Source of the DNA: Phosphitispora fastidiosa
Lineage (GTDB): Bacteria > Bacillota > Thermincolia > Thermincolales > UBA2595
DNA length: 52,859 bases
Direction: 5' to 3'
Assembly: GCF_019008365.1 (NCBI RefSeq)
Contig: NZ_JAHHUL010000024.1
Coordinates: 1-52,859, forward strand
Of this stretch, positions 1-52,859 are shown in pieces. Both the position numbers and the translations under genes were made by a program. Below the pieces are notes generated by a model that was not told where the DNA came from, ran no database searches, and saw only the letters and a program-made list of their open reading frames with translations. Within the stretch, counting starts at the first letter, position 1, and each line of letters opens with the position of its first letter.

Positions 1-74
1 TCAGGAGCCGTATACGAGGCCCGTACGTACGGTTCTGTGAGAGCGAAGAAGTCGGGAAATTATTCCCGACTTCT
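1..74 (+). ncRNA. Group II intron 3' end, domain V and most of domain VI (interrupted)
   Basis: Positions 5-35 fit group II intron domain V: they open with GAGCCGTATAC and close with GTACGTACGGTTC, which pair into the usual short helix. Positions 47-58 and 63-74 form a perfect 12-bp stem with loop ATTA, as expected of domain VI. The rest of the intron and its reverse transcriptase lie upstream of the window. The domain VI helix is cut close to its base by the IS element that begins at 73; the missing intron end reappears at 2132. The intron is therefore probably unable to splice. Class not assigned. Confidence 0.8.
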
Positions 75-2131
75 AGCGTGAGTTTACGAATTAGCGAATA
101 TAAAATCCCTTAACCTTAGACCCGTAAGGTTTTTGGAGATTACGGTGTATTACCTAATCGAATTTGTATTTCTGTAGATTTAAAACATCAAACATCTTTT
201 GCTGAACCTCGTCCATTTCGGTTATTGTAAGGCATTCGCGCCGTTTTTTGCCTTTGCGGGGTTGACCGTAAACAGTCAGCACTTCATGAACTCCCGATAA
301 CTTTTCGAGCATGCAGGAAATGCTCAAATCAATTCCTTGGTGGTACAATTCACGCCGAAGCAGTGAACATAGCATCAATGCAAGGACACAGTAGAAAGTA
401 TGCACCATGATTTTTTGGTCAGTCCAGTGGTATTGAGGACTCCAGCTGAGAAAATGCGGATTCTTCATTTGTTTAAAAGCATCCTCAATCTTAGACTGGC
501 CCCGATATGCGGTAATAATTGCTTCATTGGTCCATTCGTGATTATCCGTATAAAGCAGCGTCTTGCCAAGTAAGTATTCCTGTAAATGCTCAAAAGCCGC
601 TTGGCTAAAACTGAAGGACATCCGGATAAAATGGTCTTCTTCATAAACATTTATATCAAAAAGATCCTTCATATGCCGGGCGGAAAGTATATCGCCAACA
701 CGTTTTCGGACTGAACTAATGGTTGGCTTGACCCCTTTCTTAGTTAATCCGGCTGCCCGGTTGTCCAATTTAGTTTTTAGTTCCTGCAACGCCAATAAAC
801 ATTTATTAATTGTTTTATGGAACCCCTGCATCTGGCCGAGAAACAGTTTTTCGTTGTACACAACCAAAACCGTACGCTTCCGGTCAAATATTCCCCTGGT
901 TGTACGATACACGCTATGCCCGGGAAATTTTGTTTCGTCCAATGTCACAAACTCACTTTTAGGAACCTTCAGAAGATCAGTATAGTGGGTAGGTGTCAGG
1001 CTGCCTACCACCTTGAAAACACTACCGCTAATTTTATTTTGGTTTTGCAGTGAATTGTTAACCTTATCAAAAACCAAGGTGACTTTTTCCGAGCCATCCC
1101 TGATATTATCCACGCGCTTGATCAATTCTGTAATAACCAGGCCAAATTCGCGTGCATCAGGAATATTCCCGGAATAAGTCTCGTGAAATAAAGGGATATG
1201 AAAACCCTTACTGACCATAAGAGCCAAATTAACAATCCTCAGGTCGTTACGCTTAGCTTTACAATGACCGCGCTGAGGAAGTGAACATGGATTATTAGTG
1301 TCAATATGGGTAAAAAAGTTTGTGGCATCGTAAAGCAGGCATTCCAGGTCCACGTTAAACTCTTTTACCATACGTGCGGTCAGTTCAGCTTCAATCCTTT
1401 CAATATGCTCTTTTTGCAGGAGATTCATATTATCCCAAAACCGCTGACTTGATAACTGGTCTTTCTTTAACCGGAACATTCGTTTAAGAACTGTCCCATC
1501 GAACCAGTCGGCCATCTTGCTTTTACTGGTTGATGCCACAGCTCTGTTAAGAGTAGCCAAAAGAATATACTCACCAACACTAACACCTTGATCCCGTTTT
1601 CCCACATGGCGGTTAATGGTTTCAACCAAGTCAAGACGCTCAGCCAATTGTAAAAGAGCTGTTTCGGCAGCAAAACTAAAGGCTACAGCACGTTGAGGTT
1701 TTTGCAGTTCCTCAATGTTCTTAAATTTATCGGCAAGGTCTTCTGCCTTGCCCAAATAAATTTGATTAGTGTATTTAGGCTTGCCATTAACACGTTTTGA
1801 CTCCACCAGGTAATAATAAATCTGGTTTTTGATCTTCTTTTTAATGATGGTAGCCATGCGCCCCCTCCTCAATTAGTTAGGTTATACTTATATTCGGCGG
1901 AGGGTGCTAAAATTCCTGCTAATTCATATAAAATCTAGTATTTTAGGGACATTTTTCTTAAGAACATGGGTGATATTTATGGTTTAAGTTAGGTTATACG
2001 TTTAGCTACCATTATTGTAAATAATCGGTAAGAGTCTAAGGCTTATTTTACTTTATTAAAGCTACTATAGTAGTTTAAAAAGCGGTCAAAATAACTGGAA
2101 ATTTATTGCGTATTTCGTAAACTCACGCTAG
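73..2131. mobile_element. IS1634-family insertion sequence
   Basis: Perfect 18-bp terminal inverted repeats (CTAGCGTGAGTTTACGAA) lie at 73-90 and, inverted, at 2114-2131, around one transposase gene on the minus strand. The outermost four bases are CTAG on both sides. Because CTAG is palindromic it could be the end of the repeat or a 4-bp target duplication. About 240 bp of AT-rich DNA between the transposase start and the right end holds its promoter region. The element has intact ends and an intact gene, so it may be active or recently arrived. Confidence 0.85.
154..1857 (-). CDS. IS1634-family transposase
   Basis: A DDE transposase of about 567 aa that cuts and pastes its own IS. The start is placed at the ATG ending at 1857 because GAGGAGGGGG lies just upstream; an in-frame start 15 bases further out has no better site. 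The expected DDE motifs are present: YDATNFF (first Asp), LVFDKVNN (second Asp) and a C-terminal GQSKIEDAFKQMK (Glu). Length is normal for IS1634, which belongs to the IS4-like superfamily. No frameshift is seen. It sits between the inverted repeats at 73-90 and 2114-2131. Confidence 0.9.
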   Translation of the reverse strand: MATIIKKKIKNQIYYYLVESKRVNGKPKYTNQIYLGKAEDLADKFKNIEELQKPQRAVAFSFAAETALLQLAERLDLVETINRHVGKRDQGVSVGEYILLATLNRAVASTSKSKMADWFDGTVLKRMFRLKKDQLSSQRFWDNMNLLQKEHIERIEAELTARMVKEFNVDLECLLYDATNFFTHIDTNNPCSLPQRGHCKAKRNDLRIVNLALMVSKGFHIPLFHETYSGNIPDAREFGLVITELIKRVDNIRDGSEKVTLVFDKVNNSLQNQNKISGSVFKVVGSLTPTHYTDLLKVPKSEFVTLDETKFPGHSVYRTTRGIFDRKRTVLVVYNEKLFLGQMQGFHKTINKCLLALQELKTKLDNRAAGLTKKGVKPTISSVRKRVGDILSARHMKDLFDINVYEEDHFIRMSFSFSQAAFEHLQEYLLGKTLLYTDNHEWTNEAIITAYRGQSKIEDAFKQMKNPHFLSWSPQYHWTDQKIMVHTFYCVLALMLCSLLRRELYHQGIDLSISCMLEKLSGVHEVLTVYGQPRKGKKRRECLTITEMDEVQQKMFDVLNLQKYKFD

Positions 2132-2141
2132 CTACTCGATT
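2132..2141 (+). ncRNA. Detached last bases of the group II intron
   Basis: Joining 1-74 to the sequence after the IS gives a domain VI stem followed by CTACTCGAT, the type of ending seen in many bacterial group II introns. The uninterrupted intron would have read ...ACTTCTAGCTACTCGAT. The 3' exon then starts near 2141. The rest of the gap to 2288 has AT-rich DNA with repeated AATGTA words (2217-2240) and no recognisable gene. Confidence 0.6.
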
Positions 2142-2288
2142 TCCCCAACCATTCAAGGGTGCCTTGTTACATTTTAACCCCAAAAAAAGACATTCTGCCA
2201 GCTGGTAGCAGGGAAATGTAAAATAATGTAGAAAAATGTAGCAATATTGTATTTAAGCAAAGCAGAATTGATAAGTGGGGTGGAATCT

Positions 2289-3140
2289 ATGGCGTTAAAG
2301 GACAACAAAGCTCAAATACCCTTGGAGGTAATGGAAGCTTACCAAAAAGTGGCTTCCTATATGGGCCAAATCACGTTTAATGAAATATCTACCGGAATTA
2401 CAGACACAGAAAAATTTATCGCATATTATAAAGGAACATACCTGGACCTGGGAATTAAAGTGGGGGATCCGGTGCGACCAGGTTCCCCGGCAGAAGTGGC
2501 CATGCGGGAAAAACGCCGGGTTGTCAAGAATATTCCCAGTGAGGTTATCGGGATTCCATACATAATCACGGCATGCCCGGTTATTTCCCCGGACGGCAAA
2601 GTAGTTGGCGCGATTGCTACAGGGACCACTACTGAAAAAGAAACACTCATCAAGGAAACATCCGGCGCCCTGGCTTCTGCTATCGAACAAATAAATGCGG
2701 CTGCCAATGAACTGGTGCGGGAGACAGAGAAGTTTTCAGCCCTTAATGATGACCTGCTGGGTTTTTCTGCCCGGACTCAGGAAGAGGTTGCCAATACCAA
2801 TGAAGTTATTGAATATATTAAGGATATTGCCGATGAGACAAAGGTTCTCGGTATCAATGCCTCAATTGAGGCTGCCAGGGCGGGGAATTACGGTCTTGGG
2901 TTTGGGGTGGTAGCCAAGGAAATTCAGAAACTCTCGGCTAACAGCCTCAAGTCTGTGAAACAAATCGAGAAGACACTCGGTACTATTCAGAGTACGATAG
3001 AATTGTTTGTTTCCAAGGTTGGCGAATTCAATAGTGTTGCCCATGCGCAGATGGCGATGACAGAGGAGACCTTTGCCACAATAGATGAACTTAAAAAAAT
3101 GTCTACTAACCTTACCGAATCAGTTAAAAATATTATCTGA
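2289..3140 (+). CDS. Soluble methyl-accepting chemotaxis-like protein
   Basis: A cytoplasmic sensor of about 283 aa with no membrane segment. The start is the ATG at 2289, preceded by GTGGGGTGG; an upstream in-frame TTG at 2247 has no ribosome site. The N-terminal ~130 residues contain a ligand-binding fold-like stretch ending in PDGKVVGAIATGTTTEKE, as in small single-domain sensors of chemotaxis-like proteins. The C-terminal half is a coiled coil with the receptor hairpin tip (VLGINASIEAARAG, then GFGVVAKEIQKLS) that normally contacts CheA/CheW. It is much shorter than transmembrane receptors. No che genes are nearby, so the partner and signal are unknown. The last ~35 residues are coiled coil. 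Confidence 0.8.
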   Translation: MALKDNKAQIPLEVMEAYQKVASYMGQITFNEISTGITDTEKFIAYYKGTYLDLGIKVGDPVRPGSPAEVAMREKRRVVKNIPSEVIGIPYIITACPVISPDGKVVGAIATGTTTEKETLIKETSGALASAIEQINAAANELVRETEKFSALNDDLLGFSARTQEEVANTNEVIEYIKDIADETKVLGINASIEAARAGNYGLGFGVVAKEIQKLSANSLKSVKQIEKTLGTIQSTIELFVSKVGEFNSVAHAQMAMTEETFATIDELKKMSTNLTESVKNII

Positions 3141-3257
3141 GTATTTTTCTCTATAATGTTTGTATGATAAAATATAAACAGGACAGTATACAACTATATG
3201 TGTGAAATTTGCTGCGATTGGCAGCACATGTGATTGAGATTTGCGGGAGGGCTTCTG

Positions 3258-3917
3258 TTGATAGGTTTTGAAGAAATAAAAAAGGATGCCGAAATAGATT
3301 CCTATTTTAAAGCAACAAATGTTTACCTTGCCAATATGGGAGCCATAGTTCATGACTATGAGCATTCCCTTACTGTGGCTGAGAACAGCAGGCGAATTCT
3401 GGAGGCTTTGGGATATCCCCAAAGGGAAACAGAGTTGGCGGAAATTGCCGGATATCTGCATGATATTGGGAATGTGATTAACAGGTATGATCATGGCAGA
3501 GTCGGGGGCGCCCTGGTATTTTCTTTCCTGCTGCGTATGGGCATGGAACCTGAAGAAATAGCAGTAGTGGTGTCTGCTATAGGAAACCATGAGGAACAAA
3601 CCGGAAGTCCGGTGAGCAGTGTAGCGGCTGCGGTTATCATTTCAGATAAAGCAGATGTGCACCGGGTGAGGGTCAGGAAAACCGATTTTTCTACGTTTAC
3701 CACAAGGGACCGGGTGAATTATGCTGTAGAGCACAGCCAGCTAAAGATTGACCTTGATCTCAGGAAGATTACCATGGAACTAACCATCGACCTGGAAATC
3801 AGTTCAGTAATGGAGTATTTTGAGATTTTTCTTACCCGGATGGTTTTATGCCGGCGTGCTGCTGCTCACCTGGGGTGTGAGTTTGAACTCCTCATCAATG
3901 AGGCCAGGTTTTTATGA
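3258..3917 (+). CDS. HD-domain phosphohydrolase-like protein
   Basis: About 219 aa. A TTG start at 3258 is preferred because GGAGGG stands six bases before it; the in-frame TTG at 3234 has no such site. The protein carries a metal-binding HD signature: a first His near residue 36 (VHDYEHS), the H68-D69 pair in GYLHDIGN, and further His residues at 79 and in GNHEEQ. HD domains hydrolyse phosphoesters, often nucleotides or second messengers. The substrate cannot be told. It overlaps the next gene by four bases (ATGA), so the two are probably co-transcribed. A hairpin with 6-bp arms (TGCTGC/GCAGCA) lies upstream near 3209-3226. Confidence 0.8.
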   Translation: MIGFEEIKKDAEIDSYFKATNVYLANMGAIVHDYEHSLTVAENSRRILEALGYPQRETELAEIAGYLHDIGNVINRYDHGRVGGALVFSFLLRMGMEPEEIAVVVSAIGNHEEQTGSPVSSVAAAVIISDKADVHRVRVRKTDFSTFTTRDRVNYAVEHSQLKIDLDLRKITMELTIDLEISSVMEYFEIFLTRMVLCRRAAAHLGCEFELLINEARFL

Positions 3918-4447
3918 GGCAGTATACTGTTTTTTCGACTGAGGCCGGCTGGATGGGGCTGGCGAGTAATGACAAAGGAATCTGCGCTTCTGTTCTGCCC
4001 CGGCAGACAGAGACCGAGGCAAGGGACGCGCTTTTTTCCCTGTTAAGGTTCATCCCGGATTTTTCCGGTTCTGCTCTTAAAGAGATGGAAAGGTTGCTGC
4101 AGGCTTATTTCAGGGGAGAAGAAGTATGCTTTAATTGTAACCTTGATTGGTCCTGGGCCTCCCCGTTCCAAAAAAGGGTGCTGGAAACTACCGCCCTCAT
4201 TCCCAGAGGGGCATTTATGACTTATGGGGAGGTTGCTTCCCGGATAGGAATACCCAAAGGGGCGCGGGCCGTGGGAGGAGCGTTGGCAGCCAACCGGATA
4301 CCTGCCATCATTCCCTGTCACCGGGTTATCGGCGCCAAGGGACGGCTGGGCGGTTTTACCGGGGCTGGGCTGCAGCTTAAAGCACATATGTTAGAAATGG
4401 AGGGAGTTAAGCTGAACCTTAGTTCGCTGACACCTGAAAACAAATGA
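3914..4447 (+). CDS. ogt: Methylated-DNA--protein-cysteine S-methyltransferase
   Basis: A suicide DNA repair protein (177 aa) that moves the alkyl group from O6-alkylguanine to its own cysteine. The active-site motif IPCHRVIG places the acceptor at Cys135. The helix-turn-helix segment that inserts into DNA (TYGEVASRIG, with ARAVGGALAANRIP) is intact, and the N-terminal domain is the variable ribonuclease-like fold of this family. It overlaps the HD gene by ATGA and is followed by a strong terminator, so the transcription unit ends here. The symbol ogt is used for the family; no Ada-like domain is fused. Confidence 0.92.
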   Translation: MRQYTVFSTEAGWMGLASNDKGICASVLPRQTETEARDALFSLLRFIPDFSGSALKEMERLLQAYFRGEEVCFNCNLDWSWASPFQKRVLETTALIPRGAFMTYGEVASRIGIPKGARAVGGALAANRIPAIIPCHRVIGAKGRLGGFTGAGLQLKAHMLEMEGVKLNLSSLTPENK

Positions 4448-4450
4448 AAA

Positions 4451-4500
4451 GAAAACAAGGGACATTTCTGTCCCTTGTTTTCTATGTGTGTATTTTTTCT
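4451..4500 (+). terminator. Rho-independent terminator after ogt
   Basis: A perfect 14-bp stem (GAAAACAAGGGACA at 4451-4464 with its complement at 4469-4482, loop TTTC) is followed by a T-rich tail ending TATTTTTTCT near 4500. It closes the HD/ogt unit. Confidence 0.88.
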
Positions 4501-4557
4501 AGTCTGCCCTTAATCCTTGGGGGGAGAGGGCTTTCTTATAATCAAGTTTACCAAAAC

Positions 4558-4649
4558 CTACACATGTAGTAATTACTTTTGCGGTGAAATGCAGAATTTG
4601 GGGGTCCAGCGGTCGAAATCGGGGATTGAATCAACTACTCATGTAGTAG
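4558..4649. repeat. Two near-identical short palindromes upstream of the 4742 gene
   Basis: CTACACATGTAGTA (4558-4571) and CTACTCATGTAGTAG (4635-4649) share CTAC-n-CATGTAGTA and are each palindromic, about 77 bp apart. They lie in the ~240-bp non-coding stretch between the ogt terminator and the next gene. They could be operator sites for an unknown regulator, or hairpins in a leader RNA. A small open frame across this region (4517-4699) lacks a ribosome site and is not called. Confidence 0.4.
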
Positions 4650-4741
4650 AAGGGCGCTGGAATAAAAAAGATTTGAAAATATTAGCGAAACAGGCATAAT
4701 ATACTTTTAATAACAGTAAAAATATATTAATGGAGGAGGGG

Positions 4742-5455
4742 ATGACAGTGCAAATCATGGGGAGACATATTGCTGCCAGGTGGTTTGTAGTTGTTTTCCT
4801 CCTGGTTATCTGCCTGTGCACTGTGGGATACTACCTGTTTCCGGCAGCTTCTGACAGACCTCCGCGGGAGGTAATCGGGGAAGCTTTGAAAAACACGGAG
4901 AAAGCAAAAGAATATGAGTATACCATCAAAATGTTCACTACCATTGACGGTACTGAAAAGCAGGTCAGCCATGTTGACGGATGGCGTGAAAGCCACGAAA
5001 GAATACACATTGGTGGCCGCATTTTTGATTCCGAAGTTGAATTCTATCTGTTTGACAATAATACTTACACCAAAGACCAGTTAACCGGTGAATGGGTTAA
5101 GCTAGCCGGAAACCAGCTTAACCAGCAGCAGATTTTCATGGCTGAGTTGAACCCCCTGGCCAGTTTCACATATAAGGAACTGGAAGAAGCAGAATATGAA
5201 GGGACCGAAGGGGAGGGACGGGAAAAAAGGCTGGTCTATTCCGCAGTTCCGCTTATTGATAACCCATATATGGAGGTGCTCTGGAAGGATTTCAGGTATA
5301 AGTTCTGGCTGGAACCCCGCAGTTATCTTGTCCATAAGGGAGAAGTCACCGCAGTCAGCAAAAACAATTCTGCTGATAAGCTTCGCCTGGTTGTTGAATT
5401 GCGGAATTATAACAGTGATATTAAGATAAGGCCTCCTGAAATGAAGAACCAATGA
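4742..5455 (+). CDS. Membrane-anchored extracytoplasmic protein, unknown function
   Basis: About 237 aa. The start is the ATG at 4742 with GGAGGAGG immediately upstream. One hydrophobic segment near residues 13-35 (WFVVVFLLVICLCTVGYYLF) should anchor it, with the remainder outside. The exported part begins with a helix (PPREVIGEALKNTEKAKEYEYTIKM) followed by beta-rich sequence, resembling outer-face proteins with LolA/LppX-like folds that are often annotated as lipoprotein-like. There is no lipobox. The gene stands alone between a repeat-bearing leader and its own terminator. I do not recognise a specific family. Confidence 0.7.
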   Translation: MTVQIMGRHIAARWFVVVFLLVICLCTVGYYLFPAASDRPPREVIGEALKNTEKAKEYEYTIKMFTTIDGTEKQVSHVDGWRESHERIHIGGRIFDSEVEFYLFDNNTYTKDQLTGEWVKLAGNQLNQQQIFMAELNPLASFTYKELEEAEYEGTEGEGREKRLVYSAVPLIDNPYMEVLWKDFRYKFWLEPRSYLVHKGEVTAVSKNNSADKLRLVVELRNYNSDIKIRPPEMKNQ

Positions 5456-5484
5456 ACCGCCCGGGTTGGGCGGATTTTTTTGTT
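5456..5484 (+). terminator. Rho-independent terminator
   Basis: CCGCCC and GGGCGG arms flank a short GGGTT loop right after the stop codon and run into TTTTTTTGTT. It ends the single-gene unit at 4742-5455. Confidence 0.85.
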
Positions 5485-5575
5485 ACAGGAATATCTAAAC
5501 TCTAGAGGAATTTGATGGAATGTGTCGAAATTTTATTGTATAAATTCTATTTCATGAATTATCCGGAGGTAGTAT

Positions 5576-6511
5576 ATGAAGGCCATTCAGGAACTGTTGG
5601 AAAAACTCAGACAGAACATTCACACTGTTATTGTTGGGAAAACAGAGGTAGTGGAACTTATAATGATTTCTCTTTTATGCCGGGGACATATGCTGCTGGA
5701 AGATGTACCGGGAATGGGCAAGACTATGCTGGTGCGAACCCTGGCTAAGTCCCTGGGGTGTGCCTTCAAGAGGATTCAGTTCACTCCTGACCTGCTGCCT
5801 TCAGATATCCTGGGAGTTTCCATATATAATCAAAAGACTCATGAATTTGAATTCAGGCCGGGACCGGTAATGGCCCAGATAGTATTGGCAGATGAAATCA
5901 ACCGGACCTCGCCGCGAACCCAGGCGAGTCTCCTGGAATGCATGGAAGAAGATCAGATTACCATTGACGGGGTCGGTTATAAGCTGCCCAAGCCGTTTTT
6001 GATCCTGGCAACACAGAATCCTATCGAATATGAGGGCACATTTCCCCTGCCGGAAGCCCAGATGGACAGATTTCTCATCAAGGCGCACCTGGGTTATCCT
6101 TCATATGAAGAAGAAATGGAAATTCTGGACCGCCTGGAAAAAAGGCATCCGATTACTGATATTAAACAGGTATTTGACCTCAGCGAACTGATAAATCTTC
6201 AGGAAAAGGTGGCCAATGTCCATATAGACGAGTCCCTTAAGGATTATATTGTCAAAATCGTACAGGTTACCAGACGCCACCCTGAAGTAGCTCTTGGAGC
6301 AAGCCCGCGGGGATCTCTGGCTCTGATGAAAACAAGTAAGGCCAAGGCCGGCCTTGCGGGACGGGAGTTTGTTATTCCAGATGATATCAAGTTCCTGGCA
6401 GGTTCTACTCTGGCTCACCGGATAGTACTGAAGCCGGAAGCGCATCTTAAGGGGAAGAATGCTGAGGAGATCATAAATGAAGTTTTGACTCAGGTTCCTC
6501 TGGATATTTAA
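5576..6511 (+). CDS. MoxR-family AAA+ ATPase
   Basis: A 311-aa AAA+ chaperone-like ATPase. Walker A is EDVPGMGKT (Gly46-Thr50), Walker B is VLADEINR (Asp106-Glu107), sensor 1 lies at ATQNPIE, and the arginine-finger region follows in LPEAQMDRF. The start has a good site (CCGGAGGTAG). MoxR proteins act with DUF58 (von Willebrand-like) proteins in complex maturation, and the next two genes are exactly DUF58 and a membrane transglutaminase. This is the common three-gene cassette whose cellular target is often unknown. The upstream gap holds an AT-rich region with TATAAA near 5538 but no clear -35 box. Confidence 0.93.
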   Translation: MKAIQELLEKLRQNIHTVIVGKTEVVELIMISLLCRGHMLLEDVPGMGKTMLVRTLAKSLGCAFKRIQFTPDLLPSDILGVSIYNQKTHEFEFRPGPVMAQIVLADEINRTSPRTQASLLECMEEDQITIDGVGYKLPKPFLILATQNPIEYEGTFPLPEAQMDRFLIKAHLGYPSYEEEMEILDRLEKRHPITDIKQVFDLSELINLQEKVANVHIDESLKDYIVKIVQVTRRHPEVALGASPRGSLALMKTSKAKAGLAGREFVIPDDIKFLAGSTLAHRIVLKPEAHLKGKNAEEIINEVLTQVPLDI

Positions 6512-6566
6512 TCGGCGGTTCTTATGAGTTACTGGAGATTGGTTTTTTTCGGGGTGGGGGTTGCAC

Positions 6567-7796
6567 ATGGATATTGGGGCAATTATAAAAGCAGTTATCT
6601 GGTTGGGGCTGGTATTCCTTTATGCCTTTGGGGCCGGGGGGAAGGTGCCCTATTTTCTTTTTTACACCAGCCTGGTTATTTTTGCCGCCGGTTTTGTATG
6701 GGCGTTTATTAATCGCAGAGTCAGTGCGCTTTGCTATACCGAATCCCTCAGCACCCAGGTAGGTTCAAAGGTGAAATTCACACTAGAGGTTGAGAACCGT
6801 TCCGGCTGGCCTGTGCCATGGGTTCAGTGCTGGGTACAGATGCCTGGAACCTTCGACTTGCCTGATAATCTGGGCTGCTATACCTTTTCCCTGAAAGCCC
6901 ATGAAAAGAAGGTTCTCCATGAAGAACTTGAATGCAGGCAGCGAGGCCGGTTTAGCTGGGGGAGCATACTGGTGCGCACCGGTGATATATTTGGTGTTTT
7001 TACCAGCTCACAGCATATGGGAGAAATGAAACAAATAGTTGTTTTGCCTAAAATATATGACCTGGGTGATGACCTGGGGATTATTTACTCACAGGGGTTA
7101 GGCTTAAATCGTGGTCTAACCAGGAGGGGACGCAGCGGCAGTGAATTTATGGGAGTTAGAAAATATGACAGCGGTGACGGTATCTCCAGAATCCATTGGA
7201 AGGCTTCAGCCAGATCTCAGAACCTGCTGGTAAAGGAATTTGAGGAAAATAACAATTATGGGTTTATCATAATTCTTGATGCCGATGAAAAACATCACAG
7301 AGGCAGCGGGCCCGATTGCAGCCTGGAAAAGGCAGTGACTCTTGCGGCCTCGCTGGCGGCTATGGGTTCACGAAACAGTTACGGTACAGGTATTGCTGTA
7401 TCTGGGTCGCAAATTGCCCGGGTTCCCATCGGGTATGGTAAAGGCCATTTTAATCTGATTCTGGAAACACTGGTCGGCGTCAGGACTGAAGCCGGTCTTG
7501 ATTGCTGGGAGAGGTTCAGTGACTCTGTTTTCACGGGAAAGCGATGTGGTACATATTTGATAACGGGTTTTATTGATGGCAATCTGGTTGATCGGCTTAT
7601 CAGGATGAAGCACCGTGGCTGGGAAATTGTTGTTTTTCTATTGAAACTGGAGAGCTTCGGCGGGCGGGACATCACGGCTGAGAACAGGCAGAAAGAAGCG
7701 CTTCGCCTGCGGGGCGGGGGCATATCTGTAGTTATGGTGGACAGGCAGACAGACCTGCGTTTGCTGTTTAGGGGGCTGGAGTATGGCAACTGCTAA
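6567..7796 (+). CDS. DUF58-domain membrane protein
   Basis: About 409 aa. The start is taken at the ATG of 6567, six bases after GGTGGGGG; a TTG two codons earlier is the alternative. Two hydrophobic helices lie at the N terminus, followed by a beta-rich domain and the DUF58 signature (FMGVRKYDSGDGISRIHWKASARS), with a following von Willebrand A-like fold (FIIILDADEKHH). It is predicted to work with the MoxR ATPase upstream. It overlaps the next gene by 14 bases, indicating translational coupling. Confidence 0.9.
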   Translation: MDIGAIIKAVIWLGLVFLYAFGAGGKVPYFLFYTSLVIFAAGFVWAFINRRVSALCYTESLSTQVGSKVKFTLEVENRSGWPVPWVQCWVQMPGTFDLPDNLGCYTFSLKAHEKKVLHEELECRQRGRFSWGSILVRTGDIFGVFTSSQHMGEMKQIVVLPKIYDLGDDLGIIYSQGLGLNRGLTRRGRSGSEFMGVRKYDSGDGISRIHWKASARSQNLLVKEFEENNNYGFIIILDADEKHHRGSGPDCSLEKAVTLAASLAAMGSRNSYGTGIAVSGSQIARVPIGYGKGHFNLILETLVGVRTEAGLDCWERFSDSVFTGKRCGTYLITGFIDGNLVDRLIRMKHRGWEIVVFLLKLESFGGRDITAENRQKEALRLRGGGISVVMVDRQTDLRLLFRGLEYGNC

Positions 7797-9900
7797 AGGG
7801 GTGAAAGGAACTGCGCTGCTGCCGGTACTGATTTTTGGTTATCTGGAGACTTTGCGCCGGGCGACCTTTCATGGTTTTGGATGGTCCGGAAGCGGGCAGG
7901 CTCTAACAATAATAGTAGTGATAGTTTTGCTTTACCAGTTTACGGATTATTTTCAACCCTCAGGAGTCAGGAGGAAGGCCACCGGTACAGCGGCTATCAT
8001 ATACGCTATTCTTGTCTGGTATATCAACCGCTCTAATGAACCCGGAGAAATTTCTAAGGCCGGGGAGCTCTTTTTTGGCCTGCCCAATTTCGGTCTTGGC
8101 TCCATCAGTCTTGAATACTACGGAGCCTTCTGTTTTTTCGTGGTTTCATTCTATGCTCTTCTGGTGTTCCTGATAACGGGCTATATTATTGAAAAAAATA
8201 ACCTGGCAGAGATGTTTTTTTTCGGTATCCTTCTCCTGGGTGTATTAATTATTGTATCAGGGGAAAGTATCACGGGATATGTGATTTTAAATGTTTTTTT
8301 CAGTATTGGGCTGAGGAGTCAGGTATACCTGCTGGAGATGGAAAGTGATTTCAGGGTGAGACGGGCTCGGGGATCAGGGCTTAATATCCGCTCATGGAGC
8401 TGGATAAGTCTGGCGTTTATTATTCCAGTCGTGTTGGCGGCATCAATGCTCCCGACTGGGAGACCCAGGATAGACCTGGTATCTGCCGGAAACAAGCTGG
8501 CCATGGAGGTGACCGGTAAATCTGCAGCCGTAAAACAGGCTGCGGCAGGGAGCTATGATGTATTCTGGGGGCGGCTGCAAAAATTTGACTTAAAAGGCGA
8601 GGTAGTGACCGAAACAAGGCCTGTAATGTATGTTAAATCGGAACAGCCGTTTTATTGGCGCGGTGACAGCGCGGATTTCTACACCGGAAAAGGCTGGCGG
8701 AATACACTTTTGCCTCGGAGCCTCAATGGTGGCGAAATTTCCAGCCCATATTCGCGAAATGTGTCTGTGGACAAGGTTGAACAGGTATTTGTCCTGGCGC
8801 CGGGAGTTACCTCACAGGTAATTTTCAGTCCCGGGCTTGCGGCACAGGTGGAACTGCAGGAAGAAGACATCAGAATTGACACCGGGGGTAATATATATAC
8901 ATCAGGTTTAAATCCCGGAGGCACATACAGGGTGATATCATATATCCCGAAACGTGACGAAGCCCAATTGAAGCGGAGTATTGATGAATACCCTCTTGAC
9001 ATAAAGCAGCTTTACTTGCAGCTTCCTTCAGGCGTTCCGGAACGCGTCGGCACACTGGCCGAAAAACTCACTGCCCATGTCCGGAACCCTTATGACAAGG
9101 CGGTCATAATCGAAGACTACCTTTCTTCAAAGTATGCTTATGACCTTTCGGTAAGACCGGCTTCGGGTTCCCGTGATGTAACCGACTATTTTTTGTTTGA
9201 CCTGCAGAAAGGGTACTGTACGTATCATTCCACCGCTATGGTGGTAATGCTGAGGTCAATCGGGATTCCAGCCAGGTGGGTCAAGGGCTTTACCACAGGT
9301 GTTTATAATCCTGAAACGGAGGTATATGAGGTAACCATGGGTGATGCCCATTCCTGGGTGGAGGTTTATTTTGCTGATTATGGCTGGATACCTTTTGAAC
9401 CGACTCCGTCCTTTGCCCTTACAGGGGTTGGCGGCGCACCCAATGCTGTCCTTGCGGGCGCTGAGACTTCCGGACAGGAAACAGAATTTCAAGGCCTTTC
9501 TCCGGAGGAGATATTAAACACCGGAGATGAAGGATTCCCATGGGGGATGGCGCTTGCCCTGGTTATAGTTATTGCCGGTGCTGCTGTGGTGTATTTATTG
9601 TGGCGGACCAAAAACATATTTAAGATAGGTACAGGAGACCAGATCAGGGATATGTACATTTCCCTTGTGGAGATGCTGAAGCGTAAGGGATATCCCCGGA
9701 CATCCAGCCAGACTCCTCTGGAATATGTGCGTGGTTTGTCTGACCAACTTCCTGATGATTACTGCAGTATTTTTACAGTCACGAATGCATACCTTACTGA
9801 CAAATATGGCAAGGGAAAGCTGAGCAGAGAAGAGTTGGAAGAGGTCAGGTCAGTTTGGCGGGCGCTGGTAAACAAGTGGACTGAAAAGCCCGGGGATTGA
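7783..9900 (+). CDS. Membrane transglutaminase-like protein (TgpA type)
   Basis: A 705-aa protein with about six N-terminal membrane helices, an extracytoplasmic transglutaminase/protease-like domain and a C-terminal membrane helix near residues 590-605 with a DUF4129-like cytoplasmic tail. The catalytic Cys is C479 in KGYCTYHST and the His is H523 in GDAHSWVEVY. The acid position, usually Asp in a DPT motif, is Glu539 here (FEPTPS), a conservative variant seen in the family. Together with MoxR and DUF58 it forms the standard cassette. Substrate unknown. The start overlaps the DUF58 stop region. Confidence 0.9.
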   Translation: MATAKGVKGTALLPVLIFGYLETLRRATFHGFGWSGSGQALTIIVVIVLLYQFTDYFQPSGVRRKATGTAAIIYAILVWYINRSNEPGEISKAGELFFGLPNFGLGSISLEYYGAFCFFVVSFYALLVFLITGYIIEKNNLAEMFFFGILLLGVLIIVSGESITGYVILNVFFSIGLRSQVYLLEMESDFRVRRARGSGLNIRSWSWISLAFIIPVVLAASMLPTGRPRIDLVSAGNKLAMEVTGKSAAVKQAAAGSYDVFWGRLQKFDLKGEVVTETRPVMYVKSEQPFYWRGDSADFYTGKGWRNTLLPRSLNGGEISSPYSRNVSVDKVEQVFVLAPGVTSQVIFSPGLAAQVELQEEDIRIDTGGNIYTSGLNPGGTYRVISYIPKRDEAQLKRSIDEYPLDIKQLYLQLPSGVPERVGTLAEKLTAHVRNPYDKAVIIEDYLSSKYAYDLSVRPASGSRDVTDYFLFDLQKGYCTYHSTAMVVMLRSIGIPARWVKGFTTGVYNPETEVYEVTMGDAHSWVEVYFADYGWIPFEPTPSFALTGVGGAPNAVLAGAETSGQETEFQGLSPEEILNTGDEGFPWGMALALVIVIAGAAVVYLLWRTKNIFKIGTGDQIRDMYISLVEMLKRKGYPRTSSQTPLEYVRGLSDQLPDDYCSIFTVTNAYLTDKYGKGKLSREELEEVRSVWRALVNKWTEKPGD

Positions 9901-9968
9901 CAATCGGTCAGTTACTCTGCTATGCTTTGATGTGTAGTCCTTTCAGAAAAATTTTTGGAGGTAAATAG

Positions 9969-10508
9969 ATGTTAAACGATGTTGAAAAGTGCCTAATCTC
10001 CAGGGAGCAGATTGCTGAGAAGGTTGCCCTGCTTGGGCAGCAGATATCGGAAGATTACAGGGGTAAGGACTTGATTGTGGTGGGAATCTTAAAAGGTGCA
10101 GTGGTTTTTTTATCAGATCTTATAAGGGAAATTTCCATACCTCTCTACATAGATTTCATGGCTGTTTCCAGTTATGGTTCGTCCACCGAGTCTTCGGGTG
10201 TGGTCAGAATTCTGAATGATCTTGATATGAGCATAGAAGGAATGCATGTGCTGATTGTTGAAGATATAGTTGACACTGGGCTTACTCTTAAATACCTTGT
10301 GGAAAACCTGAAAAACAGGAAAGCCGCTTCAGTTAAAGTCTGTACACTCCTGGAGAAGCCTGCCAGAAGGAAGGTCAAGGTGGACTTAGATTATAACGGG
10401 TTTGTGATTCCTGATGAGTTTGCAGTTGGTTATGGCCTGGATTATAATAACAAGTACCGCAGCCTGCCGGGGATTTATGTGCTCAAGAAAGAAATTTACT
10501 CCAGTTAG
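9969..10508 (+). CDS. hpt: Hypoxanthine phosphoribosyltransferase
   Basis: A 179-aa purine salvage enzyme that converts hypoxanthine or guanine plus PRPP to IMP or GMP. All catalytic features are present: the PPi loop LKG, the flexible loop Ser-Tyr pair (VSSYGS), the PRPP motif VEDIVDTGLT with Asp102 as catalytic base, Lys130 in LLEKP for base recognition, and the C-terminal VGYGLDY. GGAGG lies seven bases before the ATG. It precedes guaA by 46 bp, so the two probably form a guanine-nucleotide unit. Compare the altered paralogue at 42555-43094. Confidence 0.95.
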   Translation: MLNDVEKCLISREQIAEKVALLGQQISEDYRGKDLIVVGILKGAVVFLSDLIREISIPLYIDFMAVSSYGSSTESSGVVRILNDLDMSIEGMHVLIVEDIVDTGLTLKYLVENLKNRKAASVKVCTLLEKPARRKVKVDLDYNGFVIPDEFAVGYGLDYNNKYRSLPGIYVLKKEIYSS

Positions 10509-10554
10509 TGGAGCAGGAAGCAAATAAAAGATTATTAAGGGAGGATATAAAGGG

Positions 10555-12096
10555 ATGGTAAGAGATAAGGAACTGGTGCTAATCCTGGATTTCGGCGGTC
10601 AGTATACTCAGTTGATTGCCCGGCGCATCAGGGAGTGCAGGGTGTATTGTGAGATAATTTCTTACCGTACCCCGGCTGCAGAAATTGCCGCAATGGGACC
10701 AAAGGGCATCGTCCTTTCCGGGGGGCCTTCAAGTGTTTATGTGGAAAATGCCCCTGTTTGTGACCTGGAAATTTTTAACCTGGGGATACCCATTTTTGGG
10801 ATTTGTTACGGGATGCAGCTTATGGCCCAGGTCTTGGGCGGCAATGTCAGCAGGGCTGATAACCGTGAATATGGGAAGACAAAGCTGCAGGTACTTGAAA
10901 AGGACAATCCTCTTTTTAAGGGACTTCCTGAAGTCCTTCAGGTATGGATGAGTCACGGCGATTTTGTGGCAGCGCCGCCGCCCGGGTTTAAGGCCTTAGG
11001 ATGTACCGGCAATACCCCTGTGGCAGCTCTGGGCAGTGATGAAAAGAAAATCTATGGAGTGCAGTTTCATCCGGAAGTGGTTCATACGCCGGAAGGCCAG
11101 CGCATGCTTGAATTTTACCTTTTTGATATCTGCCGCTGTTCGGGAAACTGGACCATGGAGTCTTTTATTGACCAGACGGTGAAGGAAGTCAGAGAAGCAG
11201 TAGGTGACAAGAAGGTGCTCTGTGCCTTAAGCGGCGGAGTAGATTCCTCTGTGGCTGCCGCATTGGTCCATAAGGCAATCGGGGACCAGCTTACCTGTGT
11301 CTTTGTTGATCATGGACTGCTGAGGAAGGACGAAGCCAAACAGGTAATTGAAACCTTCCGCAATCAGTTCCACATCAACCTTATCGCTGTAGATGCTTCC
11401 GGAAGGTTCCTGGACAAGCTGGATGGAGTCACTGAACCGGAACAAAAAAGAAAGATTATCGGAAATGAGTTTATCCGTGTATTTGAGGAAGAAGCCCGAA
11501 AACTCGGCGAAATAGATTTCCTTGTCCAGGGCACTCTGTACCCTGATGTTGTGGAAAGCGGCACAGACACTGCTGCAGTTATCAAGTCACACCACAATGT
11601 GGGCGGACTGCCTGAGGATATGGAACTGGAGCTTATTGAGCCTCTGAAATGGCTGTTTAAGGATGAGGTCCGCCTGGTTGGGGAACAACTGGGATTGCCG
11701 GAACAAATTGTGTGGAGACAGCCATTTCCCGGACCGGGGCTGGCCATTAGGATACTGGGTGACATAAACAGAGACAAACTGGATACCTTGAGAGAGGCTG
11801 ATGCCATCCTCCATGAGGAGATAATCAAGGCAGGCCTGTACCGGGAAATCTGGCAGTTTTTCGCCGTTCTGCCCTCCATGCGTTCCGTCGGGGTCATGGG
11901 TGATGAGCGGACCTACAGCTACACCTGTGTGCTGCGTGCTGTCACCAGCCACGACGGGATGACTGCCGACTGGGCCAGGATACCCTATGATGTGCTGGAG
12001 AGCATTTCTTCCAGGATAGTGAATGAGATAAAGGATATCAACCGGGTTGTTTATGACATTACCTCCAAGCCCCCGGCAACTATTGAGTGGGAGTAG
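10555..12096 (+). CDS. guaA: GMP synthase (glutamine-hydrolysing)
   Basis: Full-length 513-aa enzyme that makes GMP from XMP, ATP and glutamine. The N-terminal class I glutaminase has Cys84 (GICYGMQ), His172 and Glu174 (FHPEV). The ATP pyrophosphatase P-loop SGGVDSS is at 226-232. The C-terminal dimerisation domain ends normally with PATIEWE. GGGAGG stands before the start. It follows hpt and ends at a large hairpin terminator. Confidence 0.97.
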
Positions 12097-12101
12097 GATG
12101 A

Positions 12102-12155
12102 CAATTCACAATGCACAATTGACAGTGGACAATTGACGATTAACAATTGACAATG
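12102..12155. repeat. Imperfect ACAATTGAC repeats
   Basis: After the guaA stop, ACAATTCAC, CACAATTGAC, GACAATTGAC and AACAATTGAC follow each other with spacers of a few bases. Such low-complexity words are common between bacterial genes. No function can be assigned. Confidence 0.6.
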
Positions 12156-12156
12156 A

Positions 12157-12213
12157 TAAAACCGGTGGTTTAGAATTTGGGCATTTTTGCTCACTGCTAA
12201 GCCACCGGTTTTT
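12157..12213 (+). terminator. Large hairpin terminator after guaA
   Basis: AACCGGTGGTTTA and TAAGCCACCGGTT pair (one G-T pair) around a ~26-base loop and run into TTTTTTT. It ends the hpt-guaA unit. Confidence 0.8.
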
Positions 12214-12217
12214 TTGT

Positions 12218-12616
12218 TTGCCAATCTCGGGTGGGTATATAAATTTCGCGCATTTCGGTGCTTTTGGAATACCGTTGTTTCCACCCATTGCCTGGACAGC
12301 CTATTATATGCTATTTTTATATTTCATGCCTCAGAATAAACCCTGGAAGTACATCTTCCCTGTAATTGCAGGATGTTTTAGTTTATACTTTTCTTATTTT
12401 TTACAGGAAATTGGTATTTTCAGGTGGAATTACGGAAGTCCTGTTCTGCATCTGCTTATCATTTATCTCCCTTGGGAATTTTCGGTTGCCTGGATATATT
12501 TAAGAACGATAAAAGGGAAGACAAATAAGCGGCGGCTGCCCAAACATTATTTCGCTGTTCCGGCACCTGCAATGAAGAACAAACATGCTAAGAGAGTGAA
12601 ACCGAAGAAACTATAA
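12218..12616 (+). CDS. Small membrane protein, possibly truncated at its N terminus
   Basis: Up to 132 aa from a TTG at 12218, or 102 aa from the ATG at 12308. Three hydrophobic segments are seen (around residues 15-38, 45-62 and 78-95), then a basic tail. The first codons overlap the guaA terminator's T-tail and no clear ribosome site is visible, apart from CGGGTGGG which precedes no start codon. The real start is therefore uncertain and the gene could be a 5'-truncated remnant. I do not recognise the family with confidence. Confidence 0.5.
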   Translation: MPISGGYINFAHFGAFGIPLFPPIAWTAYYMLFLYFMPQNKPWKYIFPVIAGCFSLYFSYFLQEIGIFRWNYGSPVLHLLIIYLPWEFSVAWIYLRTIKGKTNKRRLPKHYFAVPAPAMKNKHAKRVKPKKL

Positions 12617-12646
12617 TCCAAATACTTTGATAAAGATTGGAGAGGC

Positions 12647-12721
12647 ATGATTCTTACCCTGGCCATGGGGATGTTCTCTCTATTTTCCTGCCATATAACT
12701 TTCTGGTTTCGGAAAAGATAG
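12647..12721 (+). CDS. Possible 24-aa hydrophobic peptide
   Basis: ATG at 12647 follows GGAGAGG at a good distance and encodes a short peptide starting MILTLAMGMF and ending FWFRKR before TAG. It fills part of the gap before 12753. It could be a small membrane peptide or a gene remnant; nothing else supports it. Confidence 0.25.
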   Translation: MILTLAMGMFSLFSCHITFWFRKR

Positions 12722-12752
12722 GAACAATCAACCTTATGAAGGAAGACGATAA

Positions 12753-13244
12753 ATGCTAAAAGACAGAATCTTAGCCGGAACAATTGCAGGTATGATAGCA
12801 TCAATAATTAAAACAAGTTCAAACCTAATACTTTGGAAAATGGGAGTAATTAAGCACCTGTATTTATTCATAGCATCTGCCGCATTAATTCAACCAGAAG
12901 ATGCTACTACAGTTCTGGGTGTTATTTTAGGAGTAGTAGTGGATATTATTACCGGAGGAACAATCGGGTTGGTCATATTATATCTTTTTGAGTTAACCGG
13001 AAGGGATTATTGGTGGTATAAAGGTTTGATCATAGGCAATGTCATTTGGTTGTTTGGTCTCGGACTGGCAATAAATTTCGGCGCTTCAAGGATTGTTCCA
13101 GTTGACCCTGTATTTAGATTAACCTCCTTAATTGAACATCAAATCTTTGGATTGGTTGGGGCTTACCTGATTATTAAATGGTATCCGGAAACCAATACTA
13201 AATTACATGAGCAGGAGAAAACCAGGAGGGTATCAAAAAAATGA
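12753..13244 (+). CDS. Membrane protein, YqhR-like
   Basis: A 163-aa integral membrane protein with about four hydrophobic helices (including an Ala/Gly-rich first helix and TTVLGVILGVVVDIITGG) and a short charged C-terminal tail. The GGAAG-type site before the ATG is modest. It resembles the small YqhR group of Firmicute membrane proteins; function unknown. It overlaps the DUF421 gene by four bases (ATGA), so they form one unit. Confidence 0.65.
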   Translation: MLKDRILAGTIAGMIASIIKTSSNLILWKMGVIKHLYLFIASAALIQPEDATTVLGVILGVVVDIITGGTIGLVILYLFELTGRDYWWYKGLIIGNVIWLFGLGLAINFGASRIVPVDPVFRLTSLIEHQIFGLVGAYLIIKWYPETNTKLHEQEKTRRVSKK

Positions 13245-13966
13245 ATGACATCTACGAAGCAGTATTGTATTCGGTTATAATTTTTATCCTATTGGTAGTC
13301 CTGACTCGATTGATTGGGAAAAAGTTATTATCACAGTTGACCTATTTTGACTTTGTCATTGGGATAACAATTGGGACCATTGGTGGTGCATTTGTTACAT
13401 CAGAAGTTCACAGTTTCTACGTTTTGATTAGTCCGGTTATCTTTACTTTTGCGGTAATTCTTACCGGTTACATATCCATGAAAAGTGTTCCGTTCAGAAA
13501 ACTGCTGGAAGGTGAACCTTTGGTTATGATACAAAACGGCAAGATCTTTGAAAATAATCTGAAAAAAATTCGGTATAACGTTGACGATTTGCTTATGCAG
13601 CTAAGAGAAAAGAACGTTTTTGACTTGAGTGAAGTTGAATTTGCTATCCTGGAACCTCACGGAAAACTCAGCGTACAAAAAAAGACTCAGTATACGCCAA
13701 TTACTCCAAGGGATTTGAATCTAAGTACAACTTACAGAGGAGTATCATCAGAGATAATCAGAGATGGCAGAATTGTTGAACAAAATCTCAGGCAAAATAA
13801 CCTGAATCACGAGTGGCTGTACAACACGCTTTATTCGAAGAATATAAGAGATATCAGAAATGTATTTTTGGCAACATTATCGACAGACGGTAACCTCTAT
13901 GTAGATGTTAGAAATGACAATCCGCAATATATTCAAGAAGTGGAAGATGATGATTCGGTTATTTAA
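13241..13966 (+). CDS. DUF421 (YetF-like) membrane protein
   Basis: A 241-aa protein with three N-terminal membrane helices followed by a cytoplasmic DUF421 domain. Family signatures are LTRLIGKK, the TYFDFVIGITIGTIGG helix, and the soluble segment with EGEPLVMIQNGKI and DLLMQLREK. DUF421 proteins are widespread in spore formers and related to YetF/YcaP; their biochemical role is not settled. A second, diverged copy lies at 14779-15498. Confidence 0.9.
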   Translation: MNDIYEAVLYSVIIFILLVVLTRLIGKKLLSQLTYFDFVIGITIGTIGGAFVTSEVHSFYVLISPVIFTFAVILTGYISMKSVPFRKLLEGEPLVMIQNGKIFENNLKKIRYNVDDLLMQLREKNVFDLSEVEFAILEPHGKLSVQKKTQYTPITPRDLNLSTTYRGVSSEIIRDGRIVEQNLRQNNLNHEWLYNTLYSKNIRDIRNVFLATLSTDGNLYVDVRNDNPQYIQEVEDDDSVI

Positions 13967-14020
13967 TTATAATTGATTTATGCTTTACCAACCGGGGGGA
14001 ATACCGCTCCCCTGACAAAT

Positions 14021-14194
14021 TTATGATAAAACCATTCTCCTACAGCCAGCACCTATAAGATAAGCTACCAAGGTTACTGCCAAAGCGACGTACAGGATAT
14101 TCATTGCCGACAAATCAGTGAGATATCCTAAAACCACCTCTAAAACAATGGCAATTACCGCAAACTTTATGATAAGCGCTAAAATATGCTTCAT
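14021..14194 (-). CDS. 57-aa DUF2512 (YndM)-like membrane protein, shortened
   Basis: Starting at the ATG ending at 14194, with GGAGGTG eight bases upstream, this frame encodes MKHILALIIKF followed by two hydrophobic helices, and stops at TAA (14021-14023). The start resembles DUF2512/YndM membrane proteins, which are usually about twice as long with four helices, so this may be a truncated copy or a genuine two-helix variant. It lies just downstream of the Cys-rich gene in the same direction and may be co-transcribed. A GC-rich inverted repeat (CCGGGGGG with CCCC, about 13991-14013) may terminate transcription. Confidence 0.6.
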   Translation of the reverse strand: MKHILALIIKFAVIAIVLEVVLGYLTDLSAMNILYVALAVTLVAYLIGAGCRRMVLS

Positions 14195-14239
14195 AGATTC
14201 ACCTCCTTCTCTGATGAATCCCCTGGCTTGTTTAGGATT

Positions 14240-14590
14240 CTACATTCCAGCCATGCTGCGGCATTCCTGAGCACACCTGCTGCATTCATCTGCACATGCC
14301 TGGCAATGCTCGTCTTTGAACATTCTGCATTCATTTGCACATTGGTCACAGATGTTAGCACATAATCCGCAGATATCTTTGGCATATTGACTGTCTCTGG
14401 ACATGAATTGGGATGCGAAAGAACATATATCAGCACAGTCATGAAGAATTTGCATACATTTTACCCTTGCCTGAATGTCCGGTTCCTGCATACAAGAGGT
14501 AAGGCATTGTTCACAAGCCTGCATGCACGTGTTACATTCATTGATACATTTTTGCATGTGTTTTACTGAAGTATCAACCATTGTTGGCAT
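14240..14590 (-). CDS. Four-helix-bundle copper-binding protein (Csp/DUF326-like)
   Basis: A 116-aa protein with 19 cysteines arranged in CxxxC spacings along predicted helices (for example CINECNTCMQACEQC). This is the pattern of bacterial copper storage proteins, whose four-helix bundles line their core with thiolates that hold Cu(I). No signal peptide is seen, so it should be cytosolic like Csp3. TAGGAGGAATA precedes the ATG. The link with the neighbouring membrane genes is unclear. Confidence 0.88.
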   Translation of the reverse strand: MPTMVDTSVKHMQKCINECNTCMQACEQCLTSCMQEPDIQARVKCMQILHDCADICSFASQFMSRDSQYAKDICGLCANICDQCANECRMFKDEHCQACADECSRCAQECRSMAGM

Positions 14591-14778
14591 TGAGTTATTC
14601 CTCCTAAATTAAAATTTTTACCCGAAAATATTGTTTTCTATCAAGGACTAAATTATTCTTCAATGCACATTTGTTCATAATTATTGCTTCCGATGACAAG
14701 AAAAGCATAATATTGCGGTTCATCATCAGGTATAATTTTTATTACTAAATGCTAACAATAATTTCGGGTGGGATGCAA

Positions 14779-15498
14779 ATGTTAATCAATGAAGTCCATG
14801 TTGAGGTCCTCAGGGCAGCCATTGGTTTTTTCACTCTCTTGATATTTACGCGTGTCTTAGGAAAACAGCAGGTCAGTGAACTGACCGTTTTCGACTATAT
14901 TTTAGGGATTACCATCGGTTCAACGGCGTCCTCCCTAACAACTGATCTCACCAGCAGCGCTTTGCCCCACTGGGTGGCTCTTTTAACATGGGTAGGATTT
15001 GCTTTTATGATGCAGGTGGTAACCGTTAAGTGGCGCAGGGTCTCAAGGTTAGTGGATGGAGAGCCCTCTGTAGTCATCATGAATGGCATGATAATGGAAG
15101 ATGCTATGAGAAAAATGCGGTATACTGTTTCAGACCTGCTGGAGCAGTTGAGGAGTAAGGACATTTTTGATATCAAGCAGGTTGAATTTGCTGTTTTGGA
15201 ACGCAGTGGCGAAATTTCCGTGCTGAAGAAATCGCAATACCAGCCGGTAACACCCAGTGACCTGAACCTCAGCACTAAATATGACGGGCTGCAAACGGTG
15301 ATTATATATGACGGAATGGTGTTGGAGCAGAACCTGAAGCAGCTTAACCTAGACAGGGTCTGGCTGCAAAACGAGCTCAGCCAACATGGGGTCAATGATG
15401 TTTCCCAAGTCCTCCTGGCATCCCTGGATACTCAGGGAAAGCTGTATGTGGACAGGTACAAAGATCACCTGATAAAAATAAATGACTTGAGTGAATAA
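14779..15498 (+). CDS. DUF421 (YetF-like) membrane protein, second copy
   Basis: About 239 aa from the ATG at 14779, which lies six bases after GGGTGGG (earlier in-frame starts are less well placed). Three membrane helices precede the DUF421 domain (FTRVLGKQQ, TVFDYILGITIGS, DGEPSVVIMNGMI, DLLEQLRSK). It is clearly a paralogue of the 13241 gene. It overlaps the beginning of the next gene, and DUF421 followed by DUF4363 is a familiar pair in Clostridia. Confidence 0.9.
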   Translation: MLINEVHVEVLRAAIGFFTLLIFTRVLGKQQVSELTVFDYILGITIGSTASSLTTDLTSSALPHWVALLTWVGFAFMMQVVTVKWRRVSRLVDGEPSVVIMNGMIMEDAMRKMRYTVSDLLEQLRSKDIFDIKQVEFAVLERSGEISVLKKSQYQPVTPSDLNLSTKYDGLQTVIIYDGMVLEQNLKQLNLDRVWLQNELSQHGVNDVSQVLLASLDTQGKLYVDRYKDHLIKINDLSE

Positions 15499-15499
15499 A

Positions 15500-15892
15500 A
15501 TGAGTCCAATTAAGCGAAATGTTAAATCCAAAAAAAATTTAAAATACTTACTGTCGATATTAATAGTGGGCATATTCCTGGCGGTCTTGGTTTCCGGCCC
15601 CATTTTGATTAAACCGCTTGATACCAGGCATCATATTACCCAAACCTTTTCTCAGATTGAAACTAATCTAAAATTAAAAAACTGGTCTGAGGCTACAGCT
15701 AGTACTCACATTTTGAGGTCCTCACTGAACAAATCCTTTAAAATCCTTCGATATAGTGTGGAACTGGATGAAATGGCAGATATTATGATTAATCTTGACC
15801 GTATCGAAGGATTTATTCAGGCTAATGACGAAAAAAACGCCCTGGGTGAGCTTTATGAGGCCCGGGGGCACTGGCGGGAGTTGGGCAAATAA
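15500..15892 (+). CDS. DUF4363 family protein
   Basis: A 130-aa protein with one N-terminal membrane helix (LLSILIVGIFLAVLVSG) and a helical extracytoplasmic part. It matches the size and layout of DUF4363 proteins that accompany DUF421. A GTG at 15491, inside the upstream gene, is the alternative start. Function unknown. It ends 13 bp from the convergent LysR gene with no clear terminator. Confidence 0.8.
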   Translation: MSPIKRNVKSKKNLKYLLSILIVGIFLAVLVSGPILIKPLDTRHHITQTFSQIETNLKLKNWSEATASTHILRSSLNKSFKILRYSVELDEMADIMINLDRIEGFIQANDEKNALGELYEARGHWRELGK

Positions 15893-15904
15893 GACCGGCA
15901 TCGT

Positions 15905-16786
15905 TCAATGAAATAATTGGACGAATTTCTGAGCGGCAAGGGAAACCGGGATGTTTTTGTGAGTTATGATGCCAAGGCTTCTTTGGGGAATACTTTCTTT
16001 TATATTGAGCACAAATATATCCCCATCGGACAACTCTTTTTCAATATAATCCCTGACCACAAAAGATATGCCAAGGCCGATTTTGGCCAGTTCCACCAGC
16101 AGGTCAACACTTCCCAATTCAATTTCAGGGGTCAGGCTGATACCCCGGTGTTTTAGATAAGAGTCAATGAACTCTCTGGTGATGGTATTCCTCTCCAGCA
16201 TCAAAAGGGGGTAACGGTTCAATTCGTCAAGTGGTATGGCCTTGTCTTTCAGGTGTGCGAAATTATTTCCGGCAATAAACACGTCCTGAATTTTTTTTAG
16301 TTCCTTGATAATGTGGTACTTATCCTGCTTTTCAGGAATATTGACAACTGTAACATCAACGGCCCCATTGTTTAGAAGCTCAATACACATGGGGGAGGTG
16401 CGGTTAATGACCTGAATATTGATATTGGGGTAGAGGCTGATGAACTTTTTGAAATATGGCAAAAGGTAGTGTTTGCAGATAGTATCACTTGCCCCTATTC
16501 TGACTTCACCACTTTCCAGGGAACGCAGTTCACTGACCCGCCGTTCTCCCGCCTTGATGAAGTTAAAGGCCTGGGAGATATACTCAAACAGCACTTCACC
16601 TTCCCGTGTCAGTTTAACCTGTTTTGTATTTCTGATAAAAAGTCTGCAGTTCATTTTTTCTTCAAGGAGCTTAACTGACTGGCTGACTGCTGACTGGGAT
16701 ATATAAAGACTGTTTGAAGCCGAGGAAAAGCTCAGGTCTCTGGCTACATAATAAAACACCTTGTACAACTCAAAACTAACATCCAC
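15905..16786 (-). CDS. LysR-family transcriptional regulator
   Basis: A 293-aa regulator with the usual N-terminal winged helix (FYYVARDLSFSSASNSLYISQSAVSQSVKLLE) and a C-terminal periplasmic-binding-like effector domain. Translation starts at GTG (16784-16786) behind AGGGGGG. It is transcribed away from purL across a 125-bp gap containing a typical LysR box. LysR control of purL would be unusual; self-regulation, or control of genes elsewhere, is as likely. Effector unknown. Confidence 0.92.
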   Translation of the reverse strand: MDVSFELYKVFYYVARDLSFSSASNSLYISQSAVSQSVKLLEEKMNCRLFIRNTKQVKLTREGEVLFEYISQAFNFIKAGERRVSELRSLESGEVRIGASDTICKHYLLPYFKKFISLYPNINIQVINRTSPMCIELLNNGAVDVTVVNIPEKQDKYHIIKELKKIQDVFIAGNNFAHLKDKAIPLDELNRYPLLMLERNTITREFIDSYLKHRGISLTPEIELGSVDLLVELAKIGLGISFVVRDYIEKELSDGDIFVLNIKESIPQRSLGIITHKNIPVSLAAQKFVQLFH

Positions 16787-16806
16787 AGAAAACCCCCCCT
16801 TTTTTT

Positions 16807-16821
16807 ATTAGCTGTACTAAT
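16807..16821. promoter_or_regulatory. Candidate LysR box (T-N11-A)
   Basis: ATTAG-CTGTA-CTAAT is a perfect interrupted palindrome of the T-N11-A type, 21 bp from the LysR start and about 90 bp from purL. The remaining gap is very AT-rich and could hold promoters in both directions, though none matches consensus well. Confidence 0.5.
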
Positions 16822-16911
16822 CAAATACATTAAAATTATTAACTATTCTTATTAATTTTATTATGTTAGAATTATATTTGTAAAGTAATATTTTATCGGG
16901 AGGTAATACTG

Positions 16912-19900
16912 ATGAATACCGGGGTGAGACGTATTTACGTTGAAAAGAAACAGGGCTTTGATGTTGAGGCCCGCAGCCTTTTGGCCGACCTCAGGGAAAA
17001 TCTTGGTCTTAGAGGCCTGGAAACGGTAAGGGTGATCAACCGTTATGACGTATCCGGAATTACTGATGAGGAGTACCAAAAGGCACGCACCACCATTTTC
17101 TCAGAGCCGCCCGTTGATAATGTATATGATGAAACATTTCCGGAACCGGGTGAGAGCAGCAGGGTATTTGCCATGGAATACCTGCCGGGCCAGTATGATC
17201 AGAGGGCGGATTCAGCTGCCCAGTGCCTGCAGCTTCTCAGTCAGAAGGAAAAGCCGGCTGTAAGTTCTGCCAGGGTGGTTGTCCTCGGGGGGGCGCTGTC
17301 CGATGCCGATTTTACCAGGATAAAAAGCTACTGTATCAATCCGGTTGACTCCCGGGAGGCCTCTCTGGACAAACCGCAAAGGCTTGATATCGAGTGTGCG
17401 GTACCGGCGGATGTTGAGGTTGTTGCCGGGTTTATTTCTAAATCCGAGGCAGAGCTGCAGGAGTTTTTTGACAGCATGGGATTTGCCATGAGTTTTGGTG
17501 ACCTGAAGTTCCTCAAGCAATATTACCGCGATACGGAGCATAGGGACCCGACCGTGACCGAACTCCGGGTGATTGACACTTATTGGTCAGACCACTGCAG
17601 GCACACGACTTTTTTGACAGAACTCCATGAGGTGTCTTTTGAGCCGGGGGCTTTTACGGTTCCGGTTGAGAATGCCTACAGGGAGTATCTGCAGTCAAGG
17701 GAATATGTTTATGGCAGCGCGGTTAATCAAGAGAAAGACATTTGCCTGATGGATCTGGCTCTGATGGCGATGAAAGAACTGAGAAAGAGCGGAAAGCTTA
17801 CTGACCTGGATGAGTCAGATGAGATAAATGCCTGCAGTATAGCCGTGAATGTCGATGTAAACGGTAAAGACGAAGAATGGCTGGTAATGTTCAAGAATGA
17901 AACCCATAACCACCCCACGGAAATCGAGCCCTTCGGCGGTGCGGCAACGTGCCTGGGAGGCGCTATCAGGGACCCGCTGTCAGGGAGGTCATATGTCTAT
18001 CAGGCAATGAGGGTTACCGGCAGCGGCGACCCCAGGGTAAGGATAGAAGACACCCTGCCGGGAAAACTGCCCCAGAGAAAAATTACTACCGAGGCCGCTG
18101 CCGGATACAGCTCTTATGGCAACCAGATAGGGCTGGCAACCGGCCAGGTGGCCGAAGTTTATGATGCCGGGTTCCTTGCCAAGAGGATGGAAATTGGTGC
18201 GGTTATCGGCGCTGCGCCTAAGAGAAATGTTGTCAGGGAGGCTCCGGTTGAGGGTGACCTGGTTATTTTGGTAGGCGGCAGGACAGGCCGTGACGGATGC
18301 GGGGGGGCTACCGGTTCCTCCAAGGAGCATGACGAGGAATCAATTCTGACCTGCGGTGCTGAGGTGCAGAAGGGGAACCCGCCTGAAGAACGCAAAATTC
18401 AGAGGCTGTTCCGGGATTCTGAGGTCAGCACCATGATCAAAAGGTGTAACGACTTCGGTGCCGGCGGCGTGTCTGTGGCCATAGGGGAACTTACTGACGG
18501 CCTGGAGATAAATTTGGATGCCGTACCGAAAAAATATGAAGGCCTGGACGGGACGGAACTGGCCATTTCAGAGTCTCAGGAGCGGATGGCTGTTGTAGTG
18601 GCGGCCGTTGATGCGGACAGCTTCATCAGCAGGGCAAGCCGGGAAAACCTGGAGGCAACAGTTGTGGCCAGGGTTACTGCGGACCGGAGGCTGAAGATGT
18701 CCTGGAGAGGCCGAAACATTGTTGATATAAGCAGGGATTTTCTGAATACAAACGGTGTGAAACAGAATACTACGGTTAGGGTTGCTGCTCCTAAAGAAAA
18801 CGGGAACTTTTTTCATGTTGTTCCTAATGCAGCTAAGCCTGAAGCCGGGAGCCTGAAAAAAGCCTGGCTGGCTAACCTCAGGGAACTGAACGTCTGTGGG
18901 CAGAAGGGCCTGGTGGAGATGTTTGACAGCACCATCGGTGCGGGTTCTGTGCTGCTTCCCTTTGGGGGCAGGTATCAGCTGACTCCTGCTGAGGGAATGG
19001 CTGCCAAGATTCCTTTGGTATCTGGTGAAACCAAAAGCGGTACTTTGATGGCCTTTGGCTATAACCCCAAATTGGTCTGCTGGAGCCCGTTCCATGGGGC
19101 GCTGTATGCTGTTGTGGAGGCTGTCACCAGAATTGCGGCCCTTGGAGGCGATTACAGCAGGGTCAGGCTTACCCTCCAGGAATATTTTGAAAAACTGGGG
19201 TCAGACCCGGTTAAATGGGGGAAACCCTTCAGCGCCCTCCTGGGAGCCTTTTATGCCCAGAAGATGTTTGGTATTGCGGCCATAGGCGGCAAGGACAGCA
19301 TGTCCGGAACCTTTAAGGATCTGAATGTTCCGCCTACCCTGGTTGCTTTTGCCATGGATATGGTCAACGTGGAACGGGTTGTATCCCAGGAATTCAAAAA
19401 AACGGGGAGCCGGGTGGTCCTTGTCCCTGCATCCCGGGATAAAAATGAGATTCCTGACTTTGACAGGCTGAAACAGAATTTTACTAAAATTTATCAACTA
19501 ATCCAGCAGGGTCACGTACTGGCTTCTCACTCGGTGAGGGCCGGGGGGCTGGCTGAAGCTATAAGCAAAATGTGTTTCGGCAATAAGATTGGTTTTGAAT
19601 TCGCCGGGACGGTAAGCACTGCAGAACTGTTTACCCCTGATTATGGTTCTGTAGTCCTGGAAATTAATGCAGGTGTTGACATAAATAAAGTATTTGGTGA
19701 TGTACCATTCCGGGAACTGGGCCAGACAACGGAAAAACCTGCTATAAAAGTAAGCGGCGCCGAAGCAGGAATTAACAATACAGGGGTAGGTTTCGGCAAT
19801 GCTGAAATAGGGATTGATGAAGCAGTCGAAAACTGGATGGCTCCCCTGGAGAGGGTTTTCCCCACCAGAGTAACCGGTGAACCAGATTTCCCAAAACCGG

Positions 19901-20751
19901 CCGCGGTGTTAGATAACCGGAGAAATACTGCCAGGCCAGGGCTGACTGTGGCCAGGCCCAGGGTGTTTATTCCCGTGTTTCCGGGCACCAATTGTGAGTA
20001 CGATTCGGCCAGGGCCTTTGAAAGAGCCGGTGGTGCAGTGGAAACCCTGGTAATCAGGAATCTGACCCCGGAAGATATAGAGCTGTCAGTTGATGCGATG
20101 GCTAAAGGTATAGATAAGGCTCAGATAATAATGATTCCGGGAGGTTTCAGCGCCGGTGACGAGCCTGACGGTTCCGGTAAATTTATTGCCACTGCCTTTA
20201 GGAATCCCAGGGTCAGGGATGCGGTAATGAACCTTCTCAAAAACAGGGATGGCTTGATGCTGGGAATATGCAACGGCTTCCAGGCGCTTATCAAGCTGGG
20301 GCTGGTTCCCTATGGCGAAATTACCGATATGGGGGCTGACTGCCCGACACTGACATTCAATACTATCGGCCGCCATGCCTCCTGCATGGTGAGAACAAAG
20401 GTGGTTTCCACCCTTTCGCCATGGTTTGCCAATGCCAATCTGGGCGATATTCACACAATCCCCATTTCTCACGGTGAAGGCAGGTTTGTGGCCGGTGAGG
20501 AGCAGATCAGGCAGATGATTGCCAATGGCCAGGTTGCCACCCAGTACGTTGACCCTGACAACAACCCCACTTATGATATCGCTTATAACCCCAATGGGTC
20601 GGTAGATGCCATTGAAGGCATCACCAGTCCCGATGGCAGGGTGCTGGGCAAGATGGGGCATTCGGAGCGGATTGGTTCTAATGTTGCCGTAAATGTGCCG
20701 GGTGAGAAGAACCAGCAGATATTCGAGTCAGGTGTAAAGTATTTCAGGTAA
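16912..20751 (+). CDS. purL: Phosphoribosylformylglycinamidine synthase, single-chain
   Basis: The 1279-aa large-chain FGAM synthase, turning FGAR, ATP and glutamine into FGAM (step 4 of purine synthesis). The N-terminal PurS-like domain is followed by the linker (YWSDHCRHTTF), two AIRS-like halves (ETHNHPTEIEPFGGAATCLGG; IGGKDSMSGTF) and a C-terminal glutaminase with GICNGFQAL and the HGEGRF segment. Many Firmicutes use separate PurS, PurQ and small PurL; this is the fused form found in Clostridia and proteobacteria. CGGGAGG precedes the ATG. It is outside the main pur operon, divergent from lysR and followed closely by an antiporter gene. Confidence 0.96.
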   Translation: MNTGVRRIYVEKKQGFDVEARSLLADLRENLGLRGLETVRVINRYDVSGITDEEYQKARTTIFSEPPVDNVYDETFPEPGESSRVFAMEYLPGQYDQRADSAAQCLQLLSQKEKPAVSSARVVVLGGALSDADFTRIKSYCINPVDSREASLDKPQRLDIECAVPADVEVVAGFISKSEAELQEFFDSMGFAMSFGDLKFLKQYYRDTEHRDPTVTELRVIDTYWSDHCRHTTFLTELHEVSFEPGAFTVPVENAYREYLQSREYVYGSAVNQEKDICLMDLALMAMKELRKSGKLTDLDESDEINACSIAVNVDVNGKDEEWLVMFKNETHNHPTEIEPFGGAATCLGGAIRDPLSGRSYVYQAMRVTGSGDPRVRIEDTLPGKLPQRKITTEAAAGYSSYGNQIGLATGQVAEVYDAGFLAKRMEIGAVIGAAPKRNVVREAPVEGDLVILVGGRTGRDGCGGATGSSKEHDEESILTCGAEVQKGNPPEERKIQRLFRDSEVSTMIKRCNDFGAGGVSVAIGELTDGLEINLDAVPKKYEGLDGTELAISESQERMAVVVAAVDADSFISRASRENLEATVVARVTADRRLKMSWRGRNIVDISRDFLNTNGVKQNTTVRVAAPKENGNFFHVVPNAAKPEAGSLKKAWLANLRELNVCGQKGLVEMFDSTIGAGSVLLPFGGRYQLTPAEGMAAKIPLVSGETKSGTLMAFGYNPKLVCWSPFHGALYAVVEAVTRIAALGGDYSRVRLTLQEYFEKLGSDPVKWGKPFSALLGAFYAQKMFGIAAIGGKDSMSGTFKDLNVPPTLVAFAMDMVNVERVVSQEFKKTGSRVVLVPASRDKNEIPDFDRLKQNFTKIYQLIQQGHVLASHSVRAGGLAEAISKMCFGNKIGFEFAGTVSTAELFTPDYGSVVLEINAGVDINKVFGDVPFRELGQTTEKPAIKVSGAEAGINNTGVGFGNAEIGIDEAVENWMAPLERVFPTRVTGEPDFPKPAAVLDNRRNTARPGLTVARPRVFIPVFPGTNCEYDSARAFERAGGAVETLVIRNLTPEDIELSVDAMAKGIDKAQIIMIPGGFSAGDEPDGSGKFIATAFRNPRVRDAVMNLLKNRDGLMLGICNGFQALIKLGLVPYGEITDMGADCPTLTFNTIGRHASCMVRTKVVSTLSPWFANANLGDIHTIPISHGEGRFVAGEEQIRQMIANGQVATQYVDPDNNPTYDIAYNPNGSVDAIEGITSPDGRVLGKMGHSERIGSNVAVNVPGEKNQQIFESGVKYFR

Positions 20752-20762
20752 GAGGTGAAAAA

Positions 20763-22754
20763 ATGGAGATACCAATATTAAAGGGGATAACGATCATATT
20801 TGCTTTGTCGGTTGGGGTATTGTTTATATTCCACCGGCTGAGGATTCCGGCAGTTGTCGGCTTCCTCCTGACGGGGGTACTGGCGGGGCCCCATGGTTTT
20901 GAGCTGGTAAATGAAGTTCATGAGGTTGAGATGCTGGCTGAAATCGGGATAGTCCTGCTCCTCTTTACTATTGGTATAGAATTTTCCTTTGATGAACTGC
21001 TGCAGATCAGAAAACCTGTGCTTATGGGCGGCTCTCTGCAGGTGGTCCTTACTTCGGCGGCTGCTTTCGGAATATCCGGGGTTATGGGGTATCCACCGGA
21101 AAAGTCCCTGTTTATCGGGTTTCTGATATCGCTCAGCAGTACGGCAATTGTCCTCAGGCTGCTCCAGGAAAGAGCCGAGCTTGACAGCCCTCACGGGCGT
21201 GCTATCCTCGGTACGCTTATTTTTCAGGATTTTGCCATTGTCCCGATGATGCTTTTTACTCCGATGCTGTCGGGGCAGGCGGGCAATCTGGGCACTTCCC
21301 TGATTGAGCTGGCTGTTAAGGGCATAGTCATAGTGGTCCTGGTAATTGCGGGTGCCAAGTGGATTGTGCCCTATATTTTGTACCAGGCTGCCCGGACACG
21401 TAACCGGGAAATTTTTCTATTGAGCATTGTGGTCATCTGTCTGGCAGTGGCGTGGCTTACTTCCAGCGCCGGTCTGTCTCTGGCTCTGGGTGCGTTTCTG
21501 GCTGGACTGATTATCTCAGAGTCTGATTACAGTCATCAGGCCTTGGGAAATATCCTGCCCTTCCGTGACGTATTTACCAGTTTCTTTTTTGTTTCCATAG
21601 GAATGCTATTGAACATCGGGTATCTTTTGCAGCACCCTCTGCTGGTTGCTGTCGCTGTTATTGTGGTAATATTTGTGAAGACGGTTGTGTCAGGTTTCGT
21701 GGCACTCCTGATGGGGTTTTCGATCAGGAGCGCGATATTAACCGGATTTGCCATCAGCCAGGTGGGGGAATTCTCGTTTATTCTTTCCCGCAGCGGTGTG
21801 GAGTATGGCCTGCTCAGCGGGGATAATTACCAGCTTTTTCTCGCCGTATCCATAATTTCCATGGCCGGATCCCCCTTTGTCCTGGCTTTGGCGCACAAGA
21901 TCGCCGATTTGGTTGTCAGGCTGCCTCTTCCGGAAAGGCTGGTTTCCGGGGGGGAACATTCAACACGGGAGATCTCCGATGATTTAAAGAAGCACCTGGT
22001 GATTATAGGTTTTGGGATTAATGGACGCAATGTTGCCAGAGCTGCCGGAGCTGTTAATATTCCTTATGTGGTCATTGAGATGAATCCTGATACGGTCAGG
22101 GATGAACGGGAAAAGGACGAACCGATTTATTACGGTGACGCTACCCATGAAGCAGTCCTGAAACATGTTAATATTAAGGAAGCAAAGGTTGCTGTTGTGG
22201 CCATTTCCGATCCGGCGGCCACCCGGAGGATTATCGAAGTTATCCGCAGGCTAAACCAGAGGCTGTGTATTATTGTCAGGACCCGTTATATTCAGGAATT
22301 GGAGGCGCTCCATGAATTAGGCGCCAGTGAAGTTATTCCTGAAGAGTTTGAGACCTCTGTGGAGATTTTTACCCGGGTGCTCAATAAGTACCTGGTGCCG
22401 AGGGCCGAAATTGAAAGGTTTGTCTCTGAAGTGCGGTCAGACACCTATGAGATGTTCCGCAGCTATTCCCGGAGGCCAACCATTTTTTCTGAATTGAGAC
22501 TTCAGATGCCGGATTTTGAAATAACCACATTCAGGATAAGTGAAGAGTCAAAAGCGGCAGGGAAAAGCCTGCAGCAGATTGCACTAAGGAAGAAGTATGG
22601 TGTCACTATGCTGGCAATAGGGCGTGAAGGGAAATTCAAAGCAAACCCCCACGGAGAAGCAGATCTGCTGCCGGGGGATGTGGCCGTAGTTGTCGGGCCC
22701 CGTGACAAGGTAGCCAGGGTTTCCGGCCTGTTCCAGGAGCAGCAGCAGAGCTAA
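20763..22754 (+). CDS. CPA2 cation:proton antiporter with RCK domains (KefB/C-like)
   Basis: A 663-aa antiporter. About twelve membrane helices fill residues 1-385, with family motifs such as GFLLTGVLAGPHG, LLLFTIGIEFS and SQVGEFSFILSRSG. A TrkA-N (RCK) domain follows from ~405 with the nucleotide-binding LVIIGFGINGRNVA, and a TrkA-C domain covers the last ~85 residues. Such proteins move K+ or Na+ against H+ and are gated by nucleotides bound to the RCK domain. It starts 11 bp after purL with a GAGGTG site, so it is probably co-transcribed with purL. Confidence 0.92.
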   Translation: MEIPILKGITIIFALSVGVLFIFHRLRIPAVVGFLLTGVLAGPHGFELVNEVHEVEMLAEIGIVLLLFTIGIEFSFDELLQIRKPVLMGGSLQVVLTSAAAFGISGVMGYPPEKSLFIGFLISLSSTAIVLRLLQERAELDSPHGRAILGTLIFQDFAIVPMMLFTPMLSGQAGNLGTSLIELAVKGIVIVVLVIAGAKWIVPYILYQAARTRNREIFLLSIVVICLAVAWLTSSAGLSLALGAFLAGLIISESDYSHQALGNILPFRDVFTSFFFVSIGMLLNIGYLLQHPLLVAVAVIVVIFVKTVVSGFVALLMGFSIRSAILTGFAISQVGEFSFILSRSGVEYGLLSGDNYQLFLAVSIISMAGSPFVLALAHKIADLVVRLPLPERLVSGGEHSTREISDDLKKHLVIIGFGINGRNVARAAGAVNIPYVVIEMNPDTVRDEREKDEPIYYGDATHEAVLKHVNIKEAKVAVVAISDPAATRRIIEVIRRLNQRLCIIVRTRYIQELEALHELGASEVIPEEFETSVEIFTRVLNKYLVPRAEIERFVSEVRSDTYEMFRSYSRRPTIFSELRLQMPDFEITTFRISEESKAAGKSLQQIALRKKYGVTMLAIGREGKFKANPHGEADLLPGDVAVVVGPRDKVARVSGLFQEQQQS

Positions 22755-22802
22755 TGAATTGGCGATATCTATGCGGGGGAAAGGTGAAACAGGCTGTTTT
22801 GC

Positions 22803-22831
22803 TTGACATTGACTCCCGGCCTTGTTAAGAT
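22803..22831 (+). promoter_or_regulatory. Sigma-A promoter of the riboswitch-permease-pur operon
   Basis: TTGACA (22803-22808) and TAAGAT (22826-22831) are separated by exactly 17 bases. It sits about 50 bp upstream of the riboswitch aptamer, as expected for a leader transcript. Confidence 0.8.
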
Positions 22832-22882
22832 ATAAATGTGAAAAATTGAATCTTCGTAGGTTCCGGGATTATACCGGGGACA

Positions 22883-23040
22883 CGAGGGAAAGTGTACCTA
22901 GGGTTCCGCTGATATAGGATATCAGGTCAGGTCCAAGTGGTACAGGCGTATTCATGCGCCACACCGACGGGATAAAAGCCCAGACGGGTAGGTTTCACTC
23001 GAATGAGAGAATCTGCTCGCCCGGGCTTTATTATTTGTCT
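22883..23040 (+). ncRNA. ykkC-family riboswitch, PRPP type (2b), with terminator
   Basis: The aptamer (about 22883-23001) carries the conserved blocks CCTAGGGTTCCGC, GGTCCAAGTGGTACAGGCG, GCGCCACACCG, GGGATAAAAGCCC and the 3' block GGTTTCACTC. The last pairs with GGGAAAGTG near the 5' end (helix P0), a feature that distinguishes the PRPP and ppGpp subclasses from guanidine-I. Downstream CTCGCCCGGGCTTTATTATTT can pair with the AGCCCAGACGGG segment of the aptamer, giving an overlapping terminator. A purine permease and purEBCFMNHD follow, matching the known PRPP-riboswitch regulon, in which PRPP favours expression. The ppGpp subclass differs by few bases, so biochemical proof would be decisive. 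Confidence 0.85.
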
Positions 23041-23130
23041 TGGGGCTGACCGCCGCAGGGCTAAATAAATTGCCATGAAAAGTGGCAAACTTAATACAGC
23101 CGATTACAAAAAAAGGGGGGCTGGATTAAG

Positions 23131-24504
23131 TTGATAGAACGTTTATTCAGGTTCCGGGAGCTCGGGACAGATGTGAAGACTGAAGTTATCGCCGGTTTGA
23201 CCACTTTTATGACAATGGCATATATCCTGGCAGTTAACCCGATTATCCTGTCAGGAGCCGGCATGGACTACAATGCTGTCTTTATTGCCACTGCTCTGGC
23301 AGCAGGGGTAGTCACCATTGCAATGGGGCTTTTTGTGAATTTCCCGATAGCGCTTGCTCCAGGAATGGGCCTCAATGCTTATTTCGCAGCTATTGTTGCT
23401 TCGGGACAGATGTCATGGCAGGTCGCCCTGGGGGCGGTATTTCTCTCTGGAGTAATATTTATTATACTGACGGTCACCAATATCCGCCAACTGCTGGTGG
23501 AGGCTGTGCCTAATTCATTGAAAAAGGCTATTACGGTAGGTATCGGGTTGTTTATTACATCTATTGGCCTGAAGCTTTCGGGGCTGGCAGTGGTGTTTAT
23601 CGAGCTGCTCCCCGGGGAATTCGGCGGTAGTTTTGAGAATATAGCAAAAGCAGGCAAGGGGGTTATCACACCCAGTGAGTGGGCCTCAAAGCTGGGCATC
23701 ATTTCAGAGGGGCCTGCCCTGCTGGCAATCATAGGCCTTTTGCTTTCAGGACTCCTCTTAGCCAAAAAGGTCAAGGGATCACTGCTCTGGGGGATCATTA
23801 TCACCACCCTGGCAGGGATTCCGCTGGGGGTAACCGATCTTGAGGGCTTCAGCTATAGTTTTCCTTCTTTTCAGAACCTCGCGGTAGGCAGACTGGATAT
23901 CATGGGCGCTCTGCAAGCAGGGTTGCTGACCGTTATCCTGACTTTTACGTTTGTGGAACTGTTTGATACCTTTGGGACCCTTATCGGTACTGCCGGAAAG
24001 GCCGGCCTGCTTGATGAAAAGGGCAATAACCCCAGGATAGGGCGGGCCATGCTGGTAGATGCCTTTGGGGTCAGCTTCGGGGCGCTGATGGGGACAAGTA
24101 CTGTCACCTCATATATTGAGAGCGCTGCCGGTATCGGCGAAGGAGGCAAGAGCGGCCTGACGGCTGTGACCACAGGGGTTATGTTTCTCCTGGCAATACT
24201 TCTGGCGCCGTTTTTCATCCTGATTCCCAGTGCGGCTACCGCACCGGCACTGATACTGGTAGGGCTGTTAATGGTTTCCGCCATCAGGGAAATTGATTTT
24301 GAGCATATGGCTGATGCCATTCCGGCATTTCTGACCATCGTATTCATGCCTTTTACAGCGAATATTGCCAATGGCATTTCGGCCGGTATTATTACTTACG
24401 TATTCTTAAAGGTTACCACCGGCAAGCCCAGGGAAGTCCACTGGCTGATGTATATACTTTTCGTACTGATAGCGCTCCGGTATGCCTTCCTGGGCGGAGA
24501 ATGA
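23131..24504 (+). CDS. NCS2/AzgA-type purine permease (hypoxanthine/guanine)
   Basis: A 457-aa permease with roughly 12-14 membrane helices. Hallmarks of the AzgA/PbuG branch are TTFMTMAYILAVNP at the N terminus, the ALAPGMGLNAYFA segment, FTFVELFDTFGTLIGTAGKAG and MGTSTVTSYIESAAGIGEGG. It imports purine bases with protons. A TTG start is used, with GGGGGG about ten bases upstream. It is the first gene after the PRPP-type riboswitch and 86 bp before purE, with no terminator between. Confidence 0.93.
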   Translation: MIERLFRFRELGTDVKTEVIAGLTTFMTMAYILAVNPIILSGAGMDYNAVFIATALAAGVVTIAMGLFVNFPIALAPGMGLNAYFAAIVASGQMSWQVALGAVFLSGVIFIILTVTNIRQLLVEAVPNSLKKAITVGIGLFITSIGLKLSGLAVVFIELLPGEFGGSFENIAKAGKGVITPSEWASKLGIISEGPALLAIIGLLLSGLLLAKKVKGSLLWGIIITTLAGIPLGVTDLEGFSYSFPSFQNLAVGRLDIMGALQAGLLTVILTFTFVELFDTFGTLIGTAGKAGLLDEKGNNPRIGRAMLVDAFGVSFGALMGTSTVTSYIESAAGIGEGGKSGLTAVTTGVMFLLAILLAPFFILIPSAATAPALILVGLLMVSAIREIDFEHMADAIPAFLTIVFMPFTANIANGISAGIITYVFLKVTTGKPREVHWLMYILFVLIALRYAFLGGE

Positions 24505-24590
24505 TAATTTGACCCGGATTAACCCTTGCTTAGAGGATTATGGAATAATTTGTTGAAAAGAGTACTATCAATTTTTGAACGGGGGTAGGT

Positions 24591-25121
24591 ATGGTGAAAC
24601 CATTGGTAGGCATAGTTATGGGGAGCGACTCTGATCTGAAAATAATGAAAGAAGCAGCAAAAATCCTGGCTGAGCTCGGGATTACCAGTGAAGTGGTTAT
24701 TTCCTCGGCACACCGGGTGCCGGAACAGACGGCCCAATATGCCAGGACTGCGGAAGAACGCGGCCTGGAGGCTGTTATAGCCGGAGCCGGCATGGCCGCT
24801 CACCTGCCGGGGGTAATAGCTGCTATGACTCCCCTGCCTGTTATCGGGATACCTATCCAGTCAGGTGCGCTATCAGGGGTTGATGCCCTTTATGCCATTG
24901 TACAGATGCCTCCGGGAATACCTGTGGCCACAGTTGCTGTTAATGGCGCCAAAAATGCCGGTATCCTGGCGGCACAGATACTGAGTGTCAAATACCCGGA
25001 AATTCGGGAAAACATTAGAGAATATAAAGTCAGGATGGAGAAAGAGGTTGAGGCCAAGGCTGCCAAGCTGGCAGAACTGGGGATAGAGGGTTACCTGGAA
25101 AGCAATGAGGGAAGAAAATAA
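24591..25121 (+). CDS. purE: N5-carboxyaminoimidazole ribonucleotide mutase
   Basis: A 176-aa class I PurE. The motif [12 protein letters not shown] near the N terminus and [10 protein letters not shown] (catalytic His) are intact, as is [11 protein letters not shown]. It moves the carboxyl group of N5-CAIR to give CAIR. No purK lies in this window, so N5-CAIR synthesis is encoded elsewhere or CO2 is used otherwise. It starts the core pur operon, 22 bp before purB. Confidence 0.95.
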
Positions 25122-25142
25122 TGTACGGAGGTACCGGACAAA

Positions 25143-26435
25143 ATGATTGAACGCTATACTCTTCCTGAAATGGGGAGAATCTGGACCCTGGAGAACAAGT
25201 TTCAGAAGTGGCTTGATGTTGAGATCGCAGCCTGTGAAGCTATGGCTGAGCTGGGGCAGATCCCGGCGGAAGCGGTCAGGGTCATCAGGGAAAAAGCCGC
25301 TTTTGATGTTAACAGAATTGATGAAATCGAAAAGGTCACCAATCATGATGTGATTGCATTTCTGACTAATGTCGCGGAAAACGTCGGTGAAGAGTCCAAG
25401 TATATCCATATGGGGATGACCTCATCAGATGTTGGTGACACAGCCCTGTGCCTGCTGATGAAAGAGGCGGCAGAGCACCTGCTCCCGAGGCTGACAGTTC
25501 TCCGGGAAAAGCTGGTGGAAAAGGCCGGAGAGTACAAGTACACTCCGATGATCGGGCGGACCCACGGGATCCATGCCGAACCGATGACCTTTGGGATGAA
25601 GATGCTGCTTTGGATTGCTGAGACCGACCGGAATATGGAACGCCTCCAAAGGGCAGTGGAAACCATCAGTGTGGGCAAACTCTCAGGGGCTGTGGGAACT
25701 TATGCCAACATCGACCCTGAAGTGGAAAGAAGGGTCTGTGAGAAACTGGGGCTGCAGCCTGCTTCTATTGCCACACAGGTAATTCAGCGGGATCGGCATG
25801 CCGAGTATATGTCGACCCTTGCGGTAATAGGCTGTACCCTGGAGAAGATTGCCACCGAACTGCGCAACCTGCAGCGTACCGATATCAGAGAAGCGGAAGA
25901 GTATTTTGCCAAGGGCCAGAAAGGGTCCTCGGCAATGCCCCATAAAAGGAATCCCATCACAGGTGAACGCATCAGCGGCCTGGCCCGTATTTTGCGGGGC
26001 AATGCCCTTGCGGCCATGGAAAATGTGGCCCTCTGGCATGAACGGGACATCTCACACTCATCAGTGGAGCGGGTCATTGTTCCTGACAGCACCATCCTTC
26101 TTGACTATATGCTGCACCTGACCATAAAGATAGTCGGCAGCCTCCTTGTTTACCCTGAGGCCATGATGGAAAACCTTAATAAGACCAAGGGCCTGATTTA
26201 TTCCCAGCGAGTCCTGCTGGCACTGGTGGACAAGGGGGTTTTGCGGGAAAGAGCCTATGAGCTGGTACAGAGAAATGCCATGGAGGTCTGGCGGACCAAA
26301 CAGAACTTCGCTGACCTGCTGCAGAACGATGCCGATGTGGTCAAATTGATTCCTGCAGAAGAGCTCCACAGCCTGTTTGACTATAACTGGTTCCTCAGAC
26401 ATGTAGATGCGGTTTTTCAGCGCTTTGGGTTGTAG
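25143..26435 (+). CDS. purB: Adenylosuccinate lyase
   Basis: A 430-aa member of the fumarase/aspartase superfamily, acting twice in purine synthesis (SAICAR to AICAR, and adenylosuccinate to AMP). The catalytic loop signature GSSAMPHKRNP is present, along with TSSDVGDTA and the His-containing GRTHGIHAEP. The ATG follows a GGAGGTACC site. Its stop codon's last base is the first base of the large palindromic element that separates purB from purC. Confidence 0.96.
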   Translation: MIERYTLPEMGRIWTLENKFQKWLDVEIAACEAMAELGQIPAEAVRVIREKAAFDVNRIDEIEKVTNHDVIAFLTNVAENVGEESKYIHMGMTSSDVGDTALCLLMKEAAEHLLPRLTVLREKLVEKAGEYKYTPMIGRTHGIHAEPMTFGMKMLLWIAETDRNMERLQRAVETISVGKLSGAVGTYANIDPEVERRVCEKLGLQPASIATQVIQRDRHAEYMSTLAVIGCTLEKIATELRNLQRTDIREAEEYFAKGQKGSSAMPHKRNPITGERISGLARILRGNALAAMENVALWHERDISHSSVERVIVPDSTILLDYMLHLTIKIVGSLLVYPEAMMENLNKTKGLIYSQRVLLALVDKGVLRERAYELVQRNAMEVWRTKQNFADLLQNDADVVKLIPAEELHSLFDYNWFLRHVDAVFQRFGL

Positions 26436-26757
26436 CGGCTCTCCGGAAATGACCGGTGATGGAATATGGTGAGATGTTGTAACGATTTTCCGCACTGCCG
26501 CCTATGAGTCGGAGCTGCCACCCCCCCCGTCAACAAGGCAGCGTCCCCGAACTCGATGGCTCATGAGGCCTGTTTCGTGAGATGGCCGCCTCTCGTTTTG
26601 GCGGGCCAAAACTTCCCGGCGGCCTTCGCCATCTTCTGACATGCGGGGACTCCCTGCCTTGTTGACGGTGACTTGCAGCAAGACTCATAACGGCGGCAGT
26701 GCCAAGGAAAATCTTATACGACATCTCACCACATGCCCCGGTCATTTCCGAAGCCGC
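26435..26757 (+). repeat. Nested-palindrome element, copy 1 (purB-purC)
   Basis: A 323-bp non-coding element whose two ends are complementary for ~75 bases (26435-26510 with 26682-26757, imperfect), so it can form a long rod. Inside are more nested stems: CCGTCAACAAGGCAG/CTGCCTTGTTGACGG (15 bp), GATGGC/GCCATC, TGGCCGCC/GGCGGCC and a tip hairpin GTTTTGGC-GG-GCCAAAAC. No coding frame is supported. A second copy, same orientation, is at 30769-31089. The rest of the gap to purC (26758-26855) is A-rich and ends in AAGGAGG, the purC ribosome site. Confidence 0.88.
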
Positions 26758-26855
26758 ACATAAAAAGGAAAAAAACAAAAGGGAAATAAATAAAAAAATA
26801 AAAGGAAACATGTTTTAGAGAAATTTATTGGAGTGTAGAAGGAGGTAAGAAAAGC

Positions 26856-27584
26856 ATGGATGTTCAGAAGCTGGAACAGCTGCATGAGGGGAAGGCTAAA
26901 AAGGTATACAGAACCAATGACCCGGACCTGTACTGGATAGAGTACAAGGATGATGCCACAGCCTTTGACGGCAAGAAAAAAGGCACTATCATGAACAAGG
27001 GGATTCTTAATAACAGAATCTCGGTGCACTTCTTTAACCTGTTGGAAAGCAAGGGGATTGTAACCCACCTGGTTAAACAGGTAAATGACAGGGAGCAGAT
27101 AGTCAAAGCAGTTGATATCATCCTGGTGGAAGTAGTTGTCAGGAATATTGCTGCCGGTTCGTTGTCCAAGAGACTCGGGATGGCGGAAGGGACCATGCTT
27201 CCCAAAACAGTGCTGGAATTTTACTATAAGGATGATGCTCTCGGTGACCCGCTGATCAATGACTATCATATCCAGGTACTTGAACTGGCTGCTCCTGAAC
27301 AGATGAAGTCGATATCAATAATGGCTCTTAAAATAAATGATATTCTCAGGGAATACCTTAAGGAAAAGAAAATAGACCTGATTGATTTTAAGCTTGAATT
27401 CGGTACCCATAAAGGGGAGGTCATCCTGGCAGATGAGATATCTCCCGATACCTGCCGCTTCTGGGATTTAGAGACCAGGGAGAAACTGGACAAGGACCGT
27501 TTCCGCAGAGACCTGGGCAATGTTGAGGAAGCCTACCGGGAAGTGCTCAAGAGACTGACCGGTGAAACCATATCTGATAGCTGA
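26856..27584 (+). CDS. purC: SAICAR synthase
   Basis: A 242-aa ligase joining CAIR and aspartate with ATP. Recognisable motifs are [12 protein letters not shown] (ATP loop), [24 protein letters not shown], and [12 protein letters not shown]. Length is normal. An AAGGAGG site precedes the ATG. It is separated from purB by the palindromic element, which could affect mRNA processing or stability at this junction. Confidence 0.96.
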
Positions 27585-27657
27585 CAACTGACATAAGAAA
27601 GCTGTTTAATTGCCGTAGACCATTGGCCAGGAACAATAAATAGCGGAGGAATTTAAA

Positions 27658-29106
27658 ATGTTATTTCAAACTGACCGCTCTAACAGAAAAAACAATGATC
27701 ATGACAAACCTGAAGAGGAATGCGGTATTTTTGGCATTTACGGACCGGGACTGGATGTATCGCGCCTGACCTATTACGGATTGTATGCGTTGCAGCATCG
27801 CGGTCAGGAAAGCGCCGGGATAGCAGTATCCGATGGTTCAGGTATCAGCCTGCATAAAGATATGGGCCTCGTTCCGGAGGTCTTTTCCGATGACATCCTC
27901 CAAAAGCTGCAGGGCAGAATGGCTCTTGGACATGTCCGTTATTCCACTACTGGTTCCAGTCTGGTTTTAAATGCCCAGCCCCTGGTATGTTATTATTCCA
28001 AGGGGATGATTGCCCTGGCCCATAACGGGAACCTGACAAATACTGCTGATCTGAGGGAGCGTTTGGCTCTGGAGGGGTCGGTATTTCAGTCTACTATTGA
28101 CAGTGAGGTTATTGTCAACCTGATTGCCCGGTACAGCCAGGGATCCATTGAGGATGGCATTAAAATGACTATGAAACAGGTCAGGGGAGCCTATTCTCTG
28201 GCCGTCATGACCGAGGACAAACTCATCGGGGTCCGCGATCCCTGGGGGGTAAGGCCGCTCTGTATCGGGAGACTGGGTGATGCCTATATCCTGGCATCTG
28301 AATCATGTGCTCTGGATACTGTGAGCGCTGAACTGATCCGGGATGTGGAGCCCGGAGAAATTGTCATCATCAGCGAAGCCGGTCTGGTGTCACATAGGAC
28401 TGAACCTGAGGAACGCAAGGGGATGTGTATTTTTGAATATATTTACCTGGCCCGTCCGGACAGCATAATTGACGGTTTTCATGTCAGTGAGGTCAGGCGT
28501 GAAATGGGAAGGCAGCTAGCGCGTGAGTATCCGGTGGATGTTGACCTGGTTATCCCGATACCCGATTCAGGCAATGCTGCTGCCAGGGGGTATGCCCTGG
28601 AGAGTGGAATACCCTTTGAAGACGGCCTGATGAAAAACCGGTATATTGGGAGGACTTTTATCCAGCCAAACCAGGCTATGAGAGATCTGGCAGTCAGGTT
28701 GAAACTGAATCCTGTGAGAAACATCCTCAAAGGCAAGCGGGTTCTCATGATTGATGACTCCATTGTCAGAGGCACTACCAGCGGGAAAATGGTCAAAATG
28801 GTACGGGATGCCGGCGTGAAGGAAGTCCATATGTGTATCAGCTCACCCCCGATAGAGTGGCCGTGCCACTACGGAATAGATACGTCTGACAGGGATGAAC
28901 TGATTGCGGCCAAGCTTTCGGTTGAGGAAATAAGGAAACATATCGGCGCTGACGGTCTGCATTACCTTAGTATGGATGGTCTTCTGAAGGTTTTTGGCAG
29001 CCCGCGGAATTTCTTCTGTACCGCGTGTTTTGACGGTGATTACCCAATAAGGGTTTCAGGGCAAGCAGGCAAATTCTGCCTGGAAAACGGGAGGAAATGC
29101 AAATGA
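27658..29106 (+). CDS. purF: Amidophosphoribosyltransferase (Fe-S type)
   Basis: A 482-aa enzyme making phosphoribosylamine from PRPP and glutamine, the committed step. The N-terminal nucleophile is Cys22 (EECGIFG), so a 21-residue propeptide must be removed. The PRPP site is [14 protein letters not shown]. Cysteines in [17 protein letters not shown] and FCTACFDG match the four [4Fe-4S] ligands of the B. subtilis type, predicting oxygen sensitivity and nucleotide feedback inhibition. AGCGGAGG precedes the ATG. It overlaps the purM start. Confidence 0.96.
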
Positions 29107-30161
29107 ATGAAAGCAATAAGAAAGGCCTGACTTATGCCGATGCCGGTGTGGACATCAATGCCGGCGCTGAGGCTGTGGAACTGATGAAAGAACATGTGAA
29201 AAAGACCTTCCGGCCGGAGGTGATGACCGATTTAGGTGGTTTTGGAGGGCTTTTTGCCCTAAATGCCTCCAAGTATGCGGAGCCGGTCCTGGTTTCCGGT
29301 ACAGATGGTGTTGGGACCAAACTGATGATCGCCTTTTTAATGGATAAACATGATACGGTCGGGATAGATGCTGTAGCCATGTGTGCCAATGATATTTTGG
29401 TACAGGGCGCTGAGCCCCTCTTTTTTCTGGACTATCTGGCAGTGGGCAAACTTGTTCCGGAACGGGTGGCAGATGTTGTCAAAGGCATAGCAGATGGGTG
29501 CCGCCAGGCGGGGTGTGCCCTGATTGGCGGGGAAACCGCCGAGATGCCCGGCTTTTACGGTGTTGATGAATATGATATTGCCGGTTTTGTGGTAGGTGTA
29601 GTTGACAGGCAGCGCATTATAGACGGGAGCACGATTGCCCCCGGTGATGCGGTAATCGGGCTGCCATCATCGGGACTCCACAGTAACGGGTATTCACTGG
29701 CCCGGAAGGTACTCCTGGAAGTCGGCGGGTTTAAGACTGATACCTACTCTGATGAACTGGGCAGGACTGTTGGTGAGGAAATGCTGGAACCTACCCGGAT
29801 TTACGCCCGGCAGATTCTCCCCCTTCTGGGAAAATACGATATCAGGGGCATGGCCCATATTACGGGAGGCGGACTCACGGAGAATATCCCCAGGATACTG
29901 CCTGAGGGTACTAAGGTTGTGCTTAATCCCAAAGCATGGCCTCAGAAAGCAGTCTTTAGCCTTATCCAGAAAACCGGGGGAGTAGATATTGAAGAAATGT
30001 GCCGGACCTTTAATATGGGAATTGGAATGATAATTATTTTACCATCTGAACAGGCTGCTGCCGTGCTGGCAGACTTGGGTGCGGACGGTGAGGCGGCATA
30101 CCTGATAGGGAAAGTAGCAGCAGGTGACAGGCAGGTCGAGTACAAAGCTGAGGAGGTGTAA
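29103..30161 (+). CDS. purM: Phosphoribosylformylglycinamidine cyclo-ligase (AIR synthetase)
   Basis: About 352 aa, closing the imidazole ring of FGAM to AIR with ATP. Start at the ATG 29103, seven bases after GGGAGGA and overlapping the purF stop; an ATG two codons earlier is the alternative. Family motifs are [52 protein letters not shown] and [13 protein letters not shown]. It is followed after four bases by purN. Confidence 0.95.
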
Positions 30162-30165
30162 GACG

Positions 30166-30774
30166 ATGTCAAAATTACGCCTGGGCGTTCTGGCTTCAGG
30201 GCGTGGTTCAAATCTGCAGGCCATTATTGACAACATCGCCGCCGGAAAACTTGATGCTGAAGCTGCTGTAGTTATAAGTGACAAACCTAATGCCTTTGCC
30301 CTGGAAAGGGCCCGGAACCATGGTGTTCCGGCTGTACATATCAAACCCGCCGATTACCGGGGAAAAGAAGAATATGAAAAGGCAGTGACTGACTGCCTTA
30401 GAGAAAACCGGGCGGAGCTTGTGGTTCTGGCCGGGTATATGCGTATAGTGGGAGATGTCCTTCTGGGCGAGTATCCCAACCGGATTATGAATATCCACCC
30501 TGCACTGCTGCCATCCTTTCCGGGAGCGCATGGCCAAAGGGATGCAGTTGAATATGGGGTCAGGTACTCGGGGTGTACCGTTCACTTTGTGGATGGGGGA
30601 ATGGATACAGGGCCGATTATCCTCCAGGAGGTTGTCCCGGTGCTCCAGGAGGATGATGAAGACAGCCTGGCGGCACGGATTCTGAAGGAAGAACACAAGG
30701 TTTATTCCCGGGCCATTCAGCTTTTTGCAGAAGGGAAGCTAAAGGTTGCGGGCAGAAAAGTGATTATCAGTTAG
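30166..30774 (+). CDS. purN: Phosphoribosylglycinamide formyltransferase
   Basis: A 202-aa, folate-dependent enzyme converting GAR to FGAR. The start is the ATG at 30166 with GGAGGTG upstream; an in-frame ATG 42 bases earlier lies inside purM and has no such site. The SGRGSNLQAI phosphate loop, NIHPALLPSFPGAHG (catalytic Asn/His) and HFVDGGMDTGPII are present. The last codons and stop (AGTTAG) form the outer arm of the palindromic element that follows. Confidence 0.95.
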   Translation: MSKLRLGVLASGRGSNLQAIIDNIAAGKLDAEAAVVISDKPNAFALERARNHGVPAVHIKPADYRGKEEYEKAVTDCLRENRAELVVLAGYMRIVGDVLLGEYPNRIMNIHPALLPSFPGAHGQRDAVEYGVRYSGCTVHFVDGGMDTGPIILQEVVPVLQEDDEDSLAARILKEEHKVYSRAIQLFAEGKLKVAGRKVIIS

Positions 30775-31089
30775 GTCTGGGAAATGACTGTAAGGGAATA
30801 TGGTGAGACATTGTACCGATTTTCAGCACTGCCGCCTATGAGTCTAAGCTGCTATCCCCGGCATCAAGGCAGCGTCCCCGAACTCGATGACTCATGGGGC
30901 CAGTTTCGTGAGATGGCCGCCTCTCGTTTTGGCGAGCCAAAACTTCCCGGCGGCCTTCGTCATCTTCGGACATGCGGGGACTCCCTGCCTTGCTGCCGGT
31001 GACTTGCAGCAAGACTCATAACGGCGGCGGTGCAAGGAAAATCTTGTACAACACCTCACCATATGCCACGGTCATTTCCAGACCTAACT
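30769..31089 (+). repeat. Nested-palindrome element, copy 2 (purN-purH)
   Basis: A 321-bp copy of the 26435-26757 element, same orientation, with clearly the same core. The outermost arms are AGTTAGGTCT (30769-30778) and AGACCTAACT (31080-31089), a perfect 10-bp match unlike the GCGGCT/AGCCGC arms of copy 1. Internal changes are compensated: GATGAC/GTCATC replaces GATGGC/GCCATC, and CCGG/CCGG replaces CCGT/ACGG. The tip hairpin GTTTTGGC-GA-GCCAAAAC is kept. No coding frame is supported. The remaining gap to 31216 is AT-rich with no clear promoter. Confidence 0.88.
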
Positions 31090-31216
31090 ACTAATAATAT
31101 AGATAAGCTGATGCCGGGGTTTCGAGTCCTGAGAATAGTTGAGCTTGAAGTTCATGAAGAGTTAATTATTAATAAAGAAGGACAATAATTAAAGATTGAA
31201 AAAGGGGGGTATTAAT

Positions 31217-31807
31217 TTGAAAAAACGTGCGCTTGTCAGTCTTTCCGACAAGGCGGGCTGTGTTGAGTTTGCCCGCGAGCTGCATGAACTTGGTTTTGAA
31301 ATTATCTCCACCGGGGGGACTTTTAAGACTATCAAGGAAGGCGGGGTTCCGGTTACCTATGTGACTGAAGTGACGGGCTTCCCGGAAATTCTTGATGGCA
31401 GGGTAAAGACCTTGAACCCGTATATTCACGGGGGCATTTTGGCCCGGAGAACCCCTGACCACTTGGCCCAGTTGGAAGAACACAAAATCGGGACAATTGA
31501 CCTGGTTGCCGTTAACCTGTATCCCTTTAAGGAGACAATTGCCAAGCCTGATGTAACTCTGGAGGATGCCATTGAAAACATTGATATCGGCGGTCCGACC
31601 ATGGTCAGGGCAGCAGCCAAGAACTGTGAGAGTGTCACTATCATTGTAAATCCGGTAAGATATGCTGAAGTCATTGCGGAACTTAAGGAAAAGGGTGAGG
31701 TTTCCCGGGAAAACAGGCTGAAGCTGGCTGCTGAGGCCTTTACCCATACAGCCGATTATGACACCCATATCAGTACATACCTCAACAAACTGGTAAAAGA
31801 GAATTAG
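31217..31807 (+). CDS. purH: IMP cyclohydrolase, stand-alone PurH N-terminal half
   Basis: About 196 aa from a TTG start preceded by GGGGGG. It covers only the MGS-like cyclohydrolase domain of Pur[21 protein letters not shown], the [17 protein letters not shown] signature, HGGILARR, and NLYPF. Normal bifunctional PurH is about 510-520 aa and continues into an AICAR formyltransferase domain. Here a stop is followed directly by purD, with no trace of the second domain. The formyltransferase step must be done by a separate gene elsewhere. No frameshift is seen. Confidence 0.93.
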
Positions 31808-31818
31808 AGGTGAATCAA

Positions 31819-33090
31819 TTGAAGGTACTTGTGGTAGGCGGCGGAGGCCGTGAACACACACTGGTCTGGAAACTGAAGCAGAGCCCGCGGGTAAAGGAAA
31901 TCTACTGTGCTCCCGGTAATGCCGGGATTGCCCTTGATGCTGCCTGTGTCGATATCGCAGCAGATGATATTGACGCCCTGCTGAGCTTTGCCCTGGCAGA
32001 GGGGATTGACCTGACGGTTGTCGGTCCGGAGGCTGCGCTGACCCTCGGAATAGTGGACAGGTTCCGGGAAAAGGGACTGAAGATATTCGGCCCGGCCCAA
32101 AAAGCTGCCGAAATAGAAGGCAGTAAGGTCCTGGCCAAGGAGATTATGTATAAGTATAATATTCCGACAGCCCATTATGCCGATTTTACTGACCCTGACA
32201 AGGCCATTGCTTATATCAGGGAAGTTGGAGCCCCAATTGTGGTTAAGGCTGATGGCCTGGCAGCAGGTAAGGGTGTCATTGTGGCCATGGATGAGCAGAC
32301 CGCTGTCGATGCGGTGAAGAATATTATGGAAGACCGGGCTTTCGGTGATTCCGGAAATCGGGTGGTTATTGAAGAATTTCTGGAGGGTGAGGAAGTCAGT
32401 ATCCTTGCCTTTACAGACGGGACTGCTGTTGTCCCCATGGTTTCCTCACAAGACCACAAACGCATCTTTGACAATGATGAGGGCCCCAATACCGGCGGCA
32501 TGGGAGCATATTCCCCGGCTCCGGTGTATACCCGGGATATTGAGCCATTTGTTTATGACCGGGTCCTGGTCCCGACTATTCAGGGGATGAAGGCAGAAGG
32601 GCGCACCTATGAAGGGGTTATCTATGCCGGGCTGATAATGACAAAAGGAGGGCCCAAGGTCCTGGAATACAACGCGCGCTTTGGCGACCCCGAAACCCAG
32701 GCCGTGCTGGCCAGGCTGGAAACGGACCTGGTGGATATTATCGACGCTGTCCTGGAAAAACGGCTTGCCGGTATTGAAATCAAGTGGTCTGATGATGCTG
32801 CTGTGTGTGTTGTCATGGCATCAGGAGGCTATCCGGGGAGCTATGAAAAGGGGAAGGTTATCTCCGGGCTTAACGAGGCAGGAGCGGAAGGGGCTCTTGT
32901 ATTCCACGCCGGGACTGCTGAAAAGGATGGCCGGATAGTGAATTCCGGCGGCCGGGTGCTGGGAGTCACGGCCCTCGGCAGTACAATTCCCCAGGCGATT
33001 GCCAATGTTTACCGGGCAGTGGAGAAAATTACCTGGGACGGGGTACAGTACAGGAAGGATATTGGGCAGAAAGCCATTAAGCACCTGTAG
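31819..33090 (+). CDS. purD: Phosphoribosylamine--glycine ligase
   Basis: A 423-aa ATP-grasp enzyme making GAR. The start is the TTG at 31819 giving MKVLVVGGGGREHTL, with AGAGGTG across the purH stop; a GTG at 31810 is less likely because it forms part of that site. ATP-grasp motifs include VVKADGLAAGKGVIV, EEFLEGEEVSI and LEYNARFGDPETQ. Only 11 bp separate it from purH. It is the last gene of the operon. Confidence 0.95.
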   Translation: MKVLVVGGGGREHTLVWKLKQSPRVKEIYCAPGNAGIALDAACVDIAADDIDALLSFALAEGIDLTVVGPEAALTLGIVDRFREKGLKIFGPAQKAAEIEGSKVLAKEIMYKYNIPTAHYADFTDPDKAIAYIREVGAPIVVKADGLAAGKGVIVAMDEQTAVDAVKNIMEDRAFGDSGNRVVIEEFLEGEEVSILAFTDGTAVVPMVSSQDHKRIFDNDEGPNTGGMGAYSPAPVYTRDIEPFVYDRVLVPTIQGMKAEGRTYEGVIYAGLIMTKGGPKVLEYNARFGDPETQAVLARLETDLVDIIDAVLEKRLAGIEIKWSDDAAVCVVMASGGYPGSYEKGKVISGLNEAGAEGALVFHAGTAEKDGRIVNSGGRVLGVTALGSTIPQAIANVYRAVEKITWDGVQYRKDIGQKAIKHL

Positions 33091-33118
33091 TTCTGCTGGA
33101 AAAAAATAATGCCCCAAA

Positions 33119-33149
33119 ACGAGAAAAGCCCCCAAAGGGCTTTTCTCGT
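33119..33149. terminator. Perfect hairpin downstream of purD
   Basis: ACGAGAAAAGCCC (33119-33131) pairs fully with GGGCTTTTCTCGT (33137-33149). There is no T-run on the plus side, but the T-rich arm and the A-run before it (T-run on the other strand) suggest a terminator or mRNA 3' end in either direction. Confidence 0.65.
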
Positions 33150-33173
33150 ATCCTAAAGCTAAGGAGTTATTAT

Positions 33174-33205
33174 GACAGCCAGCATCATTGTCGGCTGTTG
33201 TTTTT
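33174..33205 (+). terminator. Weak rho-independent terminator
   Basis: ACAGCC and GGCTGT form a 6-bp outer stem around an imperfect inner stem and run into TGTTTTT. It is probably the true end of the pur operon. From here to the yerC start at 33406 there is AT-rich DNA with no other clear element. Confidence 0.6.
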
Positions 33206-33405
33206 AACATTTCCCTGTTTCAGACGGTTTATTCATAAATTGCCTTATTTTTTTCTTGTTAAGCCAAGGATTTATATTGATTTGTTTAAAGACCCCATTG
33301 TGGTGGGAAAATTAAAAGAGGAATTTCCCTGAAGCACAGAGAATATATACCGACATCAAATGGTCAGTTGTCAAATGGCCATCTATCAAGGAAAGAGGGA
33401 GTTGT

Positions 33406-33693
33406 GTGACCAGCAAATTTAAAGACCCGCTGCTTGACCGCCTTTTTGAGGCAGTGCTTTGCCTGGAAAACTCTGATGAATGTTATCGTTTTTTTGAAGA
33501 TATCTGTACCGTGGCCGAATTGAAATCCCTGGCCCAGAGGCTGGAAGTAGCCAAAATGCTGGAAGCCAGCCGGACCTATGGCGACATAGCCGAGAAAACT
33601 GGCGCCAGTACTGCTACCATAAGCCGGGTGAAAAGATCCCTCAACTATGGGGCTGATGGGTATAAGCTGGTACTTGACCGGCTGAAAAGCTGA
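33406..33693 (+). CDS. yerC: YerC/YecD-type TrpR-like repressor, probable his regulator
   Basis: A 95-aa helical DNA-binding protein. It matches the TrpR/YerC superfamily: a leading helix pair, then LKSLAQRLEVAKML and the helix-turn-helix TYGDIAEKTGASTATISRVKRSL. A GTG start follows GAGGGAG. YerC-like proteins are inferred in comparative regulon studies to control histidine genes (HisR) in Firmicutes, which fits its place directly upstream of hisZ and the his operon and the palindromes at both his promoters. Ligand not known from the sequence. Confidence 0.9.
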   Translation: MTSKFKDPLLDRLFEAVLCLENSDECYRFFEDICTVAELKSLAQRLEVAKMLEASRTYGDIAEKTGASTATISRVKRSLNYGADGYKLVLDRLKS

Positions 33694-33740
33694 ATATGCA
33701 AGGTGGAGGAACTGCTGGCAGCGGCAGTTCCTTTTGTATT

Positions 33741-33918
33741 TATTAAGGAAATTACCGTTTTGCAGGGTTATGGATAATTTCCTTAATAATGGGGGTTATA
33801 GGGGGTATGCCCCCTATTCTCCGGGGGTAACAGGAGCGAAGCGACGTCATAGGGGGCTGGCCCCCTTTGAACAAGAAAATTGACATCGAAGATAAATTTG
33901 ACGAAGTCAATTTTCTTG
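33741..33918. repeat. Cluster of inverted repeats before hisZ
   Basis: Four hairpins in a row: TATTAAGGAAATTA (33741-33754) with its complement at 33775-33788; ATAGGGG/CCCCTAT around 33799-33817; AGGGGG/CCCCCT around 33851-33866; and CAAGAAAATTGAC (33872-33884) with GTCAATTTTCTTG (33906-33918). The loop of the last, TCGAAGATAAATTTGACGAA, resembles the loop of the hairpin at 47135-47181. The first may terminate yerC. The last ends just before the hisZ -35 box. Confidence 0.7.
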
Positions 33919-33919
33919 A

Positions 33920-33974
33920 TTGACAGGGTCGGCAGCGTATGTTAATATAGCTTTATTACTTTAACTAGTTAAAG
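33920..33974 (+). promoter_or_regulatory. hisZ promoter with candidate YerC operator
   Basis: TTGACA (33920-33925), 17-base spacer, TAATAT (33943-33948). Right after the expected start point lies the perfect 16-bp palindrome CTTTAACTAGTTAAAG (33959-33974). It shares the CTAG/TTAA character of TrpR operators, and its CTTTAA/TTAAAG arms recur at hisG. Binding here would block transcription. Confidence 0.75.
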
Positions 33975-33998
33975 CACGAAAGAAGGAGCTGCTAGATT

Positions 33999-35216
33999 AT
34001 GACCAACAATCACCTGAGATTACAGGTTCCTGCCGGGGTGCGCGACCTGCTGCCCGGTGAGGCCCAGCGTAAAAGAAGCCTGGAGAATGCTTTTGAAAAA
34101 ACCTTCAGGGTTTGGGGTTACCGGGAAGTAATCACACCAACCTTTGAATATTATGATGCCCTCTCCACCGGCAGGGGTGTTGAGGAGGATGCCAGGCTCT
34201 ACAAGTTTATTGACCGGCAGGGACATATCCTGACCCTGCGTCCGGACATGACCACCCCCATAGCCCGTCTGGTAAGCACCAGGATGCGGGATGAAGCGTT
34301 TCCACTAAGGCTTTTTTATATGGCTAACGGGTTCAGCTTTGAAGACCCCCAGGCAGGCCGGCAGCGCGAATTTTACCAGTCAGGAATAGAACTGATTGGG
34401 GACAGCAGTCCTTTCGCTGATGCTGAAGCCATCGCCATTGCAGTGGAAACACTGAAGGCTTCTGGTTTGCAGAATTTTAAAGTAAGCATTGGGCATGTGG
34501 ATATACTTTACGGGATGATGGAAGAACTGCGACTGCCGGAAGCACACAAGGGGAGGATAAAGGCAGCCCTGAGCAATAAAAACTATGTCGGACTGGAAGA
34601 GCTTCTTGATGAATTTGAGGTGAGTGAAGCCGAAAAGGAAAAGTTTATGCATGTTATTACCGCAAGGGGTGGTCGGGAGGCAATAACCGGGGCAGGCCGG
34701 TTTGCGGAAAACGCCAAAACTGCTGCGGCTCTGGCAGCGTTGGGAAATGTATATGATGCCCTTAGAGCGTATGAGGTGACCTCATATGTTGAAATTGATC
34801 TGGGGGTGCTCCGGGGCCTGGACTATTATACCGGGGTAGTTTTTGAAGGGTACTCAGCTTATCTGGGATTCCCTATCCTGGGGGGGGGGAGATATGACCA
34901 CCTTTTGGGACGGTTCGGATTTGAGTGCACTGCAACCGGCTTTGCCATGGGCATGGAACGCCTGCTGCTGTCCCTGGAAAAGGAAGGAAATGAGATCAGC
35001 CCGGCTCCTGATGCTGATTGCCTGATTATATATAACCCCTTACAGGCTGATGCTGCTTTTAAAAAAGCGCGGGAACTGCGGGAGGCGGGGCAGGTTGTTG
35101 TAACGCTCCGGTCAGATATGGAAAATCCCTCAGGTCCGGCAGGTTGTGCACTGCCGAGCTCCCAGAGGATACCTGCCAAAGAAGTAATATATATCAATAA
35201 CAATAAAGGGCTCTAA
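33999..35216 (+). CDS. hisZ: ATP phosphoribosyltransferase regulatory subunit
   Basis: A 405-aa paralogue of histidyl-tRNA synthetase that has no aminoacylation role but is needed by short HisG enzymes. The class II motifs remain: motif 2 region (RLFYMANGFSFEDPQAGRQREFYQSG) and motif 3-like GFAMGMERLL. The tRNA anticodon-binding domain is replaced by a short C-terminal tail. AGAAGGAG precedes the ATG. It is transcribed alone, ended by a terminator, while the other his genes start at 35682. Confidence 0.93.
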   Translation: MTNNHLRLQVPAGVRDLLPGEAQRKRSLENAFEKTFRVWGYREVITPTFEYYDALSTGRGVEEDARLYKFIDRQGHILTLRPDMTTPIARLVSTRMRDEAFPLRLFYMANGFSFEDPQAGRQREFYQSGIELIGDSSPFADAEAIAIAVETLKASGLQNFKVSIGHVDILYGMMEELRLPEAHKGRIKAALSNKNYVGLEELLDEFEVSEAEKEKFMHVITARGGREAITGAGRFAENAKTAAALAALGNVYDALRAYEVTSYVEIDLGVLRGLDYYTGVVFEGYSAYLGFPILGGGRYDHLLGRFGFECTATGFAMGMERLLLSLEKEGNEISPAPDADCLIIYNPLQADAAFKKARELREAGQVVVTLRSDMENPSGPAGCALPSSQRIPAKEVIYINNNKGL

Positions 35217-35239
35217 CTGCTTTAACGTCAGAGCCCTTT
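35205..35239 (+). terminator. Terminator after hisZ
   Basis: AAAGGGCTCT (35205-35214) and AGAGCCCTTT (35230-35239) form a perfect stem that overlaps the hisZ stop; the tail is TATAATAACATT, a weak T-run. On the other strand the same hairpin follows the small zinc-ribbon gene. Confidence 0.75.
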
Positions 35240-35268
35240 ATAATAACATTGTAAGACAATATTATAAT

Positions 35269-35469
35269 TTAGCTTTTAAAAAAACCCTTTATTGTTGTCA
35301 TCCAGGATTTTTCCGGTTTCGGCGATAAATCTGCCATGGGACCGGGATTAGGATTCTCAACAGGTACATGGCTGATATCCTTTTGGCATCTGGGACATAA
35401 CCATGGGTCACCGAGGGTCGTGGAACTAAAGGAAGCGCTGCCGCAGTACGGGCAGACCTTTTTTAACAT
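35269..35469 (-). CDS. Small zinc-ribbon protein
   Basis: A 66-aa protein from the ATG ending at 35469 (MLKKVCPYCG); a GTG four codons upstream is the alternative. GAGGTG lies nine bases before the ATG. Two Cys pairs (CPYC and CPRC) 20 residues apart form a zinc ribbon, followed by a Pro-rich linker and a basic C terminus (SWMTTIKGFFKS). Function unknown; it runs opposite to the his genes. Confidence 0.65.
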   Translation of the reverse strand: MLKKVCPYCGSASFSSTTLGDPWLCPRCQKDISHVPVENPNPGPMADLSPKPEKSWMTTIKGFFKS

Positions 35470-35610
35470 AAAACGGATCACCTCAAAAGGTAAGTTGAAA
35501 CTAATATATATTTTTATTATCGGTAAATCTGAAAAAATCTTAATAGTTTTTAGAAAAAGAGGTTTTAGAAAAAAAAGTTTTTAGAAAAAAACATTGTCTT
35601 GTTGTTTTCA

Positions 35611-35670
35611 TTGACACTAAATAGAATAGAATGGTATAATTTAACGTATTAGCACTTTAACGTATTAAAG
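35611..35670 (+). promoter_or_regulatory. hisG operon promoter with candidate YerC operators
   Basis: TTGACA (35611-35616), 18-base spacer, TATAAT (35635-35640). Immediately downstream come TTTAACGTATTAG (35640-35652) and CTTTAACGTATTAAAG (35655-35670), two tandem copies of TTTAACGTATTA. The second has CTTTAA/TTAAAG arms like the palindrome at hisZ. AGAGGTG then gives the hisG ribosome site. Confidence 0.75.
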
Positions 35671-35681
35671 AGGTGTATAAA

Positions 35682-36341
35682 ATGAAGTCTGATCTTGTTT
35701 TGGCTGTTCCTAAGGGAACGCTCTATAAACCGACTGTAGCGTTACTTAAAGAGGCCGGTTTCAGTTGTAGTGATATGGAGACAGATACCAGAAAACTGCT
35801 GTTCACAGATGAGGAACAAAAGGTTAAGTATATTGTCTGTCGGCCTACTGATATCCCCACCTTTGTAGAGTATGGCGCGGCGGATCTGGGTTTTGTAGGT
35901 AAGGATACTATTGTGGAACAGAAAAAAGAGGTTTTTGAATTACTTGACTTAAAGTACGGTTTCTGCCGCTTTGTTGTGGCAATGCCCGAAGAAGCCGCCT
36001 TGGAGAAAGACTGGGATCAGCTAAATCATGTGAGAGTTGCCACCAAGTTTCCCAGGGTTGCGGAGGAATTTTTTATGAGCAGGGGCAAACAGATGGAAAT
36101 AATCAAGCTTCACGGTAATATTGAACTTGCGCCTATGGTGGGTCTGTCTGACCTGATTGTGGATATTGTTTCCACAGGGAGGACACTTAGAGACAACAAG
36201 CTGGTGGAAGTGGCCCGGATTTTTAATTCCACTACCAGGCTGATTGCCAACAGGGTCAGTCACAGGATGCTAAACAGCAGGATTAACCCTATCGTCAGGA
36301 AGATAAGGGAAATAGTTGAAAACGGGGGGATGCCTGAATGA
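35682..36341 (+). CDS. hisG: ATP phosphoribosyltransferase, short form
   Basis: About 219 aa, catalysing the first step of histidine synthesis from ATP and PRPP. The ATG at 35682 follows AGAGGTG; a GTG three codons earlier is part of that site. It has AVPKGTLY, the PRPP loop region DIVSTGRTLRDN, and lacks the C-terminal regulatory ACT-like domain, so it is the short type that needs HisZ, which is encoded just upstream. It overlaps hisD by four bases. Confidence 0.94.
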   Translation: MKSDLVLAVPKGTLYKPTVALLKEAGFSCSDMETDTRKLLFTDEEQKVKYIVCRPTDIPTFVEYGAADLGFVGKDTIVEQKKEVFELLDLKYGFCRFVVAMPEEAALEKDWDQLNHVRVATKFPRVAEEFFMSRGKQMEIIKLHGNIELAPMVGLSDLIVDIVSTGRTLRDNKLVEVARIFNSTTRLIANRVSHRMLNSRINPIVRKIREIVENGGMPE

Positions 36342-37621
36342 TAAGGATATTGGAATCCGGAGATACCGCTATTGCTAATGTTATCAAGAAAGAATTTCCT
36401 GACCAGGCGGTTTATGAGGAACGGGTCAGGGAAATTCTGCAGAATGTCAGGGAACGCGGTGACGAGGCCCTTATTGAATACACAGCCAGGTTTGACCGGG
36501 CTCAGCTTGCCCCAGAAACCCTGAGGGTTTCTACTGCGGAAATAGAAGAGGCATATAAAGAAACAGATGATGAATTTCTGACTGCTATCCGGAGGGCCAG
36601 GGATAATATTGCGGTTTATCACCGCAAACAGCTGCATACATCATGGATGGAAACCAGTGAGGACGGCACCATCCTCGGTCAGCTGATCAGGCCGGTGGAG
36701 CGGGCCGGTATCTATGTCCCGGGAGGTACGGCCAACTATCCGTCTTCGGTGTTAATGAATGCGGTACCGGCCGGTGTTGCCGGGGTCCGTGAGATAGTAA
36801 TGGTGGCCCCGCCGGGAAGTGATGGGAGGCTGCAGGCTTCTACCCTGGTAGCTGCCGCTGAGGCCGGAGTTACGGAAATCTATAAGCTGGGAGGAGCCCA
36901 GGCAGTGGCGGCTTTGGCTTATGGTACCGCAACTGTAAAGCCTGTTGATCTGATCACCGGACCGGGTAATATATATGTTACTCTGGCCAAAAAAATGGTA
37001 TATGGTGTGGTTAATATAGATATGCTGGCCGGACCCAGTGAGATACTGGTGATTGCCGATGATACCGCAGACCCGGTTTATGTGGCGGCTGACCTGCTGT
37101 CCCAGGCCGAGCATGATGTACTGGCTTCGGCAGTGCTGTTAACTCCCTCCAGAGTCTTGGCCGAAGCTGTCAGGGAAGAAATTCGCCGGCAGGTCGGTTA
37201 CCTCTCCCGGAAGGAAATCATGACCGCATCTTTAAGGGACTACAGCGCCATCATTGTGACCAGGGACCTGGCGGAGGCAGTGGAACTGGCAAACAGTTAT
37301 GCCCCCGAACACCTGGAGCTGGCTGTGGCAGCGCCCTTTGACATGCTGGGGAAAATCAGGAATGCCGGTTCCATCTTTATGGGGCATTATACCCCGGAGC
37401 CGGTGGGAGATTATTTTGCCGGACCCAACCATGTGCTGCCAACCGGCGGAACGGCAAGGTTTTATTCTCCGTTGAATGTGGATACCTTTATGAAAAAATC
37501 CGGCCTGATTGCATATTCTCCGGACAGACTGAAGAAGCACGGCGCTGATATCATCAAACTGGCTGAGACAGAAGGCTTGGATGCCCATGCCAACTCTGTC
37601 CGGGTCAGGCTGGGAAAGTGA
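36338..37621 (+). CDS. hisD: Histidinol dehydrogenase
   Basis: A 427-aa zinc enzyme performing the last two oxidation steps to histidine. Motifs seen are GIYVPGGTANYPSSVLMNAVPA, the AGPSEILVIAD segment, LLSQAEHD, and the C-terminal zinc/substrate residues in AGPNHVLPTGGTARF. Length is standard. Start ATG overlaps the hisG stop (ATGA). Confidence 0.96.
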   Translation: MIRILESGDTAIANVIKKEFPDQAVYEERVREILQNVRERGDEALIEYTARFDRAQLAPETLRVSTAEIEEAYKETDDEFLTAIRRARDNIAVYHRKQLHTSWMETSEDGTILGQLIRPVERAGIYVPGGTANYPSSVLMNAVPAGVAGVREIVMVAPPGSDGRLQASTLVAAAEAGVTEIYKLGGAQAVAALAYGTATVKPVDLITGPGNIYVTLAKKMVYGVVNIDMLAGPSEILVIADDTADPVYVAADLLSQAEHDVLASAVLLTPSRVLAEAVREEIRRQVGYLSRKEIMTASLRDYSAIIVTRDLAEAVELANSYAPEHLELAVAAPFDMLGKIRNAGSIFMGHYTPEPVGDYFAGPNHVLPTGGTARFYSPLNVDTFMKKSGLIAYSPDRLKKHGADIIKLAETEGLDAHANSVRVRLGK

Positions 37622-37632
37622 GGGCAGATACT

Positions 37633-38703
37633 ATGCAAATCAGAGATATGGTAAGGGAAGACATCCGGAACCTGGTGCCCTATGAGCCCCATCCATATGC
37701 GGATGTGATTAAACTTGATGCCAACGAAAATCCTCATGCCTTTCCTGCTCCGGTAATTAAAGATATTTTCGAAACCCTTACCGGTGATGTTTTCACCAGG
37801 TATCCGGACCCCCTTGGTGAGGAATTAAGGGGTGAGATCGGGAAAATGACAGGGGCTGCCCCGGAAAACATTATCCTGGGGAACGGGTCTGATGAGCTTA
37901 TCCAACTGCTGCTGCAGACCTTTGGCGGACCGGGCAGGCGGGTGGTCATTCCGGTCCCTACATTTGCAATGTACAAAATCCATGGACAGATTACCGGGAC
38001 TGAGCCTGTAGAGATTCCCCGGAACAGCGATTTTTCTCTTGATGAGGAGAGATTAATTGCTGAAATGCAGGTTTCGGGCGCTACCACGACCTTTATTGCC
38101 ACACCCAATAATCCGACAGGCACCATAGCGCCGGTGGAACAGGTGCGCCGGCTTCTGGAGCGGGTGGATTCCCTGGTGATAATTGATGAGGCATATATTG
38201 ATTTTGGAGGCCAGACCTGCCTGCCCCTGATTCGGGAATACCCGAACCTGGTGGTGCTGCGGACCTTTTCCAAGGTTGCCCTGGCAGGGCTGCGGCTCGG
38301 TTATCTGACGGCAGATGCCGCTGTCGTCAGGGAACTGCTGAAGGTAAAGCAGCCATACAATGTTAATGGATTTTCTCAGGCGGCGGCCCGGGCAGTGCTC
38401 AAAAACTGGCAGTATTTCCGGGAACAAATTGCGGAAATAGTTGCGGAACGGGTAAGACTGGAGGCTGAATTGGGAAAAATAAAGGGAATTGAAGTGTTCC
38501 CTTCAAAAGCAAACTTTGTTCTCTTCAGGGTTCCGGTCCCGGCGGCTGAACTTCACCGGGGGCTGTTGGAAAACGGTGTCCTGGTCAGGAAAAACCCCGG
38601 CCGCACTCACGGGTTGGAGCAGTGCCTGCGGGCAACAGTCGGCACCAGGCAGGAAAATGACTTTTTTCTGGAGAAACTAACTAAATTAATTCCCATTTCA
38701 TGA
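37633..38703 (+). CDS. hisC: Histidinol-phosphate aminotransferase
   Basis: A 356-aa fold type I PLP enzyme. The PLP lysine lies in FSKVALAGLRLGY, preceded by VIIDEAYIDF and the ATPNNPTG motif. Start at ATG 37633; a GTG 15 bases upstream overlaps the hisD stop but lacks a site of its own. It converts imidazole acetol phosphate to histidinol phosphate. Confidence 0.95.
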   Translation: MQIRDMVREDIRNLVPYEPHPYADVIKLDANENPHAFPAPVIKDIFETLTGDVFTRYPDPLGEELRGEIGKMTGAAPENIILGNGSDELIQLLLQTFGGPGRRVVIPVPTFAMYKIHGQITGTEPVEIPRNSDFSLDEERLIAEMQVSGATTTFIATPNNPTGTIAPVEQVRRLLERVDSLVIIDEAYIDFGGQTCLPLIREYPNLVVLRTFSKVALAGLRLGYLTADAAVVRELLKVKQPYNVNGFSQAAARAVLKNWQYFREQIAEIVAERVRLEAELGKIKGIEVFPSKANFVLFRVPVPAAELHRGLLENGVLVRKNPGRTHGLEQCLRATVGTRQENDFFLEKLTKLIPIS

Positions 38704-38719
38704 AACGGAGTGATTTGAA

Positions 38720-39313
38720 GTGGCTAAGGCACGGAAAAGCAAGGTATCCAGGACGACAACAGAGACAGATATTAATATCTCGCTGAACCTGGATGGTAAA
38801 GGAAGCTACAAACTGGATACAGGGGTCCCTTTTCTGGACCATATGCTGGCATTATGGTCCAGACACGGTATGTTTGACCTGGATGTAGAAGCCCAGGGAG
38901 ATACCGGGATTGATGACCACCATACTGTGGAGGATATCGGCATCTGCCTTGGACAGGCAATTTCTCAGGCCTTGGGAGATAAGGCGGGAATCAGGCGTTA
39001 CGGAACTGCTTTTGCGCCCATGGATGAGTCTCTGGCCATGGTAGTTATTGATATCAGCGGCAGGGCCTTTACCTCTGTTGATATACCTATGCCGGCTCAG
39101 AAGGTAGGGGACTTCGATACCGAGCTGGTGGAGGAATTCTTACGGGCTCTGGCCACTAATGCGGAGATTACTCTCCATGTCAGGCTGCTTCAGGGAAAGA
39201 ACACTCACCACATAATCGAGGCTGTTTTCAAGGCGCTGGGCAGGGCTATCAATGAAGCTGTTTCCATTGATGTGCGTATTGAGGGAATTATGTCTACAAA
39301 AGGGCAGCTATAA
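38720..39313 (+). CDS. hisB: Imidazoleglycerol-phosphate dehydratase
   Basis: A 197-aa single-domain HisB, without the histidinol-phosphatase fusion of enterobacteria. Mn-binding His clusters are visible: FLDHML, DDHHTVED and KNTHHIIEAVFKA. A GTG start follows GGAGTGA. A separate histidinol phosphatase is not in this window. About 94 bp of non-coding DNA with no clear element separates it from hisH. Confidence 0.95.
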   Translation: MAKARKSKVSRTTTETDINISLNLDGKGSYKLDTGVPFLDHMLALWSRHGMFDLDVEAQGDTGIDDHHTVEDIGICLGQAISQALGDKAGIRRYGTAFAPMDESLAMVVIDISGRAFTSVDIPMPAQKVGDFDTELVEEFLRALATNAEITLHVRLLQGKNTHHIIEAVFKALGRAINEAVSIDVRIEGIMSTKGQL

Positions 39314-39407
39314 GCATTGAGCGGCTGAGAGACAGGCAGTATGGGGCGGGAGGCATGAGAGCCGGCCCAGGTTGGCAGCATGAAAAATCGGAGGATAGAC
39401 AATTATT

Positions 39408-40010
39408 ATGATAGCTATAATTGATTATGGGATGGGGAATCTGCGGAGTGTGCAGAAAGGTTTTGAACACGTAGGGTTTGATGCCCTGGTAACATCAGAC
39501 CCTGAAGAAGTCAGAAAAGCCGCTAAGGTCGTATTGCCGGGAGTCGGGGCCTTTGGTGATGCCATGGCGAACCTGAGGAATGCCAGAATGACCGAAGTAA
39601 TTACCGATGCTGTGAAAGACGGGAAACCCTTTCTAGGGATCTGCCTGGGCCTGCAACTGATGTTTGATTCCAGTGAAGAATTTGGCTTTCATGAGGGCCT
39701 GAAAATCTTCCCCGGCAGAGTCAGGATGCTTCCTCCGGGGCTGAAAATTCCCCATATGGGATGGAACCAGATAGAGATCCGGCAGGAGGTTCCCCTGCTT
39801 AAAGATATTCCTGAAGGGGCGTCCTTCTATTTTGTGCATTCTTTTTATGCGGAACCCAGTGACCCTGGGATTATCACAACAGTGACAGACTATGGAATAA
39901 AATTTACATCCATAGCCGGGAAGGACAATGTTTTTGGCATCCAGTTCCACCCGGAGAAAAGCAGTTCACTGGGGCTGCAGATTCTAAAGAATTTCGGGGA
40001 GATGAGATAA
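39408..40010 (+). CDS. hisH: Imidazole glycerol phosphate synthase, glutaminase subunit
   Basis: A 200-aa class I glutamine amidotransferase. The nucleophile is Cys79 in GICLGLQLMF, with GVGAFGDAM before it and the His/Glu pair in FHPEKS near the C terminus. It channels ammonia to HisF. Its stop shares a base with the hisA start. Confidence 0.96.
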   Translation: MIAIIDYGMGNLRSVQKGFEHVGFDALVTSDPEEVRKAAKVVLPGVGAFGDAMANLRNARMTEVITDAVKDGKPFLGICLGLQLMFDSSEEFGFHEGLKIFPGRVRMLPPGLKIPHMGWNQIEIRQEVPLLKDIPEGASFYFVHSFYAEPSDPGIITTVTDYGIKFTSIAGKDNVFGIQFHPEKSSSLGLQILKNFGEMR

Positions 40011-40747
40011 TGCTGGTTATACCTGCAATCGACCTGCGCAACGGAAAATGTGTCCGGCTTGTGGAGGGGAAAATAGAGAATGAAACCATCTATTCAGATG
40101 ACCCGGCAGAAATGGCGCGTAAATGGGAAGGGCTTGGGGGGCAGTTCCTGCACCTGGTTGACCTGGATGGCGCTTTTGCCGGGAAACCGCAAAACGATGA
40201 GGCTGTCAGGAGCATTGTTGGCGCTGTCTCCATCCCTGCAGAGCTGGGTGGCGGAATCAGGGATATAGAAACCATTGCGTACTACCTGGACATGGGTGTG
40301 AGCAGGGTTATCCTGGGGACAGTGGCGATATCCAATCCAAAGCTTGTCGCCGATGCGGTCGGGAAGTTCGGGGCAGAGCGGATTGTGCTGGGGATTGATG
40401 CCCGGGACGGGATGGTGGCCATTCACGGCTGGGACTCCACAGTTACCAAAACAGCAGTTGAGCTGGCTTTGGAAATGAAGCAGTTAGGGGTCGAAAGGGT
40501 TATTTATACTGATATCAAGCGGGATGGGACCCTCAAGGGACCCAATATCGAGAGCACCAGGGAAATTGCTGTGGAAACAGGTCTTAAGATAATAGCTTCC
40601 GGAGGTATCGCCGGGCCAGAAGATATCAGAGCGGTAAAAGAGTTGGAGTCGGCGGGGGTGGAAGCGGTTATTACCGGAAAAGCCCTTTATGATGGCAGGC
40701 TGGATCTGGAGGAAGCCCTAAGGATTAGCGGGGGACAGGAAAGATAG
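40010..40747 (+). CDS. hisA: ProFAR isomerase
   Basis: A 245-aa (beta/alpha)8 barrel. The catalytic Asp8 (IPAIDLRNG) and the second Asp in GIDARDG are present, with phosphate-binding GGGIRD and ASGGIAGPED. It carries out the Amadori rearrangement before HisF/HisH. Confidence 0.96.
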   Translation: MLVIPAIDLRNGKCVRLVEGKIENETIYSDDPAEMARKWEGLGGQFLHLVDLDGAFAGKPQNDEAVRSIVGAVSIPAELGGGIRDIETIAYYLDMGVSRVILGTVAISNPKLVADAVGKFGAERIVLGIDARDGMVAIHGWDSTVTKTAVELALEMKQLGVERVIYTDIKRDGTLKGPNIESTREIAVETGLKIIASGGIAGPEDIRAVKELESAGVEAVITGKALYDGRLDLEEALRISGGQER

Positions 40748-40759
40748 GAGAGATAGGAG

Positions 40760-41518
40760 ATGCTGGCAAAAAGAATCATACCGTGTCTTGATGTAACCGG
40801 GGGCAGGGTGGTTAAAGGGACAAACTTCGTAGACCTGAGGGATGCCGGTGATCCGGTGGAGCTGGCGGCCTTTTATGACCGGGAAGGCGCAGATGAGCTG
40901 GTCTTTCTGGATATCACCGCTTCCTCGGACGGTCGGGAGACAATGCTTGATGTGGTCAGGAGAACTGCTGAGGAGGTCTTTATCCCGTTTACTGTTGGCG
41001 GGGGGATCAGGAAGGTTGAAGATATGAGGATAATGCTGGCTGCAGGAGCGGATAAGGTTTCGGTGAATACTTCTGCGGTGCAGAACCCGGGCCTGATAGC
41101 AGAGGGCGCCAATAAGTTCGGGTCCCAGTGTATCGTCCTGGCAGTTGATGCTAAAAGGACCGGCGCTCCGGGGAAATGGGAAGTATATATCCACGGCGGG
41201 AGGACCCCAACCGGGATAGACGCCATGGAATGGATTAAAAAGGCCGAAGAGCTCGGCGCCGGTGAAATACTCCTCACCAGCATGGATGGGGACGGGACCA
41301 AGGACGGTTATGATATCGAACTCACCAGGACGGTAGCGGAACTGGTTAATATACCTGTTATCGCCTCAGGCGGAGTAGGCAATCTGGAACACATCAGTGA
41401 AGGACTTGTCGAGGGAAAGGCCGATGCCGCCCTGGCAGCCTCCATATTTCATTTTGGAGAATATTCCATCAGTGAGACAAAGCAGTATTTGAGGGCAAAA
41501 GGGGTGGTGGTCAGATAA
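40760..41518 (+). CDS. hisF: Imidazole glycerol phosphate synthase, cyclase subunit
   Basis: A 252-aa barrel homologous to HisA. Catalytic Asp11 ([13 protein letters not shown]) and the second Asp in VLAVDAKR are intact, as are GGGIRKVED and [10 protein letters not shown]. It makes IGP and AICAR, so it feeds the purine pathway, where the missing formyltransferase step begins. TAGGAGA is its ribosome site. Overlaps hisIE by one base. Confidence 0.96.
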
Positions 41519-42141
41519 TGGATTTTGAGATGAATTTACTTAAATTTGATGCACACGGGCTGATTCCGGCCATTATTCAGGATGTGAATACAGATGAGGT
41601 TTTGATGATGGCTTATATGAACAAGGAGTCTCTGCAGAAGACCCTCGAAACCGGGCGGACCTGGTTCTGGAGCAGAAGCAGGAAGGAACTGTGGAATAAG
41701 GGGGCTACCTCCGGTCATTACCAGGAGGTAAGGACCATAAGTTATGACTGTGACGCTGACAGTCTGCTGGTCAAGGCTGTGCAAACAGGGGCAGCATGTC
41801 ATACCGGTGAACGCACCTGTTTTCATAACCCTGTTTTGGAGGCTGCAGCCGAAGACTCCGCTTCAGCTGGCATACTCAATGAGGTTTATGAGGTGATAAT
41901 GAGCCGCAAGAGGGAGATGCCGGAAGGCTCATATACCACTTACCTGTTTACCAAGGGAATTGATAAGATCTGTAAGAAGGTAGGGGAAGAAGCCGCGGAA
42001 GTGATTATCGGAGCCAAAAACAGGAACAGGGAAGAGGTCATCTATGAGGTGGGGGACTTGATTTACCACCTGTTGGTCCTGCTCGGTGAACAGGGGATAG
42101 AGCCAAGCGAAGTTTACCGGGAACTGGCCGGGAGAAGATAA
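41518..42141 (+). CDS. hisIE: Bifunctional phosphoribosyl-AMP cyclohydrolase / phosphoribosyl-ATP pyrophosphatase
   Basis: A 207-aa fusion. The N-terminal HisI half has [24 protein letters not shown] (Mg) and the Cys/His zinc ligands in [13 protein letters not shown]. The C-terminal HisE half is an all-alpha NTP pyrophosphatase-like domain with [12 protein letters not shown] and [14 protein letters not shown]. It performs steps 2 and 3 of histidine synthesis and ends the his operon. Confidence 0.96.
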
Positions 42142-42267
42142 CGCTGTAGTTGCAGCCGCCGGCAGCCAATAATCAAGGCAGCTTAGCTGATATTTCGAAA
42201 AAATTACATTATTTCTTCACATTTTGGTCATAATTTTGGTTTATCCTATAGATGGAGGTGAAGAAAA

Positions 42268-42513
42268 ATGATGTATGGCTGGGGTGCCGGAGCCGGTTAT
42301 GGTATGAGTATATGGATGTTGATAAGCTGGATAATAATGGCGGTTGTGATAATTTTTGCTCTGTATGGGCTTATTGCAATAATCAGAAAATCTGAAACAG
42401 GGCGCTTTACGAATAAATCTTTAGAGCCAATAGAGTATCTCAAGGAAAGGCTTGCCAAAGGCGAAATTTCTCACGAGGAGTACCAGAAAATTAAAGAAGA
42501 ACTGCTAAAATAA
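42268..42513 (+). CDS. Small SHOCT-domain membrane protein
   Basis: An 81-aa protein with one membrane helix (SWIIMAVVIIFALYGLIAII) and a C-terminal SHOCT motif (EYLKERLAKGEISHEEYQKIKEELL). It is preceded by GGAGGTGAAG. Such proteins are often encoded near copper or oligomeric membrane systems, but the function is unknown. It ends at a hairpin shared with the convergent gene. Confidence 0.85.
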   Translation: MMYGWGAGAGYGMSIWMLISWIIMAVVIIFALYGLIAIIRKSETGRFTNKSLEPIEYLKERLAKGEISHEEYQKIKEELLK

Positions 42514-42531
42514 AAACTGATTAAGTAGATG

Positions 42532-42565
42532 AGACCTTCCCGGAACGGAAGGTCTTAACCTTTTT
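42532..42565. terminator. Terminator between SHOCT gene and the HPRT-like gene
   Basis: AGACCTTCC (42532-42540) and GGAAGGTCT (42547-42555) flank CGGAAC; the plus-strand tail is TAACCTTTTTC. The right arm touches the stop codon of the convergent gene. Confidence 0.8.
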
Positions 42566-43094
42566 CTGCAGGGGAAAGCTCGGCAATATATGGGAGATTA
42601 CGATATTTTTCTTCATAATCCAGGCCGTAGCCAACCGCGAATGCATCAGGCTGAATAAATCCCTGGTAGTCAACCGGAATGTTCAGGAGACGTTCCGCGG
42701 GATTGTCAAGAAGGGTGCAGATCTTTAAACTGGCCGGTTTGCTGGATTCCAGGTACTGACAGATATAACCGAGGGTCAATCCGGTACCGATGACATCCTC
42801 TACCATCAGGACATGCCGTCCGGTTATCGAAATGTCCAGGTCCTTGGTGATGCGCACAATACCTGTTTCACTGGTTACACCGGGGTAAAGACCGATGGCA
42901 AGGAAGTCAATACTGAGTGGAATGGTAAGTTGTCTGGTGAGGTCAGCAACAAAATATAATGACCCTTTAAGGACACTGACAATAACCGTATCCCTGTCCC
43001 GGTAGTCGGAGCTGATCTGCCGGCCCATTTCGGCAACTCTTTGTTTGATGGTTTCTTCACTGAACAGTATTTTTCCTATTTCGGGTTCCTTCAT
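42555..43094 (-). CDS. Degenerate hypoxanthine phosphoribosyltransferase homologue
   Basis: A 179-aa HPRT-fold protein with normal length and the C-terminal VGYGLDYEEKYRNLP conserved, but key residues are changed. The PRPP motif reads VEDVIGTGLT: the catalytic Asp of EDxxDTG is Gly103 (codon GGT). The flexible-loop Ser-Tyr pair is replaced (FLAIGLYPG). The base-contacting Lys of LLxKP is Asn131 (LLDNP). The Glu99-Asp100 pair that holds PRPP remains. It is therefore more likely a PRPP- or nucleotide-binding pseudo-enzyme than a salvage enzyme; the normal hpt is at 9969. Its start overlaps the stop of the gene before it (ATGA), so the two are translated together. Confidence 0.85.
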   Translation of the reverse strand: MKEPEIGKILFSEETIKQRVAEMGRQISSDYRDRDTVIVSVLKGSLYFVADLTRQLTIPLSIDFLAIGLYPGVTSETGIVRITKDLDISITGRHVLMVEDVIGTGLTLGYICQYLESSKPASLKICTLLDNPAERLLNIPVDYQGFIQPDAFAVGYGLDYEEKYRNLPYIAELSPAEKG

Positions 43095-44095
43095 TCTCCC
43101 TTGGTTCCTCCTTTATGCATTGTATTTCTATTTTGAAGCCGCGCTGCATCTGCTTCGCGAAGGGCGGGTTCACCTTCGCGCAGTCCGAATCTTTTCAGAA
43201 GTGAGTAGAAATCATTCTTAAATACAATATTTATGTTAGTTCCCGGGTATAGTTCCTTGAGGAGCCGCATCTTTTTCTTTTTTTCGGTGACATACTTTTG
43301 GTCCATAGTAGTAAGCTCGATATATGTGTCAAAGCGGGGCAGGTAAAAATCCGGAGCAAAGGCTTTGGTGATATTGCCTTCGGCATCCCATTCAATGGGA
43401 AAAGTCCGGGGTTCATACTCCCAGGCGATATTATACATATCAAGAATTTTGGAAAACTCTTCTTCAGAAGGATGCCTGAAGGCAGAAGGCTTCCCCGCTT
43501 CTTCAGTACCCTCAGGGCTGCCGGTGGAGACGGCAGCGGTCATTTTGACCTCAGCCAGATATGCCAGGAGAGATACACATTCCCTAATCCCCAGATAATC
43601 GGTATTCAGGGTAAGGTGATAAAGTCCGGGGTCTGCCCAGTCTTTCTCATATACTGTGTTGATAAACCTTCTGCGTTTCCGGTCGCTTAACTCAAGAAAC
43701 CTTTTTGCATCTTGTTTTTCCAGTCCGTGAGTCTGCATCACTCTGCTTAGCCGGACAGCATCAGAGGCGGTTATCCTAATATGCAGGGCGGCAGGATCGC
43801 CGGCAAATATTACCTGGGAGCCTAAACCCTGTATTATTACGGATTGTTTGGTCACCACTTCCCTGAGCCTGGTCTCTATATATTCGGCAAAGCTTACTCC
43901 GGCATCAGACCGTTTCAGAAAGAAGCGGGGACTCTCTGCCAGCATACGCATTTCATGGTCATCAGCTATTTCGGGCAGCCAGTGATTCATAATAAAATCG
44001 TGGGTGATTACCTCAAAGCCAAGGCGTTTGGCAAGCATTTGGATAATTTCATAGCCCAGGCTTCCGGCCTGTCTGGAAAAGGTAATAAAAAACAT
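43091..44095 (-). CDS. Cytidylate-kinase-like / PD-(D/E)XK-like fusion protein
   Basis: A 334-aa protein in two parts. Residues 1-185 look like the cytidylate-kinase-like family: FSRQAGSLGYEIIQMLAKRLG at the P-loop, then FIMNHW, VIIQGLGSQVIFAG and a helical lid. The loop lacks the Lys of a true P-loop (GSLGYE). After a linker (186-208), residues 210-305 have a nuclease-like pattern: a leading Glu helix, APDFYLP with Asp249, and YIELTT with Glu260 followed by Lys-rich sequence, as in PD-(D/E)XK folds. Function unknown. It overlaps the degenerate HPRT gene by ATGA, which argues for a joint role. The final ~30 residues are polar. Confidence 0.7.
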   Translation of the reverse strand: MFFITFSRQAGSLGYEIIQMLAKRLGFEVITHDFIMNHWLPEIADDHEMRMLAESPRFFLKRSDAGVSFAEYIETRLREVVTKQSVIIQGLGSQVIFAGDPAALHIRITASDAVRLSRVMQTHGLEKQDAKRFLELSDRKRRRFINTVYEKDWADPGLYHLTLNTDYLGIRECVSLLAYLAEVKMTAAVSTGSPEGTEEAGKPSAFRHPSEEEFSKILDMYNIAWEYEPRTFPIEWDAEGNITKAFAPDFYLPRFDTYIELTTMDQKYVTEKKKKMRLLKELYPGTNINIVFKNDFYSLLKRFGLREGEPALREADAARLQNRNTMHKGGTKGE

Positions 44096-44121
44096 ATCCT
44101 CACTCCGTCATCAGCATTCTA

Positions 44122-44162
44122 AGTTATTTAGTAATATTATACCAGAAATTAATCAAATAACT
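44122..44162 (-). promoter_or_regulatory. Promoter region with inverted repeat before the kinase-like gene
   Basis: On the minus strand TATAAT (about 44137-44142) has a weak -35 (TTAGTT) 17 bases upstream. AGTTATTT (44122-44129) and AAATAACT (44155-44162) form an inverted repeat that brackets the -10 box, as an operator would. Confidence 0.45.
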
Positions 44163-44889
44163 AAATCAACATTGCCACGGCAAAGATTTTTCAGTTAAAA
44201 TAAAAATGAATGCAACAGGTAGATATAGGAAGGTAGAACGAAGCTTGGCTGGTGCAAACCAATAATTTGAGTCTTTTTGAGCTTTGACTGTTGGCTGCCG
44301 GTTTAGTAGAATTGAATCAAGCTCCAAGGAATTCCTAAGATGGAATGCCTGAAAGGCCGGACCACAGAAGCGGAAAATACCGACACAATCAGTGAAACCG
44401 GTGAAATTAAATTCACTATATCGGAAGAGATTTAGCGAACCACTACTATAACAGAACTAACGGCATCGTATCATCTAAGGGTAAACTCATTCAGGGTTTT
44501 CAAGAAGGTGATAAGGTGATGGGAGGGTTGTTGTGGGAGGGAAGTAGCTGGATAGACGGATGATGAAGGGGTCACAAAAAGTTGGTAACAGGAAGTGGAA
44601 GTGGAATGGTATAGACAGGTGGGAAATCGATAAAGGTTCGTTGGAGCCTTTATTTTTTTATCCAGGAAAAGATATATGTTGTGAAAAGTAAGTCAATCAA
44701 GCTAAAAGCGGTTGGCTTATTATTTTTGCCAGCTCATTCATAGATGGGTATAATTAACTTCTATACCGGTATAAGCAAATTGAGGCAGGAAAAAAGAGAC
44801 ATATGACAAATAACATTATAAAGAGAAAAAAGTGGATAAATGGTTGATAAAAAGGGAAATAGAAGTAAAATTTAGCCAGGGAATGTGAA
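44163..44889. other. Long non-coding stretch before the HD-GYP gene
   Basis: About 730 bp without a convincing gene. A 31-aa frame (44340-44435, beginning MECLKGRTTE, AAGGA nine bases upstream) is possible but weak. ATAAAGG (44630-44636) and CCTTTAT (44647-44653) followed by TTTTTTTA look like a terminator. The stretch is unusually rich in GGAAGTGGAA-like purine runs around 44520-44620. It might be the remains of decayed genes or a long leader. Confidence 0.5.
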
Positions 44890-45615
44890 ATGTTTAACAA
44901 ACACTTAAGGAATGTGAAACCAATGAATAAACCAGTGCAAATTAACAAAAATATAAGGCATGGTTTTAATTTATGGAGCGGCAGTGCGGGAACAGCCTTG
45001 GAAGGACTGAATGTTTTACTCAATAGGCGGGACACCGGTACCGGAGGCCATTCCCTGAGGGTACTCAGATATACGGAGGCGATTGCCGAAGAACTTGGGA
45101 TACAGGGACCGGAGCTCGAAGCTTTACGAATTGGGGCGCTGCTCCACGATATCGGGAAAATAGCAATACCTGATTCAATCTTACTAAAACCAGGTAGTTT
45201 AAACAGGGGTGAATGGGTGATTATGAAAACACATCCCCGTTTGGGGGCAGATTTGATATCGGTGGTTAAGTCACTGCAGCCAGCCATCCCAATTGTGCTG
45301 CACCATCATGAGTGGTACAATGGTTCGGGTTATCCCGATGGCCTGATGGGAGAAGAAATTCCTCTGGGAGCAAGAATTTTTGCAGTTGCAGATGCCTTTG
45401 ATGCCATGACCAGCGTCAGGCCTTACAGAAGCGCTATGGACGTTGAAAGCGCTATCAAGGAGTTGAAGGCAGGCAGCGGAACTCAATTCTGCCCGGCGTG
45501 TTTAAAGGCGTTTTTGAATTTGGAACATAAGAACCTGATTAACATATATGCTGAATGCAAGAAGGAAGCTGAACCTATACAGCTTTACGGTGTCCAAAAC
45601 TATATTGACCTTTAG
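44890..45615 (+). CDS. HD-GYP domain protein, probable cyclic-di-GMP phosphodiesterase
   Basis: About 241 aa, a stand-alone HD-GYP domain. It has H-x-x-R (GGHSLRVLRY), the His86-Asp87 pair (LLHDIGKIAIPD), KTHPRLGADL, HHHEWYNGSGYPDGL with the GYP residues at 147-149, and VADAFDAMTS. These are the metal and substrate residues of c-di-GMP hydrolases. No sensor domain is fused. An ATG at 44923 is an alternative start. Its transcript ends at a strong hairpin. Confidence 0.92.
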   Translation: MFNKHLRNVKPMNKPVQINKNIRHGFNLWSGSAGTALEGLNVLLNRRDTGTGGHSLRVLRYTEAIAEELGIQGPELEALRIGALLHDIGKIAIPDSILLKPGSLNRGEWVIMKTHPRLGADLISVVKSLQPAIPIVLHHHEWYNGSGYPDGLMGEEIPLGARIFAVADAFDAMTSVRPYRSAMDVESAIKELKAGSGTQFCPACLKAFLNLEHKNLINIYAECKKEAEPIQLYGVQNYIDL

Positions 45616-45640
45616 CCCGCTGCCGGGCTTTTTTTATTAC
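45614..45640 (+). terminator. Terminator after the HD-GYP gene
   Basis: AGCCCG-CTGC-CGGGCT directly at the stop codon runs into TTTTTTTATT. A possible promoter for the next gene follows (TTATTA, 17 bases, TATAAT near 45656-45661). Confidence 0.88.
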
Positions 45641-45717
45641 ACCGATATGGGTATGCTATAATTAGGTGATAGTATTTAAAATTTTTTTACCGGACAGTGT
45701 AAAAAAGGAGTTATGTT

Positions 45718-46521
45718 GTGACAACTGTGTTACTCTTTCTAACCGGGCTGCTTGCCGGAGGCTTCGGCGCCCTCCTGGGACTTGGGGGAGGTGTCATCGT
45801 TATCCCTGTCCTGACTATTCTGTTTGGGCTGCCAATCCATACTGCCATTGGAGTCAGCCTTGTCGGGGTTATAGCTACCTCTACCGGAGCTGCAATAGTC
45901 TATGTCCGTGAAGGGAAAGCCAATATTAAGCTGGGGATGACCCTGGAACTGGGCACAACTGTCGGCGCAGTGGCCGGTGCGGTTGTGGCCGGGTTTGTCA
46001 GTGCCAGGGTATTATATTTTCTTTTCGCCGGGATGGTAGTCTATAATGCATATACAATGTATGGCAGGGAAGATAAAGAAGGCAGCCGGGAAGAAGATGC
46101 CGCGGCGGAAGATGATAAGATGACTGTAAACAAGGAAGGGTGCGGATATACGGTAAAGAATATTCCCCTTGGAATTTCGCTGTCGTCACTGGCAGGAGTT
46201 ATGTCCGGCCTTTTGGGGGTTGGAGGGGGATTGATAAAAATACCGGTGATGTATTTATTAATGGGTGTTCCCCTTAAAGCGGCCGCTGCCACCAGTAACT
46301 TTATGATTGGGGTTACTGCCAGCGCCAGTGCATTTATTTATTACCTGAACGGAAACATAGATGCAGTGGCGGCAGTTCCGGTAGCTCTGGGAGTGTTCGG
46401 CGGGGCCGCTATAGGGACTCGGGTGAATGAGCGGATTTCCACGCGGGCTCTGAAAAAAGTATTTGTATTTGTGTTTATCTATATTGCGGTTCAGATGCTT
46501 ATTAAGGGTTTCGGGGGGTAG
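45718..46521 (+). CDS. TauE/SafE-family sulfite exporter-like permease
   Basis: A 267-aa membrane protein with about eight helices in two repeats, each with a Gly-rich motif (FGALLGLGGGVIVIPVL and MSGLLGVGGGLIKIPVMYLL). A loop rich in charged residues (residues ~118-140) joins the halves. The family exports or imports sulfur-containing anions; the substrate is not predictable. A GTG start follows AAAGGAG. It is paired with a DUF1634 gene two bases downstream. Confidence 0.92.
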   Translation: MTTVLLFLTGLLAGGFGALLGLGGGVIVIPVLTILFGLPIHTAIGVSLVGVIATSTGAAIVYVREGKANIKLGMTLELGTTVGAVAGAVVAGFVSARVLYFLFAGMVVYNAYTMYGREDKEGSREEDAAAEDDKMTVNKEGCGYTVKNIPLGISLSSLAGVMSGLLGVGGGLIKIPVMYLLMGVPLKAAAATSNFMIGVTASASAFIYYLNGNIDAVAAVPVALGVFGGAAIGTRVNERISTRALKKVFVFVFIYIAVQMLIKGFGG

Positions 46522-46523
46522 CC

Positions 46524-46883
46524 GTGATTCAGAAGAGTAATGATATCAACCGAATACTGGCGATGCTGCTGCGCTCCGGTTCGATTATAAGTGTGGTCCT
46601 GATGGCCGCCGGACTGGCGTTTGCATTGGCAGCGGACGGAGGCCTGGAGGGACAGCGGGCAGCAGGTCAGGGCTTTTCGGAGGTAATTGCCGGGGTAATG
46701 GCATTGAATCCCATGGCGATAATGACCCTTGGCATCCTAGTCCTGTTATTTACACCGTTTCTCAGGGTAATTGCAGCGTTCTTTTCGTTTCTCCTGATTG
46801 AAAAAGATATTAATTATAGTCTGATTTCCTTGGGGGTACTGCTGATTATGATACTTAGTCTGCTGGTCCCCGGGCTGCACTAG
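46524..46883 (+). CDS. DUF1634 membrane protein
   Basis: A 119-aa protein with three membrane helices, matching DUF1634, which commonly lies directly after TauE-type permeases and is thought to work with them. Start GTG with GGGGGGT across the upstream stop. Confidence 0.88.
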   Translation: MIQKSNDINRILAMLLRSGSIISVVLMAAGLAFALAADGGLEGQRAAGQGFSEVIAGVMALNPMAIMTLGILVLLFTPFLRVIAAFFSFLLIEKDINYSLISLGVLLIMILSLLVPGLH

Positions 46884-46889
46884 ATGGTT

Positions 46890-46929
46890 TGAAGGGAGCT
46901 GGTTCGCGAGAACCTCTCTTTTTTTTTGT
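46890..46929 (+). terminator. Terminator after the DUF1634 gene
   Basis: GGTTC-GCGA-GAACC with outer AGGGAG/CTCTC-type pairing runs into TTTTTTTTTG. Confidence 0.8.
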
Positions 46930-46951
46930 AACTCTTCCGGGGAATAAAACA

Positions 46952-47181
46952 AAGTGAGCTGTCCCCCTAAAAATAGACACATTTTACTCGTATATTCTCA
47001 CTAATTCGCAATGTTACAGTTTGTTTCGCAGTTATCCTTGGGGCCCTGCCCAGGGCCCTACCCCAAACCCCGTCCTCGCCGGAGGGCAAGCGGTCTGTTG
47101 TCAGACCGCTAAACAATAGGATTGGGGATTCAGGGCGAATCAAGGGTCAAGATAAACTCGCTCCGCAAGCCCTTGATTCGC
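46952..47181. repeat. Intergenic repeats and possible IS3-type end
   Basis: TGAGCTGTCCCCCTAAAAAT (46952 onward) resembles the end of an IS3-family element. Then GGGCCCTG/CAGGGCCC (around 47041-47058), AGCGGTCTG-TTGT-CAGACCGCT (47089-47110, perfect) and GCGAATCAAGGG (47135-47146) with CCCTTGATTCGC (47170-47181). The 23-base loop of the last contains TCAAGATAAACTCG and ends GCAAG, similar to the loop at 33885-33905. No gene is supported in 46984-47240. Confidence 0.6.
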
Positions 47182-47240
47182 GCCAAATGGTCATTTGCTC
47201 TTTAACAGGGGACCTGGGCTCAACGTTTTTGGAAGCATGA

Positions 47241-48452
47241 TTATGCAGCACAGTGTAACAGCAACTTTTCCCTATAATATGCCTCGGGGGTTCTATAGTC
47301 ATAGCTGGCATGTAGTCTTTTTCTATTGTAGAAAATCATTATGTATTCAAAAATCTTGGATTTCGCTTCAGCCCTTGTTCTAAATTTTTGGTCATTAAGC
47401 CATTCTTGCTTCATTTTCCCCCAGAAAGATTCCATCGGCGCATTATCCCAGCAGTTGCCTTTTCGAGACATACTGCAGATGTAGCCATATTTCGTCAATT
47501 GCTCTCGGTAGGCATATGAGCAGTATTGCGACCCTCTGTCAGAATGTAGAATTGCCTTTTGAGGTCTGCCAGAGGTCTTATAAGCATCATGGAGGGCATC
47601 TATTACCAATTGTTTTGTCATTCTGTCTGACATTGATAAACCGACAATTTTACCTCCACACAAATCCATTATTGCGGCCACATACAGCCATCCTTCATCC
47701 GTGTGGACATAGGTTATATCGGAGACTAGCTTTTTATTTGGTTTTTCAGTCCCAAAATCTCGGTTCAATAAATTCTCTGCCACCGGAAGATTGTGATTAG
47801 AGTCAGTGGTAGCCTTGTATTTCTTCTTCACCTTTGACTTTATCCCATTCCTGCGCATGATCCGCTCTATTCGTTTATGATTAATTCTTTGAAGTTTACA
47901 GTAGCGTTCTTCGGCATCTTTTGCTTCTAAGGACTTTCTGACCTTGATGCTTCCATAGGTATTATTATCCATGCTTATGCACGAAAAATCATGCATCCCC
48001 TGAGCTAAAAGGTAGTCCATGAAATAGCCGGATTGTTTGGTATAGTGCACTACTGTAGATTTTGAATAATCCTTTGTTGAGACACAGTAATCCTCAAACC
48101 GTTTGCTTGTCTCAATGAAATATGGATTAGTCAGCAGTTTCCGGTGTTTCAGGTATCTCCGTAAAACCGCATGGTGGAGCTGGAAGTCGCCAACCATCAG
48201 TATGACACGGAGTTCTTGGGTTTGTGCCTGGTTCAGTGTTCGCGAGAAATCATCCTGCGTAATGCCGAAGTATTCCTGTACGAAATCAATGCCAAGCTGT
48301 TCAGTGTAGTACTCCTGTCCTTTCTTGTCCGCAAAGTCTTTAAGCTTCCGCCAGCGATTGCGATAAAAGGTCATGCTGCCTTTTGTGTAACCGAGGCGGA
48401 GTAGTTCCTGTTCCAAATCCTGGAGCAGTTTGTGAAGCTTCTGTGGTTTCAT
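47241..48452 (-). CDS. Chimeric protein: integrase N terminus fused to IS3-family transposase
   Basis: About 403 aa from the ATG ending at 48452, with AGGAGGT upstream. Residues 1-160 resemble the two SAM-like DNA-binding segments of a tyrosine recombinase (LEQELLRLGYTKGSM... and KDYSKSTVVHYTKQSGYFMDYLL). From about residue 163 (NNTYGSIKVRKSL) it is the IS150/IS3 OrfB integrase core: Asp245 (VSDITYV), Asp305 (HSDRGSQY) and Glu341 (NAPMESFWGKMK), with IFYNRKRLH at the end. OrfA and the first ~60 residues of OrfB are missing, and the integrase lacks its catalytic domain. It is probably an in-frame deletion fusion; function doubtful. Confidence 0.8.
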   Translation of the reverse strand: MKPQKLHKLLQDLEQELLRLGYTKGSMTFYRNRWRKLKDFADKKGQEYYTEQLGIDFVQEYFGITQDDFSRTLNQAQTQELRVILMVGDFQLHHAVLRRYLKHRKLLTNPYFIETSKRFEDYCVSTKDYSKSTVVHYTKQSGYFMDYLLAQGMHDFSCISMDNNTYGSIKVRKSLEAKDAEERYCKLQRINHKRIERIMRRNGIKSKVKKKYKATTDSNHNLPVAENLLNRDFGTEKPNKKLVSDITYVHTDEGWLYVAAIMDLCGGKIVGLSMSDRMTKQLVIDALHDAYKTSGRPQKAILHSDRGSQYCSYAYREQLTKYGYICSMSRKGNCWDNAPMESFWGKMKQEWLNDQKFRTRAEAKSKIFEYIMIFYNRKRLHASYDYRTPEAYYREKLLLHCAA

Positions 48453-48506
48453 AAGCAGTACCTCCTGATAGATATTTGAGAAAAATCTCAAATCTATTAT
48501 CGGAGA

Positions 48507-48588
48507 CTATGCAAAGTAATTCAACTGGAAATGCCCAAATATCAACGTTTTTTGCATACCTCTTTGCATAGTTACTTGCTTTGCATAG
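48507..48588. repeat. Direct and inverted CTTTGCATAG repeats at a recombination junction
   Basis: CTATGCAAAGTAA (about 48507-48519), CTTTGCATAG (48562-48571) and CTTTGCATAG (48579-48588) lie in inverted and direct orientation upstream of the chimeric gene. Such clustered sites are typical of the ends of tyrosine-recombinase elements. The last copy abuts the broken reverse transcriptase at 48589, so it probably marks the element's boundary. Confidence 0.55.
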
Positions 48589-49292
48589 GGCGGTGTCATT
48601 AGTCCAGTACTGGCGAACTTGTTCTTACACTATGCCTTTGACCGGTGGATGGTGGACAAAAATCCCCAAAATCCTTGGGCCAGATATGCTGACGATGGAG
48701 TGGTCCACTGCCGGACAAAGGAAGAGGCTGAAGCTCTCTTGGAAAGGCTTAAGGCGAGGATGCTAGAGTGCAAATTGGAAATTCATCCGGACAAAACGAG
48801 AATTGTGTACTGTAAGGATGAGAGAAGAAAGAGGGAACATGAGCACACATCATTCACCTTTCTGGGGTACGAGTTCAGGCCAAGGGTAGTAAGGAGCAGG
48901 AATGGGAGGTGTTTCATAAGCTTCCAACGGCAGTCAGCCCACAGGCAAGGAAGAGTTTTCGCGAATCAATACGGGAAATACGGAGACAGTCACTTGGAGC
49001 AACTCTTGACGAAGTTGCACGGAGAATGAATCCGGTAATCCGGGGATGGGCGAATTATTTTGGCAGCTTTTGCTTCAGTATGATGAAGAAAGAACTTTGG
49101 CAATTGAATCTCGCATTAGCCAGGTGGGCAATGAGAACGCGTAAGAGATTACGGCGTAAGCCAGCAAAGGCGCTGGACTGGCTGGGTTTTTGTGCTAAGA
49201 CAAGACCGGGTCTATTTGCTACTGGGAAATGGGCTGTAGGCCTACGGTATGATAACAAGAGCCGGATGAGGGGAGCACGTCCGGTTCCGTGA
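48589..49292 (+). pseudogene. Group II intron reverse transcriptase/maturase, truncated and frameshifted
   Basis: The reading frame begins abruptly at GGVISPVLANLFLHYAFD, in the middle of the RT fold, and continues through the catalytic RYADDGVV box and the LEIHPDKTRIV segment. Near 48920 the frame shifts by one base, after which the maturase (X/GIIM) region follows: LPTAVSPQARKSFRE, VIRGWANYFG, and RKRLRRKPAKALDW. The first ~200 residues are gone, replaced by the recombinase element ending at 48588. The enzyme cannot be functional. Confidence 0.88.
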
Positions 49293-49327
49293 GCAGGCAG
49301 GGGTGAAACTCCCCTGCTTGACTCGAC
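49259..49327 (+). ncRNA. Group II intron 3' end, domains V and VI
   Basis: Domain V runs from GAGCCGGATGAGG to GTCCGGTTC (49259-49287). Domain VI is GCAGGCAGGGG-TGAAA-CTCCCCTGC, ending TTGACTCGAC at about 49327. It belongs to the intron whose reverse transcriptase is the pseudogene just upstream. Its domain V differs from that at 5-35, so two different introns are present. Confidence 0.85.
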
Positions 49328-49340
49328 CTCGTCCGATTAT

Positions 49341-49473
49341 CGTGGCGCCGGTTTCCCGAGGGCACGGCGACGTCATGGCTCGCGCAGAATGCTCGCGACG
49401 TCGCCTATCAGCCGGGTTCCCGGCTGATGCCCAAATGCCCACTGCGTGGGCACTTCGGGAACCCGGCGCCACG
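49341..49473. repeat. Cloverleaf-like palindrome
   Basis: A 133-bp sequence closed by a ~20-bp stem (49341-49360 with 49453-49473, about 18 matches) and holding three hairpins: GGCGACGTC/GACGTCGCC (49366-49374, 49397-49405), TCAGCCGG-GTTC-CCGGCTGA (49408-49427) and GCCCAC-TGC-GTGGGC (49437-49451). It is much richer in G and C than its surroundings. No coding frame. It starts 13 bp after the intron end. Confidence 0.85.
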
Positions 49474-49590
49474 TAGTATGAAAATACCTGTTTGCCTCTA
49501 CGCACAGGCTTTGTACTAAAAAAAGCAACAAAAAACCAGCCCCAAAACAGCCTTATTTGAGGTAAATTATGGTATATTTATGTAATCATC

Positions 49591-50811
49591 CTAAATTACT
49601 GCCTTTTCAACCTTATAGCCCAATGATTTAAGCTTAGAAATCATTTTTTGTTCTTCGGACTTGGAAATACGTGTTTTAGCAGGAGGTTCTCTATAAGCTT
49701 CTTGCTTTTGAATAATATGGTATATGGCTGTAAGCATGGTCCGTGAAATGGCGACAATGGCTTTGTTATGACCCCTGCGGGCCTTGATAGAGTTGAACTT
49801 GTTGGTAATCCAGGTTCCGGTTTCTTTTACTGCAGCATTTGCGCACTGCACAAGCATTGATTTAAGGTAGGAATTGCCTGGTTTGGAGCGTACACGTCTA
49901 TTCTTACCGGCGGTGCGGTTGTTTTGTGGTGAGACGCCGCCCCAGGAACACAAGTGCATGGCAGAGTAGAATTTGGACATGTCAGTGCCTATTTCTGCGA
50001 TGATAGCAATTGCTGCAGTTTTTTTAATACCCGGCACAGAACAAAGAAGGTCAATAATCTTTTGATAAGGCTTAACTTTTTCGTCAATCAAGGCTTCAAT
50101 TTTGGTAATTTTCTCGCTGAGATTAAAAAAGTTGTCCAGGGCAATTCTTATTTTATTAGCTTGAGTTTCAGTGAGTTCTCCCCTTAAAGCTTCCATAAGT
50201 TCAGGAATTTTGCTGCGTAACTTCCCAAGGACAATTAACTGAAGTAAATCTTCAGTAATTTCCTCTTTGGCGAGAAGGGCAAATATAATATTCATGCCTG
50301 ATTTGCCAAAGGTATCGGTAGCAACTGATGAGATCATTATATTGGACACAATGAGAGAATTTTGCACCCTGTTTTTTTCAGCGGAGCGCATTTTAATAAG
50401 TTTAGTCCTGTACCTGGTCAGTTCACGTAACTCCCTAATATCTCTGGGGGGAATGAAGCTGGGGTCAACAAGTCCAATTCTGTGTAATTCGGAAAGCCAT
50501 TTTGCATCGCGGACATCAGTCTTTTTTCCGGGAAAAGTTTTGGTTCGTCTGGGATTAGCGAGAGTAATGTCAAAATGATCTTCAAACAGGTTAAAAACAG
50601 GAATCCAGTACTTACCAGTACTTTCTAAGGTGATGTCCAAGCAGTTGCTCTGCAGGAGCCATTCACGGGCAGACAGTATACCTGCCTGCACAGTTGAAAA
50701 AGTCTTGGCCCGGACAGAGTATGTGCCGTTAGCTTTAGTCTCATTCAATGCTATTGTGAAGGACTTTTTGTGAATATCGATACCGGCACAAATGGGATGA
50801 ATAACCTTCAA
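49591..50811 (-). CDS. IS110-family transposase (DEDD recombinase)
   Basis: A 406-aa recombinase with an N-terminal RuvC-like DEDD domain (Asp12 in GIDIHKKS, Glu63 in LESTGKYW, Asp99 and Asp102 in KTDVRDAKW), a coiled-coil middle, and a C-terminal Tnp20 domain (LLCSVPGIKKTAAIAIIAEIG, then GNSYLKSMLVQCA with the candidate catalytic Ser). IS110 enzymes are guided by a bridge RNA encoded in the element's own non-coding end. The gene is intact. Its start is ATG with GGAGGTCAGG upstream. The ~90 bp after its stop hold AT-rich DNA only. Confidence 0.93.
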   Translation of the reverse strand: MKVIHPICAGIDIHKKSFTIALNETKANGTYSVRAKTFSTVQAGILSAREWLLQSNCLDITLESTGKYWIPVFNLFEDHFDITLANPRRTKTFPGKKTDVRDAKWLSELHRIGLVDPSFIPPRDIRELRELTRYRTKLIKMRSAEKNRVQNSLIVSNIMISSVATDTFGKSGMNIIFALLAKEEITEDLLQLIVLGKLRSKIPELMEALRGELTETQANKIRIALDNFFNLSEKITKIEALIDEKVKPYQKIIDLLCSVPGIKKTAAIAIIAEIGTDMSKFYSAMHLCSWGGVSPQNNRTAGKNRRVRSKPGNSYLKSMLVQCANAAVKETGTWITNKFNSIKARRGHNKAIVAISRTMLTAIYHIIQKQEAYREPPAKTRISKSEEQKMISKLKSLGYKVEKAVI

Positions 50812-50827
50812 GGCCTGACCTCCTTTG

Positions 50828-51030
50828 AAATATTTTGCAGGCAGCCAAAAAACAACCTGTCACACTTGAAAGTGTAGTATACGTCCTCAGAGGGAACAAT
50901 TATTTATCTATTCAGGTTGTCGTCACATGGTTAGGCTCGGGTTTATCCCAGGATTGGATTCACCAATCGGTACCTCGTGCTCTTAATGCTGTCTGTAATA
51001 TCATGATAATGGAAGAAAGAGACCTGTGAA
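50828..51030 (-). ncRNA. Candidate IS110 bridge RNA region
   Basis: The non-coding end upstream of the transposase is where IS110-group elements encode the bridge RNA. It contains nested pairing: ACAACCTG (50852-50859) with CAGGTTGT (50913-50920), enclosing ACACT-TGAA-AGTGT (about 50862-50875), and a second hairpin GATTGG/CCAATC (about 50953-50969). The internal loops could be target- and donor-binding loops. Exact ends and the guide bases cannot be fixed without the insertion-site sequence. Confidence 0.5.
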
Positions 51031-51279
51031 AGAGGGAATAGTGACCTTGTTTTCATATGTTATTTATGCCGCAAAGCTTACAGCGGCGCGGCATGGGGAT
51101 GGTTAGGCGAAATTCACCTTTGCCAGATTTTTAGTCATTTTTTAGGTTAAGGAAATTATTGTTGATTTCGACGGTTCTTTTTAGCCATAGAGAGAAAATC
51201 ACCCCTTTTAATCTGGAATATCACACAGATTAACAAAAGGGGTGAACTTAATTATTAACTTAATTATTATAAGAATGAT
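51031..51279. other. Non-coding DNA with two inverted repeats
   Basis: ATGCCGC (51066-51072) and GCGGCAT (51088-51094) form one hairpin. TCACCCCTTTT (51199-51209) with AAAAGGGGTGA (51235-51245), extended inside by AATCTG/CAGATT, forms a long stem just after the stop of the minus-strand gene and probably terminates it. No gene is seen. Confidence 0.6.
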
Positions 51280-52026
51280 TTATTGCTCGCCTGGATAGAG
51301 TTTCTTAAATTCCATAACTTTATCCTTGGTAACATTTATAAGATTAGCATCTAGAATAGTTACCTCGGTTTTTTCAACTGTATCTATGACAAATGAATTC
51401 CATAGTTCTTTAGCTTTTTCGGAGTCAATTGTTTCAGAAACAATATCATTTTTTAATTTTCCAATCATTAAAGATTTTTGATACTTATCAGGCACATATT
51501 GCTCCCAATAAAAATCGGAGCCCAATGAGGAAATAAATTCTTCAATATCTTCACTAGGTTTACCGTCTGAATTTTTTACTGCTTCATCGAATGCCTTGCG
51601 TTTTTCTTTGGCGTATTGTTTAGCTTCATTGATAGAAACTTTTAAACCTTTTTTTTCAGCTTCATCTACCAAACTATATGTGGTGAGGAAATATGATAGG
51701 GTTCTAATATCTTCACCAGCATCCAGTTTACTATTTATCTCAGCTAATATACTTGTTTTTCTATCACTGTCCGGCATTGCCTCAATTTTTGTTTTTTCGC
51801 TACGTAAATTTTCTGTAACATCTTGTTGAAATTTTTTTGCAACCATATATTCGGATCGAGTAATTCGATTATCGTTTATTATTAAGACAACATCTTCACT
51901 TCCCTGAATATTTTTCGAATTCTTGACGTAATCAGCAAGTTCTTTACTTTTGGTGAGAGAATAAGCCGTGCCAGCAATAATCAAAGTTAGAATTGCTACA
52001 GTAACAAAAATACTAATTCTCCTCAT
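51280..52026 (-). CDS. Exported SurA_N-like protein without a PPIase domain
   Basis: A 248-aa protein with an N-terminal membrane helix or signal (ISIFVTVAILTLIIAGTAYSL) and a helical region like the chaperone N-domain of SurA/PrsA-type proteins (LIINDNRITRSEYMVAKKF, KGLKVSINEAKQYAKEKRKAFDEAV). The peptidyl-prolyl isomerase domain seen in PrsA is missing. AAAGGAGGTAG precedes the ATG. It is 37 bp downstream of a secreted protein gene in the same direction and may help fold it. Confidence 0.7.
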   Translation of the reverse strand: MRRISIFVTVAILTLIIAGTAYSLTKSKELADYVKNSKNIQGSEDVVLIINDNRITRSEYMVAKKFQQDVTENLRSEKTKIEAMPDSDRKTSILAEINSKLDAGEDIRTLSYFLTTYSLVDEAEKKGLKVSINEAKQYAKEKRKAFDEAVKNSDGKPSEDIEEFISSLGSDFYWEQYVPDKYQKSLMIGKLKNDIVSETIDSEKAKELWNSFVIDTVEKTEVTILDANLINVTKDKVMEFKKLYPGEQ

Positions 52027-52063
52027 CTTTTTACTACCTCCTTTTTAGTATATTATATTTATA

Positions 52064-52615
52064 TTAAAACGTATAATATGATGTCCTGGTTATGGTTGCT
52101 ATTTTACCATAGTCTCCTTCACTGATATATACCCACCAGTACCATTTGAACCTACTACAACTAGTTAGGTAATTAGTGTAAAATGTTTTGTCATTTTTAT
52201 AACCTGGAAAATAGGTATCTCCTGACGGAATAATTATGGGACTTGGTGTATACCACTCCCAAAAATTAATTATTCCTGCGTTAGTCCAAGTAGTGGATGA
52301 TGTACTGGTTCTAGTTTGATAGGTAGTATTATTAGCCATATCTTGACTAAAATGCAAATTAAATGCTTTCGTGTTATTTAAAGTTCCTTCATTCGAATGT
52401 TTTGATATGACTCGTTTTTTTGTAGTGGTATTGGTAGTCCAATATTCATAACAATAATAATCATAGGATGGATTAAAAGTAGCTCCATCTGAAGTGGTAA
52501 ACCAATATGGATAAGTTCCACTATAAGTTTTATAACTGGCAAATGCTGTAGTTGCAGTCGTGAGTAGTAACATTATTGATGTCATGATAACTAATATGCG
52601 TTTGTGATGCAACAT
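52064..52615 (-). CDS. Small secreted protein, unknown
   Basis: About 183 aa from the ATG ending at 52615, with AAGGAGGAG upstream; a longer frame has no site. The signal peptide (ILVIMTSIMLLLTTATTAFA) should be cut before SYKTYSG. The mature part is rich in Tyr, Trp, Thr and Ser (for example YDYYCYEYWTTNTTTKK) and has two Cys, suggesting a compact beta-rich extracellular protein. No known family is recognised. Low-GC codon use resembles the next gene, not the pur/his genes. Confidence 0.75.
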   Translation of the reverse strand: MLHHKRILVIMTSIMLLLTTATTAFASYKTYSGTYPYWFTTSDGATFNPSYDYYCYEYWTTNTTTKKRVISKHSNEGTLNNTKAFNLHFSQDMANNTTYQTRTSTSSTTWTNAGIINFWEWYTPSPIIIPSGDTYFPGYKNDKTFYTNYLTSCSRFKWYWWVYISEGDYGKIATITRTSYYTF

Positions 52616-52681
52616 ATTTCTCCTCCTTGTAAAAGTTATAAAATAAAAAACCAACCAACCCTCCCTTCCAGTAATATACAT

Positions 52682-52859
52682 TTATAATTCCATAAAAAAA
52701 CATAAATACCTTCTAGAGGAAGCGCGAAAATATATAATATTTAATGGTAAATAAAATTGTTGTAAGTGACGGTGAACATCACCTAACATTTTAGCCGTGT
52801 TTCCGCAGTTGAGCATGCAAAAACACCGGCTAAGCACTGGCCCTACCGGCGTTAAGTCA
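52682..52859. other. Non-coding end of the window
   Basis: AT-rich DNA, probably the promoter region of the minus-strand pair, followed by GC-richer sequence from 52785. AGCCGTGTTT and AAACACCGGCT (about 52793-52831) form an imperfect hairpin, and CCGGCT/CCGGCG words recur. Nothing can be assigned. Confidence 0.4.

Follow-up and report, generated by a model that had tools for sequence, protein, structure and literature searches.

Organization of the Locus

The window, the whole 52,859-nucleotide stretch of Phosphitispora fastidiosa DNA analyzed here, carries two minus-strand open reading frames that overlap by the four nucleotides ATGA (43091–43094, minus strand), which hold the stop codon TGA of gene 1 and the start codon ATG of gene 2. 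Gene 1 (P0001; 43091–44095, minus strand) encodes a 334-residue fusion of a kinase-like and a nuclease-like domain, and gene 2 (P0002; 42555–43094, minus strand) a 179-residue HPRT paralogue, referred to as HPRT2. A AAAGGAGG-type ribosome-binding sequence lies just 5′ of the gene 2 start. An earlier note on this DNA had described both the overlap and the fusion, and both are borne out: the overlap is seen in the sequence, the two domains are matched within one open reading frame, and the motifs APDFYLP and YIELTT lie where the note had placed them.

Downstream, histidine operon genes (hisC, B, H, A, F and IE; 37618–42141, plus strand) converge on the pair. The histidine pathway and that of HPRT2 both use PRPP, and this neighborhood is possibly a coincidence. 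On the other side, an HD-domain gene (44890–45615, plus strand) and a TauE-like permease gene (45718–46521, plus strand) separate the pair from an integrase/transposase-like frame (47241–48491, minus strand), all three being named from sequence alone.

Conservation and Constraint

HPRT2 lies directly downstream of the nuclease domain, or is fused to it, at 108/110 loci from about nine phyla; the two exceptions (L091 and L098) have no neighboring HPRT. The earlier note had staked its two-gene unit on homologues being found together, and the neighborhood survey found them so. Scans of genomes and contigs located the nuclease domain in Bacillota, Actinomycetota, Chloroflexota, Atribacterota, Nitrospirota, Acidobacteriota, Methylomirabilota, Armatimonadota, and 'Deltaproteobacteria', as a rule with one copy of the module per genome. 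In Actinomycetota it occurs in 63 of 199 genomes of the class to which a Coriobacteriia member belongs, in one copy each, and in Chloroflexota in 96 of 301 genomes, two of these matches being weak. In eight Chloroflexota genomes no HPRT adjoins the nuclease gene, and seven of the eight have a second HPRT elsewhere that falls off the canonical clade.

The architectures comprise a kinase-like–nuclease fusion followed by HPRT2, the three domains as three genes, a nuclease gene followed by HPRT2, a nuclease–HPRT2 fusion, and a GAF–nuclease–HPRT2 triple fusion; natural fusions of nuclease and HPRT2 are found in Chloroflexota and Thermomicrobium roseum. Pairwise distances of the nuclease domain and HPRT2 correlate (r = 0.78; shuffle maximum, 0.13). 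Among close relatives, dN/dS is 0.01–0.05 for the nuclease-like domain, 0.05–0.09 for HPRT2, and 0.08–0.13 for the kinase-like domain, compared with 0.37–0.56 for the fast-evolving, low-pLDDT linker of gene 1 (residues 186–204; 43484–43540, minus strand). All domains are thus under strong purifying selection, the nuclease-like domain being the most constrained. Because dN/dS stays at 0.01–0.13 in every domain and the pairing is kept across phyla, the gene pair is confirmed as real, far beyond chance.

The Kinase-Like Domain and Its Replacements

Residues 1–185 of gene 1 (43541–44095, minus strand) belong to the Cytidylate_kin2 family (PF13189), which matches residues 3–165 at E = 1.4e-29 with 104 bits against a curated cut-off of 28; the (d)CMP kinase profile TIGR02173 gives 29.6 bits, below its cut-off of 102.1. 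The full-length AlphaFold2 model of gene 1, built on 54 homologues, has a pLDDT of 87, and its kinase-like half aligns with the PF13189 structure 3hdt over 164 residues (Z 22.5, rmsd 1.6) and matches a further structure of the family, 3fdi.

The P-loop of this domain, SRQAGSLG (residues 7–14; 44054–44077, minus strand), had been called degenerate. By sequence and column tally the Walker-A lysine is indeed absent, but its absence is largely a family trait, since the solved relatives 3fdi and 3hdt (GSGG) miss it too, and only the change from GSGG to GSLG is the window's own. The gene 1 domain resembles the PF13189 family in fold and sequence and differs from it in this further P-loop change, in being joined to a nuclease domain, and in being absent or replaced by GAF in relatives.

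The module upstream of the nuclease domain varies among relatives and can be kinase-like, GAF, PC4-like, or missing. GAF takes the place of the kinase-like domain in Chloroflexota and was seen in 13 further proteins, nearly all of them triple fusions, and the PC4-like N-terminus occurs in one protein only, with a score below cut-off. At three loci (L042, L059, and L070) a remnant of the kinase-like domain with an eroded P-loop precedes an intact nuclease part.

A T7 Endonuclease I–Like Domain with an Altered Motif

The C-terminal domain of gene 1 (residues 205–304; 43184–43483, minus strand) resembles T7 endonuclease I, a Holliday-junction resolvase of the PD-(D/E)XK class. Pfam Phage_endo_I (PF05367) matches residues about 198–300 at E = 2e-5, narrowly missing its curated cut-off (27.0 versus 29.1 bits). 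T7 endonuclease I is likewise recovered from the PDB (2pfj, E = 4e-5), a profile of the family matches 3cae over about 100 residues (E 1.3e-6), and PHROG 945 is matched at E = 1e-8. The domain was also modeled alone, since kinases took up the results when the complete protein was used for fold searches. The resulting AlphaFold2 model (59 homologues; pLDDT 81, pTM 0.75) has main secondary structure elements in the order H-E-E-E-H-E-H and contains the alpha-beta-beta-beta-alpha-beta core of PD-(D/E)XK proteins. Its top Foldseek match is T7 endonuclease I (E 2e-3), and nearly all of its VIA matches are PD-(D/E)XK proteins: Bax1 (Z 8.3), I-Bth0305I (7.5), VRR_NUC (7.1), PspGI (6.4), Vsr (6.3), TnsA (6.0), and Hjc (5.5). 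T7 endonuclease I itself is absent among the VIA matches listed, possibly because it is domain-swapped. Despite moderate Z values, the agreement of the VIA list with the sequence match makes the predicted PD-(D/E)XK fold a firm assignment, and the fold prediction by which the earlier note proposed to judge its claim returned the core.

Across 162 nuclease domains, the T7 triad E20/D55/E65 is identical throughout. Its equivalents in the window are E211 (43463–43465, minus strand), D249 of the PD motif (43349–43351, minus strand), and the first residue of E260-L261-T262 (43310–43318, minus strand), which corresponds to T7 E65-T66-K67. The P-D and E elements of the motif are therefore invariant, but its lysine is a family-specific threonine in 162/162. 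Residues E7, D45, E56, T58, and K68 of the domain are each present in 162/162, and K68, together with K71 (161/162), lies on the helix that follows the motif. A viral-contig relative with 38% identity (L037) carries an ordinary E-V-K motif, so the threonine is probably derived within the family. Overall, the domain shares with T7 endonuclease I a match of about 100 residues and the three acidic positions, and is set apart by the loss of K67 in all members, the multidomain chain, the HPRT2 partner, and the score below the Pfam cut-off.

The missing lysine means that the domain may be inactive. It could then only bind nucleic acids, and the pair would act as a regulator similar to PurR or PyrR, with HPRT2 as the PRPP sensor and a PD-(D/E)XK domain in place of the HTH. 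The threonine in 162/162 domains, the precedent of PurR and PyrR as regulators with a PRT fold (PMC8789054), and the PC4-like N-terminus in one lineage are consistent with this idea. We nevertheless consider it unlikely: the metal-site E, D, and E, which pseudo-nucleases usually lose, are invariant in 162/162, and the conservation of K68 and K71 makes a relocated lysine possible.

HPRT2 Differs from Canonical HPRT

HPRT2 of the window scores 186.6 bits against the NCBIfam HGPRTase profile (TIGR01203; cut-off 150). Its residue numbers happen to match those of Bacillus anthracis Hpt-1, in which ppGpp and PRPP are contacted by E99, D100, D103, K131, F152, L158, and R165 (PMC6783271). Two of these residues are lost. 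The PRPP-binding loop, EDVIGTGLTL (residues 99–108; 42771–42800, minus strand), has glycine in place of the catalytic D103 (human D137), and N131 (42702–42704, minus strand) replaces the lysine that binds the purine O6 (K131 in B. anthracis, K165 in human HPRT; PMC6783271). E99, D100, F152, L158, and R165 are kept, as is D159. The earlier description of a PRT fold devoid of key catalytic residues thus holds for D103 and K131 and fails for the remaining contacts.

A canonical HPRT with EDIVDTGLTL and the purine lysine is encoded on the same contig (9993–10484, plus strand; 218 bits), 33 kb from HPRT2, a spacing that recurs in a sister species (G006). Canonical HPRT coexists with HPRT2 in 27 of the 28 Bacillota genomes checked; in one genome (G403), HPRT2 is the only HPRT match found. 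In the tree, nuclease-linked HPRTs stand apart from the canonical HPRTs that their genomes also encode, which rules out HPRT2 as a redundant copy; three rows labeled "canonical" (L042, L050, and L082) are in fact nuclease-linked loci. A single origin of HPRT2 is likely from these sequences but not proved, because a few nuclease-linked rows branch beside the canonical group in a wider, quicker tree. HPRT2 thus keeps family-level similarity to HPRT, including the PRPP loop and R165, and differs from the canonical enzyme in its separate branch, in the D103G and K131N changes of the window, and in its coupling to a nuclease domain. At three loci (L048, L049, and L064) the pair adjoins a tilS-hpt-ftsH-like cluster, so the paralogue may stem from a local duplication. 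The HPRT2 of a Desulfovibrio sp. metagenome-assembled genome (L075) falls inside Dethiobacter/Bacillota sequences, and that contig is probably misbinned.

Among 102 HPRT2 sequences, E133, R199, and D193 (human numbering) are present in 102/102, as in the window, and D134 in 100. The catalytic D137 is kept in 88 and is glycine in 11, with lysine, arginine, and asparagine once each, and K165 is kept in 30/102, compared with 33/34 canonical HPRTs. The glycine form arose once (11 sequences, support 100/99), and asparagine is found at D137 in ten sequences of another clade, to which T. roseum belongs. At least three clades have replaced the aspartate (by G, K/R, or N), and the nuclease motifs never vary. 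Low dN/dS (0.05–0.09) indicates that the D-to-G form is functional and rules out pseudogene drift. Because most relatives retain the aspartate, the phrase "two degenerate nucleotide-binding proteins" in the earlier note was an overstatement.

With the aspartate retained in most relatives, HPRT2 might instead be catalytically active, as a transferase with a changed base specificity, in a module that salvages an unusual base or nucleotide through the PRT and then the kinase, with the nuclease-like domain as scaffold or nucleotide supplier. This would fit the change of the base-contacting lysine in 72/102 sequences, the Cytidylate_kin2 partner, apt downstream of the pair in several Coriobacteriia, and HPRT2 as the sole HPRT found in one genome. 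We regard it as improbable for the module as a whole, given that the window clade, a T. roseum-type clade, and some other sequences have no aspartate, with the aspartate-less gene of the window clade still strongly constrained; that the kinase-like domain has no Walker-A lysine, and many lineages either lack this domain or have GAF in its place; and that the nuclease-like domain is the most constrained part. In the lineages that retain the aspartate, HPRT2 may be an active transferase.

Genomic Neighborhoods

The neighbors of the pair, named by reading their sequences except where Pfam matched, are lineage-specific and of housekeeping type. They include a hisC-like aminotransferase gene directly after HPRT2 in Atribacterota, ROK/lysS/greA in Syntrophomonadaceae-type genomes, and elsewhere tilS-hpt-ftsH, rnhB, and MTHFR-fhs. 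In three Actinomycetota loci (L084, L090, and L112) the pair is inserted directly after rnhB.

Since rnhB lies near the pair in three loci and mutM is a neighbor in T. roseum, and T7 Holliday-junction resolvase is the nearest solved relative, the module could comprise a DNA repair or recombination nuclease, such as a branched-DNA resolvase, under nucleotide-level control. This seems rather improbable: repair neighbors are inconsistent across lineages, the motif lysine is missing, and the salvage-enzyme partner would be left unexplained.

The earlier note had also suggested a defense module. The combination of a nuclease with a nucleotide-binding partner, the ATGA coupling, and a weak similarity of the nuclease domain to PADLOC entries would suit an anti-phage or toxin–antitoxin function, which we judge very improbable. 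The PADLOC matches are short and partial, involve the nuclease domain only, and include no full-length match to a described defense protein; no defense genes were seen among neighbors at the relatives' loci surveyed; and the phage collection searched does not contain the nuclease domain. Moreover, the module is single-copy, its two phylogenies mirror each other, and it is present in complete-looking single-contig genomes of 1.36–1.52 Mb. Searches of PADLOC, phages, and plasmids returned no known defense system. Defense is therefore not supported, and a nucleotide-sensing module is plausible. The regulatory flavor that the note had proposed agrees with the replacement of the kinase-like domain by GAF in Chloroflexota and with repeated loss of the HPRT aspartate beside constant nuclease motifs.

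A Proposed Ligand-Gated Effector Model

The module has the look of a ligand-gated effector: its sensor-type N-terminus is swapped, the metal-site residues of its effector-like domain do not change, and its PRT can do without the chemistry but not without the PRPP loop. From sequence and structural models, we propose, at a probability of roughly 0.4, that the pair forms one module in which a PD-(D/E)XK effector is gated by PRPP or another nucleotide through a variable N-terminal sensor and an HPRT paralogue. The N-terminal domain, kinase-like in the window, would be a ligand-binding sensor. HPRT2 of the window, with its PRPP loop kept and its catalytic aspartate and purine-specifying lysine gone, would most likely be a ligand-binding regulatory subunit rather than a salvage enzyme, and may bind PRPP or a nucleotide that competes with it, for instance ppGpp. 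The nucleotide state sensed by both would gate the nuclease-like domain, a putative phosphodiesterase-type effector for metal-dependent cleavage or binding of nucleic acids. Complex formation, PRPP or nucleotide binding, nuclease activity, a direction of control, and a target are presumed in this model.

Precedents exist for the PRT part. HPRT binds ppGpp via its PRPP loop, D103 contributing by its backbone only (PMC6783271), and the PRT domain of PurR, which performs no catalysis, binds PRPP and ppGpp (PMC8789054). HPRT2 would resemble Bacillus PurR as a catalysis-less PRT with a PRPP loop, functionally joined, as we infer, to a domain that acts on nucleic acids. It differs in that its PRT is a separate gene and a homologue of HPRT rather than of PurR, and in that the effector is PD-(D/E)XK; Pfam and NCBIfam profiles find no winged-helix DNA-binding domain in either protein.

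Several observations run against the gated effector. The window has lost K131, the residue by which HPRT holds the guanine oxygen of ppGpp. HPRT2 of most relatives keeps D137 and may, judging by its residues, have transferase activity. In G403, no HPRT other than HPRT2 was found, L091 and L098 have no HPRT beside the nuclease gene, and several Chloroflexota genes are unlinked. The more specific proposal of a widespread housekeeping signaling nuclease, in which the HPRT paralogue would bind PRPP, (p)ppGpp, or some other nucleotide and, together with the swappable sensor, directly control a PD-(D/E)XK enzyme with a lysine-free motif, is one we hold as tentative and somewhat doubtful.

No published description of the HPRT2/nuclease combination was found in the set of open-access papers surveyed. 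The domains are already known and their combination is undescribed in the literature searched; it would extend the PRT-sensor kind and could quite possibly be categorically new. The pair points to an undescribed housekeeping switch that links nucleotide status to the cutting or binding of nucleic acids, rather than to phage defense.

More generally, many bacterial phyla have genes that carry the names 'hypoxanthine phosphoribosyltransferase' or 'cytidylate kinase-like' and that seem to belong to a single conserved module, the T. roseum product WP_012643103 being an example. If the sensing reading is true, purine or PRPP status would be tied directly to an enzyme that acts on nucleic acids, the known cases of a PRT fold turned sensor (PurR, PyrR, and HPRT–ppGpp) would gain another, and a PD-(D/E)XK family that lacks the motif lysine would become available for mechanistic work.
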